Assembly: GCF_013408535.1 (NCBI RefSeq) | Contig: NZ_JACBZA010000001.1 | Location: 3,618,850 to 3,682,849, forward strand | Source: Actinopolymorpha cephalotaxi | Lineage (GTDB): Bacteria; Actinomycetota; Actinomycetes; Propionibacteriales; Actinopolymorphaceae | DNA: 64,000 nucleotides | Direction: 5' to 3' | The notes under the pieces: generated by a model | Told to the model about the DNA's origin: nothing | What the model saw: the letters and a program-made list of their open reading frames with translations, nothing else | Databases searched by the model: none | Shown here: piece by piece, positions 1-64,000 of the stretch | How positions within the stretch are numbered: the first letter of the stretch is position 1 | How the letters are laid out: each line of letters starts with the position of its first letter | Translations under genes and position numbers: made by a program

Positions 1-1
1 G

Positions 2-684
2 CTCAACCTGCTGCTGACCCGGCTGCCGAAGCTGCGTTCGGGCGCCGACCCGCGGCAGGCGTACGCCGGGACGTTCCACATCGACGAGGGGTACGCCGAA
101 CTACAGCGGGCGTACGACGAGGCAGCCGGAGGCCGGCTGCCCACCCGTCCGCCGGGTGAGATCTACTGCCACACCCTCACCGACCCGACGATCCTCGCGC
201 CCGACCTCGCCGAACGGGGCTGGCACACGCTCACGTTGTTCGGCGTACACGCGCCGGCCCGGCTGTTCGGCGGCAGCGAGGCGGACCACGCCGCGTCGCG
301 GGACGCCGCCGCGGCGGCCTACCTGGCCGGCCTGAACGCCCACCTCGCCGAGCCGATCGAGGACTGCCTGGCCACCGACCGGGACGGGCGGCCCTGCGTG
401 GAGGCGAAGACGCCGCTCGACGTCGAGGCCTCGGTGGGAATGCCGGGCGGGCACATCTTCCACGGGGACCTCGCCTGGCCGTGGGCGGAGACGCGCGACG
501 AGGAGGGTACGTGGGGGGTCGAGACGGACGTACCGAATCTCCTGATCTGCGGCAGCGGCGCCCGGCGCGGCGGGGCGGTCAGCGGGATCGGCGGGCACAA
601 CGCCGCCCAGGCCGTCCTCCAGCGGTGGGACCGAACCCGCAATTCGCCCGCCGGGACCCACACTGCTAACATCTCCGATGCCAC

Positions 685-694
<10 letters not shown>
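2..694 (+). CDS. PYROXD2-like FAD/NAD(P) oxidoreductase, C-terminal part
   Basis: The reading frame is open at the window edge and ends at a TAG within the following tRNA gene. The visible ~230 residues are the C-terminal half of a phytoene-desaturase/PYROXD2-type flavoprotein. Signature stretches are EIYCHTLTDPTIL, the AEPIEDCL segment, a GMPGGHIFHGDLAWPW segment and the terminal GSGARRGGAVSGIGGHNA motif that closes over the FAD in this family. The N-terminal dinucleotide-binding fold lies outside the window. Members are probable amine or isoprenoid oxidoreductases, but the substrate is unknown. The stop codon is supplied by bases 8-10 of tRNA-Lys, so the coding sequence and tRNA share ten bases. 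Confidence 0.85.
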
Positions 695-757
<63 letters not shown>

Positions 758-762
758 CAGCG

Positions 763-799
763 GGCGGTTGACCAGCAGAGATGCAGGTCAACCGCCTTT
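763..799 (+). terminator. Intrinsic terminator of tRNA-Lys
   Basis: A perfect 11-bp stem, GGCGGTTGACC (763-773) with GGTCAACCGCC (786-796), encloses a 12-base loop and is followed by TTT. It begins six bases after the tRNA. It is one of the few hairpins in the window with a T-run, short as that is. Confidence 0.85.
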
Positions 800-1246
800 C
801 TCGTCCCACGGCACGGCAGCTGATCTGCCCCATGACCACCACCGCCGCCGTACCCGTGCCTGCGAGCCCATCGCGACCCGTGATGCACCAAGTAGCCCGG
901 CCGTGTCGGATTGCTCGCGAAGATCGCGATACGTGTCCGGCAGGTCACGGACGCTGCCTGCCGACACAAGACCGGTTCGTCGGCGAAGCGCTCCCCCGCC
1001 CTCCCGGCCCCCAAGTCGCACCACGACTCCCCGACCTCGACCGTACCCGCCTCCAGGTCGACCCACATCCCAGACGATGGTCGCCCGTCCCCACCGATCT
1101 GCGGCCGTTGGTGGCGGCGTCAAAGACAATGAGAAGCCACGCACATTTGCAACCTACTGACGAGACCACGGTTCCACGCCAATACTGTTGTCACCGCCGA
1201 CCGCACCACGGCCCCTCCGCCTGAGCGGAACTAAGGCAGTGCCAAA
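800..1246. other. 447-base stretch with no recognisable gene
   Basis: Overlapping open frames exist on both strands, but their translations are Arg/Pro-rich, have no family signature and contradict one another. I see no RNA gene and no copy of the tRNA-Lys 3' end that would mark an attachment site. Confidence 0.5.
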
Positions 1247-1279
1247 TTGGCGGGCCCTTTAGTAGTAGGGGTGGGTTCG

Positions 1280-2107
1280 TTGTCAACAAACCAAGACGAG
1301 AAAACTTCCAGGGAACGACTATGGAAATATGCACCTGGAATCCTCAGCGCGACCGTCGTCGTGACGGGGCTTGTCGTCTATGGCGTGCTCGCAACTGCCT
1401 ACGATCGCTTCTACTCAGAGCTAGGACTGACTCCCGCCGATGTCGGGTTACAGTATGGCAAGACTTTGGGTGGTGCCGCGGCGCTGGCGTTGCTTTTCAT
1501 TCTGATAGCGCCTTTTCTAGCCTTGGGTATAAGGTATCTATTGAATCAGATGCGTGCACTGCCACGGAGACGGTTAAATGTAGCCCTGATCATACTAGTT
1601 GTCGTAGCGGCCGTCGCATGGCTAATAGCAAGTTTGAACCTGGGATTCCTAACCGGAGGCGTATTGCTCGCCGTGGTAATCGCTTTCTATGCCGGAGTTA
1701 AGAGCAAGGACTGGAAGGAAGACGGCGCAGCCGTTGCGGCCGCGGCCGTTGCGGCCGGGATTACCTGGCTTTTCCTTTCTACTGGCGTGGGACTGTATGC
1801 CAACTACTATGCGAACAGCGTCAAGCGCGGCGATTGGATCAAACCGCCGGAGAGTGGCAGCCTCGTCTTCTTCTCAGTCCGAGCGATGCCAACAAACTTC
1901 GTACCGGCAACGCGGTCGCCGACCGATCTTGCCTTTGCCAGAGCTCACGAGAACCATCGACTGCTCTTTCTCGGCGTATCGAACGGACTCCTCATCATCT
2001 ACGACGCTACCGCGCAAGAGTCGTTGATGGTCCCCGCTGCCGACTTCCGAGTGGGTATCGTGAACTGCGAAACCTACAGAAGTCGTTCGAACCTGCGCTG
2101 CAGATAG
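1280..2107 (+). CDS. Unrecognised polytopic membrane protein
   Basis: About 275 residues. Four or five hydrophobic segments lie in the first two thirds (roughly residues 20-40, 65-88, 100-135 and 145-170), followed by a ~95-residue soluble tail ending in a Cys-containing stretch. No family is recognised. The start is uncertain. I prefer TTG 1280 because AGGGG sits eight bases upstream; in-frame GTG 1271 and TTG 1247 are alternatives. Codon choice is clearly less GC-biased than in the neighbours (ATA, TTA, AGA and CTA codons occur), which suggests recent acquisition. It lies between tRNA-Lys and another orphan membrane protein, so the patch may be the residue of an integrated element. Confidence 0.65.
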   Translation: MSTNQDEKTSRERLWKYAPGILSATVVVTGLVVYGVLATAYDRFYSELGLTPADVGLQYGKTLGGAAALALLFILIAPFLALGIRYLLNQMRALPRRRLNVALIILVVVAAVAWLIASLNLGFLTGGVLLAVVIAFYAGVKSKDWKEDGAAVAAAAVAAGITWLFLSTGVGLYANYYANSVKRGDWIKPPESGSLVFFSVRAMPTNFVPATRSPTDLAFARAHENHRLLFLGVSNGLLIIYDATAQESLMVPAADFRVGIVNCETYRSRSNLRCR

Positions 2108-2125
2108 CGGAAGGGCGAGGTCCAC

Positions 2126-2590
2126 CTATTTTCCCCTCAGGCTATAAGTGGTCGTGTACATGCTCGTTGTATTTGGCTCAGAAACGTGGAAATTCCCATG
2201 GATGATCAGGTTGTAGAAGCGATCTCTTTGCAGGGTCGCTTCCGAGCCGGCGGTATCCATATAGACAACCACTGAACCGTTTCCCTCAAGGTCGATAGTC
2301 ATATCCTTGTCCCCAGGGGTGCATACCGATCCTCCTGTCCCTGGTCCCTCTGGGTCTGGACATGTGACATCGTCTAGAAAGACCGTAGAGTCTCTATGTT
2401 GATCCAGGAAGTTCAAGAAGCGGTCGGATGATGCCCGATCGCCAATCGAGCCGCTAATACTTGGTGGCGGGTGAGGTATAGCTCCCCAGACCCCTAATAC
2501 ACTAGCTGCGATTCCAACAATCACGCTAATCCCGACGATCAATGCCCACAGCTTGGATTTCTTCTTGGGCACCTGGGTCTGAGTCACCAT
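2126..2590 (-). CDS. Unrecognised single-pass membrane protein
   Basis: About 154 residues. A short basic N-terminus (KKKSK) is followed by one transmembrane segment at about residues 15-37, then a ~115-residue domain predicted to lie outside the membrane. That domain contains two cysteines (in VTCPDPEG and GSVCTPG) that could form a disulfide. It ends 18 bases from the end of the convergent orphan membrane gene. ATG 2590 is preferred over GTG 2593; no good ribosome site is visible for either. Base composition is AT-richer than the surroundings, like its neighbour. Function is unknown. Confidence 0.6.
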   Translation of the reverse strand: MVTQTQVPKKKSKLWALIVGISVIVGIAASVLGVWGAIPHPPPSISGSIGDRASSDRFLNFLDQHRDSTVFLDDVTCPDPEGPGTGGSVCTPGDKDMTIDLEGNGSVVVYMDTAGSEATLQRDRFYNLIIHGNFHVSEPNTTSMYTTTYSLRGK

Positions 2591-2688
2591 CACACGCTAA
2601 CTCCAGAGGACTGACGCGCTTGGAGTACTAGGCCCTACGGCCACAAAGCCTTTCTGGGGAGTGTGCCTAGGCGAACCTGACGTTGGCG

Positions 2689-3240
2689 TCAGCCCGAGGC
2701 AAAAGGCCAGGAAATCGGCCAGCCGGGCCGGCTCGCGTCGAACTCCTGGTCGATGTGGGCTGGCCACGGCCCGTTCCCGAGCGTCGCCCGCGCTCCCCAA
2801 GAGGCCAGAACGTCGAACAGCTTCACGTCTGGCTGCGGCCACCAGGGCACCTGCCCGGTGCGTTGATCGGCAACTTGTCGATGGTCGCGTCGGCGTACTG
2901 GCAAACGCGCATGCAGCCGGCAATCACCTGGCACGCGACTCGTCTGCACCCGACCCACATGTAGTCGCGGTTGTGGAGTCCGGGTCATCGAAGCTCGGGA
3001 TCGGCTCGGGGGACGGACGACCGAAGATCGCCCCGAAGTACCCCGCTTCGGACAGCGTCAGGTGCTTGACCAGCCGAGCAGATTGGTCCCTGTCTTGCTC
3101 ACCGGGCGGCGCACGTCGTACTCGGAACGTCCGTCCCACTTGCCCAGGAGCGATGCCCTTGCCCACCTCAGCTACTCGTGCAAGTACTCCTCGGCAAGTC
3201 GTCGATTACGCGGCGAGGATGACACAGGATGCGCTTCGTC
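2689..3240 (-). pseudogene. Decayed DinB/DUF664 (mycothiol-dependent transferase-like) gene
   Basis: Reading the minus strand across three frames recovers consecutive pieces of a DUF664 DinB protein. The order is LHE-stop-LRWARASLLGKWDG; YDVRRPVSKTGTNLLG; a frame change near 3066; LVKHLTLSEAGYFGAIFGRP and the PEPIPSFDDPDS segment; a change near 2985; DYMWVG, then the MRVCQYADATIDKLPINAP segment; and a change near 2850 into VPWWPQPDVKLFDVL. An in-frame TAG lies near 3173 and the C-terminal helix is scrambled. DUF664 proteins are four-helix thiol-dependent enzymes. An intact, different DinB gene lies at 8591-9118. Confidence 0.75.
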
Positions 3241-3317
3241 GACCTGCTGCGCAGGTCGAGGTCACATCCCCACCCTGGTGGACCCGTGACCGACAGATGG
3301 GCGAAGCGACTGGTCGA

Positions 3318-4460
3318 TTAGGCGGCGCGGCGCATCAGTTCGTCCACTGCGATCCGCGCCGACGACGGGCAGCCTTTGGTGAATCCGTAGAAGGGCCCGA
3401 AGTCGCGGGTCGAGGCGAACCCGATCACGTGCAGGCCCGGCAACGACGTCTCGAACCCTTCGGTCAGGTCGGGGAAACCGTCGGTGGTGCTCACCTGGTG
3501 CGAGACGCTGCGCAGATAGGGAACCCGATCGAGATCCGCCTTGTAGCCGCAGGCGAAGATCACCTGGTCCGCGACCAGCGTCGTCCGGTCCGAGAGCCGC
3601 AGTCGTACAGCCTGATCATCAGAGGTAACGTCGACAACCGCGCAGTCGGGATGGCTCGTGACAACCTTCGGGGCCAGGCGTGGGACCAGCCAGGGTTCGA
3701 GAGTGAGACGGCCCGCACGCCAGAACTCGCCATTGATCCGCTGTCGTTCTTCTGCGGGCAGTCGCCGCCACCACCCCCGCTGCGCCAGGGTCTGCTCGAC
3801 GTACGGGTTCACGAAAGCCCAACTGACCTTGGCGAACGCGGGAGTGGGATGCCGGTGTACGACGTGCACCTGCTCGGCGCCGTGGTCGGCCAGCAACGCC
3901 GCCCACTCGTAGGCGCTCTGCCGCCCTCCGATGATGACGACACGGGCGCCGGCGAGATTGTCGAAGCTGACAAGCTCGCTCGTGTGTGATCGCAGCGGCG
4001 CCGGCACGTCGGTGGCCCAGCGCGGGAAATTGGCGAAGTAGGAAACGCCCGGAGCGGCTACGACCTTCTCCGCGGTGATCGTCGAACCGTCCTCCATGGT
4101 TGCGACGAAGGCTCCGTTCTGTGTGGTCGGGTCTTTGACCAACCGTTCGTCGACCTCGAGCGACAACTGCTGACGGAACCATTCGGCGTAGTCGACGAAG
4201 ACGGCGACCGGAATCGGGTCGAAATCCTCGGGCCGCATTCTCCGGTCCTCGAAGAAGGCCTCGAAGGTGTAGGCGCCTTCCGCGTCGAGGTGCCAGTCCG
4301 GACCCGACCGCAGGAACATCTCCGCCGGCATCTGCTCCTGCCAGAAGGCCATCGAACGGCCGACGATGTGGGTCTCGATCCCGTTGGCACGCGCACAGGC
4401 GGCGGCCGAGTAGGCGTAGGGCCCTGCACCGACGACCAGCAGATCTGTCCGCTTCGGCAT
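3318..4460 (-). CDS. FAD/NAD(P)-dependent monooxygenase-like oxidoreductase
   Basis: 380 residues. It has an N-terminal FAD-binding GAGPYA motif (residues 11-16) and a second dinucleotide-binding motif GGRQSAYE (178-185), the NADPH site pattern of flavin-containing monooxygenases and N-hydroxylases. A late FACGYKAD stretch resembles the ATG-type motif. Length is slightly below that of typical FMOs (~450). Likely a soluble enzyme hydroxylating or oxidising a small substrate that cannot be named from sequence. ATG 4460 follows GGGAGAATCC, a fair ribosome site. It stands alone, with the decayed DinB gene downstream and the ligase gene divergent upstream. Confidence 0.85.
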   Translation of the reverse strand: MPKRTDLLVVGAGPYAYSAAACARANGIETHIVGRSMAFWQEQMPAEMFLRSGPDWHLDAEGAYTFEAFFEDRRMRPEDFDPIPVAVFVDYAEWFRQQLSLEVDERLVKDPTTQNGAFVATMEDGSTITAEKVVAAPGVSYFANFPRWATDVPAPLRSHTSELVSFDNLAGARVVIIGGRQSAYEWAALLADHGAEQVHVVHRHPTPAFAKVSWAFVNPYVEQTLAQRGWWRRLPAEERQRINGEFWRAGRLTLEPWLVPRLAPKVVTSHPDCAVVDVTSDDQAVRLRLSDRTTLVADQVIFACGYKADLDRVPYLRSVSHQVSTTDGFPDLTEGFETSLPGLHVIGFASTRDFGPFYGFTKGCPSSARIAVDELMRRAA

Positions 4461-4584
4461 GGATTCTCCCGAAGGCTGGGCTTGCCTCCACGCTAGCTCG
4501 CGTGGGCCGCACGCCGCGGTCCGCGCCCACCGACCGTGCTCGTAGCGTGGGAAGGGAATCCGGCGTCATCCCGAGGTCTCCGTC

Positions 4585-5583
4585 GTGCGTACCACCGGGC
4601 CGATCGAGCCCATGCTCGCCAAGAGCATCGAGCGGTTACCTCCACCACGGGCAGGCGGGTGGCGTTACGAACCGAAGTTCGACGGGTACCGTGCGCTGGC
4701 CACAATCGGGACCGACTCATCCGTGACGGTCCATTCCCGGCGTGGCACTCCCCTGGGCCCGGCGTTCCCGGAGATCGTCGGCGCGTTGTACGCCCACCTG
4801 CCCGCCGGCACCGTCGTGGACGGCGAGATCGTCTGCTGGCGCGGTGGCCGGCTGGACTTCGCGGCCCTTCAGCACCGCTACGCAGGACGCCGCCTGGCCG
4901 CCGAGCTCGCCACCACCCACGCGTGTCACCTGGTGGTGTTCGACGTACTGGAAACCGCTCGCGACGGTGACCTTCGCCGTCGGCCCCTCCGGGAACGCCG
5001 GGTGGTGCTGGAACGGCTGTTCGAGCGGGTTCCGGCCCGGTCGCCGCTCACGATCGCGCCGCACACGCGCGATCCGGACGTCGCGCAGGAGTGGTACGAC
5101 ACGATGGCCGTCGCCGGGGTCGAGGGACTGGTGATCAAACCCGCGGACGGCCTCTACGTGCCGGGAGCGCGGGAGTGGCTGAAGTACAAGGCCCGGCAGT
5201 CCACCGAGGCCATCGTCGGCGGGGTGACCGGAAACCTGCTTCGACCCGAGGCGCTGCTGCTGGGGAGGTACGCCTCCGACACCGGCATGCTCCACTACGC
5301 GGGGCGGACGACCCGGCTAACCGACGCCCAGGCCGGCGCAGTCGCCCCGCTGCTGGCCGCCCCAATCGACGGCCACCCGTGGCCGGCACGGCTGACCGTC
5401 AACTGGCGTTCGGCTCCGACCGACTACGTGCAGGTCGACCCGCTGGTCGTGGTGGAGATCAGCGCCGACACCGCCACCGACGCGGGCCGGCGCTGGCGGC
5501 ACGCCGTACCCATGCTGCGTATTCGAGCGGACCTGCGACCAGGGGACGTTCCGACAGACCTCGACAACTGTTCGGATGGCTGA
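4585..5583 (+). CDS. ATP-dependent DNA ligase (LigC/LigD-ligase type)
   Basis: 332 residues covering the nucleotidyltransferase and OB-fold domains only. Motif I KFDG (31-34) carries the adenylated lysine K31. DGE (79-81), the F-D-V-L stretch near 119-122, EGLVIK (180-185) and LKYK (199-202) are the further ligase motifs. The C-terminal VDPLVVVEIS region begins the OB-fold motif VI part. This matches the small actinobacterial repair ligases related to the LigD ligase domain. No Ku or polymerase gene is adjacent. GTG 4585 is preceded by a GAGG site; an internal ATG nine codons later is possible. Confidence 0.9.
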   Translation: MRTTGPIEPMLAKSIERLPPPRAGGWRYEPKFDGYRALATIGTDSSVTVHSRRGTPLGPAFPEIVGALYAHLPAGTVVDGEIVCWRGGRLDFAALQHRYAGRRLAAELATTHACHLVVFDVLETARDGDLRRRPLRERRVVLERLFERVPARSPLTIAPHTRDPDVAQEWYDTMAVAGVEGLVIKPADGLYVPGAREWLKYKARQSTEAIVGGVTGNLLRPEALLLGRYASDTGMLHYAGRTTRLTDAQAGAVAPLLAAPIDGHPWPARLTVNWRSAPTDYVQVDPLVVVEISADTATDAGRRWRHAVPMLRIRADLRPGDVPTDLDNCSDG

Positions 5584-5701
5584 ACTCGCTGGAGGACAGT
5601 GACGTACGCACGGGCGGTACCTTGTGCCCGTTGTGGATGTGCGCGGTCGCCTCCACCGAACTCCCGCGACACACTTGTGCCTCCTCGGACAGGAACGGGG
5701 T

Positions 5702-6274
5702 ATGGAGCCCAGCACTTCGTCGCCGCGGGAGCGTGAACAACGCTTCCGCGAGATCTACGAGGCGACGTACGTCGACCTGCTTCGGTTCGTGCGCAGACGC
5801 GTACATCCGACCCACGCCGAGGATGTGGTCGGTGACGTCATGCTCGTCGCGTGGCGCCGTCTCGACGATGCCCCCACCGAGCTGCCGGCAGCGCGCGCCT
5901 GGCTCTTCGGCGTGGCTCGCAAGACTCTGCAGAACACCCGGCGCCGCGACGACAGGCACGATGCCGTCGCGACCCGTCTGGCCCAGATCTGGCACGGTCC
6001 CGGCGAGAAGGGCCATCACCCCGACCTGGTTGCTCACCGGGTCGACATTGCCGCCGCCTGGCCGCTCCTGAGCGCGTCACACCAAGAGGCGATCACACTC
6101 TCCGCCCTCGACGGGCTCACAGCGCCCGAGGCAGCCGCCGTGCTGGGCATCTCGTCCACCGCCTTCCGCCTGCGGGTGTCCCGCGCCCGGCGCGCCCTGC
6201 GGAGCCACGTCGGCTCCACCACCGCCGGCGACCGTCTGCCTGGCCACACCGCTTTCGACAGGGGACCACGATGA
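5702..6274 (+). CDS. ECF-type RNA polymerase sigma factor
   Basis: 190 residues. Region 2 spans about residues 15-80 (FREIYEATYVDLLRFVRRRV, then AEDVVGDVMLVAWRR), and region 4 spans about 120-175 with the helix-turn-helix stretch LTAPEAAAVLGISSTAFRLRVSRARRAL. It would direct RNA polymerase to a small regulon. ATG 5702 is chosen because it directly precedes the sigma-2 domain and follows GGAACGGGG; longer in-frame starts add unrelated sequence. Its stop overlaps the next start (ATGA), so the pair is co-translated. The downstream membrane protein is the natural candidate for its partner. Confidence 0.88.
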   Translation: MEPSTSSPREREQRFREIYEATYVDLLRFVRRRVHPTHAEDVVGDVMLVAWRRLDDAPTELPAARAWLFGVARKTLQNTRRRDDRHDAVATRLAQIWHGPGEKGHHPDLVAHRVDIAAAWPLLSASHQEAITLSALDGLTAPEAAAVLGISSTAFRLRVSRARRALRSHVGSTTAGDRLPGHTAFDRGPR

Positions 6275-7077
6275 ACAGCCAGATGATCACCGCCGCCCTG
6301 CGCGACCTCGACCCCGCGCCGGAGACTGTCCTGACCGAGGCGGAGCGCGAACGCTCCGACGCGACGTTGGCGCGCATCCTGGCCACCCCTGGCGATGCTG
6401 TCGTTCCGGTGGAGCCCGATCGGCCGCGCCGGCGCCGGAGTCGACTGCTGGTGCCGGTAGGTCTGGCCGGCGCTGCCGGCGCAGCGGGCGCCGCACTGCT
6501 GCTCGGCGGCGGCTCTGCCTACGCCTCGTGGACCCCGACGCCCGAGCCGCTCGCAGGAACGTCCGCGGCCTCGGCCGCCGTCACCTGCCGCGATGCCCTC
6601 GCGATGCCCATCGAGGCAGACAGAGCTCTGATCGCGGAGCGACGTGGCGAATGGACCTACGTGCTCATCGCCGGCCCCAAGGGCGAGGGAACCTGCCTGA
6701 TGCCCAACGACCTCGTCGGGCAGCAGCGCTCCGGCCACGAGGGGAACTTCTTCGGGCAGGGCCCGGACGCCGGCGAGGCCCCGACGCTCCCTCGTGGCGG
6801 CATCGACGAAACCACGAGCATGCAGGGCGCAACCCACGAGGGGTGGTTCGACAAGGAGGGCTGGTTCACCTGGGTCCAGGGCTATGTGGGCAGCGAAGTC
6901 ACCGGCGTCACCGTGCACACCCCCTCAGGGCTCGACGTCGAGGCCTCTGTCCACGGCGGCCGGTTTGCCGCCTGGTGGCCTGGCGGCGAGGTCAGCGCCG
7001 ACAACCCGGAGTTGCACGGGGCGTGGACCTACACCGTGACCCTCGCCGACGGCAGCACGCGGCGTACCACCGGCTGA
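6271..7077 (+). CDS. Membrane-anchored protein, putative partner of the ECF sigma factor
   Basis: 268 residues. A ~55-residue cytoplasmic part rich in Asp, Glu and Arg is followed by one transmembrane segment (about 59-84, Ala/Gly-rich) and a ~180-residue external domain with two cysteines (VTCRDAL and GTCLMPN) and several Gly-Trp-Phe stretches. Its position, ATGA overlap and topology are those of an anti-sigma factor. However, there is no HxxxCxxC zinc motif and the N-terminus is shorter than a classical anti-sigma domain. The assignment is therefore contextual; the external domain could also be a CU044_5270-like surface domain. Confidence 0.75.
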   Translation: MNSQMITAALRDLDPAPETVLTEAERERSDATLARILATPGDAVVPVEPDRPRRRRSRLLVPVGLAGAAGAAGAALLLGGGSAYASWTPTPEPLAGTSAASAAVTCRDALAMPIEADRALIAERRGEWTYVLIAGPKGEGTCLMPNDLVGQQRSGHEGNFFGQGPDAGEAPTLPRGGIDETTSMQGATHEGWFDKEGWFTWVQGYVGSEVTGVTVHTPSGLDVEASVHGGRFAAWWPGGEVSADNPELHGAWTYTVTLADGSTRRTTG

Positions 7078-7079
7078 CG

Positions 7080-7466
7080 TCAGCCCACCGGCCCGGCCAC
7101 GCCGACGACGTTGCCCTCGGGGTCGCTGAACCGCCCGACGGCGAACCCACCGGACGTCGGCTCAGGGCCCAGCAGGCGCCTGCCACCCAGGCTCTCGGCC
7201 CTGCAGAGCGCGTCCTCGACGTCCGGCACCCCCACGTAGAACAGAACCCGGGGCTCGAAGCCGCTACCACCACCGACGCCGCCGTTGATGCCGGGCCCGT
7301 CGCCGGTGCTGCCGCCGTCCACGAAGTGGTAGTTGCCCGGCTGGGAGACCTGCTCCGTGGTCGCGTCACCGGTGCTGAACTCCCAGCCGAACAAGTCGGC
7401 GTAGTAGTCGCGTAGCGTCGCGGGGTCGGCCCCGATGATCTCGAAGTGCACTACCGGCATACCCAT
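7080..7466 (-). CDS. VOC (glyoxalase/bleomycin-resistance fold) family protein
   Basis: 128 residues with the beta-alpha-beta-beta-beta pattern of a single VOC protomer: VVHFEIIGADPATLRDYYADLFGW at the N-terminus and GRFSDPEGNVVGVAG at the C-terminus. Such proteins act as dimers holding a metal in lactoylglutathione-lyase-like or dioxygenase-like sites. No specific substrate can be inferred. ATG 7466 or ATG 7460 is the likely start; an AGGAAAGAGG ribosome site lies upstream. It ends two bases after the convergent sigma partner gene. Confidence 0.85.
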   Translation of the reverse strand: MGMPVVHFEIIGADPATLRDYYADLFGWEFSTGDATTEQVSQPGNYHFVDGGSTGDGPGINGGVGGGSGFEPRVLFYVGVPDVEDALCRAESLGGRRLLGPEPTSGGFAVGRFSDPEGNVVGVAGPVG

Positions 7467-7641
7467 GGTCACGCCTCTTTCCTAGTCGTGTTCCGGTCGG
7501 GTTCTGGTCGTTCATCTCGAACGTCGGGGCCGGCGTCCGGATATCGACACTTCCTCGCCACCGATCCGGAGGCGTCGTAGGGCCGAGGTCCCTCCCTCCC
7601 CGCGACCGGCGGTCGCCTCGAACCTCTGTTCGATCCACAAT

Positions 7642-8313
7642 GTGGCGGTGGGACAGCAGCGGAGATACGGCAAGCAGGCGGTCGACGGCTACGAAGTACC
7701 CACCGGGCAGCGTCGGCAGCAACTGGAGGGGGCGGTCGACGCCATCCACCAGCACGTACGCCAGACGCCGTACGGCGGGATCTACTCAGGCGACGGCACC
7801 TGGCGCGCACCGGTCGACGACAAGCTGCTGGCGCCCATGCTCGAGGGACCGGACCGGGTACGCCATGGCGAACGTGCCGACGGGGCGGACACCATCCTCG
7901 CCGCCCACCCCGCCGAGTCCCGGGAGGACGTCCAGGATCGGCTGTACCGGTCCCGCCACTTCGCCTCTCCCCGCATGCTCACCCGTCACCGCATCGCCGA
8001 GATCCTCTACGCCGGCATCGGCACCGGCCACCTCGAACCCGTCCCGGCCGCTCGCGTCGACGACACCGTTGACCTGATGCTCCACGCGATGGCTCGCGGA
8101 CGGCTCCACACCAGGATGCTCGCCGCGCACGGCCACGGCCTGCGTCAGTGGCTCGGCCTCCCCGACGGTGAGTGGACCGACGCCGACGACGAGGCGGCGA
8201 AGAGGGGCCACGCGATGTGCGCGACGGCGGCCTTCTCGTGGCGGGGCGCCGAGTCCGCTTCCGGCCTCCGCCACGATCGACGCGGCGCCCGATCTCTTCC
8301 CACGAATATGTGA
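7642..8313 (+). CDS. Unrecognised soluble protein
   Basis: 223 residues with no family I recognise. The first ~180 residues look like a folded, mostly helical protein (EGAVDAIHQHVRQTPYGGIY and RIAEILYAGIGTGHLEPVPA are typical coding stretches). The last ~35 residues are Arg/Ala-rich and less convincing. GTG 7642 is the annotated start, and GTG 7648 is an alternative. There is no signal peptide or membrane segment. The gene stands alone ahead of a very small membrane protein. Confidence 0.55.
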   Translation: MAVGQQRRYGKQAVDGYEVPTGQRRQQLEGAVDAIHQHVRQTPYGGIYSGDGTWRAPVDDKLLAPMLEGPDRVRHGERADGADTILAAHPAESREDVQDRLYRSRHFASPRMLTRHRIAEILYAGIGTGHLEPVPAARVDDTVDLMLHAMARGRLHTRMLAAHGHGLRQWLGLPDGEWTDADDEAAKRGHAMCATAAFSWRGAESASGLRHDRRGARSLPTNM

Positions 8314-8333
8314 TGTGGATCATACTCACCGCC

Positions 8334-8453
8334 ATGAGGACGTTCGATCAGCACTCCACCGGCCGGGCGTGGGCGAGCGTCATCGTCCTCGTCGTACTCG
8401 TCGCCCTCCTCTTCTACGCCGCCTGGTACTACGCCGGCCGCGTCGGCATGTGA
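8334..8453 (+). CDS. 39-residue single-pass membrane protein
   Basis: MRTFDQHSTGRAWASV leads into one hydrophobic helix (VIVLVVLVALLFYAAWYYAG) and a short tail. ATG 8334 is preceded by CATACT at seven bases, the spacing of a leaderless start; ATG 8313 would add seven residues. Function is unknown. A hairpin follows at 8515. Confidence 0.5.
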   Translation: MRTFDQHSTGRAWASVIVLVVLVALLFYAAWYYAGRVGM

Positions 8454-8514
8454 CGTGCACGCCTCACGAAGAAGCCGGGCCCGTACGCCCCTCCACGGGA
8501 AGACGAACGAGCGC

Positions 8515-8535
8515 CTGTCAACTGACGCTTGACAG
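8515..8535. terminator. CTGTCAA/TTGACAG hairpin between convergent genes
   Basis: CTGTCAA (8515-8521) and TTGACAG (8529-8535) form a perfect 7-bp stem with a 7-base loop. It lies between the plus-strand small membrane gene and the minus-strand DinB gene and resembles the hairpins at 49863 and 57804. There is no T-run. Confidence 0.5.
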
Positions 8536-8590
8536 TGGTCGGGTGGTGTCGTACGGAAGTGGGCGCAAGCAGCGCCTGACAAGCTGAGGG

Positions 8591-9118
8591 TCAGCGCGGG
8601 TCGGCCAGCCGGCCGTGCTCCCAGTCCCACGTACGGCCGTCGAGGAGTTCGCGCGCGGCGTCGAGATGGCCCGCGTGAGCGGCCGTCTCGACCAGGACGT
8701 GGTCCAGCACCTCGAGGAAGTTGTTCAGGCGCCAGTCGCCGAACACGCCCTCGGGCCACCATGCCGGTGGGGTGTCCAGCGGCAGCTCGCGGACGGCGGC
8801 GATGGCCTCCGTGCACACCCGCCGGTACGTGTCGAGGACGCTCGCCGCCGAAACCGACGGCGGCACGTGGAAGTCGTCGTCCACGTCCGGCTCGGTGCGG
8901 ACACCGGTCATCACCGCGACGAACCAGAACCGCGTCATGGCGGTCAGGTGCGAGACCATGCCGGCGCAGGACCAGCCCGACGGCAGGACCGGCCGGCGGA
9001 GGGAGTCCTCGGACAGGCCGTCGAGGATGCCCAGAATCCGGCGCTGCTGCGCGGCCAGGGAGAGCAACAGGGTGTCGGCGGTCATGACGGACAGTTGAAC
9101 GGGCGCCTGAGCGGTCAT
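8591..9118 (-). CDS. DinB/mycothiol-dependent maleylpyruvate isomerase-fold protein
   Basis: 175 residues of the DinB four-helix bundle. The N-terminal helix holds LLLSLAAQQRRILGILDGLSE, followed by SGWSCAGMVSHLTAMTRFW, which carries the first metal-ligand His (SHLT). The third helix holds DHVLVETAAHAGHLDAARELLDG with the HxxxH-type metal ligands. Members use mycothiol or act as damage-response thiol transferases. ATG 9118 follows GGAGGAG at good spacing. The promoter-like block upstream (9176-9209) is a mirror copy of the one ahead of the ECF42 unit, so this gene is probably controlled by that sigma factor. Confidence 0.88.
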   Translation of the reverse strand: MTAQAPVQLSVMTADTLLLSLAAQQRRILGILDGLSEDSLRRPVLPSGWSCAGMVSHLTAMTRFWFVAVMTGVRTEPDVDDDFHVPPSVSAASVLDTYRRVCTEAIAAVRELPLDTPPAWWPEGVFGDWRLNNFLEVLDHVLVETAAHAGHLDAARELLDGRTWDWEHGRLADPR

Positions 9119-9175
9119 CGGATCTTCTCCTCCGTACGGGGTCGGCCGGCAGGACGGGATGCCCTTGCCGCCCGA

Positions 9176-9209
9176 GACGTCGGAGCCGCGGCCGCCACCT
9201 CGACACCGC
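9176..9209 (-). promoter_or_regulatory. ECF42-type promoter candidate for the DinB gene
   Basis: Read on the minus strand: GCGGTGTCGAGG, ten unrelated bases, GGCTCCGACGTC. TGTCGA and CGAC are 17 bases apart, as I recall for ECF42-group promoters (-35 TGTCGA, -10 CGA/TC). It is the exact mirror copy of the block at 9244-9277, differing only in the ten spacer bases. Confidence 0.65.
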
Positions 9210-9243
9210 TCGCAGACTCTTTTCGCGGGGAACGACGCGGCCG

Positions 9244-9277
9244 GCGGTGTCGAGGACGCGTCGACGGCTCCGACGTC
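9244..9277 (+). promoter_or_regulatory. ECF42-type promoter candidate for the YciI-ECF42 unit
   Basis: GCGGTGTCGAGG (9244-9255), ten bases, then GGCTCCGACGTC (9266-9277), giving TGTCGA-N17-CGAC. It lies about 90 bases ahead of the YciI gene and would give autoregulation. The two 12-base boxes are identical to those on the opposite strand at 9176-9209. Confidence 0.7.
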
Positions 9278-9369
9278 CCGGTCAGCAGGCAGGGTCGCGG
9301 CACCACCGCACCTGCCCGCATCGCAGAATCTCCCTACGACGGCACAGAGCCCGAAACGAGGACTTTCCG

Positions 9370-9762
9370 ATGAAGTACGTGATCCTGATCCACTCCAACC
9401 CCGAGCCCTGGGGCCACCCGACCTCGCTCTACACCGCCGAAGGACGGGCGCTCTCGAAGGAGCACCACGAGCAGGGCGACCGCTCGTTCGAGGCCATGCT
9501 GGAGGAGATCTCGGCGTCCGGGGAGCTGGTGACCGCCGAGGCGCTGGCCGACCCCGCGTCGTCCACGGTGCACAGGTGGACCCCGGACGGGCCCCTGGTC
9601 ACCGACGGCCCGTTCGCGGAGACCAAGGAACAGCTGGCCGGCTTCTTTCTGATCGACTGCGCGACCCGGCAGCGCGCGGAAGAGCTCGCCGCGCAGTTCG
9701 CCGGGCCCGGCAGTCACGTCGAACTCCGCCCGGCGATGTGGGCCGGCGGCGACGACCAGTGA
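9370..9762 (+). CDS. YciI/DGPF-domain protein, ECF42 partner
   Basis: 130 residues of the YCII-related DGPF family, an alpha+beta dimeric barrel. It has MKYVILIHSNPEPW at the start, the name-giving DGPFAETKEQLAGFFLIDC at mid-length and HVELRPAMW near the end. Genes of this family sit next to ECF42 sigma factors across actinobacteria, although their biochemical role is unsettled. ATG 9370 follows CGAGGAC. Its stop overlaps the sigma start (GTGA at 9759-9762), so the two are translationally coupled. Confidence 0.92.
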   Translation: MKYVILIHSNPEPWGHPTSLYTAEGRALSKEHHEQGDRSFEAMLEEISASGELVTAEALADPASSTVHRWTPDGPLVTDGPFAETKEQLAGFFLIDCATRQRAEELAAQFAGPGSHVELRPAMWAGGDDQ

Positions 9763-11018
9763 CCGACTTCGAGGACGTGTGGCGCGAGTGCGCGCCGCAC
9801 GTCCTCGCCGCGCTGGTCCGCCGCTACGGCGACTTCGACACCGCCGAGGACGCGGTGCAGGAGGCGTTGCTCGCGGCGGCCCGGCAGTGGCCGGCCGACG
9901 GCATGCCGGACAACCCGAGGGGCTGGCTGGTCAGGGTCGCCTCCCGGCGGCTGGTCGACCACTGGCGGGCCGACCAGGCCCGGGCCGACCGGGAGGATCT
10001 GGTCGCCCGGCGCACCCCGGCGCGGGCGTTCGTCGCCCCGGCCGCCGACGCCCCGGCCGGCAGCGAACGGGACGATTCGTTGACGCTCCTGTTGTTGTGC
10101 TGCCACCCGGCCCTGCCCCGGCCGTCCCAGGTGTCGTTGACGTTGCGGGCGGTCGGCGGGCTGAGCACGGCGCAGATCGCCCGCGCGTTCCTGGTGCCCG
10201 AGGCCACCATGGCCCAGCGGATCAGCCGGGCGAAGGCCCGGCTACGGCAGGTCGGCGCGCGGTTCACCGTGCCCGCAGCCGACGAGCTGCCCGAGCGGGT
10301 GGCCGTGGTCGCCCACGTGCTGTACCTGATCTTCACCGAGGGGCACACCGCCACTTTCGGGACCAGCCTGACCGACACCTCCCTCGCGGAGGAGGCGATC
10401 CGGCTGACCCGTCAACTGCGCCGTCACCTGCCGGCGGCCGGCGAGGTGAGCGGGCTGCTGGCGCTGATGCTGCTCACCGACGCCCGTCGGGCCGCCCGTA
10501 GCCGCCCCGACGGTTCACTCGTGCCGCTGGCCGAGCAGGACCGCTCGCTGTGGGACCAGGATCTGATCGGCGAGGGAGTCCGGCTGGTGGAGGCGGCGCT
10601 GCCGAGCGGTCCGGTGGGTCCGTACCAACTACAGGCGGCGATCGCGGCCGTGCACGCTGAGGCACGGACCGCGGCCGAGACCGACTGGCCGCAGATCGAG
10701 GCGCTGTACGCCATGCTGCACGACCTCACACCCGGCCCGGTGGTCACGCTCAACCACGCCGTCGCGGTGGCGGAGGTGTCCGGTCCGGGCGCGGCCCTGC
10801 GGATGATCGAGCCGCTGCTCTCCGACCGGCGGCTGCGTCACCACCATCGCCTGCACGCCGTGCATGCTCACCTGCTGGAACTGGAGGGCCGGTACGACGA
10901 GGCCCGGGCCACCTACGTGCTCGCGGCCCGGCTGACCACCAGCATCCCGGAGCAGCGCTACCTCAACGCCCGGGCGGCCGGCCTTGGCGAGGCTCAGGGG
11001 CTCGAGGGCCCGTCCTAG
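9759..11018 (+). CDS. ECF42-group sigma factor with TPR-like C-terminal extension
   Basis: 419 residues. The sigma-2 domain covers about residues 5-75 (YGDFDTAEDAVQEALLAAARQWP, then NPRGWLVRVASRRLVDHWR). The sigma-4 domain covers about 110-165 (LTLRAVGGLSTAQIARAFLVPE). A ~250-residue extension contains the conserved LYLIFTEGHTATFG, ALMLLTDARRAAR and LNHAVAVAEVSGPGAAL segments and a tetratricopeptide-like end. That architecture and the adjacent DGPF gene define ECF42, in which the extension rather than a separate anti-sigma factor modulates activity. GTG 9759 starts at the sigma-2 domain. The 3' end overlaps the convergent GlsB gene by four bases. Confidence 0.93.
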   Translation: MTDFEDVWRECAPHVLAALVRRYGDFDTAEDAVQEALLAAARQWPADGMPDNPRGWLVRVASRRLVDHWRADQARADREDLVARRTPARAFVAPAADAPAGSERDDSLTLLLLCCHPALPRPSQVSLTLRAVGGLSTAQIARAFLVPEATMAQRISRAKARLRQVGARFTVPAADELPERVAVVAHVLYLIFTEGHTATFGTSLTDTSLAEEAIRLTRQLRRHLPAAGEVSGLLALMLLTDARRAARSRPDGSLVPLAEQDRSLWDQDLIGEGVRLVEAALPSGPVGPYQLQAAIAAVHAEARTAAETDWPQIEALYAMLHDLTPGPVVTLNHAVAVAEVSGPGAALRMIEPLLSDRRLRHHHRLHAVHAHLLELEGRYDEARATYVLAARLTTSIPEQRYLNARAAGLGEAQGLEGPS

Positions 11019-11281
11019 CCGTGGCGGTCGGTCACTCCGGCCACGATCACCACGCCGACGGCGGCGAAGCCGACCTGGAAGGCGAGCTGGATCCAGTCGA
11101 TACCCGCGGTCTGACTCACTCCCAGCAGACCGGCGACCCAGGTGCCGAGCAGCGCCGCGACAATTCCGATGGCGATCGTGAGCAGACAGCCCATCTTCTG
11201 TTTTCCCGGCACTACCAACCGGCCCAGAGCACCGATGACGGCGCCCACGATGACCGCGGTGATAATTCCGCTGATTACCAT
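11015..11281 (-). CDS. GlsB/YeaQ/YmgE-family membrane protein
   Basis: 88 residues. Three glycine-rich hydrophobic helices (about residues 2-22, 29-52 and 62-84) and the conserved GALGRLVVPG and GCLLTIAIGIVAALLG stretches identify the transglycosylase-associated (GlsB/YeaQ/YmgE) family of small stress-linked inner-membrane proteins. The molecular role is unknown. The start ATG 11281 is the only one that includes the first helix. It overlaps the end of the convergent ECF42 gene by four bases. Confidence 0.9.
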   Translation of the reverse strand: MVISGIITAVIVGAVIGALGRLVVPGKQKMGCLLTIAIGIVAALLGTWVAGLLGVSQTAGIDWIQLAFQVGFAAVGVVIVAGVTDRHG

Positions 11282-11474
11282 TGATATTTCCCTTTCGCCC
11301 CGACCTGCGTGACGACCTGGCGGGGTGAACGCGAGGTCGCCAGGCTACAGCCGGTGACGAGCGGGAACGAGCCGTCGGGGCGGGCCCGGGTGGCCCGGCC
11401 AGCAGCTCCGGTCGGACAGTCTCGATTGCCCGAAATCCCCTACCCGGCAGGCGTTCGACTGCCATGATCAGCGC

Positions 11475-11633
11475 ATGAGCATCTACGGTCGTCGGCAGGG
11501 TGGGACACCCTGGGGGCTGGTTCTGCTCTTTCTGCTGGCCCTCAGCCTTACTGCCGGAGTCATGATTTATCGCGACGGGGTCGCCGCCGCCAACACAGTC
11601 GACAACACCACGCCTACCATCACACAACGCTAA
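11475..11633 (+). CDS. 52-residue single-pass membrane protein
   Basis: ATG 11475 to TAA 11631-11633 encodes a short basic N-terminus (SIYGRRQGG), one hydrophobic helix (WGLVLLFLLALSLTAGVMIY) and a Thr/Asn-rich tail. Topology is N-in with about 20 residues outside. CATGAT lies six bases before the ATG. No family is recognised. It is divergent from the GlsB gene and could be a small envelope-stress protein. Confidence 0.45.
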   Translation: MSIYGRRQGGTPWGLVLLFLLALSLTAGVMIYRDGVAAANTVDNTTPTITQR

Positions 11634-11886
11634 TTCTTCGTACCTCACTGATAGCGCAACCGAACTGCAACCCAGCGTCACATCCCGAACTCGTGCCGAT
11701 ATCACACCGATAACGAACTTCTGAGAACGCCGGCACGACTCGACCGTCAATTCACGTCGACACTTCGATGAACGTCAGGCCGTGCCGGTTCGCCGCGGGG
11801 CGCGCTCAGCGGGTGGCGCGCTCCGGAGGGCCGCTCCGGTGAAACGGCTGGCCTTCGGCCGGTCGGTGCGGCCATGCTGTGGCCTC

Positions 11887-12303
11887 ATGGCATGGTTGCG
11901 CGAGATCGTCGTCGACTGCAGGCACGCACCTTCACTGGCGCGGTTCTGGGCGCAGGTCCTGGACGACTACGCCGTTCGGGCCTACGACGAGGAGGAGATC
12001 GAACGCCTGGCAGGTCTCGGGCTCACTCCCGAGACCGATCCGTCGGTCGCGCTGGACGGCCCGGGTCCGACGTTCTTCTTCACCGAGGTTCCCGAATCCA
12101 AGTCGGGCAAGAACAGGCTCCATGTCGACGTGGCTTCCACCGACCGGCGCACCGAGGTCGCCCGACTGGTCGCGCTGGGCGCCTCGGTACGCCAGGAGTA
12201 CGACGGGCACACGGTGCTGGCCGACCCGGAGGACAACGAGTTCTGCGTCACCGACCGCACCGCGATCGGCTCGCCCGTCCACACTGACCGCCGGCCGGAG
12301 TGA
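11887..12303 (+). CDS. VOC-family (glyoxalase-like) protein
   Basis: 138 residues. The pattern MAWLREIVVDCRHAPSLARFWAQVLDDY, central FFFTEVPESKSGKNRLHVDV and terminal VLADPEDNEFCVTD is that of the glyoxalase-like VOC subfamily common in actinobacteria. The fold is a metal-binding dimer with unknown substrate. ATG 11887 begins directly at the first beta strand; the longer in-frame extension has no homology-like content. It ends six bases before the convergent MASE1 gene. Confidence 0.85.
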   Translation: MAWLREIVVDCRHAPSLARFWAQVLDDYAVRAYDEEEIERLAGLGLTPETDPSVALDGPGPTFFFTEVPESKSGKNRLHVDVASTDRRTEVARLVALGASVRQEYDGHTVLADPEDNEFCVTDRTAIGSPVHTDRRPE

Positions 12304-12309
12304 CGGCGC

Positions 12310-13359
12310 TCAGGCCGGTCCCGCTCCGCTGCCCTCCACGCGTTCGCGTACCACCCGGTGCTCGCCGTCGCCCTGCTCGGTGAAGTTGCGCGCCAACGGC
12401 ACCGGCCGGGGCCGCAGGCTCCGGTCGAGCTGGCTCACCACCGACGCGAGCTGGGTGGCCGCCTGCTCCACGTCGTTGTGGGCGAGGTTTCGCTCGGTGG
12501 TGGTGACCGCGAGGACCAGCGCGGTGAGCGCGGTGGATCCGTCGAACGCCTGGATGGTGACCAGGTTGGAGTAGACGTCCTGGCCCTCGAACGGTCCCGA
12601 CCCGTTGACGGCGCCGATGACCGCCATCGTCGACACCACCAGGATCGCCGTGGTGGCGCCGGCGAGCTGGAATCTCAGCGCCGCCCAGATCAGGAACGGG
12701 AAGACCAGGAACAGAAGTTCGGTGGTCGTACGGGTGGCGACGAGCATCACGACGATGGCTCCGGCCAGCACGGCGGCCGCCTCGAGGACGCGGAGGGGGC
12801 GCACGTCGCGCGGCACGTGCACCCGGCGCAGCACGAGCAGGAACGGCGTGACGACCAGGACGCCCATCGCGGAACTGATCCAGCTCAGCAGCAGGCGGGT
12901 CCAGAAGTTGCCGGGCTGTTCGAGCCCGGCCAGCACCTGGACGCCGATGGCGATCGTCGTGCTGACGATGGTGGCGGCCAGCGCGCCGTACACCACCAGG
13001 GAGGCGAGGTCCTTCATCCGGTCCAGCTCCAGCCGGAAGCCGGCGCGGCGCAGCAGCCGGTAGCCACACCACATGCCGACCGTCATCGCCAGCGCGGTCG
13101 CCACGGCCACCAGCGCAGGGCGGTCCAGCCCGAGGAGGTTGACCAGGAACGAACCGAGGGCGATGCCTGGGAGGACCCGGGTGCCGAAGATGAGCAGCGC
13201 GGCCAGTGAGACACCCGTCGGCGGCCACAGGAGCCGGGTGGGCCCGGCGCCGATGTGCTGCAGCAGCCCGACATTTCCGACCGCATAGTAAATCGCCGCC
13301 AGCCCGATGATCAGGGCAGCGGTGGTGGCGTATTCACGGTTTCGGAAATCACTCGTCAC
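12310..13359 (-). CDS. MASE1-domain integral membrane protein
   Basis: 349 residues, with about eight transmembrane helices in the first ~290. The MASE1 hallmark WPPTGVSLAALLIFGTRVLPGIALGS lies at about residues 45-70 and FPFLIWAALRFQLAGA near 220-235. A ~50-residue coiled helix (TTERNLAHNDVEQAATQLAS) follows, and then the protein ends with no GGDEF, EAL or kinase output domain. MASE1 is a predicted small-ligand sensor. GTG 13359 lies eight bases after TACGAT. It is a paralogue of the upstream gene at 13506-14522 and probably in the same unit. Confidence 0.85.
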   Translation of the reverse strand: MTSDFRNREYATTAALIIGLAAIYYAVGNVGLLQHIGAGPTRLLWPPTGVSLAALLIFGTRVLPGIALGSFLVNLLGLDRPALVAVATALAMTVGMWCGYRLLRRAGFRLELDRMKDLASLVVYGALAATIVSTTIAIGVQVLAGLEQPGNFWTRLLLSWISSAMGVLVVTPFLLVLRRVHVPRDVRPLRVLEAAAVLAGAIVVMLVATRTTTELLFLVFPFLIWAALRFQLAGATTAILVVSTMAVIGAVNGSGPFEGQDVYSNLVTIQAFDGSTALTALVLAVTTTERNLAHNDVEQAATQLASVVSQLDRSLRPRPVPLARNFTEQGDGEHRVVRERVEGSGAGPA

Positions 13360-13505
13360 GGCACCTCATCGTACGCCCATCGGTCGTCGACAATTCGGCT
13401 CCTCCGGCGCGGGACCTCATGGTTGTCAGTCCGTATTCGGGGACAGACTTCCCCACTGCCGCACTTTTCCGTGGAAAGATTCCGTGCCACCCGACAATGC
13501 ATGGG

Positions 13506-14522
13506 CTAGGTCGTTTTCGGCTGGGCCGGGTCCGGGTTTCCGCGCTCCGGACTCGCCGGCCGGTCGGCCCCCGGCTGCACCCGCAGCCGCCGGTCGAGCT
13601 GGTGGACGGCCGCGGCGAGCTGGACGGCGACCTCCTCCACGTGGGCACGCGCCTCGTTGCGGGCGGCGACGGTCACCGAGAGGACGAGTGCGGTCAGCGC
13701 CGCCACCGCGGCGAACGACTGCAGCGTGAGGATGTTGGACAGGTCGCTGTGGAACGCGAACGCACCCATTCCCCGCGAGGCCGCATAGAACGCCAGGGTG
13801 GTCGCCACCAGCGCGCATGCCGTCGCCGCCGCCAACTGGAAACGCCACGCCGCCCACACCACGAACGGGAACGTGAGAAACAGCAACTGCTCGTCGGCCC
13901 GCAAGGTCAGCACCAACAGGGTCACCATGGCCGCGAACAGCACCGTCGCCTCGAGCCAGCGTGCGGGCCGGAACACCTGGGGCCAGCGGAGGCGAAGCAC
14001 CATCAGCAGGAACGGCGCGACCACGAGCACGCCGAGGGCGTCACCGATCCACTCGATCAACCAGATCGTGCCGAAGTCGGCCGTCAGCGCACCACTCGCC
14101 TGCAGGGAGCAGACCACCACGGTCGCGCCCACCACCGTCGGGGCGATTCCCCCGAGCACCACCAGGACGAGCACGTCGCGCAGTCTGGGCAACTCCGGCC
14201 GGAAGCCCGCCGCGTCCAGCAGCAGGTAGCCGAGCACGGACGTCAGGGTCGCGCCGATGGTGATCGCGGCTACCGCGGGCAGGGCTGCCTCCGGAGAGAT
14301 CGCCATGGCCATGGCGCCGATGGTGATCCCGGGCCAGACCCGCGGGCCGAGCACGAGCAACGCGACCAGGCCCACCCCTGTCGGCGGCCACAGGGGGCTG
14401 GCGACACCGCCACCGAGTGGGCTGTGCACACCGAGCCAACTGCTCGCATAACAGGCGGCCGCGACCCCGAGAATGCGCACGAGCACACCGAACCGGCTGC
14501 GGTTGTGCAGGGCGAATTCCAC
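13506..14522 (-). CDS. MASE1-domain integral membrane protein (second copy)
   Basis: 338 residues with the same plan as its neighbour: WPPTGVGLVALLVLGPRVWPGITIGA near residues 46-71, FPFVVWAAWRFQLAAA near 220-235, and a terminal helix AARNEARAHVEEVAVQLAAAVHQLDRRLRVQ matching the paralogue's end. No output domain. Sequence similarity to the 12310 gene is clear throughout but far from identical, indicating an old tandem duplication. GTG 14522 is preceded by TACCAT at six bases, consistent with a leaderless start. A lipoprotein gene is divergent. Confidence 0.85.
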   Translation of the reverse strand: MEFALHNRSRFGVLVRILGVAAACYASSWLGVHSPLGGGVASPLWPPTGVGLVALLVLGPRVWPGITIGAMAMAISPEAALPAVAAITIGATLTSVLGYLLLDAAGFRPELPRLRDVLVLVVLGGIAPTVVGATVVVCSLQASGALTADFGTIWLIEWIGDALGVLVVAPFLLMVLRLRWPQVFRPARWLEATVLFAAMVTLLVLTLRADEQLLFLTFPFVVWAAWRFQLAAATACALVATTLAFYAASRGMGAFAFHSDLSNILTLQSFAAVAALTALVLSVTVAARNEARAHVEEVAVQLAAAVHQLDRRLRVQPGADRPASPERGNPDPAQPKTT

Positions 14523-14742
14523 GCGCTGATGGTACGTGTCGACACCCGCCCCGAACCACCACCCTTTTACGGTTTCCCGGTGACCCTTCTCCGGTCCGTA
14601 GAGAGAGGAATCGGAATGAATCGGCGGTAATTCGCGGTAATCGGCGGAACCGAGAGGATCGGCGGATCGACACCGGCACCCATGTCAACCCACCATTGCT
14701 CTGCCCGGTTTTCGGGCCCGTTCCGGCGGGGAGGGGGCGACC

Positions 14743-15531
14743 ATGACCGGCAGGCCGGCAAGCACGTCGCCGACGGATCCGCCGCGGCTTCGTACGCTCG
14801 CCCGGACGCGCACCCCGCGGCGTACCGGGATCACCCTCGCGGCCGCGGCGGGCGCCTTGATCCTCTGCGCGGTTCTCACCTCCTGCGCCGACGACCGGCC
14901 CGCCGCACCCGGCCCGGGGCAGACGCCCACGTCGTCGGCGGCGACGAACGCACCTCGCGACGCCCGCCGTCACGAGCCGGCTGACGGCACGAAGTCCGCC
15001 GCAGGCGCCACCCCGGCCCATCGCGCCCACAGGGCCGGCCCCGGCTCGTCGGGCACGCTGCTGCCCAACCTCGTCGGCATGGGGCTGCAGTCGGCACAGG
15101 AAGCGGCCCGGGGCGCCGGGTTCGAGAACCTCACCTCCCACGACGCACTCGGCCGCGGGCGCCACCAGATCCTGGACCGGTCCTGGCGCGTCTGCGGCCA
15201 GGCGCCCGCACCGGGCCGGTGGGCCAAGGACTCCCCGATCGACCTTGGCGCCGTACGCCTGGAGGAACGCTGCCCGGCCGGCGACCAGGGCCGCCGGCCG
15301 ATACGGGTGAGTACGACGATGGCGGACTTCCGCGGCCGTTCGCTCGCGGTGGCCCGTGCGGCCCTTCCGCCCGACACCGGCATCGAGGAGGTGGACGGCA
15401 CCGGTGCGGGCCGGGCGGCGCTGCTGGAGAGCAACTGGCGGATCTGCGCGCAGTCGCCGGCCGCCGGCACCAGGCTGCACGGGCAGCCGGTCCGCTTCAC
15501 GATGGTGAAGTTCACCGAGCACTGCCGCTGA
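14743..15531 (+). CDS. PASTA-repeat lipoprotein
   Basis: 262 residues. A basic N-terminus and hydrophobic helix (about 29-46) end in the lipobox LTSC, so Cys47 is probably lipidated. Two PASTA-like modules follow a ~50-residue linker: LLPNLVGMGLQSAQEAARGAGF and the SNWRICAQSPAAGTRL type endings, both finishing with a W-R-(V/I)-C-(G/A)-Q-(A/S)-P-A-(P/A)-G motif. PASTA folds bind cell-wall muropeptides in kinases and PBPs; here there is no enzymatic domain. ATG 14743 follows GGGAGGGGG. Confidence 0.85.
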   Translation: MTGRPASTSPTDPPRLRTLARTRTPRRTGITLAAAAGALILCAVLTSCADDRPAAPGPGQTPTSSAATNAPRDARRHEPADGTKSAAGATPAHRAHRAGPGSSGTLLPNLVGMGLQSAQEAARGAGFENLTSHDALGRGRHQILDRSWRVCGQAPAPGRWAKDSPIDLGAVRLEERCPAGDQGRRPIRVSTTMADFRGRSLAVARAALPPDTGIEEVDGTGAGRAALLESNWRICAQSPAAGTRLHGQPVRFTMVKFTEHCR

Positions 15532-15969
15532 CCCCGACTCGGCCCCGCCCCTGACTTCGCACCGCCCCCTCCCCTGCCCGCCATCCCCCCGCATGGCCAG
15601 TTCGGCCAACTTTCCACCGCGTCGTACCGCCCCGGGAGTGCCCGGCGGACGGCGTACGGACGGGAACCGTCGCCTCCCGGGAGTCCGAGCGGCCGCGCGG
15701 ATTCGGGCAGAAGAGATCCAAACCGGACAGCGCACCCGGTCGGTCCCGCACTCGTGCGCCGTACGGCCGCGAAGGTCAGGCCGGACTGAGCACTGTGACA
15801 GACCTTTGCCAGGTTCCGGGTCGGGTGTTACAAGGTATGGACCCTGCGTGATCGGAAGCGGCAGCGACCCCGCGAAGGACCAGACGACACCAGGCGACCG
15901 CCGCCCGGACCCTCGGCTCAGCCTGACACCCGCACCGCGAGGTAGGACCCACTGACGAGGGAGCGCGCC
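15532..15969 (+). promoter_or_regulatory. 438-base intergenic region with a promoter candidate
   Basis: TTGCCA (15806-15811), 17 bases, then TACAAG (15829-15834) resemble a housekeeping promoter for the Mrr-like gene that starts 136 bases on. An open frame at 15593-15955 is Arg/Pro-rich and unconvincing. Nothing else is recognised. Confidence 0.4.
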
Positions 15970-17793
15970 GTGCCACGCCAACGACCCCAGTTTCGGCGAC
16001 CCAGCAACTGGCGTACCCGACGTGCCGCGTCCGCGCGGGAGCGGCTGCGGGCCGAGCTGGACGAGCAGCGGATGCGCGAGGACGCGGCGGTGCGCACCGA
16101 GGGAGTCGAGCAACGCGTCCAGAAGCTCGGGTTCGTCCTGCGCGCCACGATGCCGCGCGCGGTGGCACCGCTGGACTTCGAGGCCCAGAAGGAGCGGGTT
16201 CGGTTCCTCGACCTCGGGGCGGACGCCGTACCCGCACCGGTACCCACCTGGGCCGACTTCGCTCCCCGGACCGGGCGGCTGCGCCGGTTGCTCACCAAGG
16301 AGTCCCGCCGGCAGGTGGCGCTGGCGGCGGCGGAGCAGGCGTACACCTCCGCGCTGGAGCGCTACCGCGAGCAGGAGGCCGCTCGCCTGGCCCGGATCGA
16401 GGAACGCGCCAGAGCACACCACGAAGCCAGCGCACCCGACCGGCGGCGGGTTCTCGCCCACAACGCCGGCATCGACCGCTTCCGCGACCGGGTACTCACC
16501 GGCGACCCGGAGGCGGTCTGCGACTACTACGCCAGGATCTTCGCGCCGTTCGCGTCCCGCCCGGCCGGCTTCCCGCGCGGTCACCGGTTCGGCTACGTGC
16601 CCGAGTCGCGGCTGCTGCTGGTGGAGTGGCGGCTTCCCGGCGTCGACGTGGTGCCTCGCGAACGGGAGTTCCGCTACAACCCGTCCACGAAGTCGGTCGG
16701 AGTGCACCGGTGGCGTCCGATCTCGGAGGTACGCAAGGTGTACGACGCTGTCTGTGCGCAGTTGGCGATCCGGGCCGTGCACGTCGCCCTGTCCGCCGAC
16801 CCGGGCGACCTGGTGCAGACCGTGGTCTTCAACGGCGTGGTCGCCCCCGGCGCCGACCGCGGCCCCGGGCACCCGCCCGAGCGGTCGCCAGAGAAGGCGA
16901 CAGAGAAGGCGGCAGAGCGGGCGCCGGAGAAGGCGCCGGCCAGGGCGGAGAAGGCTGCGAAGAGGTCCGCGGATCCGAAGGAGCCGAAGGAGCCGGTCTG
17001 CCTGATCAGCCTGAGCGCGTCCCGCCGGCAGTTCGCGCGCCTTTCCCTGGACGACCTGGACGATCCGCTGGGCGAGGTCCGTGGCCGGTTCGGCGCGCGG
17101 GTGTCGGACTTCCCGGACGAGCTCAGCGCCGTCTCCCCGGTCCTGCCGTACGAACTGGCCGACCCACACCTCGTCGTCGCCTCGACCAAGGGACCGAACC
17201 TGCTGGCCGCGCCACCGGAGGAGTTCGAGCGGTTGATGGAGCGGCTGCTGGAGCGGATGGGCTACCAGCTCACGCAGCTCTCCCAGGACTCCGGCAGCTA
17301 CCTGGCCCGGCGTACCACCGGGGGGCGCACCGAACAGGCCGTCGTCCACGTGCGCCGGCGCGGCGGAAGGATCGACACCGCGGAGGTACGCGCACTGGGA
17401 TCGGCCGTACGCCGTCACCACGCCGCCGAGGGCCTGCTGCTCACCACGGCCGGGCTGGAACCCCAGGCCTACGACTACGCGCACGGCCGGCCGCTGCGCC
17501 TGTACGCCGGGCGGAGTCTGCTGGCTTTGAGCCGACGTCACGGGCTGTCCGCCCGGATGGACCCGCCCGCCAGGTCCGCGAGCCCGACCGCGACCCCGAG
17601 CCCGAGCCCGACCGCGAACGGCACCGCGACCGCGAACGGCTCGGCCACCCCGTCCCCCGGCTCCAACGGCGCCGGGGCGGGATCCTCGCAACATCCCACT
17701 CCCCGGACCGGACGGCGCACCACCGGGCACGCGCACCCCTCACCGGCCTCCGGCCCGCCCGGCTCCCCCGGCTCCCCCGGGTCGTCCGACTAG
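15970..17793 (+). CDS. Mrr-like restriction endonuclease family protein with altered active site
   Basis: 607 residues. Layout follows the long actinobacterial Mrr-family proteins. It has an N-terminal charged coiled coil (about 1-170), a conserved middle domain (HRFGYVPESRLLLVEWRLPGVDVVP near 200-225 and VRKVYDAVCAQLAIRAVH near 255-272), and a C-terminal nuclease-like domain (about 415-525, starting PEEFERLMERLLERMGY). In the family the active site reads D...QxK. Here the D survives (SQDSGS), but the QAK/QVK triplet is replaced by HVR (VVHVRRRGG), so catalysis is doubtful. A ~45-residue Ala/Lys/Glu/Pro-rich insert (about 295-342) interrupts the middle domain, and a Thr/Ala/Pro tail follows. 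GTG 15970 follows GAGGGAG. Confidence 0.8.
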   Translation: MPRQRPQFRRPSNWRTRRAASARERLRAELDEQRMREDAAVRTEGVEQRVQKLGFVLRATMPRAVAPLDFEAQKERVRFLDLGADAVPAPVPTWADFAPRTGRLRRLLTKESRRQVALAAAEQAYTSALERYREQEAARLARIEERARAHHEASAPDRRRVLAHNAGIDRFRDRVLTGDPEAVCDYYARIFAPFASRPAGFPRGHRFGYVPESRLLLVEWRLPGVDVVPREREFRYNPSTKSVGVHRWRPISEVRKVYDAVCAQLAIRAVHVALSADPGDLVQTVVFNGVVAPGADRGPGHPPERSPEKATEKAAERAPEKAPARAEKAAKRSADPKEPKEPVCLISLSASRRQFARLSLDDLDDPLGEVRGRFGARVSDFPDELSAVSPVLPYELADPHLVVASTKGPNLLAAPPEEFERLMERLLERMGYQLTQLSQDSGSYLARRTTGGRTEQAVVHVRRRGGRIDTAEVRALGSAVRRHHAAEGLLLTTAGLEPQAYDYAHGRPLRLYAGRSLLALSRRHGLSARMDPPARSASPTATPSPSPTANGTATANGSATPSPGSNGAGAGSSQHPTPRTGRRTTGHAHPSPASGPPGSPGSPGSSD

Positions 17794-17804
17794 TTCGACT
17801 AGTC
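17788..17804. other. Hairpin holding the stop codons of two convergent genes
   Basis: GACTAG (17788-17793), loop TTCGA, CTAGTC (17799-17804). The TAG of the Mrr-like gene and the TAG of the FUSC gene lie in opposite arms. It may act as a weak bidirectional terminator. Confidence 0.35.
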
Positions 17805-19040
17805 CGTCGACTCGGCCGACTCCGGCGGCGGGCGGCGGCCGAACGCCTCGTCCACCTCGTCGGACTCCAGCCCGGCGGCGCGCATCAGGTCATGCGCGGC
17901 CGAACGGATCTGCGCCACCATCACGTTGCCGGAGAAGCCGGTCCCGACCGAGGCGGTGGCGAGCTCGACCGCGTCCACCAGCCCGCGTTGCGTGGCCCGG
18001 GTGTCCGCACCCTTGGCCAGTTCGTTGCGCAGCGTGCGGGTCGTCTCGGCCAGCCGGCGGATCGCCACCGGCAGGCCCGGGTCGACCTGCTCGTTCTGCT
18101 GGATCGCCACCACCGCCCGGCGGGCCAGCACCCGAACGTTGCGTACGGCGTGGTCGAGGTGATCGACCGCGTCGACGTACTGCATCAGATGACCGCGGGT
18201 ACGCCAACGCACCGGGGCGATGCGGGCGATCTCGCTGCCGGCACCCACGGCGTCCCGCAACTCCTCGATCGGCCCCTCGATCCTGCGGGCGCGGCGAAGC
18301 GTCTCCAGGGCACGTTCGGCATCCCGGTCGGTCAGCACCGCGGCGATCTCGCCCAGGACGTCGGCGAGCTCGTCGAGCACGCTGTTGGCGGCCCGGCGGG
18401 CCAGCAGGATGGGATTCATCGGCAGCAGCAGCGCGTTGACGAGCAGACCGACCGTGCCGCCGACGAGCGCGTCGACGAACCGCGCCGTCGGGGCGGACGA
18501 GGTGGCGGCCGCGCTCGCGGGTACCAGGGCGACGATCAGGATGGCCGACGCCGCACCCTGGTTGACCAGGACGGGCCCGCCGCCGGCGAGCACCGCGGTG
18601 CACATGGCGAGGAACACGACCAGGGCGATCTGCCACCCACCCCGGCCGATCACCCCGATGAGGAGTTCGGCGACGAGCACGCCGAGCGCGACCCCGACCA
18701 CGAGCTCGAACGCGCGGCGCAGCCGCTGCCCGAGCGCCACGCCGAGGGACAGGACCGCCGCGATCGGGGCGAAGAACGGCTGCTGGTGCCCGATCAGCTT
18801 GGTGGCGATGACCCACGCGATGCCGGCCGCGGCGGCCGACTGGATGATCGGCACGAGGGCCCGGCGTAGCCGTCCCGCACGGGCACGCACCGACTCCCGC
18901 GAACGGTGCGCCACCTCGCCGACGATCGTCTCGCCGCGCCGGACGATCCGCTCACCTGGTCGCCGGCCGGAGCGGCCCCGCTGATCGCCGGACGGGTCGG
19001 GCCGGCCGTGCTGATCGGGCTGGTCCGGTTGGTCGGGCAT
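17799..19040 (-). CDS. FUSC/aromatic acid exporter-family membrane protein
   Basis: 413 residues. A ~65-residue basic cytoplasmic lead is followed by about six transmembrane helices (roughly 70-200) containing QQPFFAPIAAVLSLGVALGQRLRRAFELVVGVALGV, the hallmark of the FUSC/ArAE repeat. A ~200-residue helical cytoplasmic domain completes it. It probably exports amphipathic or aromatic compounds, or acts as a permease-like component. ATG 19040 is chosen because the upstream in-frame extension is antisense to the GroES-like gene. It lies 25 bases downstream of that gene, likely in one transcript, and ends five bases from the Mrr-like gene. Confidence 0.82.
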   Translation of the reverse strand: MPDQPDQPDQHGRPDPSGDQRGRSGRRPGERIVRRGETIVGEVAHRSRESVRARAGRLRRALVPIIQSAAAAGIAWVIATKLIGHQQPFFAPIAAVLSLGVALGQRLRRAFELVVGVALGVLVAELLIGVIGRGGWQIALVVFLAMCTAVLAGGGPVLVNQGAASAILIVALVPASAAATSSAPTARFVDALVGGTVGLLVNALLLPMNPILLARRAANSVLDELADVLGEIAAVLTDRDAERALETLRRARRIEGPIEELRDAVGAGSEIARIAPVRWRTRGHLMQYVDAVDHLDHAVRNVRVLARRAVVAIQQNEQVDPGLPVAIRRLAETTRTLRNELAKGADTRATQRGLVDAVELATASVGTGFSGNVMVAQIRSAAHDLMRAAGLESDEVDEAFGRRPPPESAESTD

Positions 19041-19065
19041 CGCGGCGGCCGGTTGCGCGAGGCGG

Positions 19066-19413
19066 TCAGAGGTAGAGGCCGGTGGAGTCGTCCTCGAGGC
19101 GTTCGGAGGCGACGGCGTGGATGTCGCGCTCCCGCAGCAGGACGTACGCCTCGGCCCGGACCTCGATCTCCGCGCGCTCCTCCGGATCGAACAGCACCCG
19201 GTCACCGACCACGATCGTGCGCACGTGCGGGCCGATCGCCACCACCCGCGCCCAGGCAAGCCGCTTGCCCATCTGGGCGGTGGCCGGGATCACGATGCCC
19301 GCCGAGGACCGGCGCTCGCCGCTGTCGGAGTCCATCGAGACGAGGACCCGGTCGTGGAGCATGCGGATGGGCAGTTTCTCGGCCTGCAGCCGCGCGGCGT
19401 GGGAGTCAGTCAC
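19066..19413 (-). CDS. GroES-family co-chaperonin-like protein
   Basis: 115 residues, slightly longer than GroES (~97). PIRMLHDRVLVSMDS opens the Cpn10 barrel, SSAGIVIPATAQMGKRLAWARVVAIGP contains the mobile-loop and GTVVAVGPG-type region, and VGDRVLFDP matches the VGDxVLF motif. There is no groEL next to it and its loop lacks the usual IVL triplet, so whether it caps a chaperonin is uncertain. GTG 19413 lies eight bases after TAACCT, consistent with a leaderless start. It is followed closely by the FUSC gene. Confidence 0.8.
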   Translation of the reverse strand: MTDSHAARLQAEKLPIRMLHDRVLVSMDSDSGERRSSAGIVIPATAQMGKRLAWARVVAIGPHVRTIVVGDRVLFDPEERAEIEVRAEAYVLLRERDIHAVASERLEDDSTGLYL

Positions 19414-19573
19414 GTCATGAGAGGTTACGGCGCCGCCCCCGCAGACGCCACGGGGGACGGCACCGGAGCCATGGTCACCACGGGATCGTCGAGCCATCCG
19501 GCCCTGGTCGGCGGGTGGCCGGCAGTCGATGGACGGGTGATCGCCAGGTGGTCGTCAGGTGGCCGTGACCGGA

Positions 19574-19900
19574 TCAGCCACGCTTGCGAACGACGTAGCG
19601 GAGCAGGGTCAGCGCCCCCACCGCGCCGGCCACGCCGCCGCCGATCGTGAGCAGCCGCTCGGTGCGCGGGCTCCCGTCGGGGTTGACGACGAAGCTCTTG
19701 GCCTTGGCCGTGACCCGGGCGGCCAGCGCCTTGGGCTGCACCCGTGAGCTCAGCAGGTCGACGGTGTTGGCCAGGGAGTCGCGGGTCGCCGCGAGGTCGG
19801 CCTCGATCTGCGCCGCGGTGCGTGGGCCCGAATGGGCACGGTGGGTGCCGTTGCTGACAGCCCGCTGGTCAGGAAGCGCCGGTCTGGTCGAATCGCTCAC
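19574..19900 (-). CDS. DUF3618-domain membrane protein
   Basis: 108 residues. The DUF3618 signature (RTAAQIEADLAATRDSLANTVDLLSSRVQP at about 27-56) is followed by one transmembrane segment (LLTIGGGVAGAVGALTLLRYVV) near the C-terminus. Such proteins are small, actinobacterial and of unknown role, often near other envelope genes. GTG 19900 is preceded by AAAGGA at the ideal distance; a longer in-frame start at 19960 is unlikely. Confidence 0.87.
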   Translation of the reverse strand: MSDSTRPALPDQRAVSNGTHRAHSGPRTAAQIEADLAATRDSLANTVDLLSSRVQPKALAARVTAKAKSFVVNPDGSPRTERLLTIGGGVAGAVGALTLLRYVVRKRG

Positions 19901-19991
19901 TGGTGGTCCTTTCCGATCACGTCGGCCCCGCGGTGGTTCCACCTGCAGATCTCCGAACACCTACCGGAGATCATGCCAGTCTTCCAGATGG

Positions 19992-20804
19992 CTACCCCGC
20001 TCGCGCGACGTTGGCACGTACCGGGTCGAACCCGAACGGAAGCTCCAGCCGGTGCGCGGCCATCAGGTCCGCGTCGGCGAGCAGGTCGACCGTCGCCCCG
20101 TCGGCGACGATCGTGCCCTCGTCCAGGATCACCGCGCGGTCGCACAACTGCAGCGCGTACGGCAGGTCGTGGGTGACCATGAGCACCGTGACGTCCAGGC
20201 CGGTGAGGATCTCGGCGAGCTCGCGGCGGCTGGCCGGGTCGAGGTTGCTGGACGGCTCGTCCAGGACGAGCACCGACGGCCGCATCGCCAGCACCGTCGC
20301 CACCGCCACCCGGCGCCGCTGCCCGAACGACAGGTGGTGCGGCGGACGATCGGCGTGGTCACCCATCCCCACCGCGGCCAGCGCCTCCTCCACCCGGGTG
20401 GCGAGTTCCGCGCCGCGCAGGCCGAGGTTGGCCGGGCCGAACGCCACGTCGTCGCGCACCGTGGGCATGAACAACTGGTCGTCGGGATCCTGGAACACCA
20501 CGCCCACCCGGCGGCGTACCTCGGTCAGCGTCGGCCTGCCGACGAGCAGCCCGTCGACGTGCACCGAACCCCGCCCGGCCTCGAGGATGCCGTTCAGGTG
20601 GTGCACCAGCGTCGTCTTGCCCGCGCCGTTGGGCCCGAGCATGGCGACCCGCTCGCCGGCGTGCACGGTGAGGTCGACGCCGTACAACGCCTGGTGACCG
20701 TCGGGATAGGCGAACGCCAGCCCACTGACCGCCAGCACCGGCCGGGTGGCCGGGTGGGTCGCCGGCCGCGTGGCCCGGGGTGTCGTCGTCACGAGGTCCA
20801 CCAT
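19992..20804 (-). CDS. cbiO: Cobalt/nickel ECF transporter ATPase
   Basis: 270 residues. Walker A GPNGAGKT (57-64), the Q-loop in FQDPDDQLFMPTVRDDVAFGP, signature LSFGQRRR and Walker B VLVLDEPSS are all intact, and the FQDPDDQLF stretch is typical of ECF-transporter ATPases. It energises metal uptake through CbiQ and CbiM. It is last in a four-gene minus-strand operon; ATG 20804 lies within the 3' end of cbiQ (16-base overlap). A single ATPase gene implies a homodimer. Confidence 0.93.
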   Translation of the reverse strand: MVDLVTTTPRATRPATHPATRPVLAVSGLAFAYPDGHQALYGVDLTVHAGERVAMLGPNGAGKTTLVHHLNGILEAGRGSVHVDGLLVGRPTLTEVRRRVGVVFQDPDDQLFMPTVRDDVAFGPANLGLRGAELATRVEEALAAVGMGDHADRPPHHLSFGQRRRVAVATVLAMRPSVLVLDEPSSNLDPASRRELAEILTGLDVTVLMVTHDLPYALQLCDRAVILDEGTIVADGATVDLLADADLMAAHRLELPFGFDPVRANVARAG

Positions 20805-21553
20805 GCACCAACAGCCAGGAGGAGCGCGCACAGCGGTAGGGCAGCCACCGCGGCCCAGGCCGCCGGTGGGGTGCGGTCCTCGGACAGGACCGGCAGGGAG
20901 CCGGCGTACCCCCGCGACAGCATCGCCAGGTGGACCCGCTCGCCGCGTTCGTAGGAACGGATGAACAGCGTGCCCGCCGACCGGGCCAGGACCGGCCAGG
21001 ACCGAAGCCCCCGGGGCTCGAAGCCGCGGGCAGCCCGGGCGATCCGCATCCGGCCCAGCTGACCGGTGATCACGTCGAGGTAGCCCACCATGAACGTCGC
21101 GATCTGGACCAGCTGGTTGGGCAGCCGCAGCCGCTGCAGGCCGGCCAGCAGGTCGCGCTGGTCGGTGGTGGCGGCCAGCAGGATCGAGCCGACGACGCCG
21201 AGGGTCGCCTTGGCGAGGACGTTCCACGCCGACCACAGGCCGGACTGGGACAGCGCCAGCCCCGCCACGTCCACCCGCGGCCCCTGGGCGATGAACGGCA
21301 GGAGTACGGCGAACACGATCACCGGCGTCTCCACCACGACCCGCCGGGCCAGGAAACCGAGCGGCACCCGGCCGACGGCGGCGACGGCGAGCAGCAGGAC
21401 GGCGTAGCCGGCGAACGCCCAGAACGCGGTACGCGGCGTGGCCACCACGACGAGGACGAACGTCACCAGCGCGAGCAGCTTGCAGTGCGCGGGCAACCGG
21501 TGCACCGGCGAGTGGCCGTGCAGGTGCAGCAGGTGGGTGTGGCCCGAGGCCAC
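20789..21553 (-). CDS. cbiQ: Cobalt/nickel ECF transporter T component
   Basis: 254 residues with five or six transmembrane helices and the two cytoplasmic coupling motifs of EcfT proteins, here in ARAARGFEPRG and SRGYAGS (the Ala-Arg-Gly/Ser-Arg-Gly coupling helices). The His-rich N-terminus (HTHLLHLHGHSPVH) may handle metal or be incidental. It links CbiO to the CbiM substrate unit. Start codon GTG 21553 is one base from the end of the PDGLE gene. Confidence 0.92.
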   Translation of the reverse strand: MASGHTHLLHLHGHSPVHRLPAHCKLLALVTFVLVVVATPRTAFWAFAGYAVLLLAVAAVGRVPLGFLARRVVVETPVIVFAVLLPFIAQGPRVDVAGLALSQSGLWSAWNVLAKATLGVVGSILLAATTDQRDLLAGLQRLRLPNQLVQIATFMVGYLDVITGQLGRMRIARAARGFEPRGLRSWPVLARSAGTLFIRSYERGERVHLAMLSRGYAGSLPVLSEDRTPPAAWAAVAALPLCALLLAVGAWWTS

Positions 21554-21554
21554 G

Positions 21555-21959
21555 TCAGCGCCTCCCGTCGGATGCGGCGCGCCGGTCGCGGCGGCGGACG
21601 GCCAGCGCGACTCCGGTGCCCAGGGCCAGCACGATGGCCACGCCGGCCACCCCAGCCACCGCGGTGGAGACCCGGCCGTCGGTGATGCCGCGGACGCCGT
21701 AGTCGGCGAACGGCGAGTGCCGGGTCGGGCTGTCCTTCGCGGTGGAGGCGAAGCCGTGGTCCTCGGCGACCTTGTTCAGCCCGTCCGGGCTGGCCGAGGC
21801 GTAGTAGCTGACCCCGCCGGCGAGGGCGAGCACGACGAGCAGACCCACCAGCGCGACCACTCGGGTGCGGGGCCGCCGCCTGCCGACGGACCGGTCGCCG
21901 TCCTTCTCGTCGTGCCGGCTGTCGTGCCGGCTGTCGTGCTGGCTGTCGGGTGTGCTCAT
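21555..21959 (-). CDS. PDGLE-domain (CbiN-like) transporter subunit
   Basis: 134 residues. A His/Asp-rich cytoplasmic start (residues 5-20) is followed by two transmembrane helices (about 34-52 and 98-120) flanking an external loop that carries SPDGLNKVAEDHGF, the PDGLE motif. These two-helix proteins replace CbiN/NikN in Co/Ni ECF systems and are needed with CbiM for transport. It overlaps the end of cbiM by four bases. Confidence 0.9.
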   Translation of the reverse strand: MSTPDSQHDSRHDSRHDEKDGDRSVGRRRPRTRVVALVGLLVVLALAGGVSYYASASPDGLNKVAEDHGFASTAKDSPTRHSPFADYGVRGITDGRVSTAVAGVAGVAIVLALGTGVALAVRRRDRRAASDGRR

Positions 21960-22669
21960 GCCGGCCGGTCCCCCTTCGTGACGAGCGGGCGCGGCTCCCG
22001 CACCGTGAGCTCACGGGCCGCGAGCAGCGGGCGAGCGCCGTGCACCAGGTCGGGGCGGACGGCGATGACGCTGCCGACCGTGAGCGCGGTGATCGCCGCC
22101 TCACCGAGCCCGATCAGCACGTGCCAGCCGACCATGGCGGCGAAGACGGCCTTGAGCGAGATGTCGGCGGTGCCGCCGACCGCGTACAGGCCGACGAAGC
22201 ACAACGCGGCCACCGGCACCGAGACCAGCGCGGCGACGAACGCCGCGGGTGCCGCCGAGGCCGGGCGGCGCGGCAGGAACCGCAGCGTGAGCCGGAACAG
22301 CGCCCAGCCGACGACCACGGTGACGATGCCCATCAGCGTGATGTTGGTGCCGAGAGCGGTGATGCCGCCGTCGGCGAAGAAGAGCCCCTGGACGAGCAGG
22401 ACCACGGTCATGCACAGAACCGCCGTCCACGGCCCGACGAGTATCGCGGCCAGCGCCCCGCCGAGCAGGTGCCCGCTGGTGCCGGCGCCGACCGGGAAGT
22501 TGAGCATCTGGACCGCGAACACGAACGCGGCGACCAGCCCGGTGAGCGGCGCGGTCTTGTCGTCCAGCTCGTGCCGGGCACGGCGGAGGGAGACCGCCAC
22601 CGCGGTCGCGGCGACGGCGCCGGTGGCGATCGACGTCGGCGCGTCCAGAAATCCGTCGGGCACGTGCAC
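21956..22669 (-). CDS. cbiM: Cobalt/nickel ECF transporter substrate-binding membrane component
   Basis: 237 residues. The N-terminus VHVPDGFLDAPTSI is the conserved metal site of CbiM/NikM: once the initiator is removed, the N-terminal amine and the His at position 2 ligate Co(II) or Ni(II). Six or seven helices follow, including QMLNFPVGAGTSGHLLGGALAAILVGPW. GTG 22669 is fixed by that N-terminus and by GAGAGGAGG six bases upstream. It is first of four genes. A Fur-family-like box lies about 75 bases upstream. Co versus Ni specificity cannot be read from the sequence. Confidence 0.95.
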   Translation of the reverse strand: MHVPDGFLDAPTSIATGAVAATAVAVSLRRARHELDDKTAPLTGLVAAFVFAVQMLNFPVGAGTSGHLLGGALAAILVGPWTAVLCMTVVLLVQGLFFADGGITALGTNITLMGIVTVVVGWALFRLTLRFLPRRPASAAPAAFVAALVSVPVAALCFVGLYAVGGTADISLKAVFAAMVGWHVLIGLGEAAITALTVGSVIAVRPDLVHGARPLLAARELTVREPRPLVTKGDRPA

Positions 22670-22728
22670 CGGGATCCTCCTCTCGGCTGGGGGATGATGA
22701 GGCAACCTGCCGCCCCTTGAGTTGCGCC

Positions 22729-22756
22729 TCGCATTCTTACATGCGAATGATTTGCA
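22729..22756. promoter_or_regulatory. Zur/Fur-family operator candidate between cbiM and bcp
   Basis: TGCGAATGATTTGCA (22742-22756) matches the actinobacterial Zur consensus TGAAAATGATTTTCA at 12 of 15 positions. It overlaps a second dyad, TCGCAT-N6-ATGCGA (22729-22746). The location in the divergent promoter region of a metal importer fits a Zur- or Nur-type repressor. Confidence 0.5.
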
Positions 22757-22799
22757 ACTAGCGTCGGCAGGTCCGTCCGTACGCCGACCAGGAGGACCT

Positions 22800-23273
22800 G
22801 TGGCACCCGCTCCCCGACTCAACCCCGGCGACACCGCACCCAACTTCACCCTCGACGACGCCGACGGCAAGCCGGTCACGCTGTCGGACCTGCGCGGCCA
22901 GAAGGTGATCGTGTACGCCTACCCCGCCGCGATGACCCCCGGCTGCACCACCCAGGCCTGCGACTTCCGCGACTCCCTGCAGTCGCTGGCAGCCGCCGGC
23001 TACACCGTGCTCGGCATCTCCCCGGACGCCCCGGCCAAGCTGGCGAAGTTCGTGGCCAAGGAGGGCCTGACGTTCCCGCTGTTGTCCGATCCGGACAAGA
23101 CCATGCTGCAGGCGTGGGGAGCCTACGGCGAGAAGCAGTCCTACGGCCGCACCATCACCGGCGTGATCCGCTCGACCTTCGTCGTCGACGAGGAGGGCCG
23201 GATCGAGATCGCGCAGTACGCCGTCAAGGCGACCGGTCACGTCGCCCGGCTGCGACGCGAACTCGGAGTGTGA
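22800..23273 (+). CDS. bcp: Thioredoxin-dependent thiol peroxidase (Bcp/PrxQ)
   Basis: 157 residues. The peroxidatic Cys49 sits in YPAAMTPGCTTQACDF and the resolving Cys54 follows five residues later, the PrxQ arrangement. PGDTAPNFTLDDADG begins the fold and RSTFVVDEEGRI is the typical strand. It reduces peroxides using thioredoxin in the cytoplasm. GTG 22800 follows GGAGGACCT. It is transcribed away from the metal transporter and starts 44 bases after the Zur-like box, so it could share control. Confidence 0.93.
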   Translation: MAPAPRLNPGDTAPNFTLDDADGKPVTLSDLRGQKVIVYAYPAAMTPGCTTQACDFRDSLQSLAAAGYTVLGISPDAPAKLAKFVAKEGLTFPLLSDPDKTMLQAWGAYGEKQSYGRTITGVIRSTFVVDEEGRIEIAQYAVKATGHVARLRRELGV

Positions 23274-23333
23274 GGCCTACCCGGTCCACCCGGGGCCGGC
23301 CCGTAGACTGGGCCGCCGCGGGTGGGCCGGCAG

Positions 23334-23418
23334 GCGAGAGTGGCGGAATTGGCAGACGCGCCGGACTTAGGATCCGGTGCCTTTGGGCGTGAGGGTTCGA
23401 GTCCCTTCTCTCGCACCA
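23334..23418 (+). tRNA. tRNA-Leu (anticodon TAG), CCA encoded
   Basis: The acceptor GCGAGAG (23334-23340) pairs with CTCTCGC (23408-23414), followed by A and encoded CCA. The anticodon arm CCGGA/TCCGG holds TAG, there is a long variable arm, and the T loop reads TTCGAGT. Confidence 0.97.
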
Positions 23419-23569
23419 GCAGGCATGGTTTCTCCCGCGAACGCTTCCCCGACGTCCCGGTCCCCGTCGCACTGCCACACCCGCCTGCCCCGTCGCATCC
23501 CGTCGCATCCGTCGCATCCCGTCGAGTACGCCGTGCGTACCCGGCCCTGGCCCGCGTGGAGAAGCCCCC

Positions 23570-24304
23570 GTGAAGCTCTCGATCCTCGTCCCTGTCTACA
23601 ACGAGGTGGCGACGTTCGATCTGGTCCGCAAGCGGATCCTCGACGTCGACTACCCCTGTGACGTCGAGGTCGTCGTCGTCGACGACGGCAGCACCGACGG
23701 CACCGCCGACCTGCTCGCCGCGGTGGACGACCCCCGGGTGGTGGTCCACCGTCACGAGGTGAACCGCGGCAAGGGCGCGGCCATCGCGACCGCGGCGGCG
23801 ATCGCCTCCGGGACACACCTGACCATCTGCGACGCCGACCTGGAGTACGACCCGAACGACATCCCGAGCCTCCTGCGCCCGGTCGTCGACGGGGAGGCCG
23901 AGGTGGTCTACGGCACCCGCACCTTCAGCAGTCACACGTCGTTCTCGTTCTGGTTCGTGCTCGGCAACCGGGCCGTGACGACGTTCGCGAACATGTTGTT
24001 CAACTGCTACATCCGCGACCTGGAGACCTGCTTCAAGCTGATGCCGCTGGAGCTCTACCGTCGGCTCGGGGTTCGCTCCGCGGGCTTCGGCATGGAGGCC
24101 GAGGTGACCGGCAAACTGCTGCGCGCCGGCTACCGGCCCTACGAGGTGCCGATCTCCTACACCGCGCGCAGCCGCGCCGAGGGCAAGAAGCTCACCTGGC
24201 GGGACGGTGTCGAGGCGCTGTGGATCCTGCTCCGCATCCGCGCGGGTGCCGACCGCACGGGGCGCGTCCGCACCGGCTCGCCGGGTGACTCCCCTACCGG
24301 CTGA
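23570..24304 (+). CDS. Family 2 glycosyltransferase (polyprenyl-phosphate sugar transferase-like)
   Basis: 244 residues, a soluble GT-A fold: SILVPVYNEVATFDLV, VVVDDGSTDGT and ICDADLEYDPNDI (the DXD metal site), then YGTRTF and CFKLMP and GMEAEVTGKLLR. The length and pattern match the dolichol/polyprenol-phosphate mannosyl- or glucosyltransferase group, which loads lipid carriers for cell-envelope glycans. It lacks C-terminal membrane helices. GTG 23570 follows GGAGAAG. It lies just after tRNA-Leu and ends convergently with rdgB. Confidence 0.88.
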   Translation: MKLSILVPVYNEVATFDLVRKRILDVDYPCDVEVVVVDDGSTDGTADLLAAVDDPRVVVHRHEVNRGKGAAIATAAAIASGTHLTICDADLEYDPNDIPSLLRPVVDGEAEVVYGTRTFSSHTSFSFWFVLGNRAVTTFANMLFNCYIRDLETCFKLMPLELYRRLGVRSAGFGMEAEVTGKLLRAGYRPYEVPISYTARSRAEGKKLTWRDGVEALWILLRIRAGADRTGRVRTGSPGDSPTG

Positions 24305-24339
24305 ACAACTTCGCAGGCTGGATACCCGCGCCGGCCGGA

Positions 24340-24972
24340 CTACGCGCCGGCCGGGTCGGGCAGGTGGACCGCCAGCAGCGGGACCAGCTCGCGCAGCGCC
24401 CGGCCGCGGTGGCTCACCGCGTCCTTCTCCTCCCCCGACATCTGCGCGAACGTGCGGGTGCCGCCCTCGGGCACGAACAGCGGGTCGTAGCCGAACCCGC
24501 CGTCGGCGCGTGGCTCGGTGGCGACGGTGCCGGCGACCCGGCCCTCGACCACGTGCTCCTGGCCGCCGGGCAGGACCAGCGCCACACAGGCGACGAACGC
24601 CGCGCCCCGGCGCTGGGCGGGCACGTCGGCCAGCTGCGCCAGCAGCAACGCGTTGTTGCGGGCGTCGTCCTTGTCCACGCCCGACCACCGGGCCGAGAGC
24701 ACGCCCGGCATGCCGTTGAGCGCGTCGACGCACAGGCCGCTGTCGTCGGCGACCGCGGGCAACCCCGAATGGGCGAACGCGGCGCGGGCCTTCAGCAACG
24801 CGTTGCCGGCGAAGGTGGGCTCGGTCTCGGCGGGCTCGTCGTAGGAGGCCACGTCGTCCAGGCTGAGCACCTCGACGTCGGGTAGCTGGAGGCTCAGGAT
24901 CCGGTCGAGCTCGGCCAGCTTCTTGCGGTTGTGCGTGGCCAGCACGATCTGCCGCCGGGTGCCGTTGCCCAT
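24340..24972 (-). CDS. rdgB: XTP/dITP pyrophosphatase (RdgB/HAM1)
   Basis: 210 residues. LATHNRKKLAELDRIL is the substrate loop, EPTFAGNALLKARAAF and VADDSGLCVDALNGMPGVLSARWSG hold the metal-binding Glu/Asp residues, and GGFGYDPLFVP and SHRGRAL are conserved family motifs. It hydrolyses non-canonical purine triphosphates to keep them out of DNA. It is last in the murI-MBL-rph-rdgB run, starting 28 bases after rph. ATG 24972 is preferred; GTG 24993, with a GAGG site, is an alternative. Confidence 0.94.
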   Translation of the reverse strand: MGNGTRRQIVLATHNRKKLAELDRILSLQLPDVEVLSLDDVASYDEPAETEPTFAGNALLKARAAFAHSGLPAVADDSGLCVDALNGMPGVLSARWSGVDKDDARNNALLLAQLADVPAQRRGAAFVACVALVLPGGQEHVVEGRVAGTVATEPRADGGFGYDPLFVPEGGTRTFAQMSGEEKDAVSHRGRALRELVPLLAVHLPDPAGA

Positions 24973-25000
24973 GGCGGTTCCGGTCGCCGTCACCGCCGCC

Positions 25001-25753
25001 TCACCGCGCCGACCCGCCGGGCAGATCGAAGGCGAGCGCCTCCGACTGGGCTCGGGTGAGCTCGGCGCACCCGATGGCCGACAGCTCCAGCAGTCCGTCG
25101 AGCAGCTTGCGGTCGAACGGCTCCCGCTCGGCCGTGCCCTGCACCTCGACGTAGCGCCCGTCACCGGTCATCACGACGTTCATGTCGGTGTCGGCGCGGA
25201 CGTCCTCCTCGTAACACAGGTCGAGCATCGGCACACCACCCACGACACCCACCGACACCGCGCTCACCGAGTCGATCAGCGCCTGCCCCTTCAGCGCGCC
25301 CTTGCGCTCCAGGTGCCGCACCGCGTCGACCAGGGCGACGTAGGCCCCGGTGATCGCCGCGGTGCGGGTACCGCCGTCGGCCTGCAGCACGTCGCAGTCG
25401 AGCACGATGGTGTTCTCGCCCAGGGCGGCGTGGTCGATCACGGCCCGCAGGGAACGCCCGACCAGGCGGGAGATCTCCATCGTGCGGCCGCCGATCTTGC
25501 CCTTGACCGACTCACGCGCGCTGCGGGTGTTGGTCGCGCGGGGCAGCATGGCGTATTCGGCCGTGACCCAGCCCTCGCCGGAGTCGCGCCGCCAGCGGGG
25601 CACGCCCTCGGTGACGCTGGCCGCGCACAGGACCCGGGTGCGCCCGAACTCGACCAGGACCGACCCCTCGGCGTGGTCGAGCCAGCCCCGGGTGATCGAG
25701 ACCGGTCGCAACTGCTCGGCGGAACGGCCGTCAACTCTCGTCATGCTCGTCAT
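25001..25753 (-). CDS. rph: Ribonuclease PH
   Basis: 250 residues, full length. Family motifs: [32 protein letters not shown], the [18 protein letters not shown] segment, [23 protein letters not shown] and [20 protein letters not shown]. It trims tRNA 3' ends phosphorolytically. ATG 25753 sits seven bases after TAGGGT, so it probably has its own leaderless promoter inside the operon, in keeping with the 103-base gap after the metallo-hydrolase gene. Confidence 0.96.
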
Positions 25754-25760
25754 GGGCCAG

Positions 25761-25766
25761 ACCCTA
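25761..25766 (-). promoter_or_regulatory. Leaderless -10 box of rph
   Basis: TAGGGT on the minus strand, then seven bases, then the rph ATG. Confidence 0.5.
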
Positions 25767-25856
25767 CCGACCCGGGCCGACAGTCTTCGCGGGCCGCGAC
25801 GCGCACGCTCCCGATGTCGCCCGGGCGCCGCCCGGGACGCAGCTCGGATGTCCGCC

Positions 25857-26618
25857 TCAGATGTCGTACACCGCGCCTGGCCTGGCCAGCTCCAGCGGGC
25901 CTGCGTAGGCGGCGCGGGCGTCGGTGAGCATCCGCTGCCCGTCGTACCACGGCGGGACGTGGGTCAGCACCAGCCGTCCCGCACCGGCCGCCTGGGCGTG
26001 CTCCCCCGCCTGCCGCCCGGTGAGGTGCAGGTCGGGCGGATTGTCCGCACCGTGCAGGAACGTCGCCTCGCTGAGCAGGAGGTCTGCGCCCGCGGCCAGC
26101 TCCGCGACCTCGGGACTCGGCCCGGTGTCGCCGGTGTAGACCAGCGACCGGCCGTCGTGGTCCAGCCGCACGGCGTACGCCTCGACCGGGTGCCGCGCCG
26201 GGGCCACCGACACCACGAACGGTCCGATCTTGGTCGGCTCGACGTCCACCCAGGCACGGAAGTCGAAGACGTCCCGCATCCCCGGGTCCAGCGGCAGGCC
26301 GTACATCACCGCCAGCCGGTCGGCGGTGCCGTACGGCCCGTAGACCGGCACCCGGCCGCGGCGGCCGCGCGGGTGGTAGCGGCAGGCGACGTAGTAGGAA
26401 CACAGGTCGACGCAGTGGTCGGGATGCAGGTGCGTCACCCCCACGGCGTCCACGTCGTAGTCGGGGACGTACCGCTGCAGGGCACCGAACGCGCCGTTGC
26501 CCAGGTCCAGGACGAGCCGGAACGTACGCCCCTCGTGCGGCGCCTCCACGAGGTAACCGGACGCGGGCGAGCCCGGCCCGGGAAACGAACCCGAACACCC
26601 CAGAACGGTGAGCCTCAC
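25857..26618 (-). CDS. Metallo-beta-lactamase-fold hydrolase, Rv1339-like phosphodiesterase
   Basis: 253 residues. The metal site [11 protein letters not shown] (residues 62-72), YTGDTGPS (161-168) and the terminal LTHVPPWYD (218-226) are conserved, giving a dinuclear MBL hydrolase. Position between murI and rph equals M. tuberculosis Rv1339, reported as an atypical class II cAMP phosphodiesterase; by synteny this protein may share that role. GTG 26618 overlaps the murI stop by four bases (GTGA). The longer open frame upstream is only a shadow of murI. Confidence 0.88.
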
Positions 26619-27409
26619 GCCATCTCCTCCACGAACGTGATCTCCGGTCCCAGGAACCGCCCCCCGATCTGCATGAAGGCGTCCGGGTCGCCGGTGGTCA
26701 GGAATCGGTGCCGCGGCGGCGCCAGCTCCGGGCTGCGTTCGCCGCCGCTGCGGACCAGCTTCGCGAAGACGTCCTTCGCGGTCTCCTCCGCGCTGGACAC
26801 CAGCGTGACCTCCGGTCCCATGACGTAGGAGATCACGCCCGTGAGCAGGGGGTAGTGCGTGCAGCCCAGGACGAGAGTGTCGATTCCGGCCTTGGTCAGC
26901 GGGTCGAGGTAGTCGTGCGCCACGGCCAGCAGCTCCGGGCCGGCGGTGAGGCCGCGTTCGACGAACTCCACGAACCGCGGGCAGGCCTGGGTGTGCAGGG
27001 TGATGTGCGGCGCCGCCGCGAACGCGTCGTCGTACGCCAGCGACGTCGCGGTCGCCCGGGTGCAGATCACCCCCACCTGGCCGGACCTGGTGGCGGCCAC
27101 CGCCCTCCGGGCCGCCGGGAAGATCACCTCGACGACGGGTACGGAGTAGCGCTCGCGGGCGTCGCGGAGCACGGCGGCGCTGGCGGAGTTGCAGGCGATG
27201 ACGAGCAGCTTGACGCCCTGGTCGACCAGATGGTCCAGGCACTCCAGGGCGTATTTGCGTACGTCGGCGATGCTCTTCTGGCCGTAGGGGTACCGCGCGG
27301 TGTCGGCGAGATAGAGAACGGGTTCGTGCGGGAGCTGGTCGAGCAGGGCGCGGGCCACGGTGAGCCCACCGAACCCGGAGTCGAAGATCCCGATCGGCGC
27401 ATCTGACAC
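26615..27409 (-). CDS. murI: Glutamate racemase
   Basis: 264 residues. [17 protein letters not shown] opens the protein; the catalytic cysteines are Cys73 in VIACNSASA and Cys183 in LGCTHYPLL, and YPYGQKS is the substrate segment. It supplies D-glutamate for peptidoglycan. GTG 27409 is set by the conserved N-terminus and by TAGGCT seven bases upstream, a leaderless arrangement; the 47-codon upstream extension is rejected. It is translationally coupled to the MBL gene. Confidence 0.95.
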
Positions 27410-27416
27410 GGCCGTC

Positions 27417-27422
27417 AGCCTA
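27417..27422 (-). promoter_or_regulatory. Leaderless -10 box of murI
   Basis: TAGGCT on the minus strand, then seven bases, then GTG 27409. The same box and spacing precede pncB. Confidence 0.5.
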
Positions 27423-27869
27423 CGGGGCGAACCCGACAGGCGTTCGAAGAGTGACCGGAGGTGTGACGTGAGTACCCGGCTGCGTAGGCGGACGTGTACG
27501 CAGACGTGTCCGGAGACGGAAACGAAGATCGGCACGGGTGTGTCCGGCACCGGGGTGCGGCTCGCCCCCCGCGAGCGCGCACCCTGGCGCCGGACACCCC
27601 CGACAGCACCCCACCATCGGCGACACCGAGCACCGTCGCGCCGACCGGGCCGGACCCCCCTCCGGACCTGCCGACGCGCGCTCCACCCCTGGCCTCCTGT
27701 GCTCGGCGCCCCCCGAGTTTCCCCGTGGTCGCCGTCCCGGGCGCGTCATGTGGCAGACCCCCGAGGCCGATGGGTGGTTGCAGCCGGATTCAGGCAGTTT
27801 CACCTTTTTCCGGCCCGAACGCCGTACAGAGCGCGGCCCGGCGTGAGCTGGAGCGCAGGACACGCTGCT
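27423..27869. other. 447-base gap where relatives carry a rhomboid protease gene
   Basis: In M. tuberculosis a rhomboid-family gene (Rv1337) lies between cysM and murI. Here the interval is Arg/Pro-rich in every frame, without hydrophobic helices or a GxSG motif, so no rhomboid remnant is recognisable. Nothing else is seen. Confidence 0.5.
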
Positions 27870-29106
<1,237 letters not shown>

Positions 29107-29195
29107 CGGTACGTGCTCCTTCGGTCGTGTCTCGTCGCGAGGGTCTGGCTGATCTGTCGGGCTGCTGCTCTCAACACGCGCGCCGGCGCGGAGAT

Positions 29196-29244
29196 TCCTC
29201 GGAGCTCCGAAAGGGGTCCGGGGGATCCGAGGAGGATCCGAGGA
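29196..29244 (-). promoter_or_regulatory. Candidate attenuator with competing hairpins upstream of cysO
   Basis: On the transcript, TCCTCGGA occurs twice (29244-29237 and 29233-29226, part of an 11-base tandem repeat). A single complementary TCCGAGGA follows (29203-29196). Only one of the two copies can pair at a time, the arrangement expected of an attenuation switch. It lies between the short peptide stop and the cysO start. Confidence 0.4.
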
Positions 29245-29283
29245 GATCCACACGGGATCAGAGGAGAGGACGTGCGGGCAGGC

Positions 29284-29346
29284 TCAGGCGGGCGAACAGT
29301 CGTAGACCAGCGCCGGCGCCGAGTGGGCGAGCAGGAAGAGCTCCAC
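29284..29346 (-). CDS. Putative 20-residue leader peptide with a near-terminal cysteine
   Basis: GTG 29346 to TGA 29284 encodes a peptide reading VELFLLAHSAPALVYDC and then three more residues. The GTG lies seven bases after TAAGCT (29359-29354), the same leaderless pattern as pncB, murI and rph. The Cys codon is fourth from the end. It sits in an otherwise unexplained 346-base gap between mec and cysO. A role in sensing cysteinyl-tRNA is an inference. Confidence 0.4.
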   Translation of the reverse strand: MELFLLAHSAPALVYDCSPA

Positions 29347-29353
29347 GCCGCTC

Positions 29354-29359
29354 AGCTTA
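29354..29359 (-). promoter_or_regulatory. Leaderless -10 box of the cysO leader peptide
   Basis: TAAGCT on the minus strand, seven bases ahead of GTG 29346. Confidence 0.4.
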
Positions 29360-29452
29360 CGGGCCTGCCGGTGGGGCGGAGCCGCCCGGTTTCGCCCAGC
29401 ACCGGCATCCGGGGCGAGGTGTCCTGAACCGGACCCGGAACCGGGGGCGCGG

Positions 29453-29908
29453 TCAGGCGGTGCGGCCGGGCTCGGGGTCACGGTCGTACGCCGGGACCAC
29501 CCGGACCTCCTCCTCGGTGACCTTGCCGTCCACGATCCGGTACGACCGGAACTCCACCGGGCCCTCGTCCGACCCGCACTCCCGGGTCGACACCAGCACG
29601 TAGTGCGCCTGCGGCTCCGAGGCGTAGCCGATGTCCGTACGGGACGGATAGGCCTCGGTGGCGGTGTGCGAGTGGTAGATCACCACCGGTTCCTCGTCCC
29701 GGTCGTCCATGTCCCGCCAGACCCGGAACTGCTCCTGCGGGTCGAACTGGAAGAACGTCGGGGAGCGCTCGGCGTTGATCATCGCCACGTAGCGCTCGGG
29801 CCGGTCCGAACCGATCGGTCCGGCGACGACGCCACAGGCCTCGTCGGGGTGGTCGGCACGCGCATGGGCGACGATCGCGTCGCGGGTCTCCTGGTCGATC
29901 GTGAGCAC
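29453..29908 (-). CDS. mec: CysO-cysteine peptidase (JAMM/M67 metalloprotease)
   Basis: 151 residues. The JAMM zinc site is complete: Glu23 in DEACGVV, then His79-Ser80-His81 and, after seven residues, Ser89 and Asp92 (HSHTATEAYPSRTD). It releases cysteine from CysO-cysteine by cutting after the Gly-Gly of CysO, so with cysO and cysM downstream it completes the phosphoserine route to cysteine. The start is GTG 29908. The six-copy tandem repeat at 29943-30030 lies directly upstream. Confidence 0.93.
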   Translation of the reverse strand: MLTIDQETRDAIVAHARADHPDEACGVVAGPIGSDRPERYVAMINAERSPTFFQFDPQEQFRVWRDMDDRDEEPVVIYHSHTATEAYPSRTDIGYASEPQAHYVLVSTRECGSDEGPVEFRSYRIVDGKVTEEEVRVVPAYDRDPEPGRTA

Positions 29909-29942
29909 GGGCCCGAGCCTACCGAGTGGTCACTGCACCGTT

Positions 29943-30030
29943 CCGGTCACCACAGGGCCGGTCACACAGGGCCGGTCACCACAGGGCCGGTCACACAGGG
30001 CCGGTCACCACAGGGCCGGTCACCACAGGG
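29943..30030. repeat. Six tandem copies of a 14/15-base unit
   Basis: CCGGTCACCACAGGG alternates with the one-base-shorter CCGGTCACACAGGG in the order 15-14-15-14-15-15. The last unit (30016-30030) contains the TGA stop of the DUF2017 gene, so the array begins inside coding sequence and fills the space before mec. Confidence 0.95.
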
Positions 30031-30580
30031 CGGAGACCAGGGACTCCTGCAGCCAGCCCAGCCAGACGTACACGCCGTACACCTGCCGGCGGCGGTCCTC
30101 CTCGGGCAGCGACGCCCAGCGGTCCTCGTCGTCCTCCTCCACCCCGAGCCGGGTGCCGAGGGCGAGCCGCAGGTCGGTGAGGGTACGCAGCCAGCACTGC
30201 GCCTCCTCGGCGTTCAGCGAGACCGTCACCTGGTCGGAGAACTCCGGGTCGCCCAGCGACTCGAGCACGGTCTCGGCGCTCTTCACCTTGCCGTCGCGCA
30301 GGCCGAACTCGGTGAACCGCCGGAAGTCGCCGGCCGCCTCCTCGTCGTCCGCGTAGGCGGTGGGGAACAGCCGCGCGAGCACCTCGTCCTCGGGCGGCTC
30401 GGTCGATCCGAGGTGCCCGACCAGTGCCGCGAGGGAGTCCTCGGGTGGCGGGGCCGAGATCGGCGTCTCGCTGCGTACCAGCTCGACCAGCTCACCGATC
30501 AGCCCGCGGACGAGCTGCACCTCCTCGGCCGCGAGGGTCGCGGTGATCACCCCGCGCCGGGACCGGAAGCCACTGGTCAT
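30020..30580 (-). CDS. DUF2017-family protein
   Basis: 186 residues, soluble and mostly helical: [38 protein letters not shown] and [17 protein letters not shown] are the conserved stretches. It corresponds by position to M. tuberculosis Rv1332 between clpS and mec. Function is unknown; the constant link to clpS suggests a role with Clp proteolysis. ATG 30580 overlaps the clpS stop (ATGA). Its own stop lies in the tandem repeat array. Confidence 0.88.
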
Positions 30581-30927
30581 ACGTCGCCGCTCTTTCCGTC
30601 GCCGCCTCTGCCGCCTCTGCCACCCTTGCCGCTCTTCTCCAGCGTGGCCCACAGACCGTAGGAGTGCATGGCCTCGACGTCGCGTTCCATCTCCTCGCGC
30701 GAACCGCTGGACACGATGGCCTTCCCCCGCTTGTGGACGTCCATCATGAGCTTCTCGGCCTTCTTGCGCGGGTAGCTGAAGTAGGTCTGGAAGACGTAGG
30801 TGACGTACGACATGAGGTTGATCGGGTCGTTCCAGACGATCGTGATCCACGGCGTGTCCGGAAGGACGACGTCGTCGGTCTCGGGGCGCTCGAGCTCCAC
30901 AGGTGCGGTACCGCTCACAGGTCCCAT
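30577..30927 (-). CDS. clpS: ATP-dependent Clp protease adaptor ClpS
   Basis: 116 residues. [21 protein letters not shown] carries the N-degron-binding pocket residues (the Asn-Asp pair and the following Met), and [36 protein letters not shown] is the helical half. It delivers N-end-rule substrates to ClpC/ClpA. A Gly/Lys-rich tail (about 98-113) is extra. ATG 30927 heads the operon clpS-DUF2017-mec-cysO-cysM and is divergent from pncB. Confidence 0.94.
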
Positions 30928-31005
30928 CGTGGCATCCGGCGGCCGGACCGTTCGGCACGCACCCCCCGAAAATCGTGCAGTCCGCCACCGAAGGAGCGGC
31001 GGGTC

Positions 31006-31011
31006 TAGGCT
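31006..31011 (+). promoter_or_regulatory. Leaderless -10 box of pncB
   Basis: TAGGCT, then seven bases, then ATG 31019. It is identical in sequence and spacing to the murI box. Confidence 0.5.
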
Positions 31012-31018
31012 TCGGGCC

Positions 31019-32464
31019 ATGGACGCGGCGCCCGAGGCCTTTCCTCCCGCAGTGCCCACCGGGTCCGACACCGGGTCCGACACCGGGCCGACCACCGCAC
31101 TGCTGACCGACCAGTACGAACTCACCATGCTGCGCGCCGCGCTCGCCGACGGCACCGCGCACCGGCGGGCGGTGTTCGAGGTGTTCGCCCGCCGGCTGCC
31201 GCACGGGCGGCGGTACGGCGTGGTCGCGGGCACCGGCCGGCTACTGGACGCACTGGAGCGGTTCCGCTTCGACGAGGAGACGGTCGTCTTCCTGCGCAGG
31301 CGGGGCATCGTGGACGACCTCACCGCCGACTGGCTGCGCGACTATCGCTTCCGGGGCGACATCTGGGGCTACGCCGAGGGCGAGTGCTACTTCCCCGGAT
31401 CGCCGATCCTGGTGGTCGAGGGGACCTTCGCCGAGGCGGTCCTGCTGGAGACGCTCGTACTCTCCGTCTACAACCACGACAGCGCGATCGCCTCGGCGGC
31501 GTCCCGGATGACCGCCGCCGCCGGGAGCCGCCCGATCGTGGAGATGGGATCCCGGCGCACTCACGAGCGCGCGGCCGTGGCGTCGGCCCGGGCGGCCTAC
31601 GTCGCGGGGTTCGCCAGCACCTCCAACCTCGCCGCCGGCCGCTGCTACGACCTGCCGACCGGTGGCACCAGCGCGCACGCGTTCACCCTGCTGCACGACT
31701 CCGAGGAGGAGGCGTTCGCCGCGCAGGTCGCCGCACTCGGCGTGGACACCACGCTGCTGGTGGACACCTTCGGCGTACGGGAGGCGGTGCGGACCGCGGT
31801 CGAGGTGGCCGGTCCCGGGCTGGGCGCGGTCCGGATCGACTCCGGTGACCTCGCCGTCCTCGCCCACGACGTACGCGCCGAACTCGACGCGCTCGGCGCC
31901 ACCAACACCCGCATCCTGGTCAGCGGCGACCTGGACGAGTACGCCATCGCCGGCCTGGTCGCCGCCCCCGTCGACCGGTACGGCGTCGGCACAGCCCTGG
32001 TCGTCGGCAGTGGGCACCCCACCGCCGAACTCGTCTACAAGCTGGTCGCCCGCTCCGTCGGCCCCGAGCCCGACTCGCCGATGGAGGGCGTGGCAAAGCT
32101 GTCCACGGGGAAGCCCACCCACAAGGGACGCAAGTGGGCACACCGCCGGCTGGAGGACGGGACCGCCGTCGCCGAGGTGGTGTGCACGCACCCCGAGTGC
32201 ACGGTCGACGGCGGCCGCCCGCTGCTGGTCCCGCTGGTCACCGAGGGGAAGATCGTCGGCCGGGAGCCGATCGCCGCGGCCCGCGAGCGCCACCTGCGGT
32301 CCCGGGCGGAGCTGCCGCCGACCGCGCTGAAGCTGTCGCGGGGGGAGCCGGTGCTGCCGACGACGTACGACGACGCCGAGCACGCGGGGCACGCCGAGCA
32401 CAGGGAGCACTCCGAGCACCCGGGGCCGACCGGGGACACCAGCCGCCAAGGAGGAACACGATGA
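31019..32464 (+). CDS. pncB: Nicotinate phosphoribosyltransferase
   Basis: 481 residues. [18 protein letters not shown] at the N-terminus, FEVFARRLP, the central [23 protein letters not shown] with the catalytic-region His, [15 protein letters not shown] and VGTALV mark a type II PncB. It forms nicotinate mononucleotide in NAD salvage. The last ~45 residues (Glu/His/Gly-rich) are not conserved. ATG 31019 follows a leaderless promoter. Its stop overlaps the pncA start (ATGA). The divergent clpS repeats the Rv1330c/Rv1331 order. Confidence 0.95.
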
Positions 32465-33057
32465 GCCATGCGCTGATCGTCGTGGACGTGCAGAACGACT
32501 TCTGTGAGGGCGGCAGTCTCGGCGTGAAGGGCGGCGCCGAGATCGCCTTCAAGCTGGGCGAGATCCTGCACACCTGGCAGCAGGCCGACCAGCGGGACAA
32601 GGCCTACGACTACGTCGTGGCCGTTCGCGACCACCACGTCGACCCGGGCCCGCACTTCTCCGCCCAGCCCGACTACCGCGACTCCTGGCCGCCGCACTGT
32701 GTCGCCGGCACCGACGGCGCGGGCTTCCACCCCAACCTCGACCCGCAGCCCTTCGACGCGGTCTTCGACAAGGGCGAGCACGGCGCGGCGTACTCCGGCT
32801 TCGAGGGCAAGGCCAAGAACGGCGTGATGCTGGCCGACTGGCTGCGCGACCACGACGTCACCGAGGTGGACATCGCCGGGCTGACCACCGAGTACTGCGT
32901 ACGGCTGACCGCGCTCGACGCGACCAAGCAGGGCATCAGCGCGCGCGTGCTGCTGGACCTCACCGCCGGGCTGACCGCCGAGATGACCCGGGCCGCCGTG
33001 GAGGAGATGCGCGCCGCGGGGTGTGAGCTGGTGGGCGCCCCGATCGTCCGCGAGTAG
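32461..33057 (+). CDS. pncA: Nicotinamidase
   Basis: 198 residues. The catalytic triad is visible: Asp9 (VVDVQNDF), Lys104 (FDKGEHGAAYSGF) and Cys146 (LTTEYCVRLTALDA). Metal ligands are Asp57, His59 and His65 in RDHHVDPGPHF. It deamidates nicotinamide to nicotinate, the substrate of the overlapping pncB product, so the two genes form a compact salvage module. It would also be expected to activate pyrazinamide. Confidence 0.95.
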   Translation: MSHALIVVDVQNDFCEGGSLGVKGGAEIAFKLGEILHTWQQADQRDKAYDYVVAVRDHHVDPGPHFSAQPDYRDSWPPHCVAGTDGAGFHPNLDPQPFDAVFDKGEHGAAYSGFEGKAKNGVMLADWLRDHDVTEVDIAGLTTEYCVRLTALDATKQGISARVLLDLTAGLTAEMTRAAVEEMRAAGCELVGAPIVRE

Positions 33058-33066
33058 CCTCGCGCC

Positions 33067-35784
33067 TCAGATCCGGACCCTGGCCTGCTCGGCGTCCGTG
33101 AGCTCCTCCAGCCGGGCGCGCAGCCGGTCCGGCGTGAGCGGCAGTTCGCGCACCCGGATGCCCACCGCGTCGTCGACCGCGTTGGCCAGCGCCGCGGGAG
33201 TGGGCGGGGTGGACGCCTCGCCCGCGCCGAGGGGCGGAAGGCCGGGCCGGTCGAGGAGCACGACCTCCAGCGCGGGCACGTCGGCGAACCGCAGCACCGG
33301 GTACGTCGTCCAGTCCAGGCTCTCCACCCCGTCGGCGCCGTGGCGTACCTGCTCGTACAACGCGCGGCTCAGGCCCTGCAGCACGCCGCCCTCCAGCTGG
33401 TTGCGCAGCCCGTCGGGGTTGACCACCACGCCGGCGTCGCAGGCGACCACGACCCGGCGGACCGCGACCATCCCGGTGGCGGCGTCCACGTCGACCTCGG
33501 CCACCTGGGCGACGTAGGCCTTGCTGCCCTTGTACCTCGTCACCGCCACGCCCTGGCCGCACCCGTTCTGACCGCCCTGACCAGTCGGCCCGACCCGCTC
33601 CCGCCAGCCGGCGTGCGCGGCGGCCGCCTCCAGCACCGCCCGGGCCCGCTCGTCGCGCAGGTGGGCGAGCCGGAACGCGACCGGGTCCGCGCCGGCGGCC
33701 TCGGCCAGCTCGTCCATGAACGACTCGATGGCGAAGGTGTTGAAGTAGCCGCCGAGGGAACGCAACGCCGACGTACGCAGCGGCCCGGGGGCGTACTCGC
33801 CCACGATGTCGCGGGCGCCGAGCTCGTACAGCGGTTCGGCACTGCGCACCCCGCCCTCGCCGCCACCCGACCACGGCCGCGGGCCGGCGTTCGCGCGCAG
33901 CCAGGACACCACCAGCCGGTCGCCGGTGCCGTGCGGGCGCGCGGTGTGCGCGTCGGTGCGGATGCGGTGCCGCCAGGCGGTGACGCGGCCGTCGGCGTCC
34001 AGGCTCGCCGCCAGGTCGGCCGACATCGGCGGGCCGTACGGCTCCCAGCCGAACTCGTCCTGCACGGCGTACTGGAACCGCACCGGCCGGCCGGGCACGG
34101 CACGGGCCGCGGCCACCGCGAACCCGGCCGCGTCGTCGGCGCCGTTGTGCCCGTAACACCCGGGGCCGTCCACGTGCCGGACGGTCAGCGCGTCCTCGGG
34201 CAGGCCGAACGCGGCGGCGAGCTCGCGGCGCAGCGGATAGACGCCCTGGCTGTGCGTCCACACCGTGGTGCGGACGGTGCGGTCAGGGTGGTCGGTGGGG
34301 TCAGTGCGCTCAGGCTCGACCAGGGCGACCGCGCTCGACGGGGCGACGGAGGCGTGCGCCTCGTACGGCTTGGCGTAGGAGGCCCGGACCACTCGCCCCG
34401 AAGCCAGCGCCTGTTCGGCTCCGGGCTCCTCGACGACCGGCGTGCGCACGGGTGCTTCGGTCCGGGCCGCCGGTCCGGTGCCGGGGTGGTCGTACTCCCA
34501 GCGGGTGGTCCGGGCGATCCGGCGTACCGCCCGGACCGCGACCTCCTCCCGGGTGGCCACCACGAGCAGCAGCCGGCCGTCGTGCAGGACCGCCTCCACC
34601 CCGGGCAGGTCCCTCGCGGCCGAGAGGTCGACGGCGACCGGCCGGGCGTCCTCGCGCGGCGGCAGAAGTGCCCGGGCGTACAGCATGCCGGGCAGAGCGA
34701 GGTCGTGGACGTACGCGGGCGCACCGGTCAGCTTGGCCGGCAGGTCGCTGCGCGGCGCCGCCTCCCCCACCGGTCCGCTCGCCCACCGCGGCTGGTCGTC
34801 CGGCCGGATCGGGCCTGTCGGCGGATCGTCGCCCTCGGCCGCCAGCCGGCGGTACGCCACGGCGGCCCGGGCCAGCGCCGTTCCGCCGGCCTCCAGGGAG
34901 TTGCTGCCCGCGGTGTAGCCCTCGTCGGGCGTGCCGTCGGTGGCCGCCGAGCGGACGACGAGGCGATCCAGCGGTACGCCGAGTTCGGCCGCGACGATCT
35001 GGGCCAGTGCGGTGCGTACACCCTGTCCCAGCTCGGCCCGGCCACTGCGGACCTCGATCCGTCCGTCGGGCAGGGGGCGCAGCCAGTCCTCGACGTTCGG
35101 CGCAGTCGCCAGCGCACCGGGCAGCGGCTCGGTGCGCGCAGCCGGCGGTTCGGTTGGGCGGCCGGGCTCGGCGGGAACCTCCTCCGCCGGGTCGGCGCGG
35201 ACGTCGGCCGCCACCTCCGGCGCGCCCCGGCCGTCCGCCCCGTCGTCCACCCGGACCGGTGGTGGGGACGAGGACTGCTCGTGGCCGGCGAGTTCGCGGA
35301 TCGTACGCAGGATCCGGTGATGCGTGCCGCACCGGCACAGGTGCTCGGCCAGCGCGGCCTGGATCTGGCCCTCCGTGCGGTGTGGCGAGGAACCACCGGA
35401 CGTCGACGGCTCGCCGCCGGGCGTCGCGCCGTCGAGCAGGGCGGCGGTGGACATGATGATGCCGTTCAGGCAGTAGCCACACTGGGCGGCCTGCCGGTCG
35501 AGGAACGCCTGCTGGATCGGGTGCGGGCGGTCGGGAGTACCCAGTCCCTCCGGGGTGGTGACCCGCCGGCCGGCCACCGCGGACAGCGGAAGCTGGCAGG
35601 AACGTTCGGCACGTCCGTCGACCAGAACCACACACGCACCGCACTCCCCGATCGCGCAGCCCTGCCGGACGCCGCGCAGCCCGAGGTCGTTGCGCAACAC
35701 GGTGACCAGCGGGATGTCCGGATCCAGGTCGAGGTCGGTGGTCGTGTCGTTGACGACGGTCGAGATCTGGCCGGCACTGGTCAC
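33067..35784 (-). CDS. Fused [2Fe-2S]/molybdopterin xanthine dehydrogenase-family oxidoreductase
   Basis: 905 residues that join two normally separate subunits. Residues 1-165 are the Fe-S part: Cys43, 48, 51 and 63 form the plant-ferredoxin-type cluster, and Cys102, 105, 150 and 152 the second cluster. Residues ~230-905 are an IorB-type molybdopterin subunit (GRAELGQGVRTALAQIVAAELG; ALRSLGGYFNTFAIESFMDELA; GAGEASTPPTPAALANAVDDAVG with the catalytic Glu). A Pro/Ala-rich linker joins them. There is no FAD domain, as in isoquinoline and nicotinate hydroxylases. GTG 35784 follows GGAAGGA. It is convergent with pncA, nine bases apart. The substrate is unknown. Confidence 0.85.
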   Translation of the reverse strand: MTSAGQISTVVNDTTTDLDLDPDIPLVTVLRNDLGLRGVRQGCAIGECGACVVLVDGRAERSCQLPLSAVAGRRVTTPEGLGTPDRPHPIQQAFLDRQAAQCGYCLNGIIMSTAALLDGATPGGEPSTSGGSSPHRTEGQIQAALAEHLCRCGTHHRILRTIRELAGHEQSSSPPPVRVDDGADGRGAPEVAADVRADPAEEVPAEPGRPTEPPAARTEPLPGALATAPNVEDWLRPLPDGRIEVRSGRAELGQGVRTALAQIVAAELGVPLDRLVVRSAATDGTPDEGYTAGSNSLEAGGTALARAAVAYRRLAAEGDDPPTGPIRPDDQPRWASGPVGEAAPRSDLPAKLTGAPAYVHDLALPGMLYARALLPPREDARPVAVDLSAARDLPGVEAVLHDGRLLLVVATREEVAVRAVRRIARTTRWEYDHPGTGPAARTEAPVRTPVVEEPGAEQALASGRVVRASYAKPYEAHASVAPSSAVALVEPERTDPTDHPDRTVRTTVWTHSQGVYPLRRELAAAFGLPEDALTVRHVDGPGCYGHNGADDAAGFAVAAARAVPGRPVRFQYAVQDEFGWEPYGPPMSADLAASLDADGRVTAWRHRIRTDAHTARPHGTGDRLVVSWLRANAGPRPWSGGGEGGVRSAEPLYELGARDIVGEYAPGPLRTSALRSLGGYFNTFAIESFMDELAEAAGADPVAFRLAHLRDERARAVLEAAAAHAGWRERVGPTGQGGQNGCGQGVAVTRYKGSKAYVAQVAEVDVDAATGMVAVRRVVVACDAGVVVNPDGLRNQLEGGVLQGLSRALYEQVRHGADGVESLDWTTYPVLRFADVPALEVVLLDRPGLPPLGAGEASTPPTPAALANAVDDAVGIRVRELPLTPDRLRARLEELTDAEQARVRI

Positions 35785-36084
35785 GGGCGGGTCCTTCCCT
35801 ACGTCATGCGCGTTCGCACGGCAGCGGAACGGCTCCATCCTGTCCGTCCCGTACGGCGAACACCAGGCGCAGATCAGTCATGGAGCCAACCGCACCGGGC
35901 AGGCAATGGCCCCGCTTTCCCGGACCGTCCGAGGACAGCGGCCAAACCCTCCGCCCTCGATCGCCCCGTTCCGTCGACGCAGGATAGTGATGCCACCAGC
36001 GGCTAGGCTGCGGCCTCGTGCCGACCCAGTGAGCGCGGTCCGCGGTGTACTCGTAGGTCCGAGTGAGGATGATCGGAGACCACG
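35785..36084. other. 300-base divergent intergenic region
   Basis: It lies between the oxidoreductase start and an orphan gene. No RNA, repeat or clear promoter is recognised. Confidence 0.4.
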
Positions 36085-36540
36085 GTGGTGGAGTTCAGAT
36101 GGGCAAAGGCTTCCTGGGGCCAGCGTCCCGACGTGCAACACATGTGGGAGCAGCGTCTGGAGAGCAACGACAAGTTCGAGCTTGAAGGGATGATCACGCT
36201 CGGCGGCTTCTCTCCCTACCTCTACCTGGTGGACCAGTACGTGCGTCGACTCACCCGTGAGAAGGGAGAGGAGTGGAGCCTCCGGGACTTGGAGGCCTAC
36301 AAACGACCCCGGCCGGACGACCCTGTAGGACGTCCTGCGGACGGTCACCGCAAGGTCAACCTGGACGCGACCGGGGCGACCGAGGATGAGACAGCCGCTT
36401 TGAGTATCCGGCCATGGGACGGCTACGAGTGGTCCACCATCCGGGACTGCTTCGACGACAGGGTAGATCCGCTCTACGCAGCCCTGACCTGCCTGTCCAT
36501 AGACCGCAGGTGGATGGACACCTTCAAAGCGACGAGGTAG
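36085..36540 (+). CDS. Unrecognised soluble protein
   Basis: 151 residues rich in Trp, Asp and Arg (WAKASWGQRP, then DVQHMWEQRLESNDKFELEGMI). There is no signal peptide, membrane helix or known motif. Two tandem GTGs (36085 and 36088) follow GGAG, and either could be the start. Base composition is slightly more AT-rich than the neighbours, hinting at acquisition. It ends 32 bases before a convergent methyltransferase gene. It may be a small, rapidly evolving accessory protein. Confidence 0.55.
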   Translation: MVEFRWAKASWGQRPDVQHMWEQRLESNDKFELEGMITLGGFSPYLYLVDQYVRRLTREKGEEWSLRDLEAYKRPRPDDPVGRPADGHRKVNLDATGATEDETAALSIRPWDGYEWSTIRDCFDDRVDPLYAALTCLSIDRRWMDTFKATR

Positions 36541-36572
36541 CCGACCGACAGATGATCTCAAGCGCTGCAACC

Positions 36573-37439
36573 TCAACGAGAGCCGAAGACGACCTGCCAG
36601 ACCAGCCGACAGTGCCGTAGCTCGACCGACCCACCTTGGTCGGCCAGCAGCGCTGTCAACGACTCCTTGACATCGGCGTACGAGACGCCGGAATTGCTTA
36701 CCAGCTTGCGGTACAGCTGCTCTGGGTCGTCGAAGGTCTCGGCGACGTCCAGCCACCAGCAGCCGGTCAGGGCCGCGCGCGACGCCGCCGGGTTGGTGCC
36801 GTCGCCCGATGCCGGGTCGAGCGCGCGGGTCACCCAGGAGCGAACCGTCGCGTAGTCGAAGACCTGCCCGATCCGCAGTGGTTCGGGCAGCCGGGAGTTC
36901 CACGGCGGTACGGCACCGGCAGCCCCGGTGGGATGGATGCCCAGTGCCACCGCGCCCGGTCGCGCCAGCCGCAGCGCCCAGGGCAACCAGCGTTCGAGCA
37001 CCGGCCCGCGGCGGCACACGAACAGGTCGACCGGGTCCTCCGGCAGATCGAGCTCCGCATCCGGCTCGGCGGCGAGCGTACGGAACTCCGCGTTCGCGAT
37101 CCCGCGTTCGGCGGCCAGCTCACGAGCCAGCGCGACGACGCCCGGGTCGCGGTCGACACCGACGACCCGCCGGGCGGCGGAGGCCAGCCTGCAGCTGTAC
37201 GCGCCGTGGCCGCATCCGACGTCCAGCACGGTGGCGTCCGGCCGAAGATGGGCGTGCACGAGGGCGTCGAAGAACGTCTCACCGTTGCCGGCACCCACCC
37301 GCGAACGCCAGGGATGGGTGAAGCCGTGTGCCGCCGGCCGGTCGTCGCGTTCCCACTCCGCCAGATCGGCCGGGTAGCCGGCCAGGAACCCCGCCGGACG
37401 AGCGGGCGGGGAAGAAGCCGCTCCAGGCCGGGCCGTCAC
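36573..37439 (-). CDS. Class I SAM-dependent methyltransferase
   Basis: 288 residues. Motif I VLDVGCGHGAYSCRLA (about 80-95) and the acidic GVDRDPGVVALARELA define the SAM-binding fold, and FVCRRGPVLERWLPWAL replaces the usual motif IV. The C-terminal ~60 residues are a distinct helical extension. The substrate is unknown. GTG 37439 overlaps the stop of the 64-residue membrane protein (GTGA), so the two are co-translated; the longer frame upstream is a shadow of that gene. Confidence 0.85.
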   Translation of the reverse strand: MTARPGAASSPPARPAGFLAGYPADLAEWERDDRPAAHGFTHPWRSRVGAGNGETFFDALVHAHLRPDATVLDVGCGHGAYSCRLASAARRVVGVDRDPGVVALARELAAERGIANAEFRTLAAEPDAELDLPEDPVDLFVCRRGPVLERWLPWALRLARPGAVALGIHPTGAAGAVPPWNSRLPEPLRIGQVFDYATVRSWVTRALDPASGDGTNPAASRAALTGCWWLDVAETFDDPEQLYRKLVSNSGVSYADVKESLTALLADQGGSVELRHCRLVWQVVFGSR

Positions 37440-37630
37440 CGGCCCAGCTGCCGGCGCTCCCGGATCCGGGCCAGCCGCCGCCGCTGCGACGGGTCGAGCA
37501 TGAGGTAACCGGCGACCGGAGCGCCGACCACCGCCAGCACGATCAGCAGGGCCGCCCACCAGGGCAGCAGAAGCCAGCCCACGAAGGCCACGCCCACTCC
37601 CCCGATGATCCACCACGCGCGATTCGACAT
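37436..37630 (-). CDS. 64-residue two-helix membrane protein (copy A)
   Basis: Two hydrophobic helices (about 5-23 and 25-46) are followed by a strongly basic tail, LMLDPSQRRRLARIRERRQLGR. A paralogue at 44483-44677 has the same length and the shared frame MSNR...IGGV.VA..GW.LLP.W.AALLIV.VV.APV.GYLMLD.SQRRRL. ATG 37630 follows GAAGGGGACGAG. It overlaps the methyltransferase start by four bases. The basic tail would lie in the cytoplasm and could contact nucleic acid or lipid heads. Function is unknown. Confidence 0.8.
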   Translation of the reverse strand: MSNRAWWIIGGVGVAFVGWLLLPWWAALLIVLAVVGAPVAGYLMLDPSQRRRLARIRERRQLGR

Positions 37631-37816
37631 CTCGTCCCCTTCACCCCGTTGTCCGCCCGCCCGGAGCACGCCATACGAGGCGGCCACCGGCTCCCGCACA
37701 GTCTTGCCGTCACAGTCATTGTCCGCCAACCCCCACCGGACCGGCGACCTCGCCGCGGCATCGCACCCACCGGTCCGCTCACGCTCCGGTGAGCAAAAAC
37801 CACGTGCCGGACATCA

Positions 37817-39739
37817 GTGCGCAATGCGATCCTTCCTCCCATCGTTTCCCCCGGCATCTCCGACGATTCCGTCGGCCAGTCCGACACCGCCCACCGGCGA
37901 TCCGCCCGGCGGGCGGCACTCGGCGTTCTCGTCCGGGCGTTCCCCGGCTGGACCGGCCTGATGGCCGCGCTGGCCGTCCTGGGTGGGGCGCTGCCGTCGG
38001 TGTTCGCGCTGCTGGTCGGCCGGCTGGTCGACCTGCTGCCGGCCGCCGTGCGCGGTGGGTTCTCCTCAGCCGACGGGCGCCGGATCATCACCACCCTGGT
38101 CCTGGTCGGCGGTCTCCTCCTCGCCCAGGAGGTCGTCCGGATGGTGCGTGAGCTGGTCTCCAACGAGCTGTACCGCAGGTTCGACGAGTACCTCCTGAGC
38201 CGGGTGATGGCCACCACCCTCGGCGTACCCCGGTTGGATCTTTTCGAGGATCCGGTGCTGGCCGCGGCCACCGACCGGGCGGTGCGGATCGCCCGTTTCG
38301 GACCGGGCGAGCTTGTCAGCGGGCTGTCCACGAAGTGGTCCGGCCAGGCGCAGGGCCTGGCCGCGGCCGCCGTCGCCGCCTACGTCTGGCCGGTCGCCGC
38401 CGTGGTGCTCGCCCCCTTGTGGATCGTCCTCGGCCACCACCTGCGGGCCGACTCCTACCGTGCGAACCCGTTCTGGGTGGAGCCGCTGCGGCGGGCCGGC
38501 TACCTCAAGCGGCTGGCGATGATGCCGGAGTGGGCGAAGGAGCTCCGGATCTTCGGCCTCGCCGAGTGGCTGGTGCACCGCTTCGGCGCGGAGTGGCAGC
38601 AGGTGATGGAGGAGCTGTGGCGTACCCGACGGGTCGGTTACCGCGTGTCGGGCACGCTGTTCGGCCTGGCCCTGCTGGCCAACGCCGTGGTCGTCGTCCT
38701 CGCCGCCCGCTCCGCCCTGGACGGCGGGCTGGCGGCCGGGTCGCTCGCCGTACTGGTGCAGTCGATGCTCGGCATGTCCCAGCTCGCCTCCCAGCAGGGC
38801 GACGTGTGGATCGACAACGGCGCCATACCGGTGCCCGACGTCCTCGCCCACGAACGCCTGGCGGCCACCCGCGTGCCCGCGACGGTGCCCACCCGCACCG
38901 CGCGCGGCCTGCCCACCCGGGAGATCAGCTTCGAAGCGGTGCACTTCGGCTACCCGGGCCGGGAACGCCCGGTGTTCACCGACCTCGACCTCACCATCGA
39001 GGCGGGCCGCTCGCTGGCCGTCGTGGGGCTGAACGGCGCCGGCAAGACGACGTTGACAAAGTTGCTCACCGGGTTGTCCGTGCCCCAGGCCGGCCGGATC
39101 CGGGTGGACGGGGCCGACCTGGCCGAGTTGGACCCGGTCTCGTGGCGGCGTTCGGTGGCGGCGATCTTCCAGGACTTCGTGCACTACCCGCTGCCCGCAC
39201 GGGACAACATCGGCTTCGGCGCGGTGGAGACCCTCACCGATCCCGACGTGACAGCCGTGGACGCCCGGATCCGCGCGGCGGCACGACGGGCCGGCGCGGA
39301 GCAGATCCTCGACGGCCTGCCCGCAGGGCTGGACAGCTACCTGTCCCGGCGGCACACCGGCGGCGTCGACCTGTCCGGCGGGCAGTGGCAGCGGATCGCG
39401 CTGGCCCGGGCGATGGCCGCGGTGAGCGCCGGTGCCCGGGTACTGGTGCTGGACGAGCCGACGGCGCACCTCGACGTGCGGGCGGAGGCCGATCTGTACG
39501 ACCGGTTCCTCGACCTCACCTCCGGCCTCACCGCGATCGTGATCAGCCACCGGTTCTCGACCGTACGCCGTGCCGACCGGATCGTGGTGCTGGACGGCGG
39601 GCGCATCGTGGAGGACGGCAACCACGACGAACTCCTGGCCGCTGACGGTCGTTACGCCGCGTTGTTCCGTACGCAGGCACTCCGCTACACCGACGGGGCG
39701 CAGCACACCAACGAGAAGACGGCGGCCGGCGATGCCTGA
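37817..39739 (+). CDS. ABC exporter half-transporter (membrane plus ATPase), first of a pair
   Basis: 640 residues. A six-helix membrane domain (about 35-330) is followed by a full ATPase domain: Walker A GLNGAGKTT, Q-loop IFQDFVHYPL, signature VDLSGGQWQRIALARAMA, Walker B VLVLDEPT and switch ISHRF. The sequence resembles peptide or lipid exporters of the MsbA/lantibiotic type. GTG 37817 is the annotated start but has no clear ribosome site; the true start could be up to 30 codons later. The stop overlaps the next ABC gene by eight bases, implying a heterodimer. Confidence 0.88.
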   Translation: MRNAILPPIVSPGISDDSVGQSDTAHRRSARRAALGVLVRAFPGWTGLMAALAVLGGALPSVFALLVGRLVDLLPAAVRGGFSSADGRRIITTLVLVGGLLLAQEVVRMVRELVSNELYRRFDEYLLSRVMATTLGVPRLDLFEDPVLAAATDRAVRIARFGPGELVSGLSTKWSGQAQGLAAAAVAAYVWPVAAVVLAPLWIVLGHHLRADSYRANPFWVEPLRRAGYLKRLAMMPEWAKELRIFGLAEWLVHRFGAEWQQVMEELWRTRRVGYRVSGTLFGLALLANAVVVVLAARSALDGGLAAGSLAVLVQSMLGMSQLASQQGDVWIDNGAIPVPDVLAHERLAATRVPATVPTRTARGLPTREISFEAVHFGYPGRERPVFTDLDLTIEAGRSLAVVGLNGAGKTTLTKLLTGLSVPQAGRIRVDGADLAELDPVSWRRSVAAIFQDFVHYPLPARDNIGFGAVETLTDPDVTAVDARIRAAARRAGAEQILDGLPAGLDSYLSRRHTGGVDLSGGQWQRIALARAMAAVSAGARVLVLDEPTAHLDVRAEADLYDRFLDLTSGLTAIVISHRFSTVRRADRIVVLDGGRIVEDGNHDELLAADGRYAALFRTQALRYTDGAQHTNEKTAAGDA

Positions 39740-41570
39740 CCCCGACGAGCCCGACGAGCCCACCGGCGACCTCGCCGCTCCCCCGGCCGGTCGACTTCGC
39801 ACCGCCCGGGTGATGCTCGGCCTGGCGTGGGCGGCCGACCCGCGAAGATCCGTCCTCGCGTTCGGCCTGTTCACCCTGCAGGCCCTGGTGGCGGCGCTGT
39901 TCGGCTGGTGGCTCAAGCTGCTGCTCGACGGCATCACCGCGCACGACGTCGCGCGTACGGTCCTCGCCGCGCTCGCGCTCACCGGCTCCGTCGTCGGCGG
40001 CGCGGCCCTGGACTACGCCGGCACGCGGGTCCGGATGGCGCTCAACGAACGCGCCCACCACCTGGTCGAACGCCGGCTCGCACTCACCGTGGCACGCACT
40101 CCCACCCTGGAGATCCACGAGACGCCCGCGCACCTCACCCAGCTGGAGATCCTCGTCGACGACAGCTGGGAGTTCGGCGAGGCGATCCCGTCGCTGGTCA
40201 ACGCGGCCAACGCCGCGGTCCGGGTGGTGACGACGGCGATCCTGCTGGTGAGCGTGCATCCGCTGCTGCTCGCGCTTCCGCTGTTCGGCCTGCCGATGTT
40301 GTTGCTGAGCCGGCACACCAGCGGGTTGTTCAACCTCGGCAACGAGCTCGCCGCCGAGCCCGCCCGCCGCGCGAACGACCTGTGGGAGCTGGCCACCGCC
40401 AGCGGATCCGCCAAGGAAACAAGGCTGTTCCGGCTGGGTGACCGGATCCTCGCCGGGTTCCACGCCGAGCACCGGAAGGTCCAGGCCATCCACCGGCGGC
40501 TGCAGGTCAGGGGGCAGCTGATCGGACTCGGCGCCCAGCTCGCGTTCCTGGTGGGCTACTTCGGGTCGATCGTGTTCGTCGTCGACCAGGCGGTGCGCGC
40601 GCACAACAGCGTCGGCGACGTACTCCTCACCGCCGTGCTCGCCGGACAGGTGCTCGGCCTGGTCGGCAACTCCGCGGAGATCGTCCAGTGGACGGCCCGG
40701 ACGCTCACCGCGGCCAGCAGATTCGTCTACCTCGAGGACATCGCCCACCGTGCTCGGCGGTCCGTCGACGCGACCGTGCCGTTGCCGTCGCGGCTCACCT
40801 CCGGCATTCACCTTCGCGGGCTGAGTTACCGCTATCCGCACCGCGACACCGACGTCCTCCACGACCTCGACCTGCACCTGCCGGCCGGCTCGACCGTCGC
40901 GGTGGTCGGGGACAACGGCGCGGGCAAGACCACGTTGGTCAAGCTGCTCGCCGGGCTCTACGTGCCGACGGCGGGCCGGATCGAGGTGGACGGCGCGGAC
41001 CTCGCCACCCTCGACCCCGAACGCTGGCGGCTGCGGGTGTCGGCGGCGTTCCAGGACCACGCGCGCTGGGAGTTCTCCGTACGCGAGACCGTCGGGATCG
41101 GCGACCTGACCGCGGTGGACGACGGCGCGGCGGTGGCGGCCGCGCTGGATCGGGCCGGCGCCGGCGACCTGCCCGCCACCCTGCCGGCCGGACCGGCCAC
41201 CCAGCTCGGCGCCCAGTGGCCGGGCGGAGTCGACCTGTCCGGCGGGCAGTGGCAGAAGCTCGCCGTCGGCCGGGGCATGATGCGCCAGGCGCCGCTGCTG
41301 TTGCTGCTGGACGAGCCCACCGCCGCGCTGGACGCCGAGACCGAACACCGGCTGTACGAGCGCTGGACCGTCGCCGCCCGTGAGCTGCGAAGGTCGACCG
41401 GTGCGGTGACCGTGCTGGTGTCACACCGGTTCTCGACCGTACGGATGGCCGACCTGATCGTGGTCCTCGACCGGGGCCGGATCGTGGAGTCCGGAACGCA
41501 CGCGGAGCTGGTGGCCCGCCGCGGGTTGTATGCGGAGCTGTTCGAGCTGCAGGCCGCCTCCTACCGCTGA
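39732..41570 (+). CDS. ABC exporter half-transporter, second of a pair
   Basis: 612 residues with the same architecture: an acidic ~20-residue start, six helices (about 35-310), then Walker A GDNGAGKTT, Q-loop AAFQDHARWEF, signature GVDLSGGQWQKLAVGRGMM, Walker B LLLLDEPTAALDAETE and switch VSHRFSTVRMADL. Both members of the pair have intact catalytic motifs. ATG 39732 lies inside the end of the first gene. The final codons (SYR-stop) form part of a 20-base duplication with the convergent PaiB gene. Confidence 0.9.
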   Translation: MPDPDEPDEPTGDLAAPPAGRLRTARVMLGLAWAADPRRSVLAFGLFTLQALVAALFGWWLKLLLDGITAHDVARTVLAALALTGSVVGGAALDYAGTRVRMALNERAHHLVERRLALTVARTPTLEIHETPAHLTQLEILVDDSWEFGEAIPSLVNAANAAVRVVTTAILLVSVHPLLLALPLFGLPMLLLSRHTSGLFNLGNELAAEPARRANDLWELATASGSAKETRLFRLGDRILAGFHAEHRKVQAIHRRLQVRGQLIGLGAQLAFLVGYFGSIVFVVDQAVRAHNSVGDVLLTAVLAGQVLGLVGNSAEIVQWTARTLTAASRFVYLEDIAHRARRSVDATVPLPSRLTSGIHLRGLSYRYPHRDTDVLHDLDLHLPAGSTVAVVGDNGAGKTTLVKLLAGLYVPTAGRIEVDGADLATLDPERWRLRVSAAFQDHARWEFSVRETVGIGDLTAVDDGAAVAAALDRAGAGDLPATLPAGPATQLGAQWPGGVDLSGGQWQKLAVGRGMMRQAPLLLLLDEPTAALDAETEHRLYERWTVAARELRRSTGAVTVLVSHRFSTVRMADLIVVLDRGRIVESGTHAELVARRGLYAELFELQAASYR

Positions 41571-41630
41571 ACGGCCGGGCAGGCCGACTCCTCCGGCCGG
41601 ACCGGCCGCTTCCTACCGCTGAGCGGCCGG
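41559..41630. repeat. 20-base direct repeat at the ends of two convergent genes
   Basis: TCCTACCGCTGAACGGCCGG (41559-41578) recurs at 41611-41630 with one mismatch. The first copy holds the ABC stop codon (TGA) and the second, read in reverse, holds the PaiB stop (TAG). Confidence 0.8.
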
Positions 41631-42257
41631 CCCGGCGGACTGCTCCAGCCGGCGCAGCAGGTGCGCCCTGGCCCGGTCGTCGGAACGCCCGCCTCGCGCG
41701 GCCAGCCCGGCGGCGATCTCCTCGCGGTGCTCCGCCTCCTTGTTGCCCGCGTACTTGAACTTCGCGCGTACCCCGGTGACGGTGAGCTCCAGCACCCGCA
41801 GTCCGGACAGCAGCCGCCGGTCGGCCTCGGTGGGAACGGGTACGCGGCCCGACCCGGGCTCGAAGTGGTCCAGCTGCCGGTTGAGGGCGGTCGCCTTCTC
41901 CTCCGGGTCGTCGACGACGCGTACGTCGCAGGCCAGTTGGACCGTGGCGTAGAACGACGTCGGTACGCCGTGTTCGACCGGCGTTCCCGGCGGGGCCTGC
42001 CAGCGGGCGGGCGAGTACACGTAGTCGTCGACCACGGTCAGCACGGCGCGCGGGTGCTCGGCCAGCGGTGCCCACACAGGGTTGGGCCGGGCCAGGTGCA
42101 GCCAGACCGTCCGGTCTCCGTCGAAGAGGAAGTGGGTAGGTACGACCACGGGCAGGTCGCGGTCACGGCCGCCGGCGACCAGCTGACCGAAGTCGTGCTC
42201 GGCCAGGAAGCCGCGCCACTCGTCCTCGTCCGCCTCGTCCCACGGGTGGATCAGCAT
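41613..42257 (-). CDS. PaiB-family FMN-binding protein
   Basis: 214 residues. MLIHPWDEADEDEWRGFLAEHDFGQLV, PTHFLFDGDRTVWLHLARPNP and the strongly conserved KFKYAGNKEAEHREEIAAGL match PaiB/FMN-binding negative transcriptional regulators, which share the split-barrel flavin-reductase fold. The regulator label comes from Bacillus PaiB; the actinobacterial members are more likely flavin-dependent enzymes. ATG 42257 has an excellent ribosome site (GGAGGTGATC). It is convergent with the ABC pair. Confidence 0.88.
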   Translation of the reverse strand: MLIHPWDEADEDEWRGFLAEHDFGQLVAGGRDRDLPVVVPTHFLFDGDRTVWLHLARPNPVWAPLAEHPRAVLTVVDDYVYSPARWQAPPGTPVEHGVPTSFYATVQLACDVRVVDDPEEKATALNRQLDHFEPGSGRVPVPTEADRRLLSGLRVLELTVTGVRAKFKYAGNKEAEHREEIAAGLAARGGRSDDRARAHLLRRLEQSAGPAAQR

Positions 42258-42308
42258 TGCGGGATCACCTCCGGATGTTCGGTCGCGGTCAGGTCGTCGC
42301 GGCCGAGG

Positions 42309-42986
42309 TCATGTCGTCGCGGTCGGGTCGACCGGGCGTCCGGCGGGACGCAGCCGGGCGGACAGCCGTTCGCGTACGTCCGGCCAGTCGTCGTCGGTCA
42401 TCGCGAACTGCACGGTGTCGCGCCAGCTCCCGTCCCGGCGCAACCTGTGCTTGCGCAACACTCCTTCGCGCCGGGCGCCGAGCCGGGCGATCGCGGCCTG
42501 GGAGCGGTCGTTGCGGATGTCGGTGTGCCAGACCACCCGCACCGCGCCGAGGTCGTCGAACGCCCGGCGCAGCAGCAGCAGCTTCGCCTCGGTGTTGACG
42601 CCGGTACGCCACCAGCGCCGGCCGAGCCAGGTGTGGCCGATGGCGACCGTGCGCAGGTCGGGGTCGATCTCGTAGTACGACGTGGTGCCCGCCACCTCAC
42701 CCGTCACCGCGTCGAGCTGGGTCCACGGAAGGAGCACCCGCTTGTCCCGTTGCGCGAGGACCGCGCGGACGAACGCCTCGCCCTCCTCGCGGTTCCTCGG
42801 CACCCGGGTGATCCGCAGGTGCTGGAAGACCTGGTCGTCGGCGGCGGCCGCGAGCCCCTCGGCGTGGGCGAGGGACATCGGCTCCAGCCGTACGTGGTCG
42901 CCGGACAACACGGGCGCCTCGTACCACCGGTCGGCGGGCGCGGGCGTGGTCTCGTGGGTGGATTCGGCGGCGGAGGTCTCGACCAT
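42309..42986 (-). CDS. GNAT-family N-acetyltransferase (RimJ/RimL-like)
   Basis: 225 residues. The GNAT pattern is visible: VRLEPMSLAHAEGL, TTSYYEIDPDLRTVAIGHTWLGRRWWRTGVNTEAKLLLL and NDRSQAAIARLGARREGVLRKH, the last being the C-terminal AcCoA and substrate strand typical of RimJ/RimL. It probably acetylates a small molecule or protein N-terminus. ATG 42986 is preferred, since the frame upstream runs into the divergent regulator's promoter. It is divergent from the MocR gene by 123 bases. Confidence 0.88.
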   Translation of the reverse strand: MVETSAAESTHETTPAPADRWYEAPVLSGDHVRLEPMSLAHAEGLAAAADDQVFQHLRITRVPRNREEGEAFVRAVLAQRDKRVLLPWTQLDAVTGEVAGTTSYYEIDPDLRTVAIGHTWLGRRWWRTGVNTEAKLLLLRRAFDDLGAVRVVWHTDIRNDRSQAAIARLGARREGVLRKHRLRRDGSWRDTVQFAMTDDDWPDVRERLSARLRPAGRPVDPTATT

Positions 42987-43083
42987 CGCGGGGCTCCCGT
43001 GGGACGTGTCGGTGTTCGTACTTCCGCTGCTGGGCGGCCGGATCCGTGGAACGCGTTCCCCGGGGCTCGGCACTTGCCAGCAG

Positions 43084-43101
43084 GTTTGTTTTAGTACAAA
43101 C
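43084..43101. promoter_or_regulatory. GTTTGT-N6-ACAAAC operator candidate
   Basis: A perfect 6-bp inverted repeat lies 8 bases before the MocR start and overlaps its likely -10 region. Such a position suits autoregulation by the GntR-type DNA-binding domain and possible control of the divergent GNAT gene. Confidence 0.5.
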
Positions 43102-43109
43102 TTAGGATT

Positions 43110-44438
43110 GTGTCCTCACGATATGGCATCGTCGGCGCGACGTCGAGCGCAATTGCCGCCAGCGTGGAGTCCGGGGTCCGCTCCGGCGACCTGACCCCGG
43201 GGACCAGGCTGCCCGCCGTCCGCGTGCTGGCACAGGAACTGGACGTGAGCCCGGGCACCGTCGCCGCGGCCTACCGCACGCTGCGCCAGCGGGGCGTGAT
43301 CGAGACCGACGGCCGGCGCGGTACGCGAGTCCGCCCGGTTCCCGCCGTCGCCAGCCGGTCCCGGACCCGGCTTCCCGTGCCCGCGGGCGCCCGGAACCTC
43401 TCCGTCGGCGGGCCCGACCCGGCGCTGCTGCCGTCGCTGCGTTCGCCCCTGCGGCGGATCCCGGCCGGCCCGGTGACCTACGGCTCGGGTTCGGGCGTGC
43501 GGCCCGAGCTCGCCGAACTGGCCCGGCGCAGGCTGGTCGCCGACGGGGTGCCCGCCGACGACCTCACCATCACCAGTGGCTGCCTGGCCGCCGTCGAACG
43601 CGTCCTCGACGCGCACCTGTCCCCCGGCGACCCGGTGGCGGTGGAGGACCCCGGATGGGCGAACCTGTTCGACCTGCTGGCCGCGATGGGGCTACCGGTC
43701 GTGCCCGTGCCGGTCGACGACGACGGCCCCGACCCCGACGGCGTGGAGCAGGCGCTGCGGCGTGGCGCCCGGGCGCTGGTGGTCACCAGCAGGGCGCAGA
43801 ACCCGTTCGGCTCCCAGGTGAGTGAGCGCAGAGCGGCCCGGCTGCGCGGGATTCTGGACCGGCACCGCGAGGTGCTGGTCGTCGAGGACGACCACGCCGC
43901 CGAACTCGCCGCCGAGCCGCTTCGGCCGCTGGCCGGCGCGACGGCGCACTGGGCGATGGTGCGGTCGGTCTCCAAGCCGTACGGGCCCGACCTGCGCTGC
44001 GCCGTCCTCGCCGGGGACAGCGAGACGATCGGCCGGGTCGAGGGCCGCCAGGCGGTGGTGATGCGATGGGTGTCGACGATCCTGCAGAACCTCGTCGTCG
44101 CCCTGTGGGAGGACGAGTCGGTCGCCGAACAGGTGACGCGCGCCGGTGCGCTCTACGACGAACGCAGGGACGCCCTGGTCGCCGCGCTCACCCGGCGCGG
44201 GGTCGCCGCACACGGCCGCTCGGGCCTGAACGTGTGGGTTCCCGTCGAGGACGAGACCGGTGTCTGTGCGCGGCTGCTGGAGGAGGGGTGGGTGGTGGCC
44301 CCGGGCGCGGGCTTCCGGGTGCGAAGTCGGCCCGGCGTACGGATCACCGTCGCCGGGCTGCCGGTCGAGGACGCCGACCGGCTGGCCGACGCGATCGTCG
44401 CGGCCACCCGGCCCGCCCGCGGGACCTACGCCGTGTAG
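43110..44438 (+). CDS. MocR/GntR-type regulator with aminotransferase fold
   Basis: 442 residues. A winged helix (about 12-75: SVESGVRSGDLTPGTRLPAVRVLAQELDVSPGTVAAAYRTL) is joined to a fold-type I aminotransferase-like domain (about 95-435). The domain contains TSGCLAAVERVL, VEDPGWANLFDLL and VEDDHAAELA; SVSKPYGPDLRCAVLAG holds the PLP lysine (SVSK). It probably senses PLP or an amino compound and regulates nearby genes. GTG 43110 starts just ahead of the DNA-binding domain. A 16-base tandem repeat spans its stop codon. Confidence 0.9.
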   Translation: MSSRYGIVGATSSAIAASVESGVRSGDLTPGTRLPAVRVLAQELDVSPGTVAAAYRTLRQRGVIETDGRRGTRVRPVPAVASRSRTRLPVPAGARNLSVGGPDPALLPSLRSPLRRIPAGPVTYGSGSGVRPELAELARRRLVADGVPADDLTITSGCLAAVERVLDAHLSPGDPVAVEDPGWANLFDLLAAMGLPVVPVPVDDDGPDPDGVEQALRRGARALVVTSRAQNPFGSQVSERRAARLRGILDRHREVLVVEDDHAAELAAEPLRPLAGATAHWAMVRSVSKPYGPDLRCAVLAGDSETIGRVEGRQAVVMRWVSTILQNLVVALWEDESVAEQVTRAGALYDERRDALVAALTRRGVAAHGRSGLNVWVPVEDETGVCARLLEEGWVVAPGAGFRVRSRPGVRITVAGLPVEDADRLADAIVAATRPARGTYAV

Positions 44439-44469
44439 GACGTACGCCGTGCAGGACCTACGCCGTCCA
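44422..44469. repeat. Three tandem copies of a 16-base unit across a stop codon
   Basis: GGACCTACGCCGTGTA (44422-44437), GGACGTACGCCGTGCA (44438-44453) and GGACCTACGCCGTCCA (44454-44469), with a fourth degenerate start. The MocR TAG stop spans units one and two. Confidence 0.85.
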
Positions 44470-44482
44470 GGTCGTACGGAGG

Positions 44483-44677
44483 TCAGCGGTGCAGCTGGTT
44501 CCGGTTGCGCAGCCGGTGCAGGCGGCGCCGCTGGGAGTCGTCCAGCATGAGGTATCCGACGACCGGTGCGGCGACCACCGCGACTATCAGCAGGGCAGCC
44601 AGCCAGTTGGGCAGCAGCCACCAACCGAGGAGGGCGACGAGGACGCCGCCGATGACGTACTTGGTGCGGTTCGACAT
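44483..44677 (-). CDS. 64-residue two-helix membrane protein (copy B)
   Basis: This is a paralogue of the protein at 37436-37630, with the same length, two hydrophobic helices and the basic end LMLDDSQRRRLHRLRNRNQLHR. Unlike copy A it is not coupled to another gene; it lies alone between the MocR gene and the 5'-nucleotidase. ATG 44677 follows GAGGATGAG. Keeping two close copies within 7 kb suggests a dosage effect or separate partners. Function is unknown. Confidence 0.8.
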   Translation of the reverse strand: MSNRTKYVIGGVLVALLGWWLLPNWLAALLIVAVVAAPVVGYLMLDDSQRRRLHRLRNRNQLHR

Positions 44678-44773
44678 GTGCTCATCCTCTGCCCTGAACC
44701 GCCCGCGGGCTCTCCGGCATCACCCTGGGATCTCCCGGAGGGCCCGCGTGGTTCGGGCGCGATTGGGCCCGGT

Positions 44774-46636
44774 TTACGGCTGAATGATCACCGGTGTCCC
44801 GTTGGCCACCAGCTGCCAGTCACGGGAGAAGAAGACCGTCGGGTCGATCTCACCGGCCGCGGTCACCCAGTTGATCAGCAGCTGCCGGATCTCCACCTGG
44901 GCGTTGTAGAGCACCTCGGCGGTCTTCACGCCCGGGAAGTTGCCGCCGCCGGACTGGCGGTAGTTGTTGACGGCGAGCGCGAACTCCTGGTCGGCGGCCA
45001 CCGGCGCGCCGGCGTAGCTGAGCCCGGTGATCCGCTCACCGACGGGCTTGGCGATGTCGATGTCGTACGTCAACGGCGCGTCCAGCCCGGCCACGACGTC
45101 GTAGTTGTAGTCGGGCGTGCCCTTGGGCGAGGTCGGCGTCGGCGCGTTCGTCACGTCGTCGGGCGCGAACGGGCCCACGCCGTCGACCTGCTTGAAGTAG
45201 GCCGCGGACTGCTCGAGGTAGGCCTTCAGCTGGGCGCCGGTGAAGCGCACCGCGAGCAGGGTGTTGTCGAAGATGTAGAGGCCCGCGACGTCGCGCACCG
45301 ACACCTGACCGGCCGGGATCTCCGCGTCCTTGTTGAACGGCGCGGCGATCGACAGCACCGGCAGGTCGGCCGCGGCGGAGCCCGCGAGCGCCTTCTTGAC
45401 CGCGTCCGCCTGGACGTAGTTGACGAAGTCCAGCGCCGGAGTGTCCTCGTACCGCGCGGTCGACGCCGACATCGCCACCTTGGACGTGCCGATCGGCGAG
45501 TTGACGTAGGTGATCACGTCGTCGTGGTCGGCCTTGAGCAGCGCCACGATCTCGTCGTCCTCGGGGACGGTGTTGGAGTTGAGCACCTGCGAACCACGGC
45601 CCACCACCTGCCAGCCGCGCTGCGCGGACCAGCGCAGGTCGAGCTCGATCAGGCTCAGCCGGCGTCCCCAGTAGGAGGGCTCGGTGAGGACGACCTGCGC
45701 CCCGGTCTCCTTGTTGGTGACGAACCGCTCCGGGATCTCCACGTGGGCGTGCCCGACCAGGATGGCGTCGATGCCGGGCACCTGCTCGGCCACGAGGGTG
45801 GAGGCGTTCTCCGGCCAGGGCAGGGCGTCGCCGTAGGAGGAGGATGTGTCGGCGCCGGAGTGCGCGGACACGATCACGACGTCACAGCCGGCCCGGCGCA
45901 TCTTCGGCACCCAGACCTTCGCCTGCTCGACCAGGCCGGGGAACGTCATCCGGCCCTCGACGTTGGCCTTGTCCCAGATCGCGATGCCGGGGTTGGTGAG
46001 GCCGAGGATGCCGACCCGCACCGGGCGCATGCCCCGGAACCGCACCAGCTTGATGACGTACGGCTGGAACGCCGGCCGGCCGGTGCTCGCGTTCAGCGCG
46101 TTGGCGCCGAGCAGCGGGAAGTCGAGCTGCTCCTCGAACGTGCGCAGCAGCGGGATGCCGTAGTTGAACTCGTGGTTGCCGAGCGCCGCGGCGTCGTAGC
46201 CGATGGCGTTCATCGCCGCGGCCATCGGGTGGACGCGGGTCTTCGAGATCGGCTCGATGCGCGCGTAGTAGTAGGCCAGCGGGGTGCCCTGGATGGTGTC
46301 GCCCGCGTCGATCAGCAGGGTGTTGCCGCGGCCGCGCTTCTCGCGGACGGCGTTGACCAGGCTGGACACCTTGGCCAGGCCGATGTCGTCGGGGTTGGTG
46401 TCGCTGCCGAACTCGTGGTCGGCGTAGTAGTCCCAGTTGAAGACGTTGCCGTGCAGGTCGGTCGTGCCCATCACGGTGAGCCGGTGGCTGCCGTCGGCCG
46501 GACGGGCGGCGTCGACGCCGTCGGCCCATGCGGGCCCGGCCCGGAATCCCGCGGCGGCCAGGACGGCGGCGGCACCGCCGGCGAGGACGCCGCGTCGGCC
46601 GACGAGAGTGCGCTCTGCGTGGGTGTGCTGGGGCAC
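44774..46636 (-). CDS. Secreted 5'-nucleotidase/2',3'-cyclic phosphodiesterase
   Basis: 620 residues. A twin-arginine signal (GRRGVLAGGAAAVLAAAG, cleavage near AWA-D) precedes the calcineurin-like domain: TTDLHGN, IDAGDTIQG, LGNHEFNYG, VSAHSGAD and LVGHAHVEIP hold the dimetal ligands. The C-terminal nucleotide-binding domain (about 400-590) has NYVQADAV and ALAVNNYRQSGGGNFPG. It is a UshA/CpdB-type enzyme scavenging phosphate and nucleosides outside the cell. GTG 46636 follows AAGGAG. The family is usually 550-650 residues, so the gene is complete. Confidence 0.92.
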   Translation of the reverse strand: MPQHTHAERTLVGRRGVLAGGAAAVLAAAGFRAGPAWADGVDAARPADGSHRLTVMGTTDLHGNVFNWDYYADHEFGSDTNPDDIGLAKVSSLVNAVREKRGRGNTLLIDAGDTIQGTPLAYYYARIEPISKTRVHPMAAAMNAIGYDAAALGNHEFNYGIPLLRTFEEQLDFPLLGANALNASTGRPAFQPYVIKLVRFRGMRPVRVGILGLTNPGIAIWDKANVEGRMTFPGLVEQAKVWVPKMRRAGCDVVIVSAHSGADTSSSYGDALPWPENASTLVAEQVPGIDAILVGHAHVEIPERFVTNKETGAQVVLTEPSYWGRRLSLIELDLRWSAQRGWQVVGRGSQVLNSNTVPEDDEIVALLKADHDDVITYVNSPIGTSKVAMSASTARYEDTPALDFVNYVQADAVKKALAGSAAADLPVLSIAAPFNKDAEIPAGQVSVRDVAGLYIFDNTLLAVRFTGAQLKAYLEQSAAYFKQVDGVGPFAPDDVTNAPTPTSPKGTPDYNYDVVAGLDAPLTYDIDIAKPVGERITGLSYAGAPVAADQEFALAVNNYRQSGGGNFPGVKTAEVLYNAQVEIRQLLINWVTAAGEIDPTVFFSRDWQLVANGTPVIIQP

Positions 46637-46837
46637 GAGGTCTCCTTCGCGAGGTGCGGCCGGCGGGCTGACGGGTGTGGTCGCCGGGCGACGCGGGACT
46701 GTCTTCGTGGTGGTCCCGAGGTGGCGAAACGTAGCGTACGCGAGAGTTCGGACAAGCCGTACGAATGCGCGACGAACGGCGCATGCACGGGAGGTTCTCC
46801 GGCGTGGGGCCGCCAGGCAGGACGCGCCGCTCGGCGC

Positions 46838-48835
46838 TCAGTCCGGGCGCCGGGCGCGGGCGACCAGATCCGGCCCGTGCCCGGGAAGGCCGCGCTGCAG
46901 CAGGCGGAACGGCAGGGTGGCGTACTCCGTGACCGCGCCGTACAACGGCGACCTCGGTTGCAGGAGGCGTCCGCTCTCGTTGGCGTGTTCGGCCATCGAC
47001 ACCATCTGCCGCTGCCGGCGGCGGCCGACCTGGTTGCGTGCCGCCTCCAGGGCGTAACCCAGCGGGCCGCCGAACTGGCGCACCTCCACCCGCTCCAGGC
47101 CGACCTCGCGCAGGATCCGTGCCAGGTCGCCGGGTTCGTAGCGGCGGAAGTGCCCGGCCGTGGCGTCCGCGGGGCCGTACCGGTGCTGGAACGCCGGGGT
47201 GCTCAGCAGCAGCCAGCCGCCCGGGCGGAGCCGGCCGGCCCACTCGGCCAGCGCCTTCTCGTCGTGTTCGAGGTGCTCGATCACCTCGAACGCGCACACC
47301 AGGTCGAACTCCTCGCCGTCCCGCAGGGCCGACAGGTCGCCGTTGCGGACCTCACCGCGCCCGCCCGCCTCCGCGAGCCGGGCCCGGGCGACCGCGCACG
47401 AGTCCGGGTCGGGCTCCAGGCCGAGGTAGTCGTACCGCTGCGCGAGCCGGGCGCCGAAAGCTCCCTGTCCACAGCCGACCTCCAGCACCGACGCGGACCG
47501 GGAACCGGACTCGGACTCGGACGGCAGCATCCGGGAGACGAGATCCCAGCGCAGCCAGGCGTTCGGGCTGAGCGGAGGAAGAACGGCAGTAGCCACGGGC
47601 GCCGGGGAGGACCGCGGTACGCGGACGCGGCCGGACGCGGGAACCGGCGCGACCAGGCGGTCGAGCAGCGGCCGGACGACCTCCTCGGGAGCGAAGTGCT
47701 CGCGGGCGACCCGGCCGGCCGCGGCCCGCAACGCGGCGACCCTCTGCGGGTCGCGCCGCAGGCGGCGCAGCGCCGTCGCCAGCGCGGTCGCGCTCCCGGG
47801 CGGGACGTACACGACGGCGTCACCGAACGCCCGCCGCTGCGGCGCCGTGTCCGAGGTCACCACCACACAGCCGGCGGCCGCGCCCTGGAAGACCTTGTTG
47901 GGAACGACCCGCAGCGCCTTGGGCCCGGTGCCGAAGATGCCGAGACACACGTCGTGCTCGGCGACGAGCTTCGGCAGCTCCGCCGGCGGCACCCAGCCCA
48001 GCCAGCGCACCCGCGGGTCGCCCGCCGCGGCCGCCCTGGTGCGATCGAGGTCCTGCCCGTGGCCGATCATCGTGACCTCGATCGGCTCGCTGGCCAGCAG
48101 CCCGATCGCGGTGCCGATCAGCGGCGCGCCCTGAAGTGGCGTGAAGACGCCGAAGAACACCACCCGCAGGGGTTCCGCACGGCGTGCCCCCACCGCCGTC
48201 GCCGCACGGAGGTCGTCCCGGCGGCCGTTCAGGCCGTACTGCCCGGGCCGCCCGTTCGTCGCGGGAGCGTCGGCGATCGGGCCCCCACTACCGGGGGTTC
48301 GGGCCGCGGCGAACCACTCCTCCCCCACGCCCACCGGCACCACGACCGCCCGGTGCCGCCGGCGCGAGGGCACCAGCTCCCGGTGTTCCTCGGTGTCGAC
48401 GACGATCACGTCCGCGCAGGACAACGCCGCCCGGTCGAGCGCTCGGAGCAGGGTCAGCTTGACGCCGCCGGTCTCGCCGCGGTCGCGGGCGGTGTCGGCG
48501 GCGAAGACGAGATGGTCGAGCACGATCGTCGTACGCCGGAACAACACCCGGGCCAGCAGCACGTCGAAGTGGCCGAGGTAGCCCACCAGCACCACGTCCG
48601 GGGGTGGAAGCTCACGGGCACCCGCCACCAGGTGGCGCCAGGCGCTCAGGACGCGGACGGCCAGCGAGGCCACCAGCCACGGGCGGCGAAGGATCTCCAC
48701 CCGGCCGGCGGTGTCGATGCCCAGGGGCGCGTTGCACTCGGCGACCTCTGCCCCGTGCCGGCGCAGGCCTTCGGCGAGGATGCCGACGCGCGGATGACTA
48801 CGTGTGTCGTACGTCCCGAACATCACCACCCGCAC
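46838..48835 (-). CDS. Glycosyltransferase-methyltransferase fusion protein
   Basis: 665 residues. Residues 1-400 form a GT-B glycosyltransferase resembling family 4: VRVVMFGTYDTRSHPRVGIL, VVFFGVFTPLQG, and the donor-site region PNKVFQGAAAGCVVVTS. Residues ~430-660 form a class I methyltransferase: VLEVGCGQGAFGARLA, then CAFEVIEHLEHDEKALAEWAGRLRPGGWLLLSTP. A single chain would add and then methylate a sugar, or modify a lipid-linked acceptor. GTG 48835 is chosen because TAGTGT lies eight bases before it and the family starts with MRVVMFGTYD; GTG 48847 is also possible. It is divergent from a UPF0104 membrane gene. Confidence 0.85.
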   Translation of the reverse strand: MRVVMFGTYDTRSHPRVGILAEGLRRHGAEVAECNAPLGIDTAGRVEILRRPWLVASLAVRVLSAWRHLVAGARELPPPDVVLVGYLGHFDVLLARVLFRRTTIVLDHLVFAADTARDRGETGGVKLTLLRALDRAALSCADVIVVDTEEHRELVPSRRRHRAVVVPVGVGEEWFAAARTPGSGGPIADAPATNGRPGQYGLNGRRDDLRAATAVGARRAEPLRVVFFGVFTPLQGAPLIGTAIGLLASEPIEVTMIGHGQDLDRTRAAAAGDPRVRWLGWVPPAELPKLVAEHDVCLGIFGTGPKALRVVPNKVFQGAAAGCVVVTSDTAPQRRAFGDAVVYVPPGSATALATALRRLRRDPQRVAALRAAAGRVAREHFAPEEVVRPLLDRLVAPVPASGRVRVPRSSPAPVATAVLPPLSPNAWLRWDLVSRMLPSESESGSRSASVLEVGCGQGAFGARLAQRYDYLGLEPDPDSCAVARARLAEAGGRGEVRNGDLSALRDGEEFDLVCAFEVIEHLEHDEKALAEWAGRLRPGGWLLLSTPAFQHRYGPADATAGHFRRYEPGDLARILREVGLERVEVRQFGGPLGYALEAARNQVGRRRQRQMVSMAEHANESGRLLQPRSPLYGAVTEYATLPFRLLQRGLPGHGPDLVARARRPD

Positions 48836-48869
48836 GGAGAACGACACTAACAGTGAGTACGCCGTGCCG

Positions 48870-48875
48870 TACGCT
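48870..48875 (+). promoter_or_regulatory. Leaderless -10 box of the UPF0104 gene
   Basis: TACGCT, seven bases, then GTG 48883. Confidence 0.45.
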
Positions 48876-48882
48876 TCCGTCC

Positions 48883-49848
48883 GTGTTCTCGCTCCGTGTC
48901 GTCACTACGTCAGCACTCCGGGTGATCAACGGCAGGGCGGTGCGCCTGGGTTTCGCGGCGATCGCGGTGACCTTCGGCGTCCTCGCCGTCGCCACCCGGT
49001 GGGCCGAGGTCACCTCCGCGCTGGGCCGGCTGCACCCGCTGCTGGTGCTCGCCGCGCTGGCGCCGGCGATCCTCGCCCTGACCTGCGCGATGGTGATGTG
49101 GCGGCTGCTGCTGGCCGGGCTGGGCTCGCGGCTGCCGGCCCGGGTGGCCGCGCGGGTGCTGTTCGTCAGCCAGCTCGGCAAGCACCTGCCGGGTTCGGTG
49201 TGGCCGATGCTCGCGCAGATGGAGCTCGGCCGCGACCACGGCGTCCCACGGCGCCGGACCGCCACGGCGTTCGTCCTCACGATGCTGTTCAGCCTCACCA
49301 CCGGTCTGCTGGTCGCCACCGGGACGCTGCCGTTCGCGGCCGGTGCGCAGACCCGGGACTACCGGTGGGCGTTCCTGCTCACTCCTCTCCTCCTCGCCCT
49401 GCTGCACCCGCGGGTCCTCGATCCGCTGCTCACCCGCCTGCTGAAACTCGTGCGCCGGCCCGCGATGGAGCGCCCGCTCACCGGACGTACGACGGCGCTG
49501 GTGGCGGCGACCGGCGTGGTCCAGTGGTTGCTGAACGGCCTGCACGCGTGGATCCTCGCCGTCGGGCTCGGCGCCGACCCGGTGGCGGCAGTTCCGCTGG
49601 CGGTGGGCGGCTTCGCCCTCGCCTGGTGCGTGGGGTTCCTGGTGGTGGTCACCCCGGCCGGGCTCGGCGTGCGCGAGGCGGTCCTGGTCGCGACGCTCGC
49701 ACCCGTGCTGGCCCCGGCCGACGCGCTCGTCCTCGCGCTGGTGTCCCGGGTGCTGCTGACCGCTTCCGACCTCATCCTCGCCGGCGCGAGCGTGACGTCG
49801 ATGCGGGGTTCGCGGCACCACCGGACGACCCGCGAACCGGTCAGCTGA
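48883..49848 (+). CDS. UPF0104/lysylphosphatidylglycerol synthase transmembrane-region protein
   Basis: 321 residues with about eight membrane helices. LFVSQLGKHLPGSVWPMLAQMELGRDHGVPRRRTATA and the late FLVVVTPAGLGVREAVLVATL are the two conserved cores of the flippase-like UPF0104/LPG-synthase membrane region. Such proteins are thought to move lipids or lipid-linked sugars. The divergent glycosyltransferase-methyltransferase supports a glycolipid role here. GTG 48883 lies seven bases after TACGCT; the in-frame GTG 48853 overlaps the opposite gene's promoter. Confidence 0.85.
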   Translation: MFSLRVVTTSALRVINGRAVRLGFAAIAVTFGVLAVATRWAEVTSALGRLHPLLVLAALAPAILALTCAMVMWRLLLAGLGSRLPARVAARVLFVSQLGKHLPGSVWPMLAQMELGRDHGVPRRRTATAFVLTMLFSLTTGLLVATGTLPFAAGAQTRDYRWAFLLTPLLLALLHPRVLDPLLTRLLKLVRRPAMERPLTGRTTALVAATGVVQWLLNGLHAWILAVGLGADPVAAVPLAVGGFALAWCVGFLVVVTPAGLGVREAVLVATLAPVLAPADALVLALVSRVLLTASDLILAGASVTSMRGSRHHRTTREPVS

Positions 49849-49862
49849 CGGAGTCGTCAACC

Positions 49863-49895
49863 GGCGATTGACACCCGGGGGTGATGTCAATCGCC
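49863..49895. terminator. Bidirectional hairpin between UPF0104 and hmgA
   Basis: GGCGATTGACA (49863-49873) pairs perfectly with TGTCAATCGCC (49885-49895) around an 11-base loop. It lies between two convergent genes. There is no T-run, as is usual in actinobacteria. Confidence 0.75.
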
Positions 49896-49919
49896 GCCTG
49901 ACAGCGCCTCGGCAGCGAC

Positions 49920-51122
49920 TCAGGTGGCGCGGCGGCCGGCCCAGGTCCAGGCGTACACGCCGTCGTCGCTGGCGATGCCGGCCTCGCCGAGCTCCAGCGG
50001 GCGGAAGGTGTCGACCATGACCGCGAGCTCGTCGAAGTACTCCGCACCCAGCGCCGCCTCGATCGCGCTCGGCTGCGGCCCGTGGGCGTACCCGCCGGGA
50101 TGCAGGGAGATCGAGCCCAGCCCGATCCCGGAACCCTTGCGCGCCTCGTAGTCGCCGCCGCAGTAGAACATCACCTCGTCGCTGTCGACGTTGGAGTGGT
50201 AGTAGGGCACCGGGATCGCCAGCGGGTGGTAGTCGACCTTGCGGGGGCAGAAGTTGCAGACCACGAAGTTGGTGCCCTCGAAGACCTGGTGCACCGGAGG
50301 CGGCTGGTGGACCCGGCCGGTGATCGGCTCGAAGTCGGAGACGTTGAACGTGTAGGGGTACAGACAGCCGTCCCAGCCCACCACGTCGAACGGGTGGGTG
50401 GCGTAGACCATCCGGGTGCCGACGATGCCCGCGGGCCCCTGGCCGCGGTGCTTCACCAGGACCTCGACGTCCTCGCCCTCGCGGACGTACGGCTCCTCGG
50501 GTCCGTGCAGGTCGCGTTCGCAGTAGGGCGAGTGCTCCAGGAACTGGCCGTAGCGCGAGAGGTACCGCTTGGGCGGGGAGATGTGGGAGTTGGCCTCGAT
50601 GCAGTACGCCTGCAGCGGGGTGTCGCCGGTCGGGATCCACCGGTGCGTGGTCGCCCGCGGCAGCAGGACATAGTCGCCTGGCCGGGCCTCGAGCACGCCG
50701 AACACCGTCTCCACCCGAGCCGTTCCGGACTCGACGTACACGCACTCGTCGCCGATCGCGTTGCGGTAGTACGGCGACTCCTCACCGGCCCAGACGTAGG
50801 ACAGCCGGACGTCGGCGTTGCCCAGCAGCAGCCGGCGGCCGGTTACGGCGTCCTGGGACTTCCAGTCCAGGTCGGCGAACAACCCGTGCAGCTTCAGGTG
50901 CCGCGGCGTCAGCGGGTGGTTGGCTTTGGTGGCGAGGTCGGGCAGCTCCCACACCCGGGAGTCGACGATGGCCGACGGCACGCCCGCGTGGTAGAGCAGC
51001 GACGAGTCGGAGGTGAAGCCCTCCTCACCCATCAGCTCCTCGCGGTAGAGGCCGCCGTCGGGCCGCCGGAACTGCGTGTGCCGCTTGGGCGGGACCTCGC
51101 CAACCCTGCGGTAGTAGGTCAT
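49920..51122 (-). CDS. hmgA: Homogentisate 1,2-dioxygenase
   Basis: 400 residues, a cupin-fold non-haem iron enzyme. HRWIPTG, PFDVVGWDGCLYPYTFNVSDFEPITGRVHQPPPVHQVFEG with its His ligands, and SLHPGGYAHGPQP match the family. It opens homogentisate to maleylacetoacetate in tyrosine and phenylalanine breakdown. ATG 51122 follows AAGGAG. It is 88 bases downstream of the MFS gene on the same strand and divergent from the fahA pair. Confidence 0.93.
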   Translation of the reverse strand: MTYYRRVGEVPPKRHTQFRRPDGGLYREELMGEEGFTSDSSLLYHAGVPSAIVDSRVWELPDLATKANHPLTPRHLKLHGLFADLDWKSQDAVTGRRLLLGNADVRLSYVWAGEESPYYRNAIGDECVYVESGTARVETVFGVLEARPGDYVLLPRATTHRWIPTGDTPLQAYCIEANSHISPPKRYLSRYGQFLEHSPYCERDLHGPEEPYVREGEDVEVLVKHRGQGPAGIVGTRMVYATHPFDVVGWDGCLYPYTFNVSDFEPITGRVHQPPPVHQVFEGTNFVVCNFCPRKVDYHPLAIPVPYYHSNVDSDEVMFYCGGDYEARKGSGIGLGSISLHPGGYAHGPQPSAIEAALGAEYFDELAVMVDTFRPLELGEAGIASDDGVYAWTWAGRRAT

Positions 51123-51210
51123 CGTCGGGCTCCTTCCGGCCGGGCCGCCGCGGCTGGTGGCGCGCTTTGGCCTGGCGTTCCCACAGGTTTGTGCCCCGAC
51201 CTTAGGCCGA

Positions 51211-52704
51211 TCACTCCCGGGTGTCGCGCCCCGATTCCTCCGGCGGGCCGGTGGCCGTGGCCGGATTTGTGCCCGACGGCGCGGTCTCGGCCGCCACCCG
51301 CGCCCGCAGTGTCTCGCGTACCTCCGCCAGGTCGCGCGGGGACGTCCGCGACGCCAGCCAGTACATCGCCCCGGTGGGTACGAAGAACAGCTGGAACACC
51401 GCCAGCCCGACCGCGTAGTTCAGCGGCGGCGGGAAGCCCACGGCCAGCGCCCGGAAGCTCACCCCGACCAGTCCGTTGCCGAGCGCCCGGCCGACGCCGT
51501 TGACGAGGTTGCCCGCGCTGTAGACGGTGCCGCGGTGCTCGGGCGGGTTGACGTCGGCCAGCAGCGCGAACCAGTTCGGTGAGTTGGCGGAGGTCAGCGC
51601 GAGGGCGAGCAGCGCCATCGCGAAGCTGACCGTCACCGTCGGCTCGGTGACCACGCTGGCGAGCACCGCCGCGACGACCGTGCCCGTACCGGCGGTGTCG
51701 GAGACGTCGAGGTGCAGCGGTAGGAAGAACAGCACGACGTAGAACGGGATGCCGCCGAGGATGCCGACGGCGGCGACCATCGCCCGCCCGCGCGGGGTCC
51801 GCCGCTGCAGCCGGTCGCCGACCAGGCCGCCGACGATGGAGAGCACACCGCCGAGCTGGAAGAGAGTGGCGAACAGGCTGCCGATGACGATGGAGATCTC
51901 CTCGGAGTGCCCGGCCGCCTGCGCCTTGGCCTGGAACAGCCGCGGCAGCCACACCAGCGATCCGAAGACGAACTGCGCGGTGAAGCCCTGCATCACCAGC
52001 CACACGTTGGTCCGCCGGGCGAGGATGCCGGGCAGGTCGGCCCGGCTGATCCGGTGGCCGTAGTCGCCCCCCTCGGCGAAGATCGCCGCGAGCTCCGGCT
52101 CGCTCTGGCCGCGCCGGACGTCGTACGTGAAGAGGTACGCCACCGCCGCGACCAGCCCGACGACGGTGAGCACGAGGAACGGCCGGCGCCAGTCCGCGGC
52201 CCCGAGTACCCCGGCGAGCAGGGTGCCGACCAGGGTGCCGAGGCCCTGTGACAGCCCCCAGAAGCTCATCACCAGGCCGCGGCGTCTGGGCGCGATCAGG
52301 TCGCTGACCACGGAGAAGCCGACCGAGGCGACCGCGCCGAGGCCGACGGCGGCGACCATCTGGGCGACGAAGAACTCCGCGTAGTTGCCGGCCAGCGCGG
52401 TGCCACTGGTCCCGGCCGCCCACACCAGCGTGCCGATCATCAGCATCGGTTTTCGGCGGGTCCGGTCCCCGGCGTACGCCCAGGCCACGGCGGCGATCGC
52501 GGCCACCAGGAAGCTCACCGCGGTGACCAGGCCGACCGCGCTCTCCCGCACCTCCAGGTCCCGGGCGATCGGGCTGTAGAGCGGCGGCACCAGGACGGCG
52601 GCCACGTTGTCGACGGAGGCGAGCACGATGAAGACGACCACGCTGTAGAGGCGGTGCGTCCTGCCTCCACGCCAGCCGGAGGTTCGCACCGTACTCGTGG
52701 TCAC
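51211..52704 (-). CDS. MFS transporter of the homogentisate cluster
   Basis: 497 residues with about twelve membrane helices. Helix 2-3 loop AYAGDRTRRKPMLMIGTLVWAAG is the MFS motif A, and VVSDLIAPRRRGLVMSFWGLSQGLGTLVG follows the usual pattern of the N-terminal half. The VPPLYSPIARDLEVRESAVGLV stretch resembles aromatic-compound or spinster-type carriers. From its position it may import homogentisate or a precursor, or export toxic intermediates. GTG 52704 is the start; the very long upstream frame is antisense to the genes beyond. Confidence 0.85.
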   Translation of the reverse strand: MTTSTVRTSGWRGGRTHRLYSVVVFIVLASVDNVAAVLVPPLYSPIARDLEVRESAVGLVTAVSFLVAAIAAVAWAYAGDRTRRKPMLMIGTLVWAAGTSGTALAGNYAEFFVAQMVAAVGLGAVASVGFSVVSDLIAPRRRGLVMSFWGLSQGLGTLVGTLLAGVLGAADWRRPFLVLTVVGLVAAVAYLFTYDVRRGQSEPELAAIFAEGGDYGHRISRADLPGILARRTNVWLVMQGFTAQFVFGSLVWLPRLFQAKAQAAGHSEEISIVIGSLFATLFQLGGVLSIVGGLVGDRLQRRTPRGRAMVAAVGILGGIPFYVVLFFLPLHLDVSDTAGTGTVVAAVLASVVTEPTVTVSFAMALLALALTSANSPNWFALLADVNPPEHRGTVYSAGNLVNGVGRALGNGLVGVSFRALAVGFPPPLNYAVGLAVFQLFFVPTGAMYWLASRTSPRDLAEVRETLRARVAAETAPSGTNPATATGPPEESGRDTRE

Positions 52705-52795
52705 GGGCACATCAAACCAGGAAGCGCCCGCGGGACCGCTTTCCCCTGTACGAGTCAGCCGTCCCGGTTCGGCGGATGGCCTAAAGTGCGAGGGG

Positions 52796-53701
52796 ATGAC
52801 TACTCCGCGCAGCCGGACCGTCCCGCCGTCGTGTGCCGGGCTGATCGACGACGCCGCGGTGTTCCCGCCCGCGAGTGAGCCGCTCGCCGCCGCGCTGGCC
52901 GCCAACCTCGCCCGGCGCGAGGAGTGGTACGCCGGGCTGGTCGGGCCGTTCCTGTGCCCCGACGCGACCCTGCCGGAGCTGCTCGCCGCGCTGGACGACG
53001 GTCCGCCGCTCGCGGAGCCGCTGTCGCTGGGGCTGGTGGTCGGCGGCGGCGCCGGCGCGATCGAACCCGCCCTCCGCTGGGCCGGCCGCACCGACCGGGC
53101 CCGGGTGGTCTCGGTGGAGGTGGCGCTGCGGGACGAGTCTTTGCACACGGCAGGCCTGGCCCGCAACGTCGCCCGGATGGACCGCGCGCTGGCCGCCGCC
53201 GACCTTCCCGACGAGGTGGCGGTCGCGGTCGAGGTGCCCCGCGCCGGTGGCGGGGACGGTGGCTGGGACGGCGCTCTGGACGCCCTCGACGCGCTCGCGG
53301 AGTACGGCCACCGGGCGAAGTTCCGCACCGGCGGCGTGGATGCCGAGACGTTCCCCGGCGAGGTGGCACTGGCCCGGGCAGTCCTCGCCTGCCTGGACCG
53401 CGAGCTTCCGTTCAAGTGCACGGCCGGGCTGCACCACGCGGTCCGCGGCTCCGCGGGCGGCGCCGAGCACCACGGCTTCCTCAACGTCCTGCTCGCCACC
53501 CGGTTCGCCCTGGACGGGGCGGACGAGCCGGCGCTGGTCGAGGCGCTGTCGGACCGGGACGCCGACCACGTGGCCGGCCAGGTGCGCGCGCTGGAGGACC
53601 GGGCGGCGGCCTCGGCCCGGCGGTGGTTCACCTCGTTCGGGTCGTGCAGCGTGTCCGATCCCCTGGCCGACCTGCTGCGCCTGCGGGTCCTGCAGGATTG
53701 A
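52796..53701 (+). CDS. Unassigned protein coupled to fahA
   Basis: 301 residues, soluble. Ordered motifs include CAGLIDDAAVFPPA at the N-terminus, LSLGLVVGGGAG, YGHRAKFRTGGVDAETFPGEVALA and PFKCTAGLHHAVRGS, with alternating strands and helices suggesting a TIM-barrel-like fold. I know no activity for it. It ends three bases before fahA and faces hmgA, and no maleylacetoacetate isomerase is present, so a role at that step or in handling the pathway's unstable acids is a reasonable guess. ATG 52796 follows TAAAGT by eight bases (possible leaderless start). Confidence 0.8.
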   Translation: MTTPRSRTVPPSCAGLIDDAAVFPPASEPLAAALAANLARREEWYAGLVGPFLCPDATLPELLAALDDGPPLAEPLSLGLVVGGGAGAIEPALRWAGRTDRARVVSVEVALRDESLHTAGLARNVARMDRALAAADLPDEVAVAVEVPRAGGGDGGWDGALDALDALAEYGHRAKFRTGGVDAETFPGEVALARAVLACLDRELPFKCTAGLHHAVRGSAGGAEHHGFLNVLLATRFALDGADEPALVEALSDRDADHVAGQVRALEDRAAASARRWFTSFGSCSVSDPLADLLRLRVLQD

Positions 53702-53704
53702 CCC

Positions 53705-54922
53705 GTGGCCACGACGAGTTGGGTGCCGGTCCCCGCGGGTTCGCCGTTCACGGTGCACAACCTGCCGTACGGCGTCTTCTCCCTCCCCGACGAGGATCCG
53801 CGGGTGGGCGTGGCCATCGGCAACCACGTTCTCGACCTCGCACCGCTCGCGGCCAGCGAGTACGCCGACTTCGCCGGGGTGTTCACCGCCCCGACGCTGA
53901 ACCCCTTCATGGCGCTGGGCGCCCGGGCCTGGCACGCCGTCCGGCACTGGGTGACCGAACGCCTGACCGACGAGGCGTTCCGCTCCCTGGTCGAACCCGA
54001 ACTCGTCCCGGCGGACCAGGTGCGGCTGCACCTGCCGTTCGAGGTCGCGGACTACGTCGACTTCTACGCCTCCGAACACCACGCCACCCGCCTCGGCCGG
54101 CTGCTCCGCCCGAACGAGCCGCCGCTGACCCCCAACTGGCACCACCTGCCGATCGGCTACCACGGCCGGGCCGGCACGGTCGCGGTCTCCGGAACGCCGG
54201 TGACGCGGCCGTGCGGGCAGCATCTGGCCCCGGGCGAGACGTCTCCGTCGTTCGGCCCGTCGACCCGACTCGACCTGGAGGCGGAGGTGGGTTTCGTGGT
54301 GGGCACCCCCACCGTCGCGGGGCAGCGGGTGAGTGTGGACGAGGTACGCGAGTACGTCTTCGGCGTGGTCCTGGTCAACGACTGGTCGGCGCGCGACCTG
54401 CAGGCGTGGGAGGCCCGGCCGCTCGGGCCGTTCCTCGGCAAGTCGTTCCGGACCTCCGTCTCGCCGTGGGTGGTCCCGCTGGCCGCGCTGGACGCCGCGA
54501 CGGTGGCGCCGCCGGCCCAGGACCCCGCGCCGCTGCCGCACCTGCGCGGTACGAACGACTTCGGGCTCGACCTCGACCTCGAGGTGTCGATCAACGACCA
54601 GGTGGTCGCCCGCCCCCGCTACGCCGACATGTACTGGACGCCGGCGCAGATGCTCGCCCACCTCACCTCCAACGGCGCGACACTGCGCACCGGCGACCTG
54701 CTCGCCTCCGGCACGGTGTCCGGGCCGGGTGAGGGCGAGTACGGCTGCCTGATGGAGGCCTCGGCCGGGGGCACGCGACCGCTCACGCTGGCGGACGGCT
54801 CCACGCGCACGTTCCTGCGAGACGATGACGTGGTGACCATCCGGGCCACCGCACCGGCGCCGGGTGGCGGCCGGCTGGGACTGGGAGAGGTGACCGGGCA
54901 GGTCCGTCCGGCCACCCCGTAG
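53705..54922 (+). CDS. fahA: Fumarylacetoacetase
   Basis: 405 residues. FTVHNLPYGVF opens the N-terminal SH3-like domain. The catalytic domain holds YVDFYASEHHATRLGRLLRP and PIGYHGRAGTV with its His and Glu residues, LEAEVGFVVG, VLVNDWSARDLQAWE and KSFRTSVSPWVVPL. It cleaves fumarylacetoacetate to fumarate and acetoacetate. GTG 53705 comes three bases after the previous stop, so translation is coupled to the unassigned protein. Confidence 0.94.
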   Translation: MATTSWVPVPAGSPFTVHNLPYGVFSLPDEDPRVGVAIGNHVLDLAPLAASEYADFAGVFTAPTLNPFMALGARAWHAVRHWVTERLTDEAFRSLVEPELVPADQVRLHLPFEVADYVDFYASEHHATRLGRLLRPNEPPLTPNWHHLPIGYHGRAGTVAVSGTPVTRPCGQHLAPGETSPSFGPSTRLDLEAEVGFVVGTPTVAGQRVSVDEVREYVFGVVLVNDWSARDLQAWEARPLGPFLGKSFRTSVSPWVVPLAALDAATVAPPAQDPAPLPHLRGTNDFGLDLDLEVSINDQVVARPRYADMYWTPAQMLAHLTSNGATLRTGDLLASGTVSGPGEGEYGCLMEASAGGTRPLTLADGSTRTFLRDDDVVTIRATAPAPGGGRLGLGEVTGQVRPATP

Positions 54923-54952
54923 CCCCGCAAGCCGCGCATGCCGCGCCCGTAC

Positions 54953-56230
54953 TCAGTGCAGCGTGACGAAGAAGCCCACGGCGGCGGCGGTGACCACCGC
55001 CGCGACCACCCGTGCCAGCGGAGCCCGAAGGCCCAGCGGCGCCTCGAACCTCCGCGTCACCGCGACCACCGCGACCAGCACCACCGCCATCACCGGAAGC
55101 CATGCCAGCCTGGCGAGCACCCACGACAGCTGGTCCGGTGAGGTGGTCAGTCCCGGCACCGCGCCGATCGCCGACTTCCCGGCCAGGGACACCAGCACCA
55201 TCGGCACCTGGTGCCAGCAGAAGATGGTCATCGCGGCCAGGTTCACCGCGGCGACGCCCGCCCACAGACCGGGCCGGCGCATCAGCCGGGTGACCGGGCC
55301 GTGCAGCAGCAGGGCCGCGCCGGACTGGAACGCCGCCAGTGCGGGCACCAGCAACGACGGCGGGTGCGCGTTGGAGCGGGCCGCACCCGGCACCCCGACC
55401 ATGCTGGCCGGGTAGTGGAACACCAACAGCAGCAGGGCGAACAGGCTCGCGCCGCCCACCAGCAGCAGCCAGGCGACCGGCCGCCCGAGCCGACCGCGTG
55501 ACCAGGAGACGCCGAGCTGGTACGCGAACAGCCAGCCCGGCACCAGGTTCACCATCCCGATCCAGCCGGGCATCGCGTCGCTCCACGGGCCGTACCTCGC
55601 CAGGTCACCGGCGGCCACGAACGCCAGCAGCGGCAGCGCCGCCCATCCGCCCCACCGCCGGTCGGCCGCCACGGCGTACCCCGTGAGCATCGTCAGCAAC
55701 GCGTAGACGGCGACGAACCAGAACGGCTGGACCAGCAGGACGACCCACGTACGCAGGGTTCCCTCGGGTACTCCGACCGCGCCGAGGACGGCCAGGCAAC
55801 CGGCCGACAGCGCGGTCGCGGCGAGCACCGGCCGGGTCAGCCGCGCGAACCGGCGGCGCAGCCAGCCAGCGTACGGCTCGCCGCGTTCGGAGGACCGGGC
55901 CAGGCTCGACACCGCGGAGTGCCCGCCGACCAGGAAGAACAGCCCCAGCATCTGCAGCACCCAACTGGCCGGCGCCAGCGCGCCCAGGTCGCGCAGCGGG
56001 CTGGCGATCCGCAGCGTGCCGTCGGGCTGGGCGACCAGCGCGCCGACCAGCCAGTGGCCGGTCACCACGCCGAGCGTGGCCAGGGCGCGGTAGGCGTCCA
56101 GCGCCCGGTCGCGGGTCGCGGGCGTACGGGCGGCCACGGTCTCGACGAACGCCTGCCACGGCCCGCTGCGCGTGCGGCGAACCGGAGCCGGTGCGGGGAC
56201 CGGAATCGTGGTGGGCGTCAGGGCGGTCAT
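54953..56230 (-). CDS. Acyltransferase family 3-like membrane protein
   Basis: 425 residues with about ten hydrophobic helices. RALDAYRALATLGVVTGHW holds the catalytic-type His region of Acyl_transf_3 proteins, and LFFLVGGHSAVSSLARSSERGEPYAGWLRRRFARLTRP the usual second motif. These enzymes O-acylate envelope sugars or antibiotics. The N-terminal ~35 residues are Pro/Ala-rich. ATG 56230 overlaps the stop of the upstream hydrolase (ATGA). It converges with fahA with a 30-base gap. Confidence 0.85.
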   Translation of the reverse strand: MTALTPTTIPVPAPAPVRRTRSGPWQAFVETVAARTPATRDRALDAYRALATLGVVTGHWLVGALVAQPDGTLRIASPLRDLGALAPASWVLQMLGLFFLVGGHSAVSSLARSSERGEPYAGWLRRRFARLTRPVLAATALSAGCLAVLGAVGVPEGTLRTWVVLLVQPFWFVAVYALLTMLTGYAVAADRRWGGWAALPLLAFVAAGDLARYGPWSDAMPGWIGMVNLVPGWLFAYQLGVSWSRGRLGRPVAWLLLVGGASLFALLLLVFHYPASMVGVPGAARSNAHPPSLLVPALAAFQSGAALLLHGPVTRLMRRPGLWAGVAAVNLAAMTIFCWHQVPMVLVSLAGKSAIGAVPGLTTSPDQLSWVLARLAWLPVMAVVLVAVVAVTRRFEAPLGLRAPLARVVAAVVTAAAVGFFVTLH

Positions 56231-57075
56231 CGGGTCACCTCGCCGGTCCGGCCGCGGACGATGCGGGCGATGTTGGCCAGCGACTCGGTTCCGCGAGTGA
56301 AGTAGTCGGCGTGCCCGCGAGCGGTGCCGACGCCGAACGTGCGGGCACCGAAGCCCGGGGCGGTGGGGTCCGCGTCGTGGCCGAAGCCACCCACCCGCAG
56401 CGGCGGAGCGAACCGGATCGGGTCGCCCGGCGCCCGCGCTGCCCACACCCGCGCGGTGGTGCGCAGACCGGCCCGGCTGCCCGCGTCCATTCCGGGGCTG
56501 CCCACGACCACGATGTCGTCGACGTGCACCGCGGGTGCGGCCCGGCCGATCACCACCGACCCGTAGCTGTGGCCGACCAGGGTGATCCGGGTGCCCGGGG
56601 ACACCCGGCGCGCCAGGTCCTCCCGCAGGAAGCGGATCAGGTCCCGGGCGCCGGCCTCCGCGCGTTCGGAGCGGGCGGAGGCGACGTCGACGCCTTCGGG
56701 GGTGTCGTAACCCAGCCAGACGACCACGGCCGAGCCGGTGCCGGGCGACTGCCGGTACAGCTCGGCCAGCAGAGCCCGGCCCGCTCCGCGAGGCGTGGGC
56801 CGGGCACCGCCGGTGAGGTAGTTGCCCAGCCGGTGGCCGGCGCCGGGGACGAGGACGGCCACCTGGTCGGCGGTGGCCAGATCGCCGAGCACCTCGACGA
56901 CCCGGCCGTCGCCGCGCGGGTCGTAGGCGAGGAACCGGTGACCGTCGACGGTGCGGGCGGCGTACTGCAACGGCGGGAGGGCCGTGTGGGTGTCAGTGGC
57001 GGCGACGGCACTTCCCGCGGGTGTGAGGCCCAGCAGGACGGTCGCGGCGAGCAGTGGAGGCAGCAGAGTTCGCAC
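56227..57075 (-). CDS. Secreted alpha/beta hydrolase (DUF1023-like)
   Basis: 282 residues. A signal peptide (residues 1-25, ending in AVA-A) precedes an alpha/beta-hydrolase core: AVLVPGAGHRLGNY, VVWLGYDTPEGVD, and the nucleophile elbow GHSYGS (about 168-173). GSPGMDAG and GHADYF supply the acid and His regions. The pattern matches the DUF1023 group of actinobacterial hydrolases. GTG 57075 lies seven bases after TAGCGT, a leaderless arrangement. It is coupled to the acyltransferase downstream. Confidence 0.87.
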   Translation of the reverse strand: MRTLLPPLLAATVLLGLTPAGSAVAATDTHTALPPLQYAARTVDGHRFLAYDPRGDGRVVEVLGDLATADQVAVLVPGAGHRLGNYLTGGARPTPRGAGRALLAELYRQSPGTGSAVVVWLGYDTPEGVDVASARSERAEAGARDLIRFLREDLARRVSPGTRITLVGHSYGSVVIGRAAPAVHVDDIVVVGSPGMDAGSRAGLRTTARVWAARAPGDPIRFAPPLRVGGFGHDADPTAPGFGARTFGVGTARGHADYFTRGTESLANIARIVRGRTGEVTR

Positions 57076-57082
57076 GTCAGTG

Positions 57083-57088
57083 ACGCTA
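57083..57088 (-). promoter_or_regulatory. Leaderless -10 box of the hydrolase gene
   Basis: TAGCGT on the minus strand, then seven bases, then GTG 57075. Confidence 0.45.
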
Positions 57089-57150
57089 CGAAGAGTCGCC
57101 GCCGGTCACGATGTGGCAGATACCCCTTGTGGTGGTGGAGTTTCGGCACC

Positions 57151-57178
57151 GTCAAGGTGGGGTTGCCCCCACCCTGAC
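57151..57178. other. Stem-loop in the 315-base gap before the secreted-protein gene
   Basis: GTCA-AGGTGGGG (57151-57162) faces CCCCACC-CTGAC (57167-57178), with a strong GGTGGGG/CCCCACC core. The rest of the 57089-57390 gap shows no gene. The role is unknown. Confidence 0.4.
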
Positions 57179-57390
57179 AGGGGTTCCCCCGGCCCGTCCC
57201 CCACCTCGCCGACACGGTGCCTCGTGGCCCGCTGCCCGCCGCTCTCTCAGCCAATCGGTGGAGGAAATCGGTGGAGGAAAGTGTGCCGGTGCGGCACAGG
57301 TCTCGCCCGATCGGCAGATGATCCCGTCCGACGGGAGGGCCGAGGCTGGTACGGCAGCCGACAGGAAAGCGGACTCCCAGGAGGAACGAC

Positions 57391-57769
57391 ATGTCCGGAT
57401 GGAAAGCTCGGGCCGCGGCGCTGGCGGCCCTCGCGGCGGCGGGGACGCTGGTCGCACCGTGCGTCGCGCAGGCCCGGCCGGTTCCCGGCCACCCACCTGC
57501 CGAACGAACGGTGCGGTCCACACCCTCGGCGGTGGCCGGTGTCGGGGAACTGATCCTCGACGAGCCCAACACCGTGGGCCATCCGGTGTGGTTCGCGATC
57601 GCGGCGACGGGGACCGACGGGTCCCCCAGGGGCCGGCTCTGGTTCCGTCACCTGCTCCCGAACGGCACGGTGGCAGCCGACGGGGTGCAAGGACATCGAC
57701 GCCGATTTCCCGGGGACCCCTCGTTACCCGGTTGTCGCCGGCGGCTACACCGTCCGCGCCGGTTCCTGA
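57391..57769 (+). pseudogene. Small secreted protein gene with a frameshift
   Basis: ATG 57391 follows AGGAGGAACGAC. A signal peptide (residues 1-28) precedes a ~70-residue beta-rich stretch (ELILDEPNTVGHPVWFAIAAT and RLWFRHLLPNGTVAADG). At the GGGG run (57682-57685) the frame shifts; read with three Gs the protein continues DGCKDIDADFPGTPRYPVVAGGYTVRAGS to a TGA at 57767-57769, 34 bases before a strong terminator. Without the correction the frame runs through that terminator. Either a real mutation or a base-call error is possible. Family unknown. Confidence 0.65.
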
Positions 57770-57803
57770 ACCGCACCGCGTGCAAACACCCGCACCTGAA
57801 AGA

Positions 57804-57846
57804 CGTACGTCCCGCTGTCAAGGGCACGTTGACAGCGGGACGTACG
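57804..57846. terminator. 18-bp perfect hairpin between convergent genes
   Basis: CGTACGTCCCGCTGTCAA (57804-57821) and TTGACAGCGGGACGTACG (57829-57846) pair without mismatch around a 7-base loop. It ends the secreted-protein gene and, on the other strand, the peptide ABC operon. The core CTGTCAA-N7-TTGACAG equals that at 8515-8535. Confidence 0.88.
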
Positions 57847-57869
57847 ACAGGGTCGGCGGGTCGGCGGGT

Positions 57870-58676
57870 TCAGTCGAGGATGTTCTCGTGCAGCCGGGGT
57901 ACGTCGGCGAGCAGCCGCTGGGTGTACTCGTGCCGCGGGTTGAAGATGACCTCGTCGGTGGGACCCTGCTCGACGACCTGGCCCTGGCTCATCACCAGCA
58001 CCCGGTCGCTCACGTAGCACGCCTGGCCGATGTCGTGGGTGATGAACAGGATCGTCATGTCGTAGTCGCGGCGCAGGTCGGCGAGGACGTTCAGGATGTT
58101 CGCCCGCAGCGACGCGTCCAGCATCGAGGTGGCCTCGTCGGCGACCAGGATACGGGGCTGCAACATCAGCGCCCGCGCGATCATCACCCGCTGCCGCTGG
58201 CCACCGGACAGTTGGTGCGGCCACTTGTCGAGCACGTCCGCGGACAGCCCCACGTGGTCCAGCGCCTGGGCCATCAGCGTCTCGCCCCGCTCGGCCGACC
58301 CGGCGGCGGCGAGCCGCAGCGACCGGTTGAGCAGCCGACGTACGGTGAAGAACTGGTTGAACGAGCTGAACGGGTCCTGGAAGACCGCCTGCACGTCCCG
58401 CCAGTACGCCTGCAGGTCGCGCCCCTTCAGTGAGGTCACGTCCCGGCCGGACAGGTGCAGCGTCCCCGACGTCGGGTCCAGCAGCCGCAGCACCAGCCGG
58501 GCCAGCGTCGACTTCCCGCTGCCGCTCTCCCCCACGATGGACACCACCTCCTGGCGTCCCAGCGTGAACGACACGTCGTCGACGGCCCGGACGGCCTTCT
58601 CGCCGTGGCCGAAGACGCGGGACAGCGACTTCGCCTCGACCAGCGGCCCGGCGCCGTTCTGGGGCTGTTCGCTCAT
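57870..58676 (-). CDS. Oligopeptide-type ABC importer ATPase (second)
   Basis: 268 residues. Walker A GESGSGKST, Q-loop AVFQDPFSSFNQFFTV, signature QLSGGQRQRVMIARALM, Walker B ILVADEATSMLDAS and switch His in FITHDIGQA are intact. It is of the DppF/OppF group but ends shortly after the core without the usual Cys-rich Fe-S tail. It is last gene of the five-gene operon. ATG 58676 overlaps the previous stop (ATGA). Confidence 0.92.
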   Translation of the reverse strand: MSEQPQNGAGPLVEAKSLSRVFGHGEKAVRAVDDVSFTLGRQEVVSIVGESGSGKSTLARLVLRLLDPTSGTLHLSGRDVTSLKGRDLQAYWRDVQAVFQDPFSSFNQFFTVRRLLNRSLRLAAAGSAERGETLMAQALDHVGLSADVLDKWPHQLSGGQRQRVMIARALMLQPRILVADEATSMLDASLRANILNVLADLRRDYDMTILFITHDIGQACYVSDRVLVMSQGQVVEQGPTDEVIFNPRHEYTQRLLADVPRLHENILD

Positions 58677-59704
58677 CGACCCACCTCCACGGTCTGGCCG
58701 GGGTGCTGTTCGGCCCACCAGCACAGCGAGTGCCGGCGCTCGTCACCGACCTGCGGGGGTTCCTCCGTACGGCAGATGTCCATCACCAGCGGGCATCGGG
58801 GATGGAACCGGCACGCGGCCGGCGGGCGCGCCAGGCTCGGCGGCGCGCCGGGAATGCCGCGCACCCTCGTCTGCCGCATGTGCGGCTCGGGCACCAGCAC
58901 CGACGACAGCAGCGACGCGCTGTAGGGGTGGCGGGGCCGGTTGATGAGCTCGGTCGCGGGGCTGACCTCGGCGATCTTCCCGGCGTACATCACTGCGATC
59001 CGGTCGGCGATCGTGTTCAGCACCGGCAGGTCGTGGGTGATGAAGATGACGCCGCCGATGATGTCCTGCTTCAACATCTCCCGCAGCATCTCGATCAGGA
59101 TCCGCTGGGAGGACACGTCCAGCGCCGACGTCGGCTCGTCGGCGATCAGCAACCGCGGGTTCAACAGGGTGGAGATCACCGTGACGACCCGCTGCTTCAT
59201 CCCGCCGCTGAGCTGGTGGGGGTAGTAGTCGAGGACGCGGGCGGGCAGGTCGAGTTGTTCCAGTCGCTGCCGCGCCCGTTCGATCGCGGTGTCCCGCCGA
59301 ACGCCCGGCTGGTGGGCCCGGATCACGTCGTAGGCGAAGTCCCGGATCCGCACCGTCGGGCTGAGGGAGTTCATCGCGCCCTGTGGCAGCAGCGAGACCA
59401 CCTCACCCCGCCACGACCGCGGCGGCCTGCGGTCCGGGCCGAGGTCGAGCTGCCTGCCGTCGACCTCCAGCGAACCGCTCAGCACGTACAGCGGCGGCCG
59501 GACGGTCAGCGACAGGATCGCGCCGAGGGTGCTCTTGCCGCAGCCGGACTCACCGGCCACCCCGAGCACCTCGCCCTTGCGCACCTCGACCGACACGTCG
59601 TCGACCGCGACCACCTGGCCGCCCTCGACGTTGTACGCGGCCCGCAGCCGCTCGGCCCGCAGCAGGGCGCCGGTGCTGGTCGTGGTGGTCGTCACCCCGG
59701 TCAT
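58673..59704 (-). CDS. Oligopeptide-type ABC importer ATPase (first)
   Basis: 343 residues of the DppD/OppD group. Walker A GESGCGKST, Q-loop LLPQGAMNSLSPTV, signature QLSGGMKQRVVTVISTL, Walker B LLIADEPTSALDVSS and switch FITHDLPVL are present. The C-terminal oligopeptide domain has PGAPPSLARPPAACRFHPRCPLVMDIC, whose cysteines ligate the [4Fe-4S] cluster known in this group. It overlaps both neighbours by four bases. Confidence 0.93.
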   Translation of the reverse strand: MTGVTTTTTSTGALLRAERLRAAYNVEGGQVVAVDDVSVEVRKGEVLGVAGESGCGKSTLGAILSLTVRPPLYVLSGSLEVDGRQLDLGPDRRPPRSWRGEVVSLLPQGAMNSLSPTVRIRDFAYDVIRAHQPGVRRDTAIERARQRLEQLDLPARVLDYYPHQLSGGMKQRVVTVISTLLNPRLLIADEPTSALDVSSQRILIEMLREMLKQDIIGGVIFITHDLPVLNTIADRIAVMYAGKIAEVSPATELINRPRHPYSASLLSSVLVPEPHMRQTRVRGIPGAPPSLARPPAACRFHPRCPLVMDICRTEEPPQVGDERRHSLCWWAEQHPGQTVEVGR

Positions 59705-60714
59705 GCGCTACCCGACCTTTCGCTCGTACGGTCCGGACCGGAGCCGACGGTGCGTTCGCCCGCACCGGGTTCGGGCAGGGGGTCACCCGCCGCCCCGACG
59801 TCCAGGGTCTCGGCCGCGATGGTGCCGCTGGTGACCAGGGACACCGCCGCTCCGGCGCCGGCGCCGGCGGCCGCACCGCGCTGCCTGCGGCCACGCCGCA
59901 GCCGCGGGTTGAACACCTCGTCCAGGCTGGACTGCAACATCAGCAGGGCGAACGCGATCAGCGTCAACAGGATCGTCGGCGGCAGGAACGCCCACCAGGC
60001 GCCGTTCAGCAACGACTCACCGACCAGTGCCCAGTTGAGCATGATGCCGAGCGAGACGCTCCCACTCGGGCCGAGGCCCAGGAGGGACAGGCCGGCCTCG
60101 GCGAGGATCGCGCCGGACACCTGCAGCACGAACGCCATCGCGATGTAGGACATGAGGTACGGCAGGACGTCCCAGATCAGGATGTCGAACGTACGAGCAC
60201 CGGACAGCCTGGCCACGTCGAGGTGTTCGCGCGTACGCACACTGCTCGCCTGCGCACGCACCGCCCGTGCCGTCCAGGGCCAGCTGGTGATGGCGATGAC
60301 CACCGCCATCGCCACGATCGAACGGAAGTCGATCGCGACCGACAACAGGATGAGGACGACGATCGCGGGGATGGCCAGGGCGACGTTGGTGACGCCCATC
60401 AGCGCCTCCTCCACCACCCCGCCGTGGTAGCCCGCGAGCAGGCCCACGACGACGCCGATGAGCGTGGCCACCAGCCCCGCCACCAAGCCGATGATCAGCG
60501 AGGTCCGGGTGCCGAGCATCAGGTTGGTGAAGACGTCGTGGCCGAGGTCGTCGGTGCCGAGCCAGGCGGTGCCCGACGGCGGGTCGTACAGTCCGCCGAC
60601 GTCCTTGCCGGGGTTCGCGCCGAAGACGAGCGGCCCCAGGACCGCGAACGCCACGACGAGGGCGAAGACCACCGCCGAGACCCAGAACCGTGGGGTGAAG
60701 CGTGCCATCCGCAT
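59701..60714 (-). CDS. Oligopeptide-type ABC importer permease (DppC-like)
   Basis: 337 residues. An N-terminal helix (about 11-33) leads to the GTAWLGTDDLGHDVFTNLMLGTRTSLIIGLVAG segment, the DppC hallmark, then five helices and the EAA-type loop VARLSGARTFDILIWDVLP. The last ~55 residues (Arg/Ala/Gly-rich) extend beyond the usual end and are probably cytoplasmic and disordered. Its start shares one base with the upstream permease stop (TGATG). Confidence 0.92.
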   Translation of the reverse strand: MRMARFTPRFWVSAVVFALVVAFAVLGPLVFGANPGKDVGGLYDPPSGTAWLGTDDLGHDVFTNLMLGTRTSLIIGLVAGLVATLIGVVVGLLAGYHGGVVEEALMGVTNVALAIPAIVVLILLSVAIDFRSIVAMAVVIAITSWPWTARAVRAQASSVRTREHLDVARLSGARTFDILIWDVLPYLMSYIAMAFVLQVSGAILAEAGLSLLGLGPSGSVSLGIMLNWALVGESLLNGAWWAFLPPTILLTLIAFALLMLQSSLDEVFNPRLRRGRRQRGAAAGAGAGAAVSLVTSGTIAAETLDVGAAGDPLPEPGAGERTVGSGPDRTSERSGSA

Positions 60715-61721
60715 CAGCGCTCACCTGCCTGCGACGCCCGGATCCGCGGGTCGACGAACCCGTAGGCGATCTCGACGAGGAAGTTCGACAACAACACCGC
60801 CACCAGGATGATCAGGGTGATCGCCTGGATGACCGGATAGTCGTTCTGCCCGATCGCGGCGAACAGCAGCGAGCCGATCCCGGGGTAGGAGAACACGATC
60901 TCGGTGATGAGGGCGCCGCCCACCAGGGTGCCGATGGACAGGGCGAGGCCGGTCACCTGCGGCAGCATCGCGTTGCGGAAGATGTAGCGCACGATCCGCT
61001 TGTCCGGCAGGCCGAGTCCCCGGCCGTAGTTCACGTAGTCGGAGTTCAGCTCGTAGATCGCCATCGACCGCATGCCGACGGCCTGCCCACCGACGAAGAT
61101 CAGCACCAGCGACAGGAACGGCAGCCAGTAGTGCCGCATCACGTCGACCATGAACGTCACACTCAGCTCCGGCGAACTGCCCGGCTCGTAGCCCCCACCG
61201 GGTGGCAGCAGCGGTAACGCCACCGCGCACAGGTAGAGCAGCAGGATCGCCAGGCAGTAGTACGGCATGCTGGACAGGAACAGCGAACTCAGGAAGGCGC
61301 CCCGGTCGAACCATCCGCCCTTGAACGCCGCCAGCGCGCCGAGTGCGTTGCCGACCAGCCAGCCGATCAGGATGGCCGGCAACTGCAGGCCGATCGTCCA
61401 CGGCAGCGCCTGGCTGATCAGTCCGTCGACGTGGGCGGGGTACTGCGCGAACGACGTGCCCAGGTCGAAGTGGGCGAGGTTGCCCAGATAGGTGAAGAAC
61501 TGCGCCAGCATCGACTGGTCGAGGCCGAACTCCTTGACGTAGTGCTCGTGGATCCGCTGCAGCGAGTCAGCCTGCGTTCCCGAACGCCCGAGCTGGGCGA
61601 CGATCGCGTCCACCGGGTTTCCGGGAACGAGCCGCGGGAGCAGGAAGTTCAGCACCAGCGCGACCAGCAGCGCGCCGAGATACCACAGCGATTTGCCGAC
61701 GAGGTACTTGCGTAGCCGCAT
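60714..61721 (-). CDS. Oligopeptide-type ABC importer permease (DppB-like)
   Basis: 335 residues with six helices. LVALVLNFLLPRLVPGNPVDAIV opens the DppB fold, FDLGTSFAQYPAHVDGLISQALPWTIGLQLPA is the typical external loop and second helix, and NYGRGLGLPDKRIVRYIFRNAMLPQVTGLALSIG carries the EAA coupling helix. ATG 61721 follows GAGGGAAG. A strong stem-loop separates it from the binding-protein gene upstream. Confidence 0.93.
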   Translation of the reverse strand: MRLRKYLVGKSLWYLGALLVALVLNFLLPRLVPGNPVDAIVAQLGRSGTQADSLQRIHEHYVKEFGLDQSMLAQFFTYLGNLAHFDLGTSFAQYPAHVDGLISQALPWTIGLQLPAILIGWLVGNALGALAAFKGGWFDRGAFLSSLFLSSMPYYCLAILLLYLCAVALPLLPPGGGYEPGSSPELSVTFMVDVMRHYWLPFLSLVLIFVGGQAVGMRSMAIYELNSDYVNYGRGLGLPDKRIVRYIFRNAMLPQVTGLALSIGTLVGGALITEIVFSYPGIGSLLFAAIGQNDYPVIQAITLIILVAVLLSNFLVEIAYGFVDPRIRASQAGER

Positions 61722-61753
61722 TCACTTCCCTCACGTTCCGCCGACGGTGTGCC

Positions 61754-61796
61754 GGCCCGGACGCCGCGTGCACGTCGTGCATGCGGCGTCCGGGCC
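61754..61796 (-). promoter_or_regulatory. Intercistronic stem-loop between binding protein and permease
   Basis: GGCCCGGACGCCGC (61754-61767) pairs with GCGGCGTCCGGGCC (61783-61796), and an inner TGCA/TGCA extends the stem. It lies 10 bases after the binding-protein stop. Such structures commonly stabilise the upstream message or partly terminate, giving more binding protein than permease. Confidence 0.7.
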
Positions 61797-61805
61797 AGAG
61801 GGGGT

Positions 61806-63608
61806 TCAGCTCTCCGACGCGTGCTTGATCTTGAACAGCCAGGACACTCCTGCGCCCTGGAACATCGGCGGAGCGTAGGCGTTCTTCTCGTTCGGGAAGT
61901 TCTTCCAGTTGGTCTCGTTGAACTCGTAGAACTCCAGCGGGCGGTACATCAACGGGATCATCGGCGCGTTCTTCATGAAGATCTCGTCGAGCTTTCCGTA
62001 CGCCGCCTTGGCGGTCGCGTCGTCGGTGGCCCCGGCCGCCTGGTCGAGCAGTCCGGCGACCGTGGGGTCCTTGAACCGGCCGTAGTTCCAGAACGCCGGC
62101 TGGCCGAGCTTGGCGACACCACGCTCGTCGAGCACGTCACGGAACCGCTGCCACGGCGTCGCCGCGCTGGTGGAGGCCACACCCCAGCAGGCCAGGTCGA
62201 AGTCGCCCGCCTGGACCGAGGTGGTCACGTTGGGCGCCTGCGGGAACTTCGTGGTGATGTCGATGCCGGCCGCCTTGGCGTTTCCGGCCATGATGCGCAG
62301 CGCGCTCTGCCAGTCGCTCCAGCCGGTGGGCGTCTGCGCCGTCCACGGGCCGAGCCGGGTGCCGTCGGGCAGGACGTAGATGCCGTCCGACCCCTTCTTG
62401 GCCTTGAGTTCGCCCTCGAGAATCTTCTTGGACTGTTCGGGGTCGTACTTCCAGCCGTTGGTCGCCACCGCCTGCTTGTCGAAGTACTTCGACTCACCAC
62501 CGGTGGGCAGGATGACACTGGAGCTCGCCGGCTGCGAATACCTCGACATGGCCTTGTCGGCGATGTCCTGGTAGTTGATGGCGAACGCCAGCGCCCGGCG
62601 CACCGCGGGATTGTCCAGGCCCTTCTTGGTGGTGTTGATGACAAGCATCGGGATACCACCGGGCACGTGGTAGGGCTCCTTCTTGTACCACGTGGACACC
62701 GCGAGTTTCTTGTCCTCCCACATCTTCCAGATCTGCGGGGTGAACTGCTGCATGACGTCGACACCGCCGCGCTGGAAGCGCAGGTCGCCGTCCTGGTTGC
62801 CCTTGAAGATGGGGTGCACGATGTACTTCGGCTTCGGCGCGCCGCCGAACGCGGTCTTGCCCCAGTAGCTGTCCTGGCGGGTGAGGCTGATCTGCTGCTG
62901 GTTGTAGGAGTCCACCTTGTAGGGCCCGGAGCCGACCGGCTTGGTGTTCTCGAACTGCCCCATCGGCTTGCCCTGCTTCTCCAGGGGCTCCCACACGTGC
63001 TTGGGAAGGATGTACGTCGACGCCAGGCTGTTCTTCACCATCGCGGGGTTGAACGGCTTCTTGCCGACGGTGACCTTGACCGTCTGCGGGTCGCTCGCCT
63101 CGATCTTGTCGACGTAGTCCCAGAACGACGCGTAGGAAAGCTCGCTGTGCCGCTTCGCCAGCTCGAAGGTGAACACCACGTCGTCGGCGGTGAGCGGTTT
63201 CCCGTCCTGCCACTTGGTTCCGTCCTGCAGCGGAACGACGATCGTGGTGTCGTCAGGCGTTTGCAGCTCTTTGCCCAACCCTGGTTCGAGTTTTCCGTTC
63301 AGCAGGTTGAACCGCACCAGCGTCTCGTAGACGAGCTGCATGTTGTTCTGCCCGCACGGCCAACCGGTGTTCTGCCCCAGCGGGTTGAACTGGGTGGGCG
63401 GTCCCCACTGGAAGCCGGCGATGAAAAGCGTCTCGCCCTGCTTTCCGGACCGGCCACCGCCCTTTCCTCCCCCGCCACCGCCGCCGGCGCCGCTTCCGCC
63501 CTGACCACAACCGGCCAACGTGCCGCCGACTCCCACAGCCGCGGCTGCCATCGCGGCGTTGAACAAGAACTGCCGGCGCGACGAGCGCCCGGCACCGAAT
63601 TCAGACAT
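61806..63608 (-). CDS. Oligopeptide-type ABC importer substrate-binding lipoprotein
   Basis: 600 residues. A Tat-like signal (SSRRQFLFNAAMAAAAVGVGGTLAGC) ends at a lipobox Cys, followed by a Gly/Lys linker (about 38-60). The SBP_bac_5 fold shows GETLFIAGFQWGPPTQFNPL, DGTKWQDGKPLTADDVVFTFELAKRH (the family signature) and NNQxx-type VRRALAFAINYQDI. It binds a peptide or other oligomer outside the cell; the ligand is unknown. ATG 63608 follows GAAGGGA. It is first in the operon, with a promoter candidate about 165 bases upstream. Confidence 0.93.
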   Translation of the reverse strand: MSEFGAGRSSRRQFLFNAAMAAAAVGVGGTLAGCGQGGSGAGGGGGGGKGGGRSGKQGETLFIAGFQWGPPTQFNPLGQNTGWPCGQNNMQLVYETLVRFNLLNGKLEPGLGKELQTPDDTTIVVPLQDGTKWQDGKPLTADDVVFTFELAKRHSELSYASFWDYVDKIEASDPQTVKVTVGKKPFNPAMVKNSLASTYILPKHVWEPLEKQGKPMGQFENTKPVGSGPYKVDSYNQQQISLTRQDSYWGKTAFGGAPKPKYIVHPIFKGNQDGDLRFQRGGVDVMQQFTPQIWKMWEDKKLAVSTWYKKEPYHVPGGIPMLVINTTKKGLDNPAVRRALAFAINYQDIADKAMSRYSQPASSSVILPTGGESKYFDKQAVATNGWKYDPEQSKKILEGELKAKKGSDGIYVLPDGTRLGPWTAQTPTGWSDWQSALRIMAGNAKAAGIDITTKFPQAPNVTTSVQAGDFDLACWGVASTSAATPWQRFRDVLDERGVAKLGQPAFWNYGRFKDPTVAGLLDQAAGATDDATAKAAYGKLDEIFMKNAPMIPLMYRPLEFYEFNETNWKNFPNEKNAYAPPMFQGAGVSWLFKIKHASES

Positions 63609-63772
63609 CGCTTGAATCCCTTCCCGCACGGGAAAACCGGGTCCCTCGCGCAGTCAGCGGGTGACGTGTGCCCAGCAGGCTACGGCCAAGCGGGTACCGG
63701 CACCAGATGGAAACGGCAACGAAATGGTTCTGTTGCGTTCGCGGGAAAGACTCAGCAGCGCTGTCTTCGACC

Positions 63773-63870
63773 GGTATCGGATACAAATAGCGACCAGTCA
63801 ATCGCAATTTGTGGACAATGGCCGATGGCGGCCGGGTTTCACTTCGAAAAGTGAACGCAGAAAGCGTTTC
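63773..63870 (-). promoter_or_regulatory. Promoter and LacI-like operator candidates of the importer operon
   Basis: On the minus strand TTGACT (63801-63796), 17 bases, GATACC (63778-63773). A palindrome GAAAGCGTTTC (63860-63870), like LacI-family operators, lies about 60 bases upstream of the -35 box. The region is AT-richer than its surroundings. Confidence 0.35.
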
Positions 63871-63898
63871 GATAAATCGCCACCCGACCGGCCGCCGC

Positions 63899-64000
63899 TC
63901 AGGCGCTGAGCACCTTTCCGGGGTTGAGAATTCCGGCCGGGTCGAAGAGCCGTTTCAGGTCGCGGTGCACGCGCTCCCCGACCGGCCCGAGCTCACGGGC
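63899..64000 (-). CDS. FAD-linked oxidase, C-terminal end
   Basis: The last 33 residues are visible, ending FDPAGILNPGKVLSA. FDPxGILNPGK is the closing motif of the GlcD/D-lactate dehydrogenase-type FAD-linked oxidases (C-terminal domain). The rest lies beyond the window. It is upstream of, and on the same strand as, the peptide importer operon. Confidence 0.85.
   Translation of the reverse strand, partial: ARELGPVGERVHRDLKRLFDPAGILNPGKVLSA

Follow-up and report, generated by a model that had tools for sequence, protein, structure and literature searches.

An inverted repeat with the make-up of two divergent ECF42-type promoters between a DinB/MST gene and the yciI–sigma factor genes of Actinopolymorpha cephalotaxi

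The inverted sites and their flanking genes

The window analysed here, a 64,000-nt stretch of the Actinopolymorpha cephalotaxi genome, contains a DinB-superfamily gene and a yciI–sigma factor gene pair that point away from each other. The gap between the DinB/MST gene and yciI carries the sequence GCGGTGTCGAGG-N10-GGCTCCGACGTC twice, in inverted orientation, at 9176-9209 on the minus strand and at 9244-9277 on the plus strand. The features of this region are as follows.

8591..9118, minus strand: DinB-superfamily protein with MST (PF04978, E 8.7e-29) as its best Pfam match; the −10 of site A ends 60 nt before its start codon
9176..9209, minus strand: site A, promoter-like, toward MST/DinB, GCGGTGTCGAGGTGGCGGCCGCGGCTCCGACGTC; −35 TGTCGA at 9205..9200, N17, −10 CGAC at 9182..9179
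9210..9243, no strand: centre between sites A and B
9244..9277, plus strand: site B, promoter-like, toward yciI-ecf42, GCGGTGTCGAGGACGCGTCGACGGCTCCGACGTC; −35 TGTCGA at 9248-9253, N17, −10 CGAC at 9271-9274
9278..9369, plus strand: yciI leader
9370..9762, plus strand: YciI/DGPF protein containing DGPFAETKE (PF03795, YCII, E 2.6e-11); the −10 of site B ends 95 nt before its start codon
9759..11018, plus strand: ECF42-type sigma factor of 419 aa with regions 2 and 4, DUF6596 and a long C-terminal extension

The DinB/MST protein matched PF04978 (mycothiol-S-transferase, MST) over residues 17-161 of 175 with a score of 101.3 bits (cut-off 27), scored 30.4 against NCBIfam TIGR03083 (mycothiol-dependent maleylpyruvate isomerase family), which is below the cut-off of 50, and gave one weak DinB-like match (3di5, E 0.00089) when its sequence was searched against solved structures. 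The gene product is probably a detoxification enzyme. On the other side, the GTG start of the gene for the stress-type sigma factor overlaps the yciI stop. Sigma regions 2 and 4 matched PF04542 (E 3.4e-11) and PF08281 (E 8.6e-11), and the protein scored 44.2 bits against the NCBIfam sigma70-ECF model (cut-off 42.9). The region 4 match stops at residue 162 of 419, DUF6596 spans residues 180-280 (E 1.5e-33), and the protein has the C-terminal extension of ~200 residues expected of an ECF42 member, in which Pfam found no TPR family at E<=0.001. The further characteristics of this group, namely ECF regions 2 and 4, an adjoining YciI/DGPF gene and TGTCGA / CG[AT]C upstream, are likewise present. 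Two other frames of the window are recorded here as side observations: the frame at 7642-8313 (plus strand), between the glyoxalase and MST genes, has no Pfam family and an 86% identical counterpart in the related genome G005, and the frame at 5624-6274 (plus strand) resembles, by eye, a second ECF-type sigma factor.

Promoters of ECF42 sigma factors have the consensus TGTCGA at −35 and CG[AT]C at −10. The initial annotation had described two opposite copies with identical 12-base boxes, differing in the ten spacer bases only, and had read TGTCGA-N17-CGAC in each; both the coordinates and the letters bore this out, with 5 of 34 positions differing between sites A and B, all within the spacer. 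The two sites sit inside an inverted repeat with 57-nt arms that are 75% complementary. A dyad within a single site was absent (6 and 8 self-matches of 34 in sites A and B, respectively).

The inverted pair is far beyond chance. With up to 3 mismatches, the full pattern matched twice in the window and not once in 100 dinucleotide shuffles, and throughout the 6.86-Mb genome it matched sites A and B only, the reversed-pattern control giving 0. By itself, the short motif TGTCGA-N16/18-CGAC is weak and not significant in the window, where it occurred at 3 places versus 1.12 expected and 13 of 100 shuffles reached 3. A genome search with TGTCGA-N16/18-CGA[CT] had been put forward as a way to list the regulon. 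The CGAC form was too unspecific to delimit a regulon, with 181 places against 50 in the reversed-pattern control, so we dropped it for that use. All but 13 of the 181 places had N16 or N18. The 13 places with TGTCGA-N17-CGAC (control 5) were inspected for downstream frames and four were kept; of the other nine, those whose position inside or close to a frame was, by eye, atypical for a promoter were dropped, and the rest were not followed.

Conservation within the genus and further sites

Our genus sample comprised six genomes, the one under study (G000) and five others (G001-G005). An MST ortholog (E <= 1e-40) was found in four of the six, and alignment of the intergenic region among these relatives showed both sites kept in all four. 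Site B was present in all five genomes that have a sigma relative above 81% identity. One of these, G002 (sigma relative 81.7%, YciI 75.4%), has a sulfotransferase-family gene opposite yciI and keeps the yciI site only, which shows, in this one genome, that the site on the MST side depends on its neighbouring gene. G001 has no sigma relative above 64%.

Across the four aligned intergenic regions, mean pairwise identity reached 1.00 and 0.96 in the −10 12-mers and 0.81 and 0.88 in the −35 12-mers, with invariant hexamers; the two spacers averaged 0.70 and 0.75, the centre 0.51 and the MST leader 0.48, the reference level being 0.77 at the fourfold sites of the sigma gene (1123/1458 comparisons). 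The eight paired genus sites share the core TGTCGA-N11-CGGCTCCGACGT; between species there is variation in the outer GCGG and in the GG that follows TGTCGA. The yciI leader, at 0.88 pairwise identity among the four species, lies above the sigma fourfold sites and is about as conserved as the boxes, so that on the yciI side conservation alone cannot single out the boxes. An RNA element in this leader was also considered and found no support in the fold test (z −0.42; 59 of 200 shuffles folded equally well). Separately, the otherwise variable centre of the four-species alignment contains an invariant T-tract at 9220-9223, which may be an UP-like element.

The 57-nt complementary arms could alternatively belong to a DNA or RNA structure, such as a cruciform or a bidirectional terminator, or to the remnant of a mobile element, and an Rfam microRNA-family match covers 9177-9276. 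That match, at 28.4 bits far under the gathering score of 100, probably reflects the hairpin shape; the Rfam search returned three matches at E<=1, all of them far under their gathering scores. We consider such an origin of the repeat extremely improbable: the repeat is located between the starts of divergent genes, its boxes stay while spacers and centre diverge, and nowhere else in its own genome does the full motif recur with 3 or fewer mismatches. Moreover, if the promoters are real, transcripts would start beyond their own −10, so that no RNA would hold both arms. The initial annotation had favoured two promoters over a cruciform or mobile element, and the conserved hexamers and −10 boxes next to diverging spacers and centre support that choice. 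It is further supported by the varying distance between the paired sites (see below), by the absence of a palindrome in either site, by the −10 boxes 60 and 95 nt before the start codons, and by G002, which lacks the MST neighbour and keeps only the yciI site.

Promoter-like sites of the same kind were found at further genes, with a longer pattern, TGTCGA-N12-GGCTCCGACGTC, hereafter the extended motif. It matched 21 places of the own genome with up to 3 mismatches (reversed-pattern control 5) and four places with up to 2, which precede the MST gene, yciI, a serine hydrolase gene and a glyoxalase-like gene at 60, 95, 57 and 50 nt, respectively, from the end of the −10 box to the start codon. 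The glyoxalase-like gene lies in the same window, and neither its site nor the wider pattern appeared in the initial annotation.

7080..7472, minus strand: glyoxalase-like protein, behind the site at 7523-7549
7523..7549, minus strand: third site, TGTCGA-N17-CGAC; compared with the extended motif over 7520-7549 it has 2 mismatches, and the start codon of the glyoxalase-like gene follows 50 nt later

Relatives of the glyoxalase-like protein (E <= 1e-25) occur in five of the six genus genomes, and an exact TGTCGA-N17-CG[AT]C stands 50-68 nt before the aligned start in four of these five orthologs, the site being missing in G004. The G001 site stands before a glyoxalase–yciI gene pair. We regard the gene at 7080-7472 as a probable further member of the predicted regulon. 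The fourth site (L085, G000:C1:6563908-6563937) is a perfect extended motif, with 0 mismatches, before the serine hydrolase gene (PF06821); one of three orthologs has this site and two do not, and it is thus not conserved. Across the six genus genomes the extended motif occurred 16 times with up to 2 mismatches, 13 times before an MST, yciI, glyoxalase or hydrolase gene and 3 times outside this regulon (L072 and L078 in G001, L080 in G002).

DinB-type genes also occur elsewhere in G002 (47%) and, as a second copy, in G003 (43%). No TGTCGA-N17-CG[AT]C was found in the 8-9 kb surrounding these two genes, which indicates that not every DinB gene belongs to the regulon. A place with 3 mismatches to the extended motif (TGTCGA-N17-CGACGTC; L001, G000:C1:513482-513511) lies 93 nt before a long frame, and a similar place is present in G003 at C1:1541001; the L001 place may be coding sequence.

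The mirrored layout in other genomes and the sigma factor that would read it

To survey the layout more widely we used a divergent-pair pattern by motif alone, with TGTCGA-N17-CGAC on both sides and 25-55 bp between them (centre-to-centre distances of 52-82 permitted), in two samples, 391 genomes from the order and 394 from the class, which together make 739 distinct genomes. Because the pattern is strict, the counts should be taken as minimum values. It was matched in 16 genomes of the order and 3 of the class, the own genome being in both samples, which makes 18 genomes with one locus each; the class-level reversed-pattern control matched one genome, and most of the 739 genomes have no such pair. 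In 17 of the 18 cases a YciI/DGPF gene stood on one side; Pfam identified it at the window, L050, L061, L137 and L138, and tblastn with these as queries identified the remaining 12. The eighteenth locus (L060, G186:C1:3318503-3318603) has no YciI gene; inverted copies of a TTTCGACAAGCTCAACGACC-like sequence mimic the pair there, and by eye it looks like an inverted repeat family.

The gene opposite YciI was MST at the 4 genus loci, an alpha/beta hydrolase at 10 loci, and an MFS transporter (G299), a DUF998 protein (G473) or a RibD_C protein (G540) at single loci. The ten hydrolase loci all lie in a different family of this order, f3/g5, in 10 of its 38 searched genomes. Of the 17 loci, 7 have an ECF42 gene downstream of yciI. 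At the ten f3/g5 loci no sigma gene turned up next to yciI, with 3.2-3.8 kb searched on each side at seven of them and 1.5 kb at three; the same ten genomes contain 12-21 relatives of the window sigma factor at E <= 1e-60. In the genus (4 loci) and in f3/g5 (10 loci), centre-to-centre distances ranged from 56 to 82 bp.

A large imperfect inverted repeat between divergent genes is also what a single operator for a dimeric or tetrameric regulator of both genes would look like, and there is a precedent in the mycobacterial DNA-binding regulator SiwR, which, according to the accessible part of its description, controls DinB-superfamily genes divergently (PMC10693628). An operator of this kind is very unlikely here. 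The centre-to-centre distance varied from 53 to 82 bp over the 17 YciI loci, in a search that allowed 52-82; unpaired sites of this type occur at yciI in G002 and at the glyoxalase and hydrolase genes; and the self-match counts given above leave no dyad inside a site. None of the six window proteins searched in Pfam fell into a repressor family, and for two of them Pfam gave no family.

Read as a pair of promoters, the control sequence, joined to MST here and to different partner genes in relatives, has the appearance of a small module that can be reused. Whether the mirrored ECF42 pair is a conserved actinobacterial bidirectional platform, in which DGPF is fixed and the opposite slot is exchanged (MST, alpha/beta hydrolase, MFS, DUF998, RibD_C), is a question on which we see the balance as even. 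Such a platform needs no adjacent sigma gene to persist, and the constant partner of the variable gene would then be the DGPF protein and not the sigma factor.

The genome encodes 11 DUF6596 sigma factors, the one in the window and ten others, and the promoters might be of ECF42 type and yet be read by at least one of the ten others, with the adjacent sigma factor idle or only partly engaged. We compared the upstream sites at 10 of the 11 loci. An exact TGTCGA-N16/17-CG[AT]C on the gene strand was present at four, L020 (the window), L021, where it lies several hundred nt from yciI, L022 and L023; L015 to L018 had one-mismatch places only, and L019 had none. Paralog L014, 58% identical to the window sigma factor, carries an identical −10, GGCTCCGAC, upstream of its yciI and has one mismatch in the −35, as would be expected if another member could read such sites. 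The mirrored pairs of f3/g5 point the same way, having no ECF42 gene at any of the seven loci with 3.2-3.8 kb on each side and numerous relatives elsewhere. The glyoxalase site of G001, a genome with no sigma relative above 64%, implies that other ECF42 members must read some sites. Against a general takeover by the paralogs, the extended motif before yciI goes with orthologs of the window sigma factor in the genus (5/5), and the three paralogs with an exact upstream place carry another −10 (GTTCGTC at L021 and L022, GTACGAC at L023). These few sites hint at more than one −10 class and so at a partial separation of the paralogs, and we rate reading by one or more of the other ten sigma factors, with the adjacent one idle or only partly engaged, as rather unlikely.

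Our interpretation, held with high confidence, is that the inverted repeat represents two separate, divergent predicted ECF42-type promoters that share one intergenic region, and that the sigma factor encoded at 9759-11018 most likely acts at both.

Predicted regulon and relation to known ECF42 systems

We infer the acting sigma factor, the transcription, its start points and the inducing signal as follows. Once active, an ECF42 sigma factor, which is most likely the product of 9759-11018, would guide RNA polymerase to both sites. The promoter at site B would produce the yciI-ecf42 mRNA and thereby positive autoregulation, and the promoter at site A would produce the mRNA of the DinB/MST effector enzyme. 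The same sigma factor would probably also activate the glyoxalase-like gene (7080-7472) as well as, in this species, the distant serine hydrolase gene, the outcome being a small regulon of detoxification-type enzymes. The inducing signal could be electrophile or thiol stress.

For the ECF42 system of Streptomyces venezuelae, the promoter motif and autoregulation have reportedly been verified, and its DGPF operon is known. The window resembles this system in the sigma regions 2 and 4, the long C-terminal extension, the adjacent YciI/DGPF gene and the TGTCGA and CG[AT]C elements ~17 bp apart upstream of the operon. It differs in the second, mirrored copy that faces DinB/MST and in the glyoxalase-like and serine hydrolase genes that share the site. 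Three S. venezuelae proteins, Sven_0747, Sven_4377 and Sven_7131, are named as ECF42 members with YciI/DGPF genes (Liu et al. 2018, cited in the accessible text of PMC8999054). The same review, in that text, describes the C-terminal extension as essential for ECF42 activity and its partner as still unidentified, and sees a possible regulatory role for the YCII protein.

A second comparison is offered by RpoE10, the ECF42 sigma factor of Sinorhizobium meliloti, as presented in the available part of PMC6180224. Its gene is downstream of a YCII gene, as in the window, and its overexpression raised, among others, glyoxalase-like genes with ECF42-type motifs; the sites, TGTCGG...CGTC/CGTCC, are of like kind to the window motif. 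Overexpression did not raise the yciI operon of RpoE10 itself, and autoregulation is therefore not universal. Unlike the window, the RpoE10 study describes, in the part available, no mirrored promoter, and the word 'DinB' is absent from its main text. The window protein also resembles, in sequence alone, the mycothiol-S-transferase of the DinB superfamily treated in the accessible portion of PMC10950700, since it matches PF04978.

The kind of motif is thus already known, and the mirrored layout and the link to MST were not met in the literature searched. A mirrored ECF42 promoter together with an MST gene was not found among the matches listed in that literature, which included few subscription journals, nor in the accessible parts of PMC6180224, PMC8999054, PMC9205884, PMC7730460 and PMC8103513.

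ECF42 is a widespread sigma group, and its predicted targets here, MST, glyoxalase, serine hydrolase and DGPF, suggest that its output is the detoxification of reactive small molecules. The mirrored layout makes ECF42 outputs findable by pattern alone, with a DGPF gene at the site in 17 of the 18 matched genomes.
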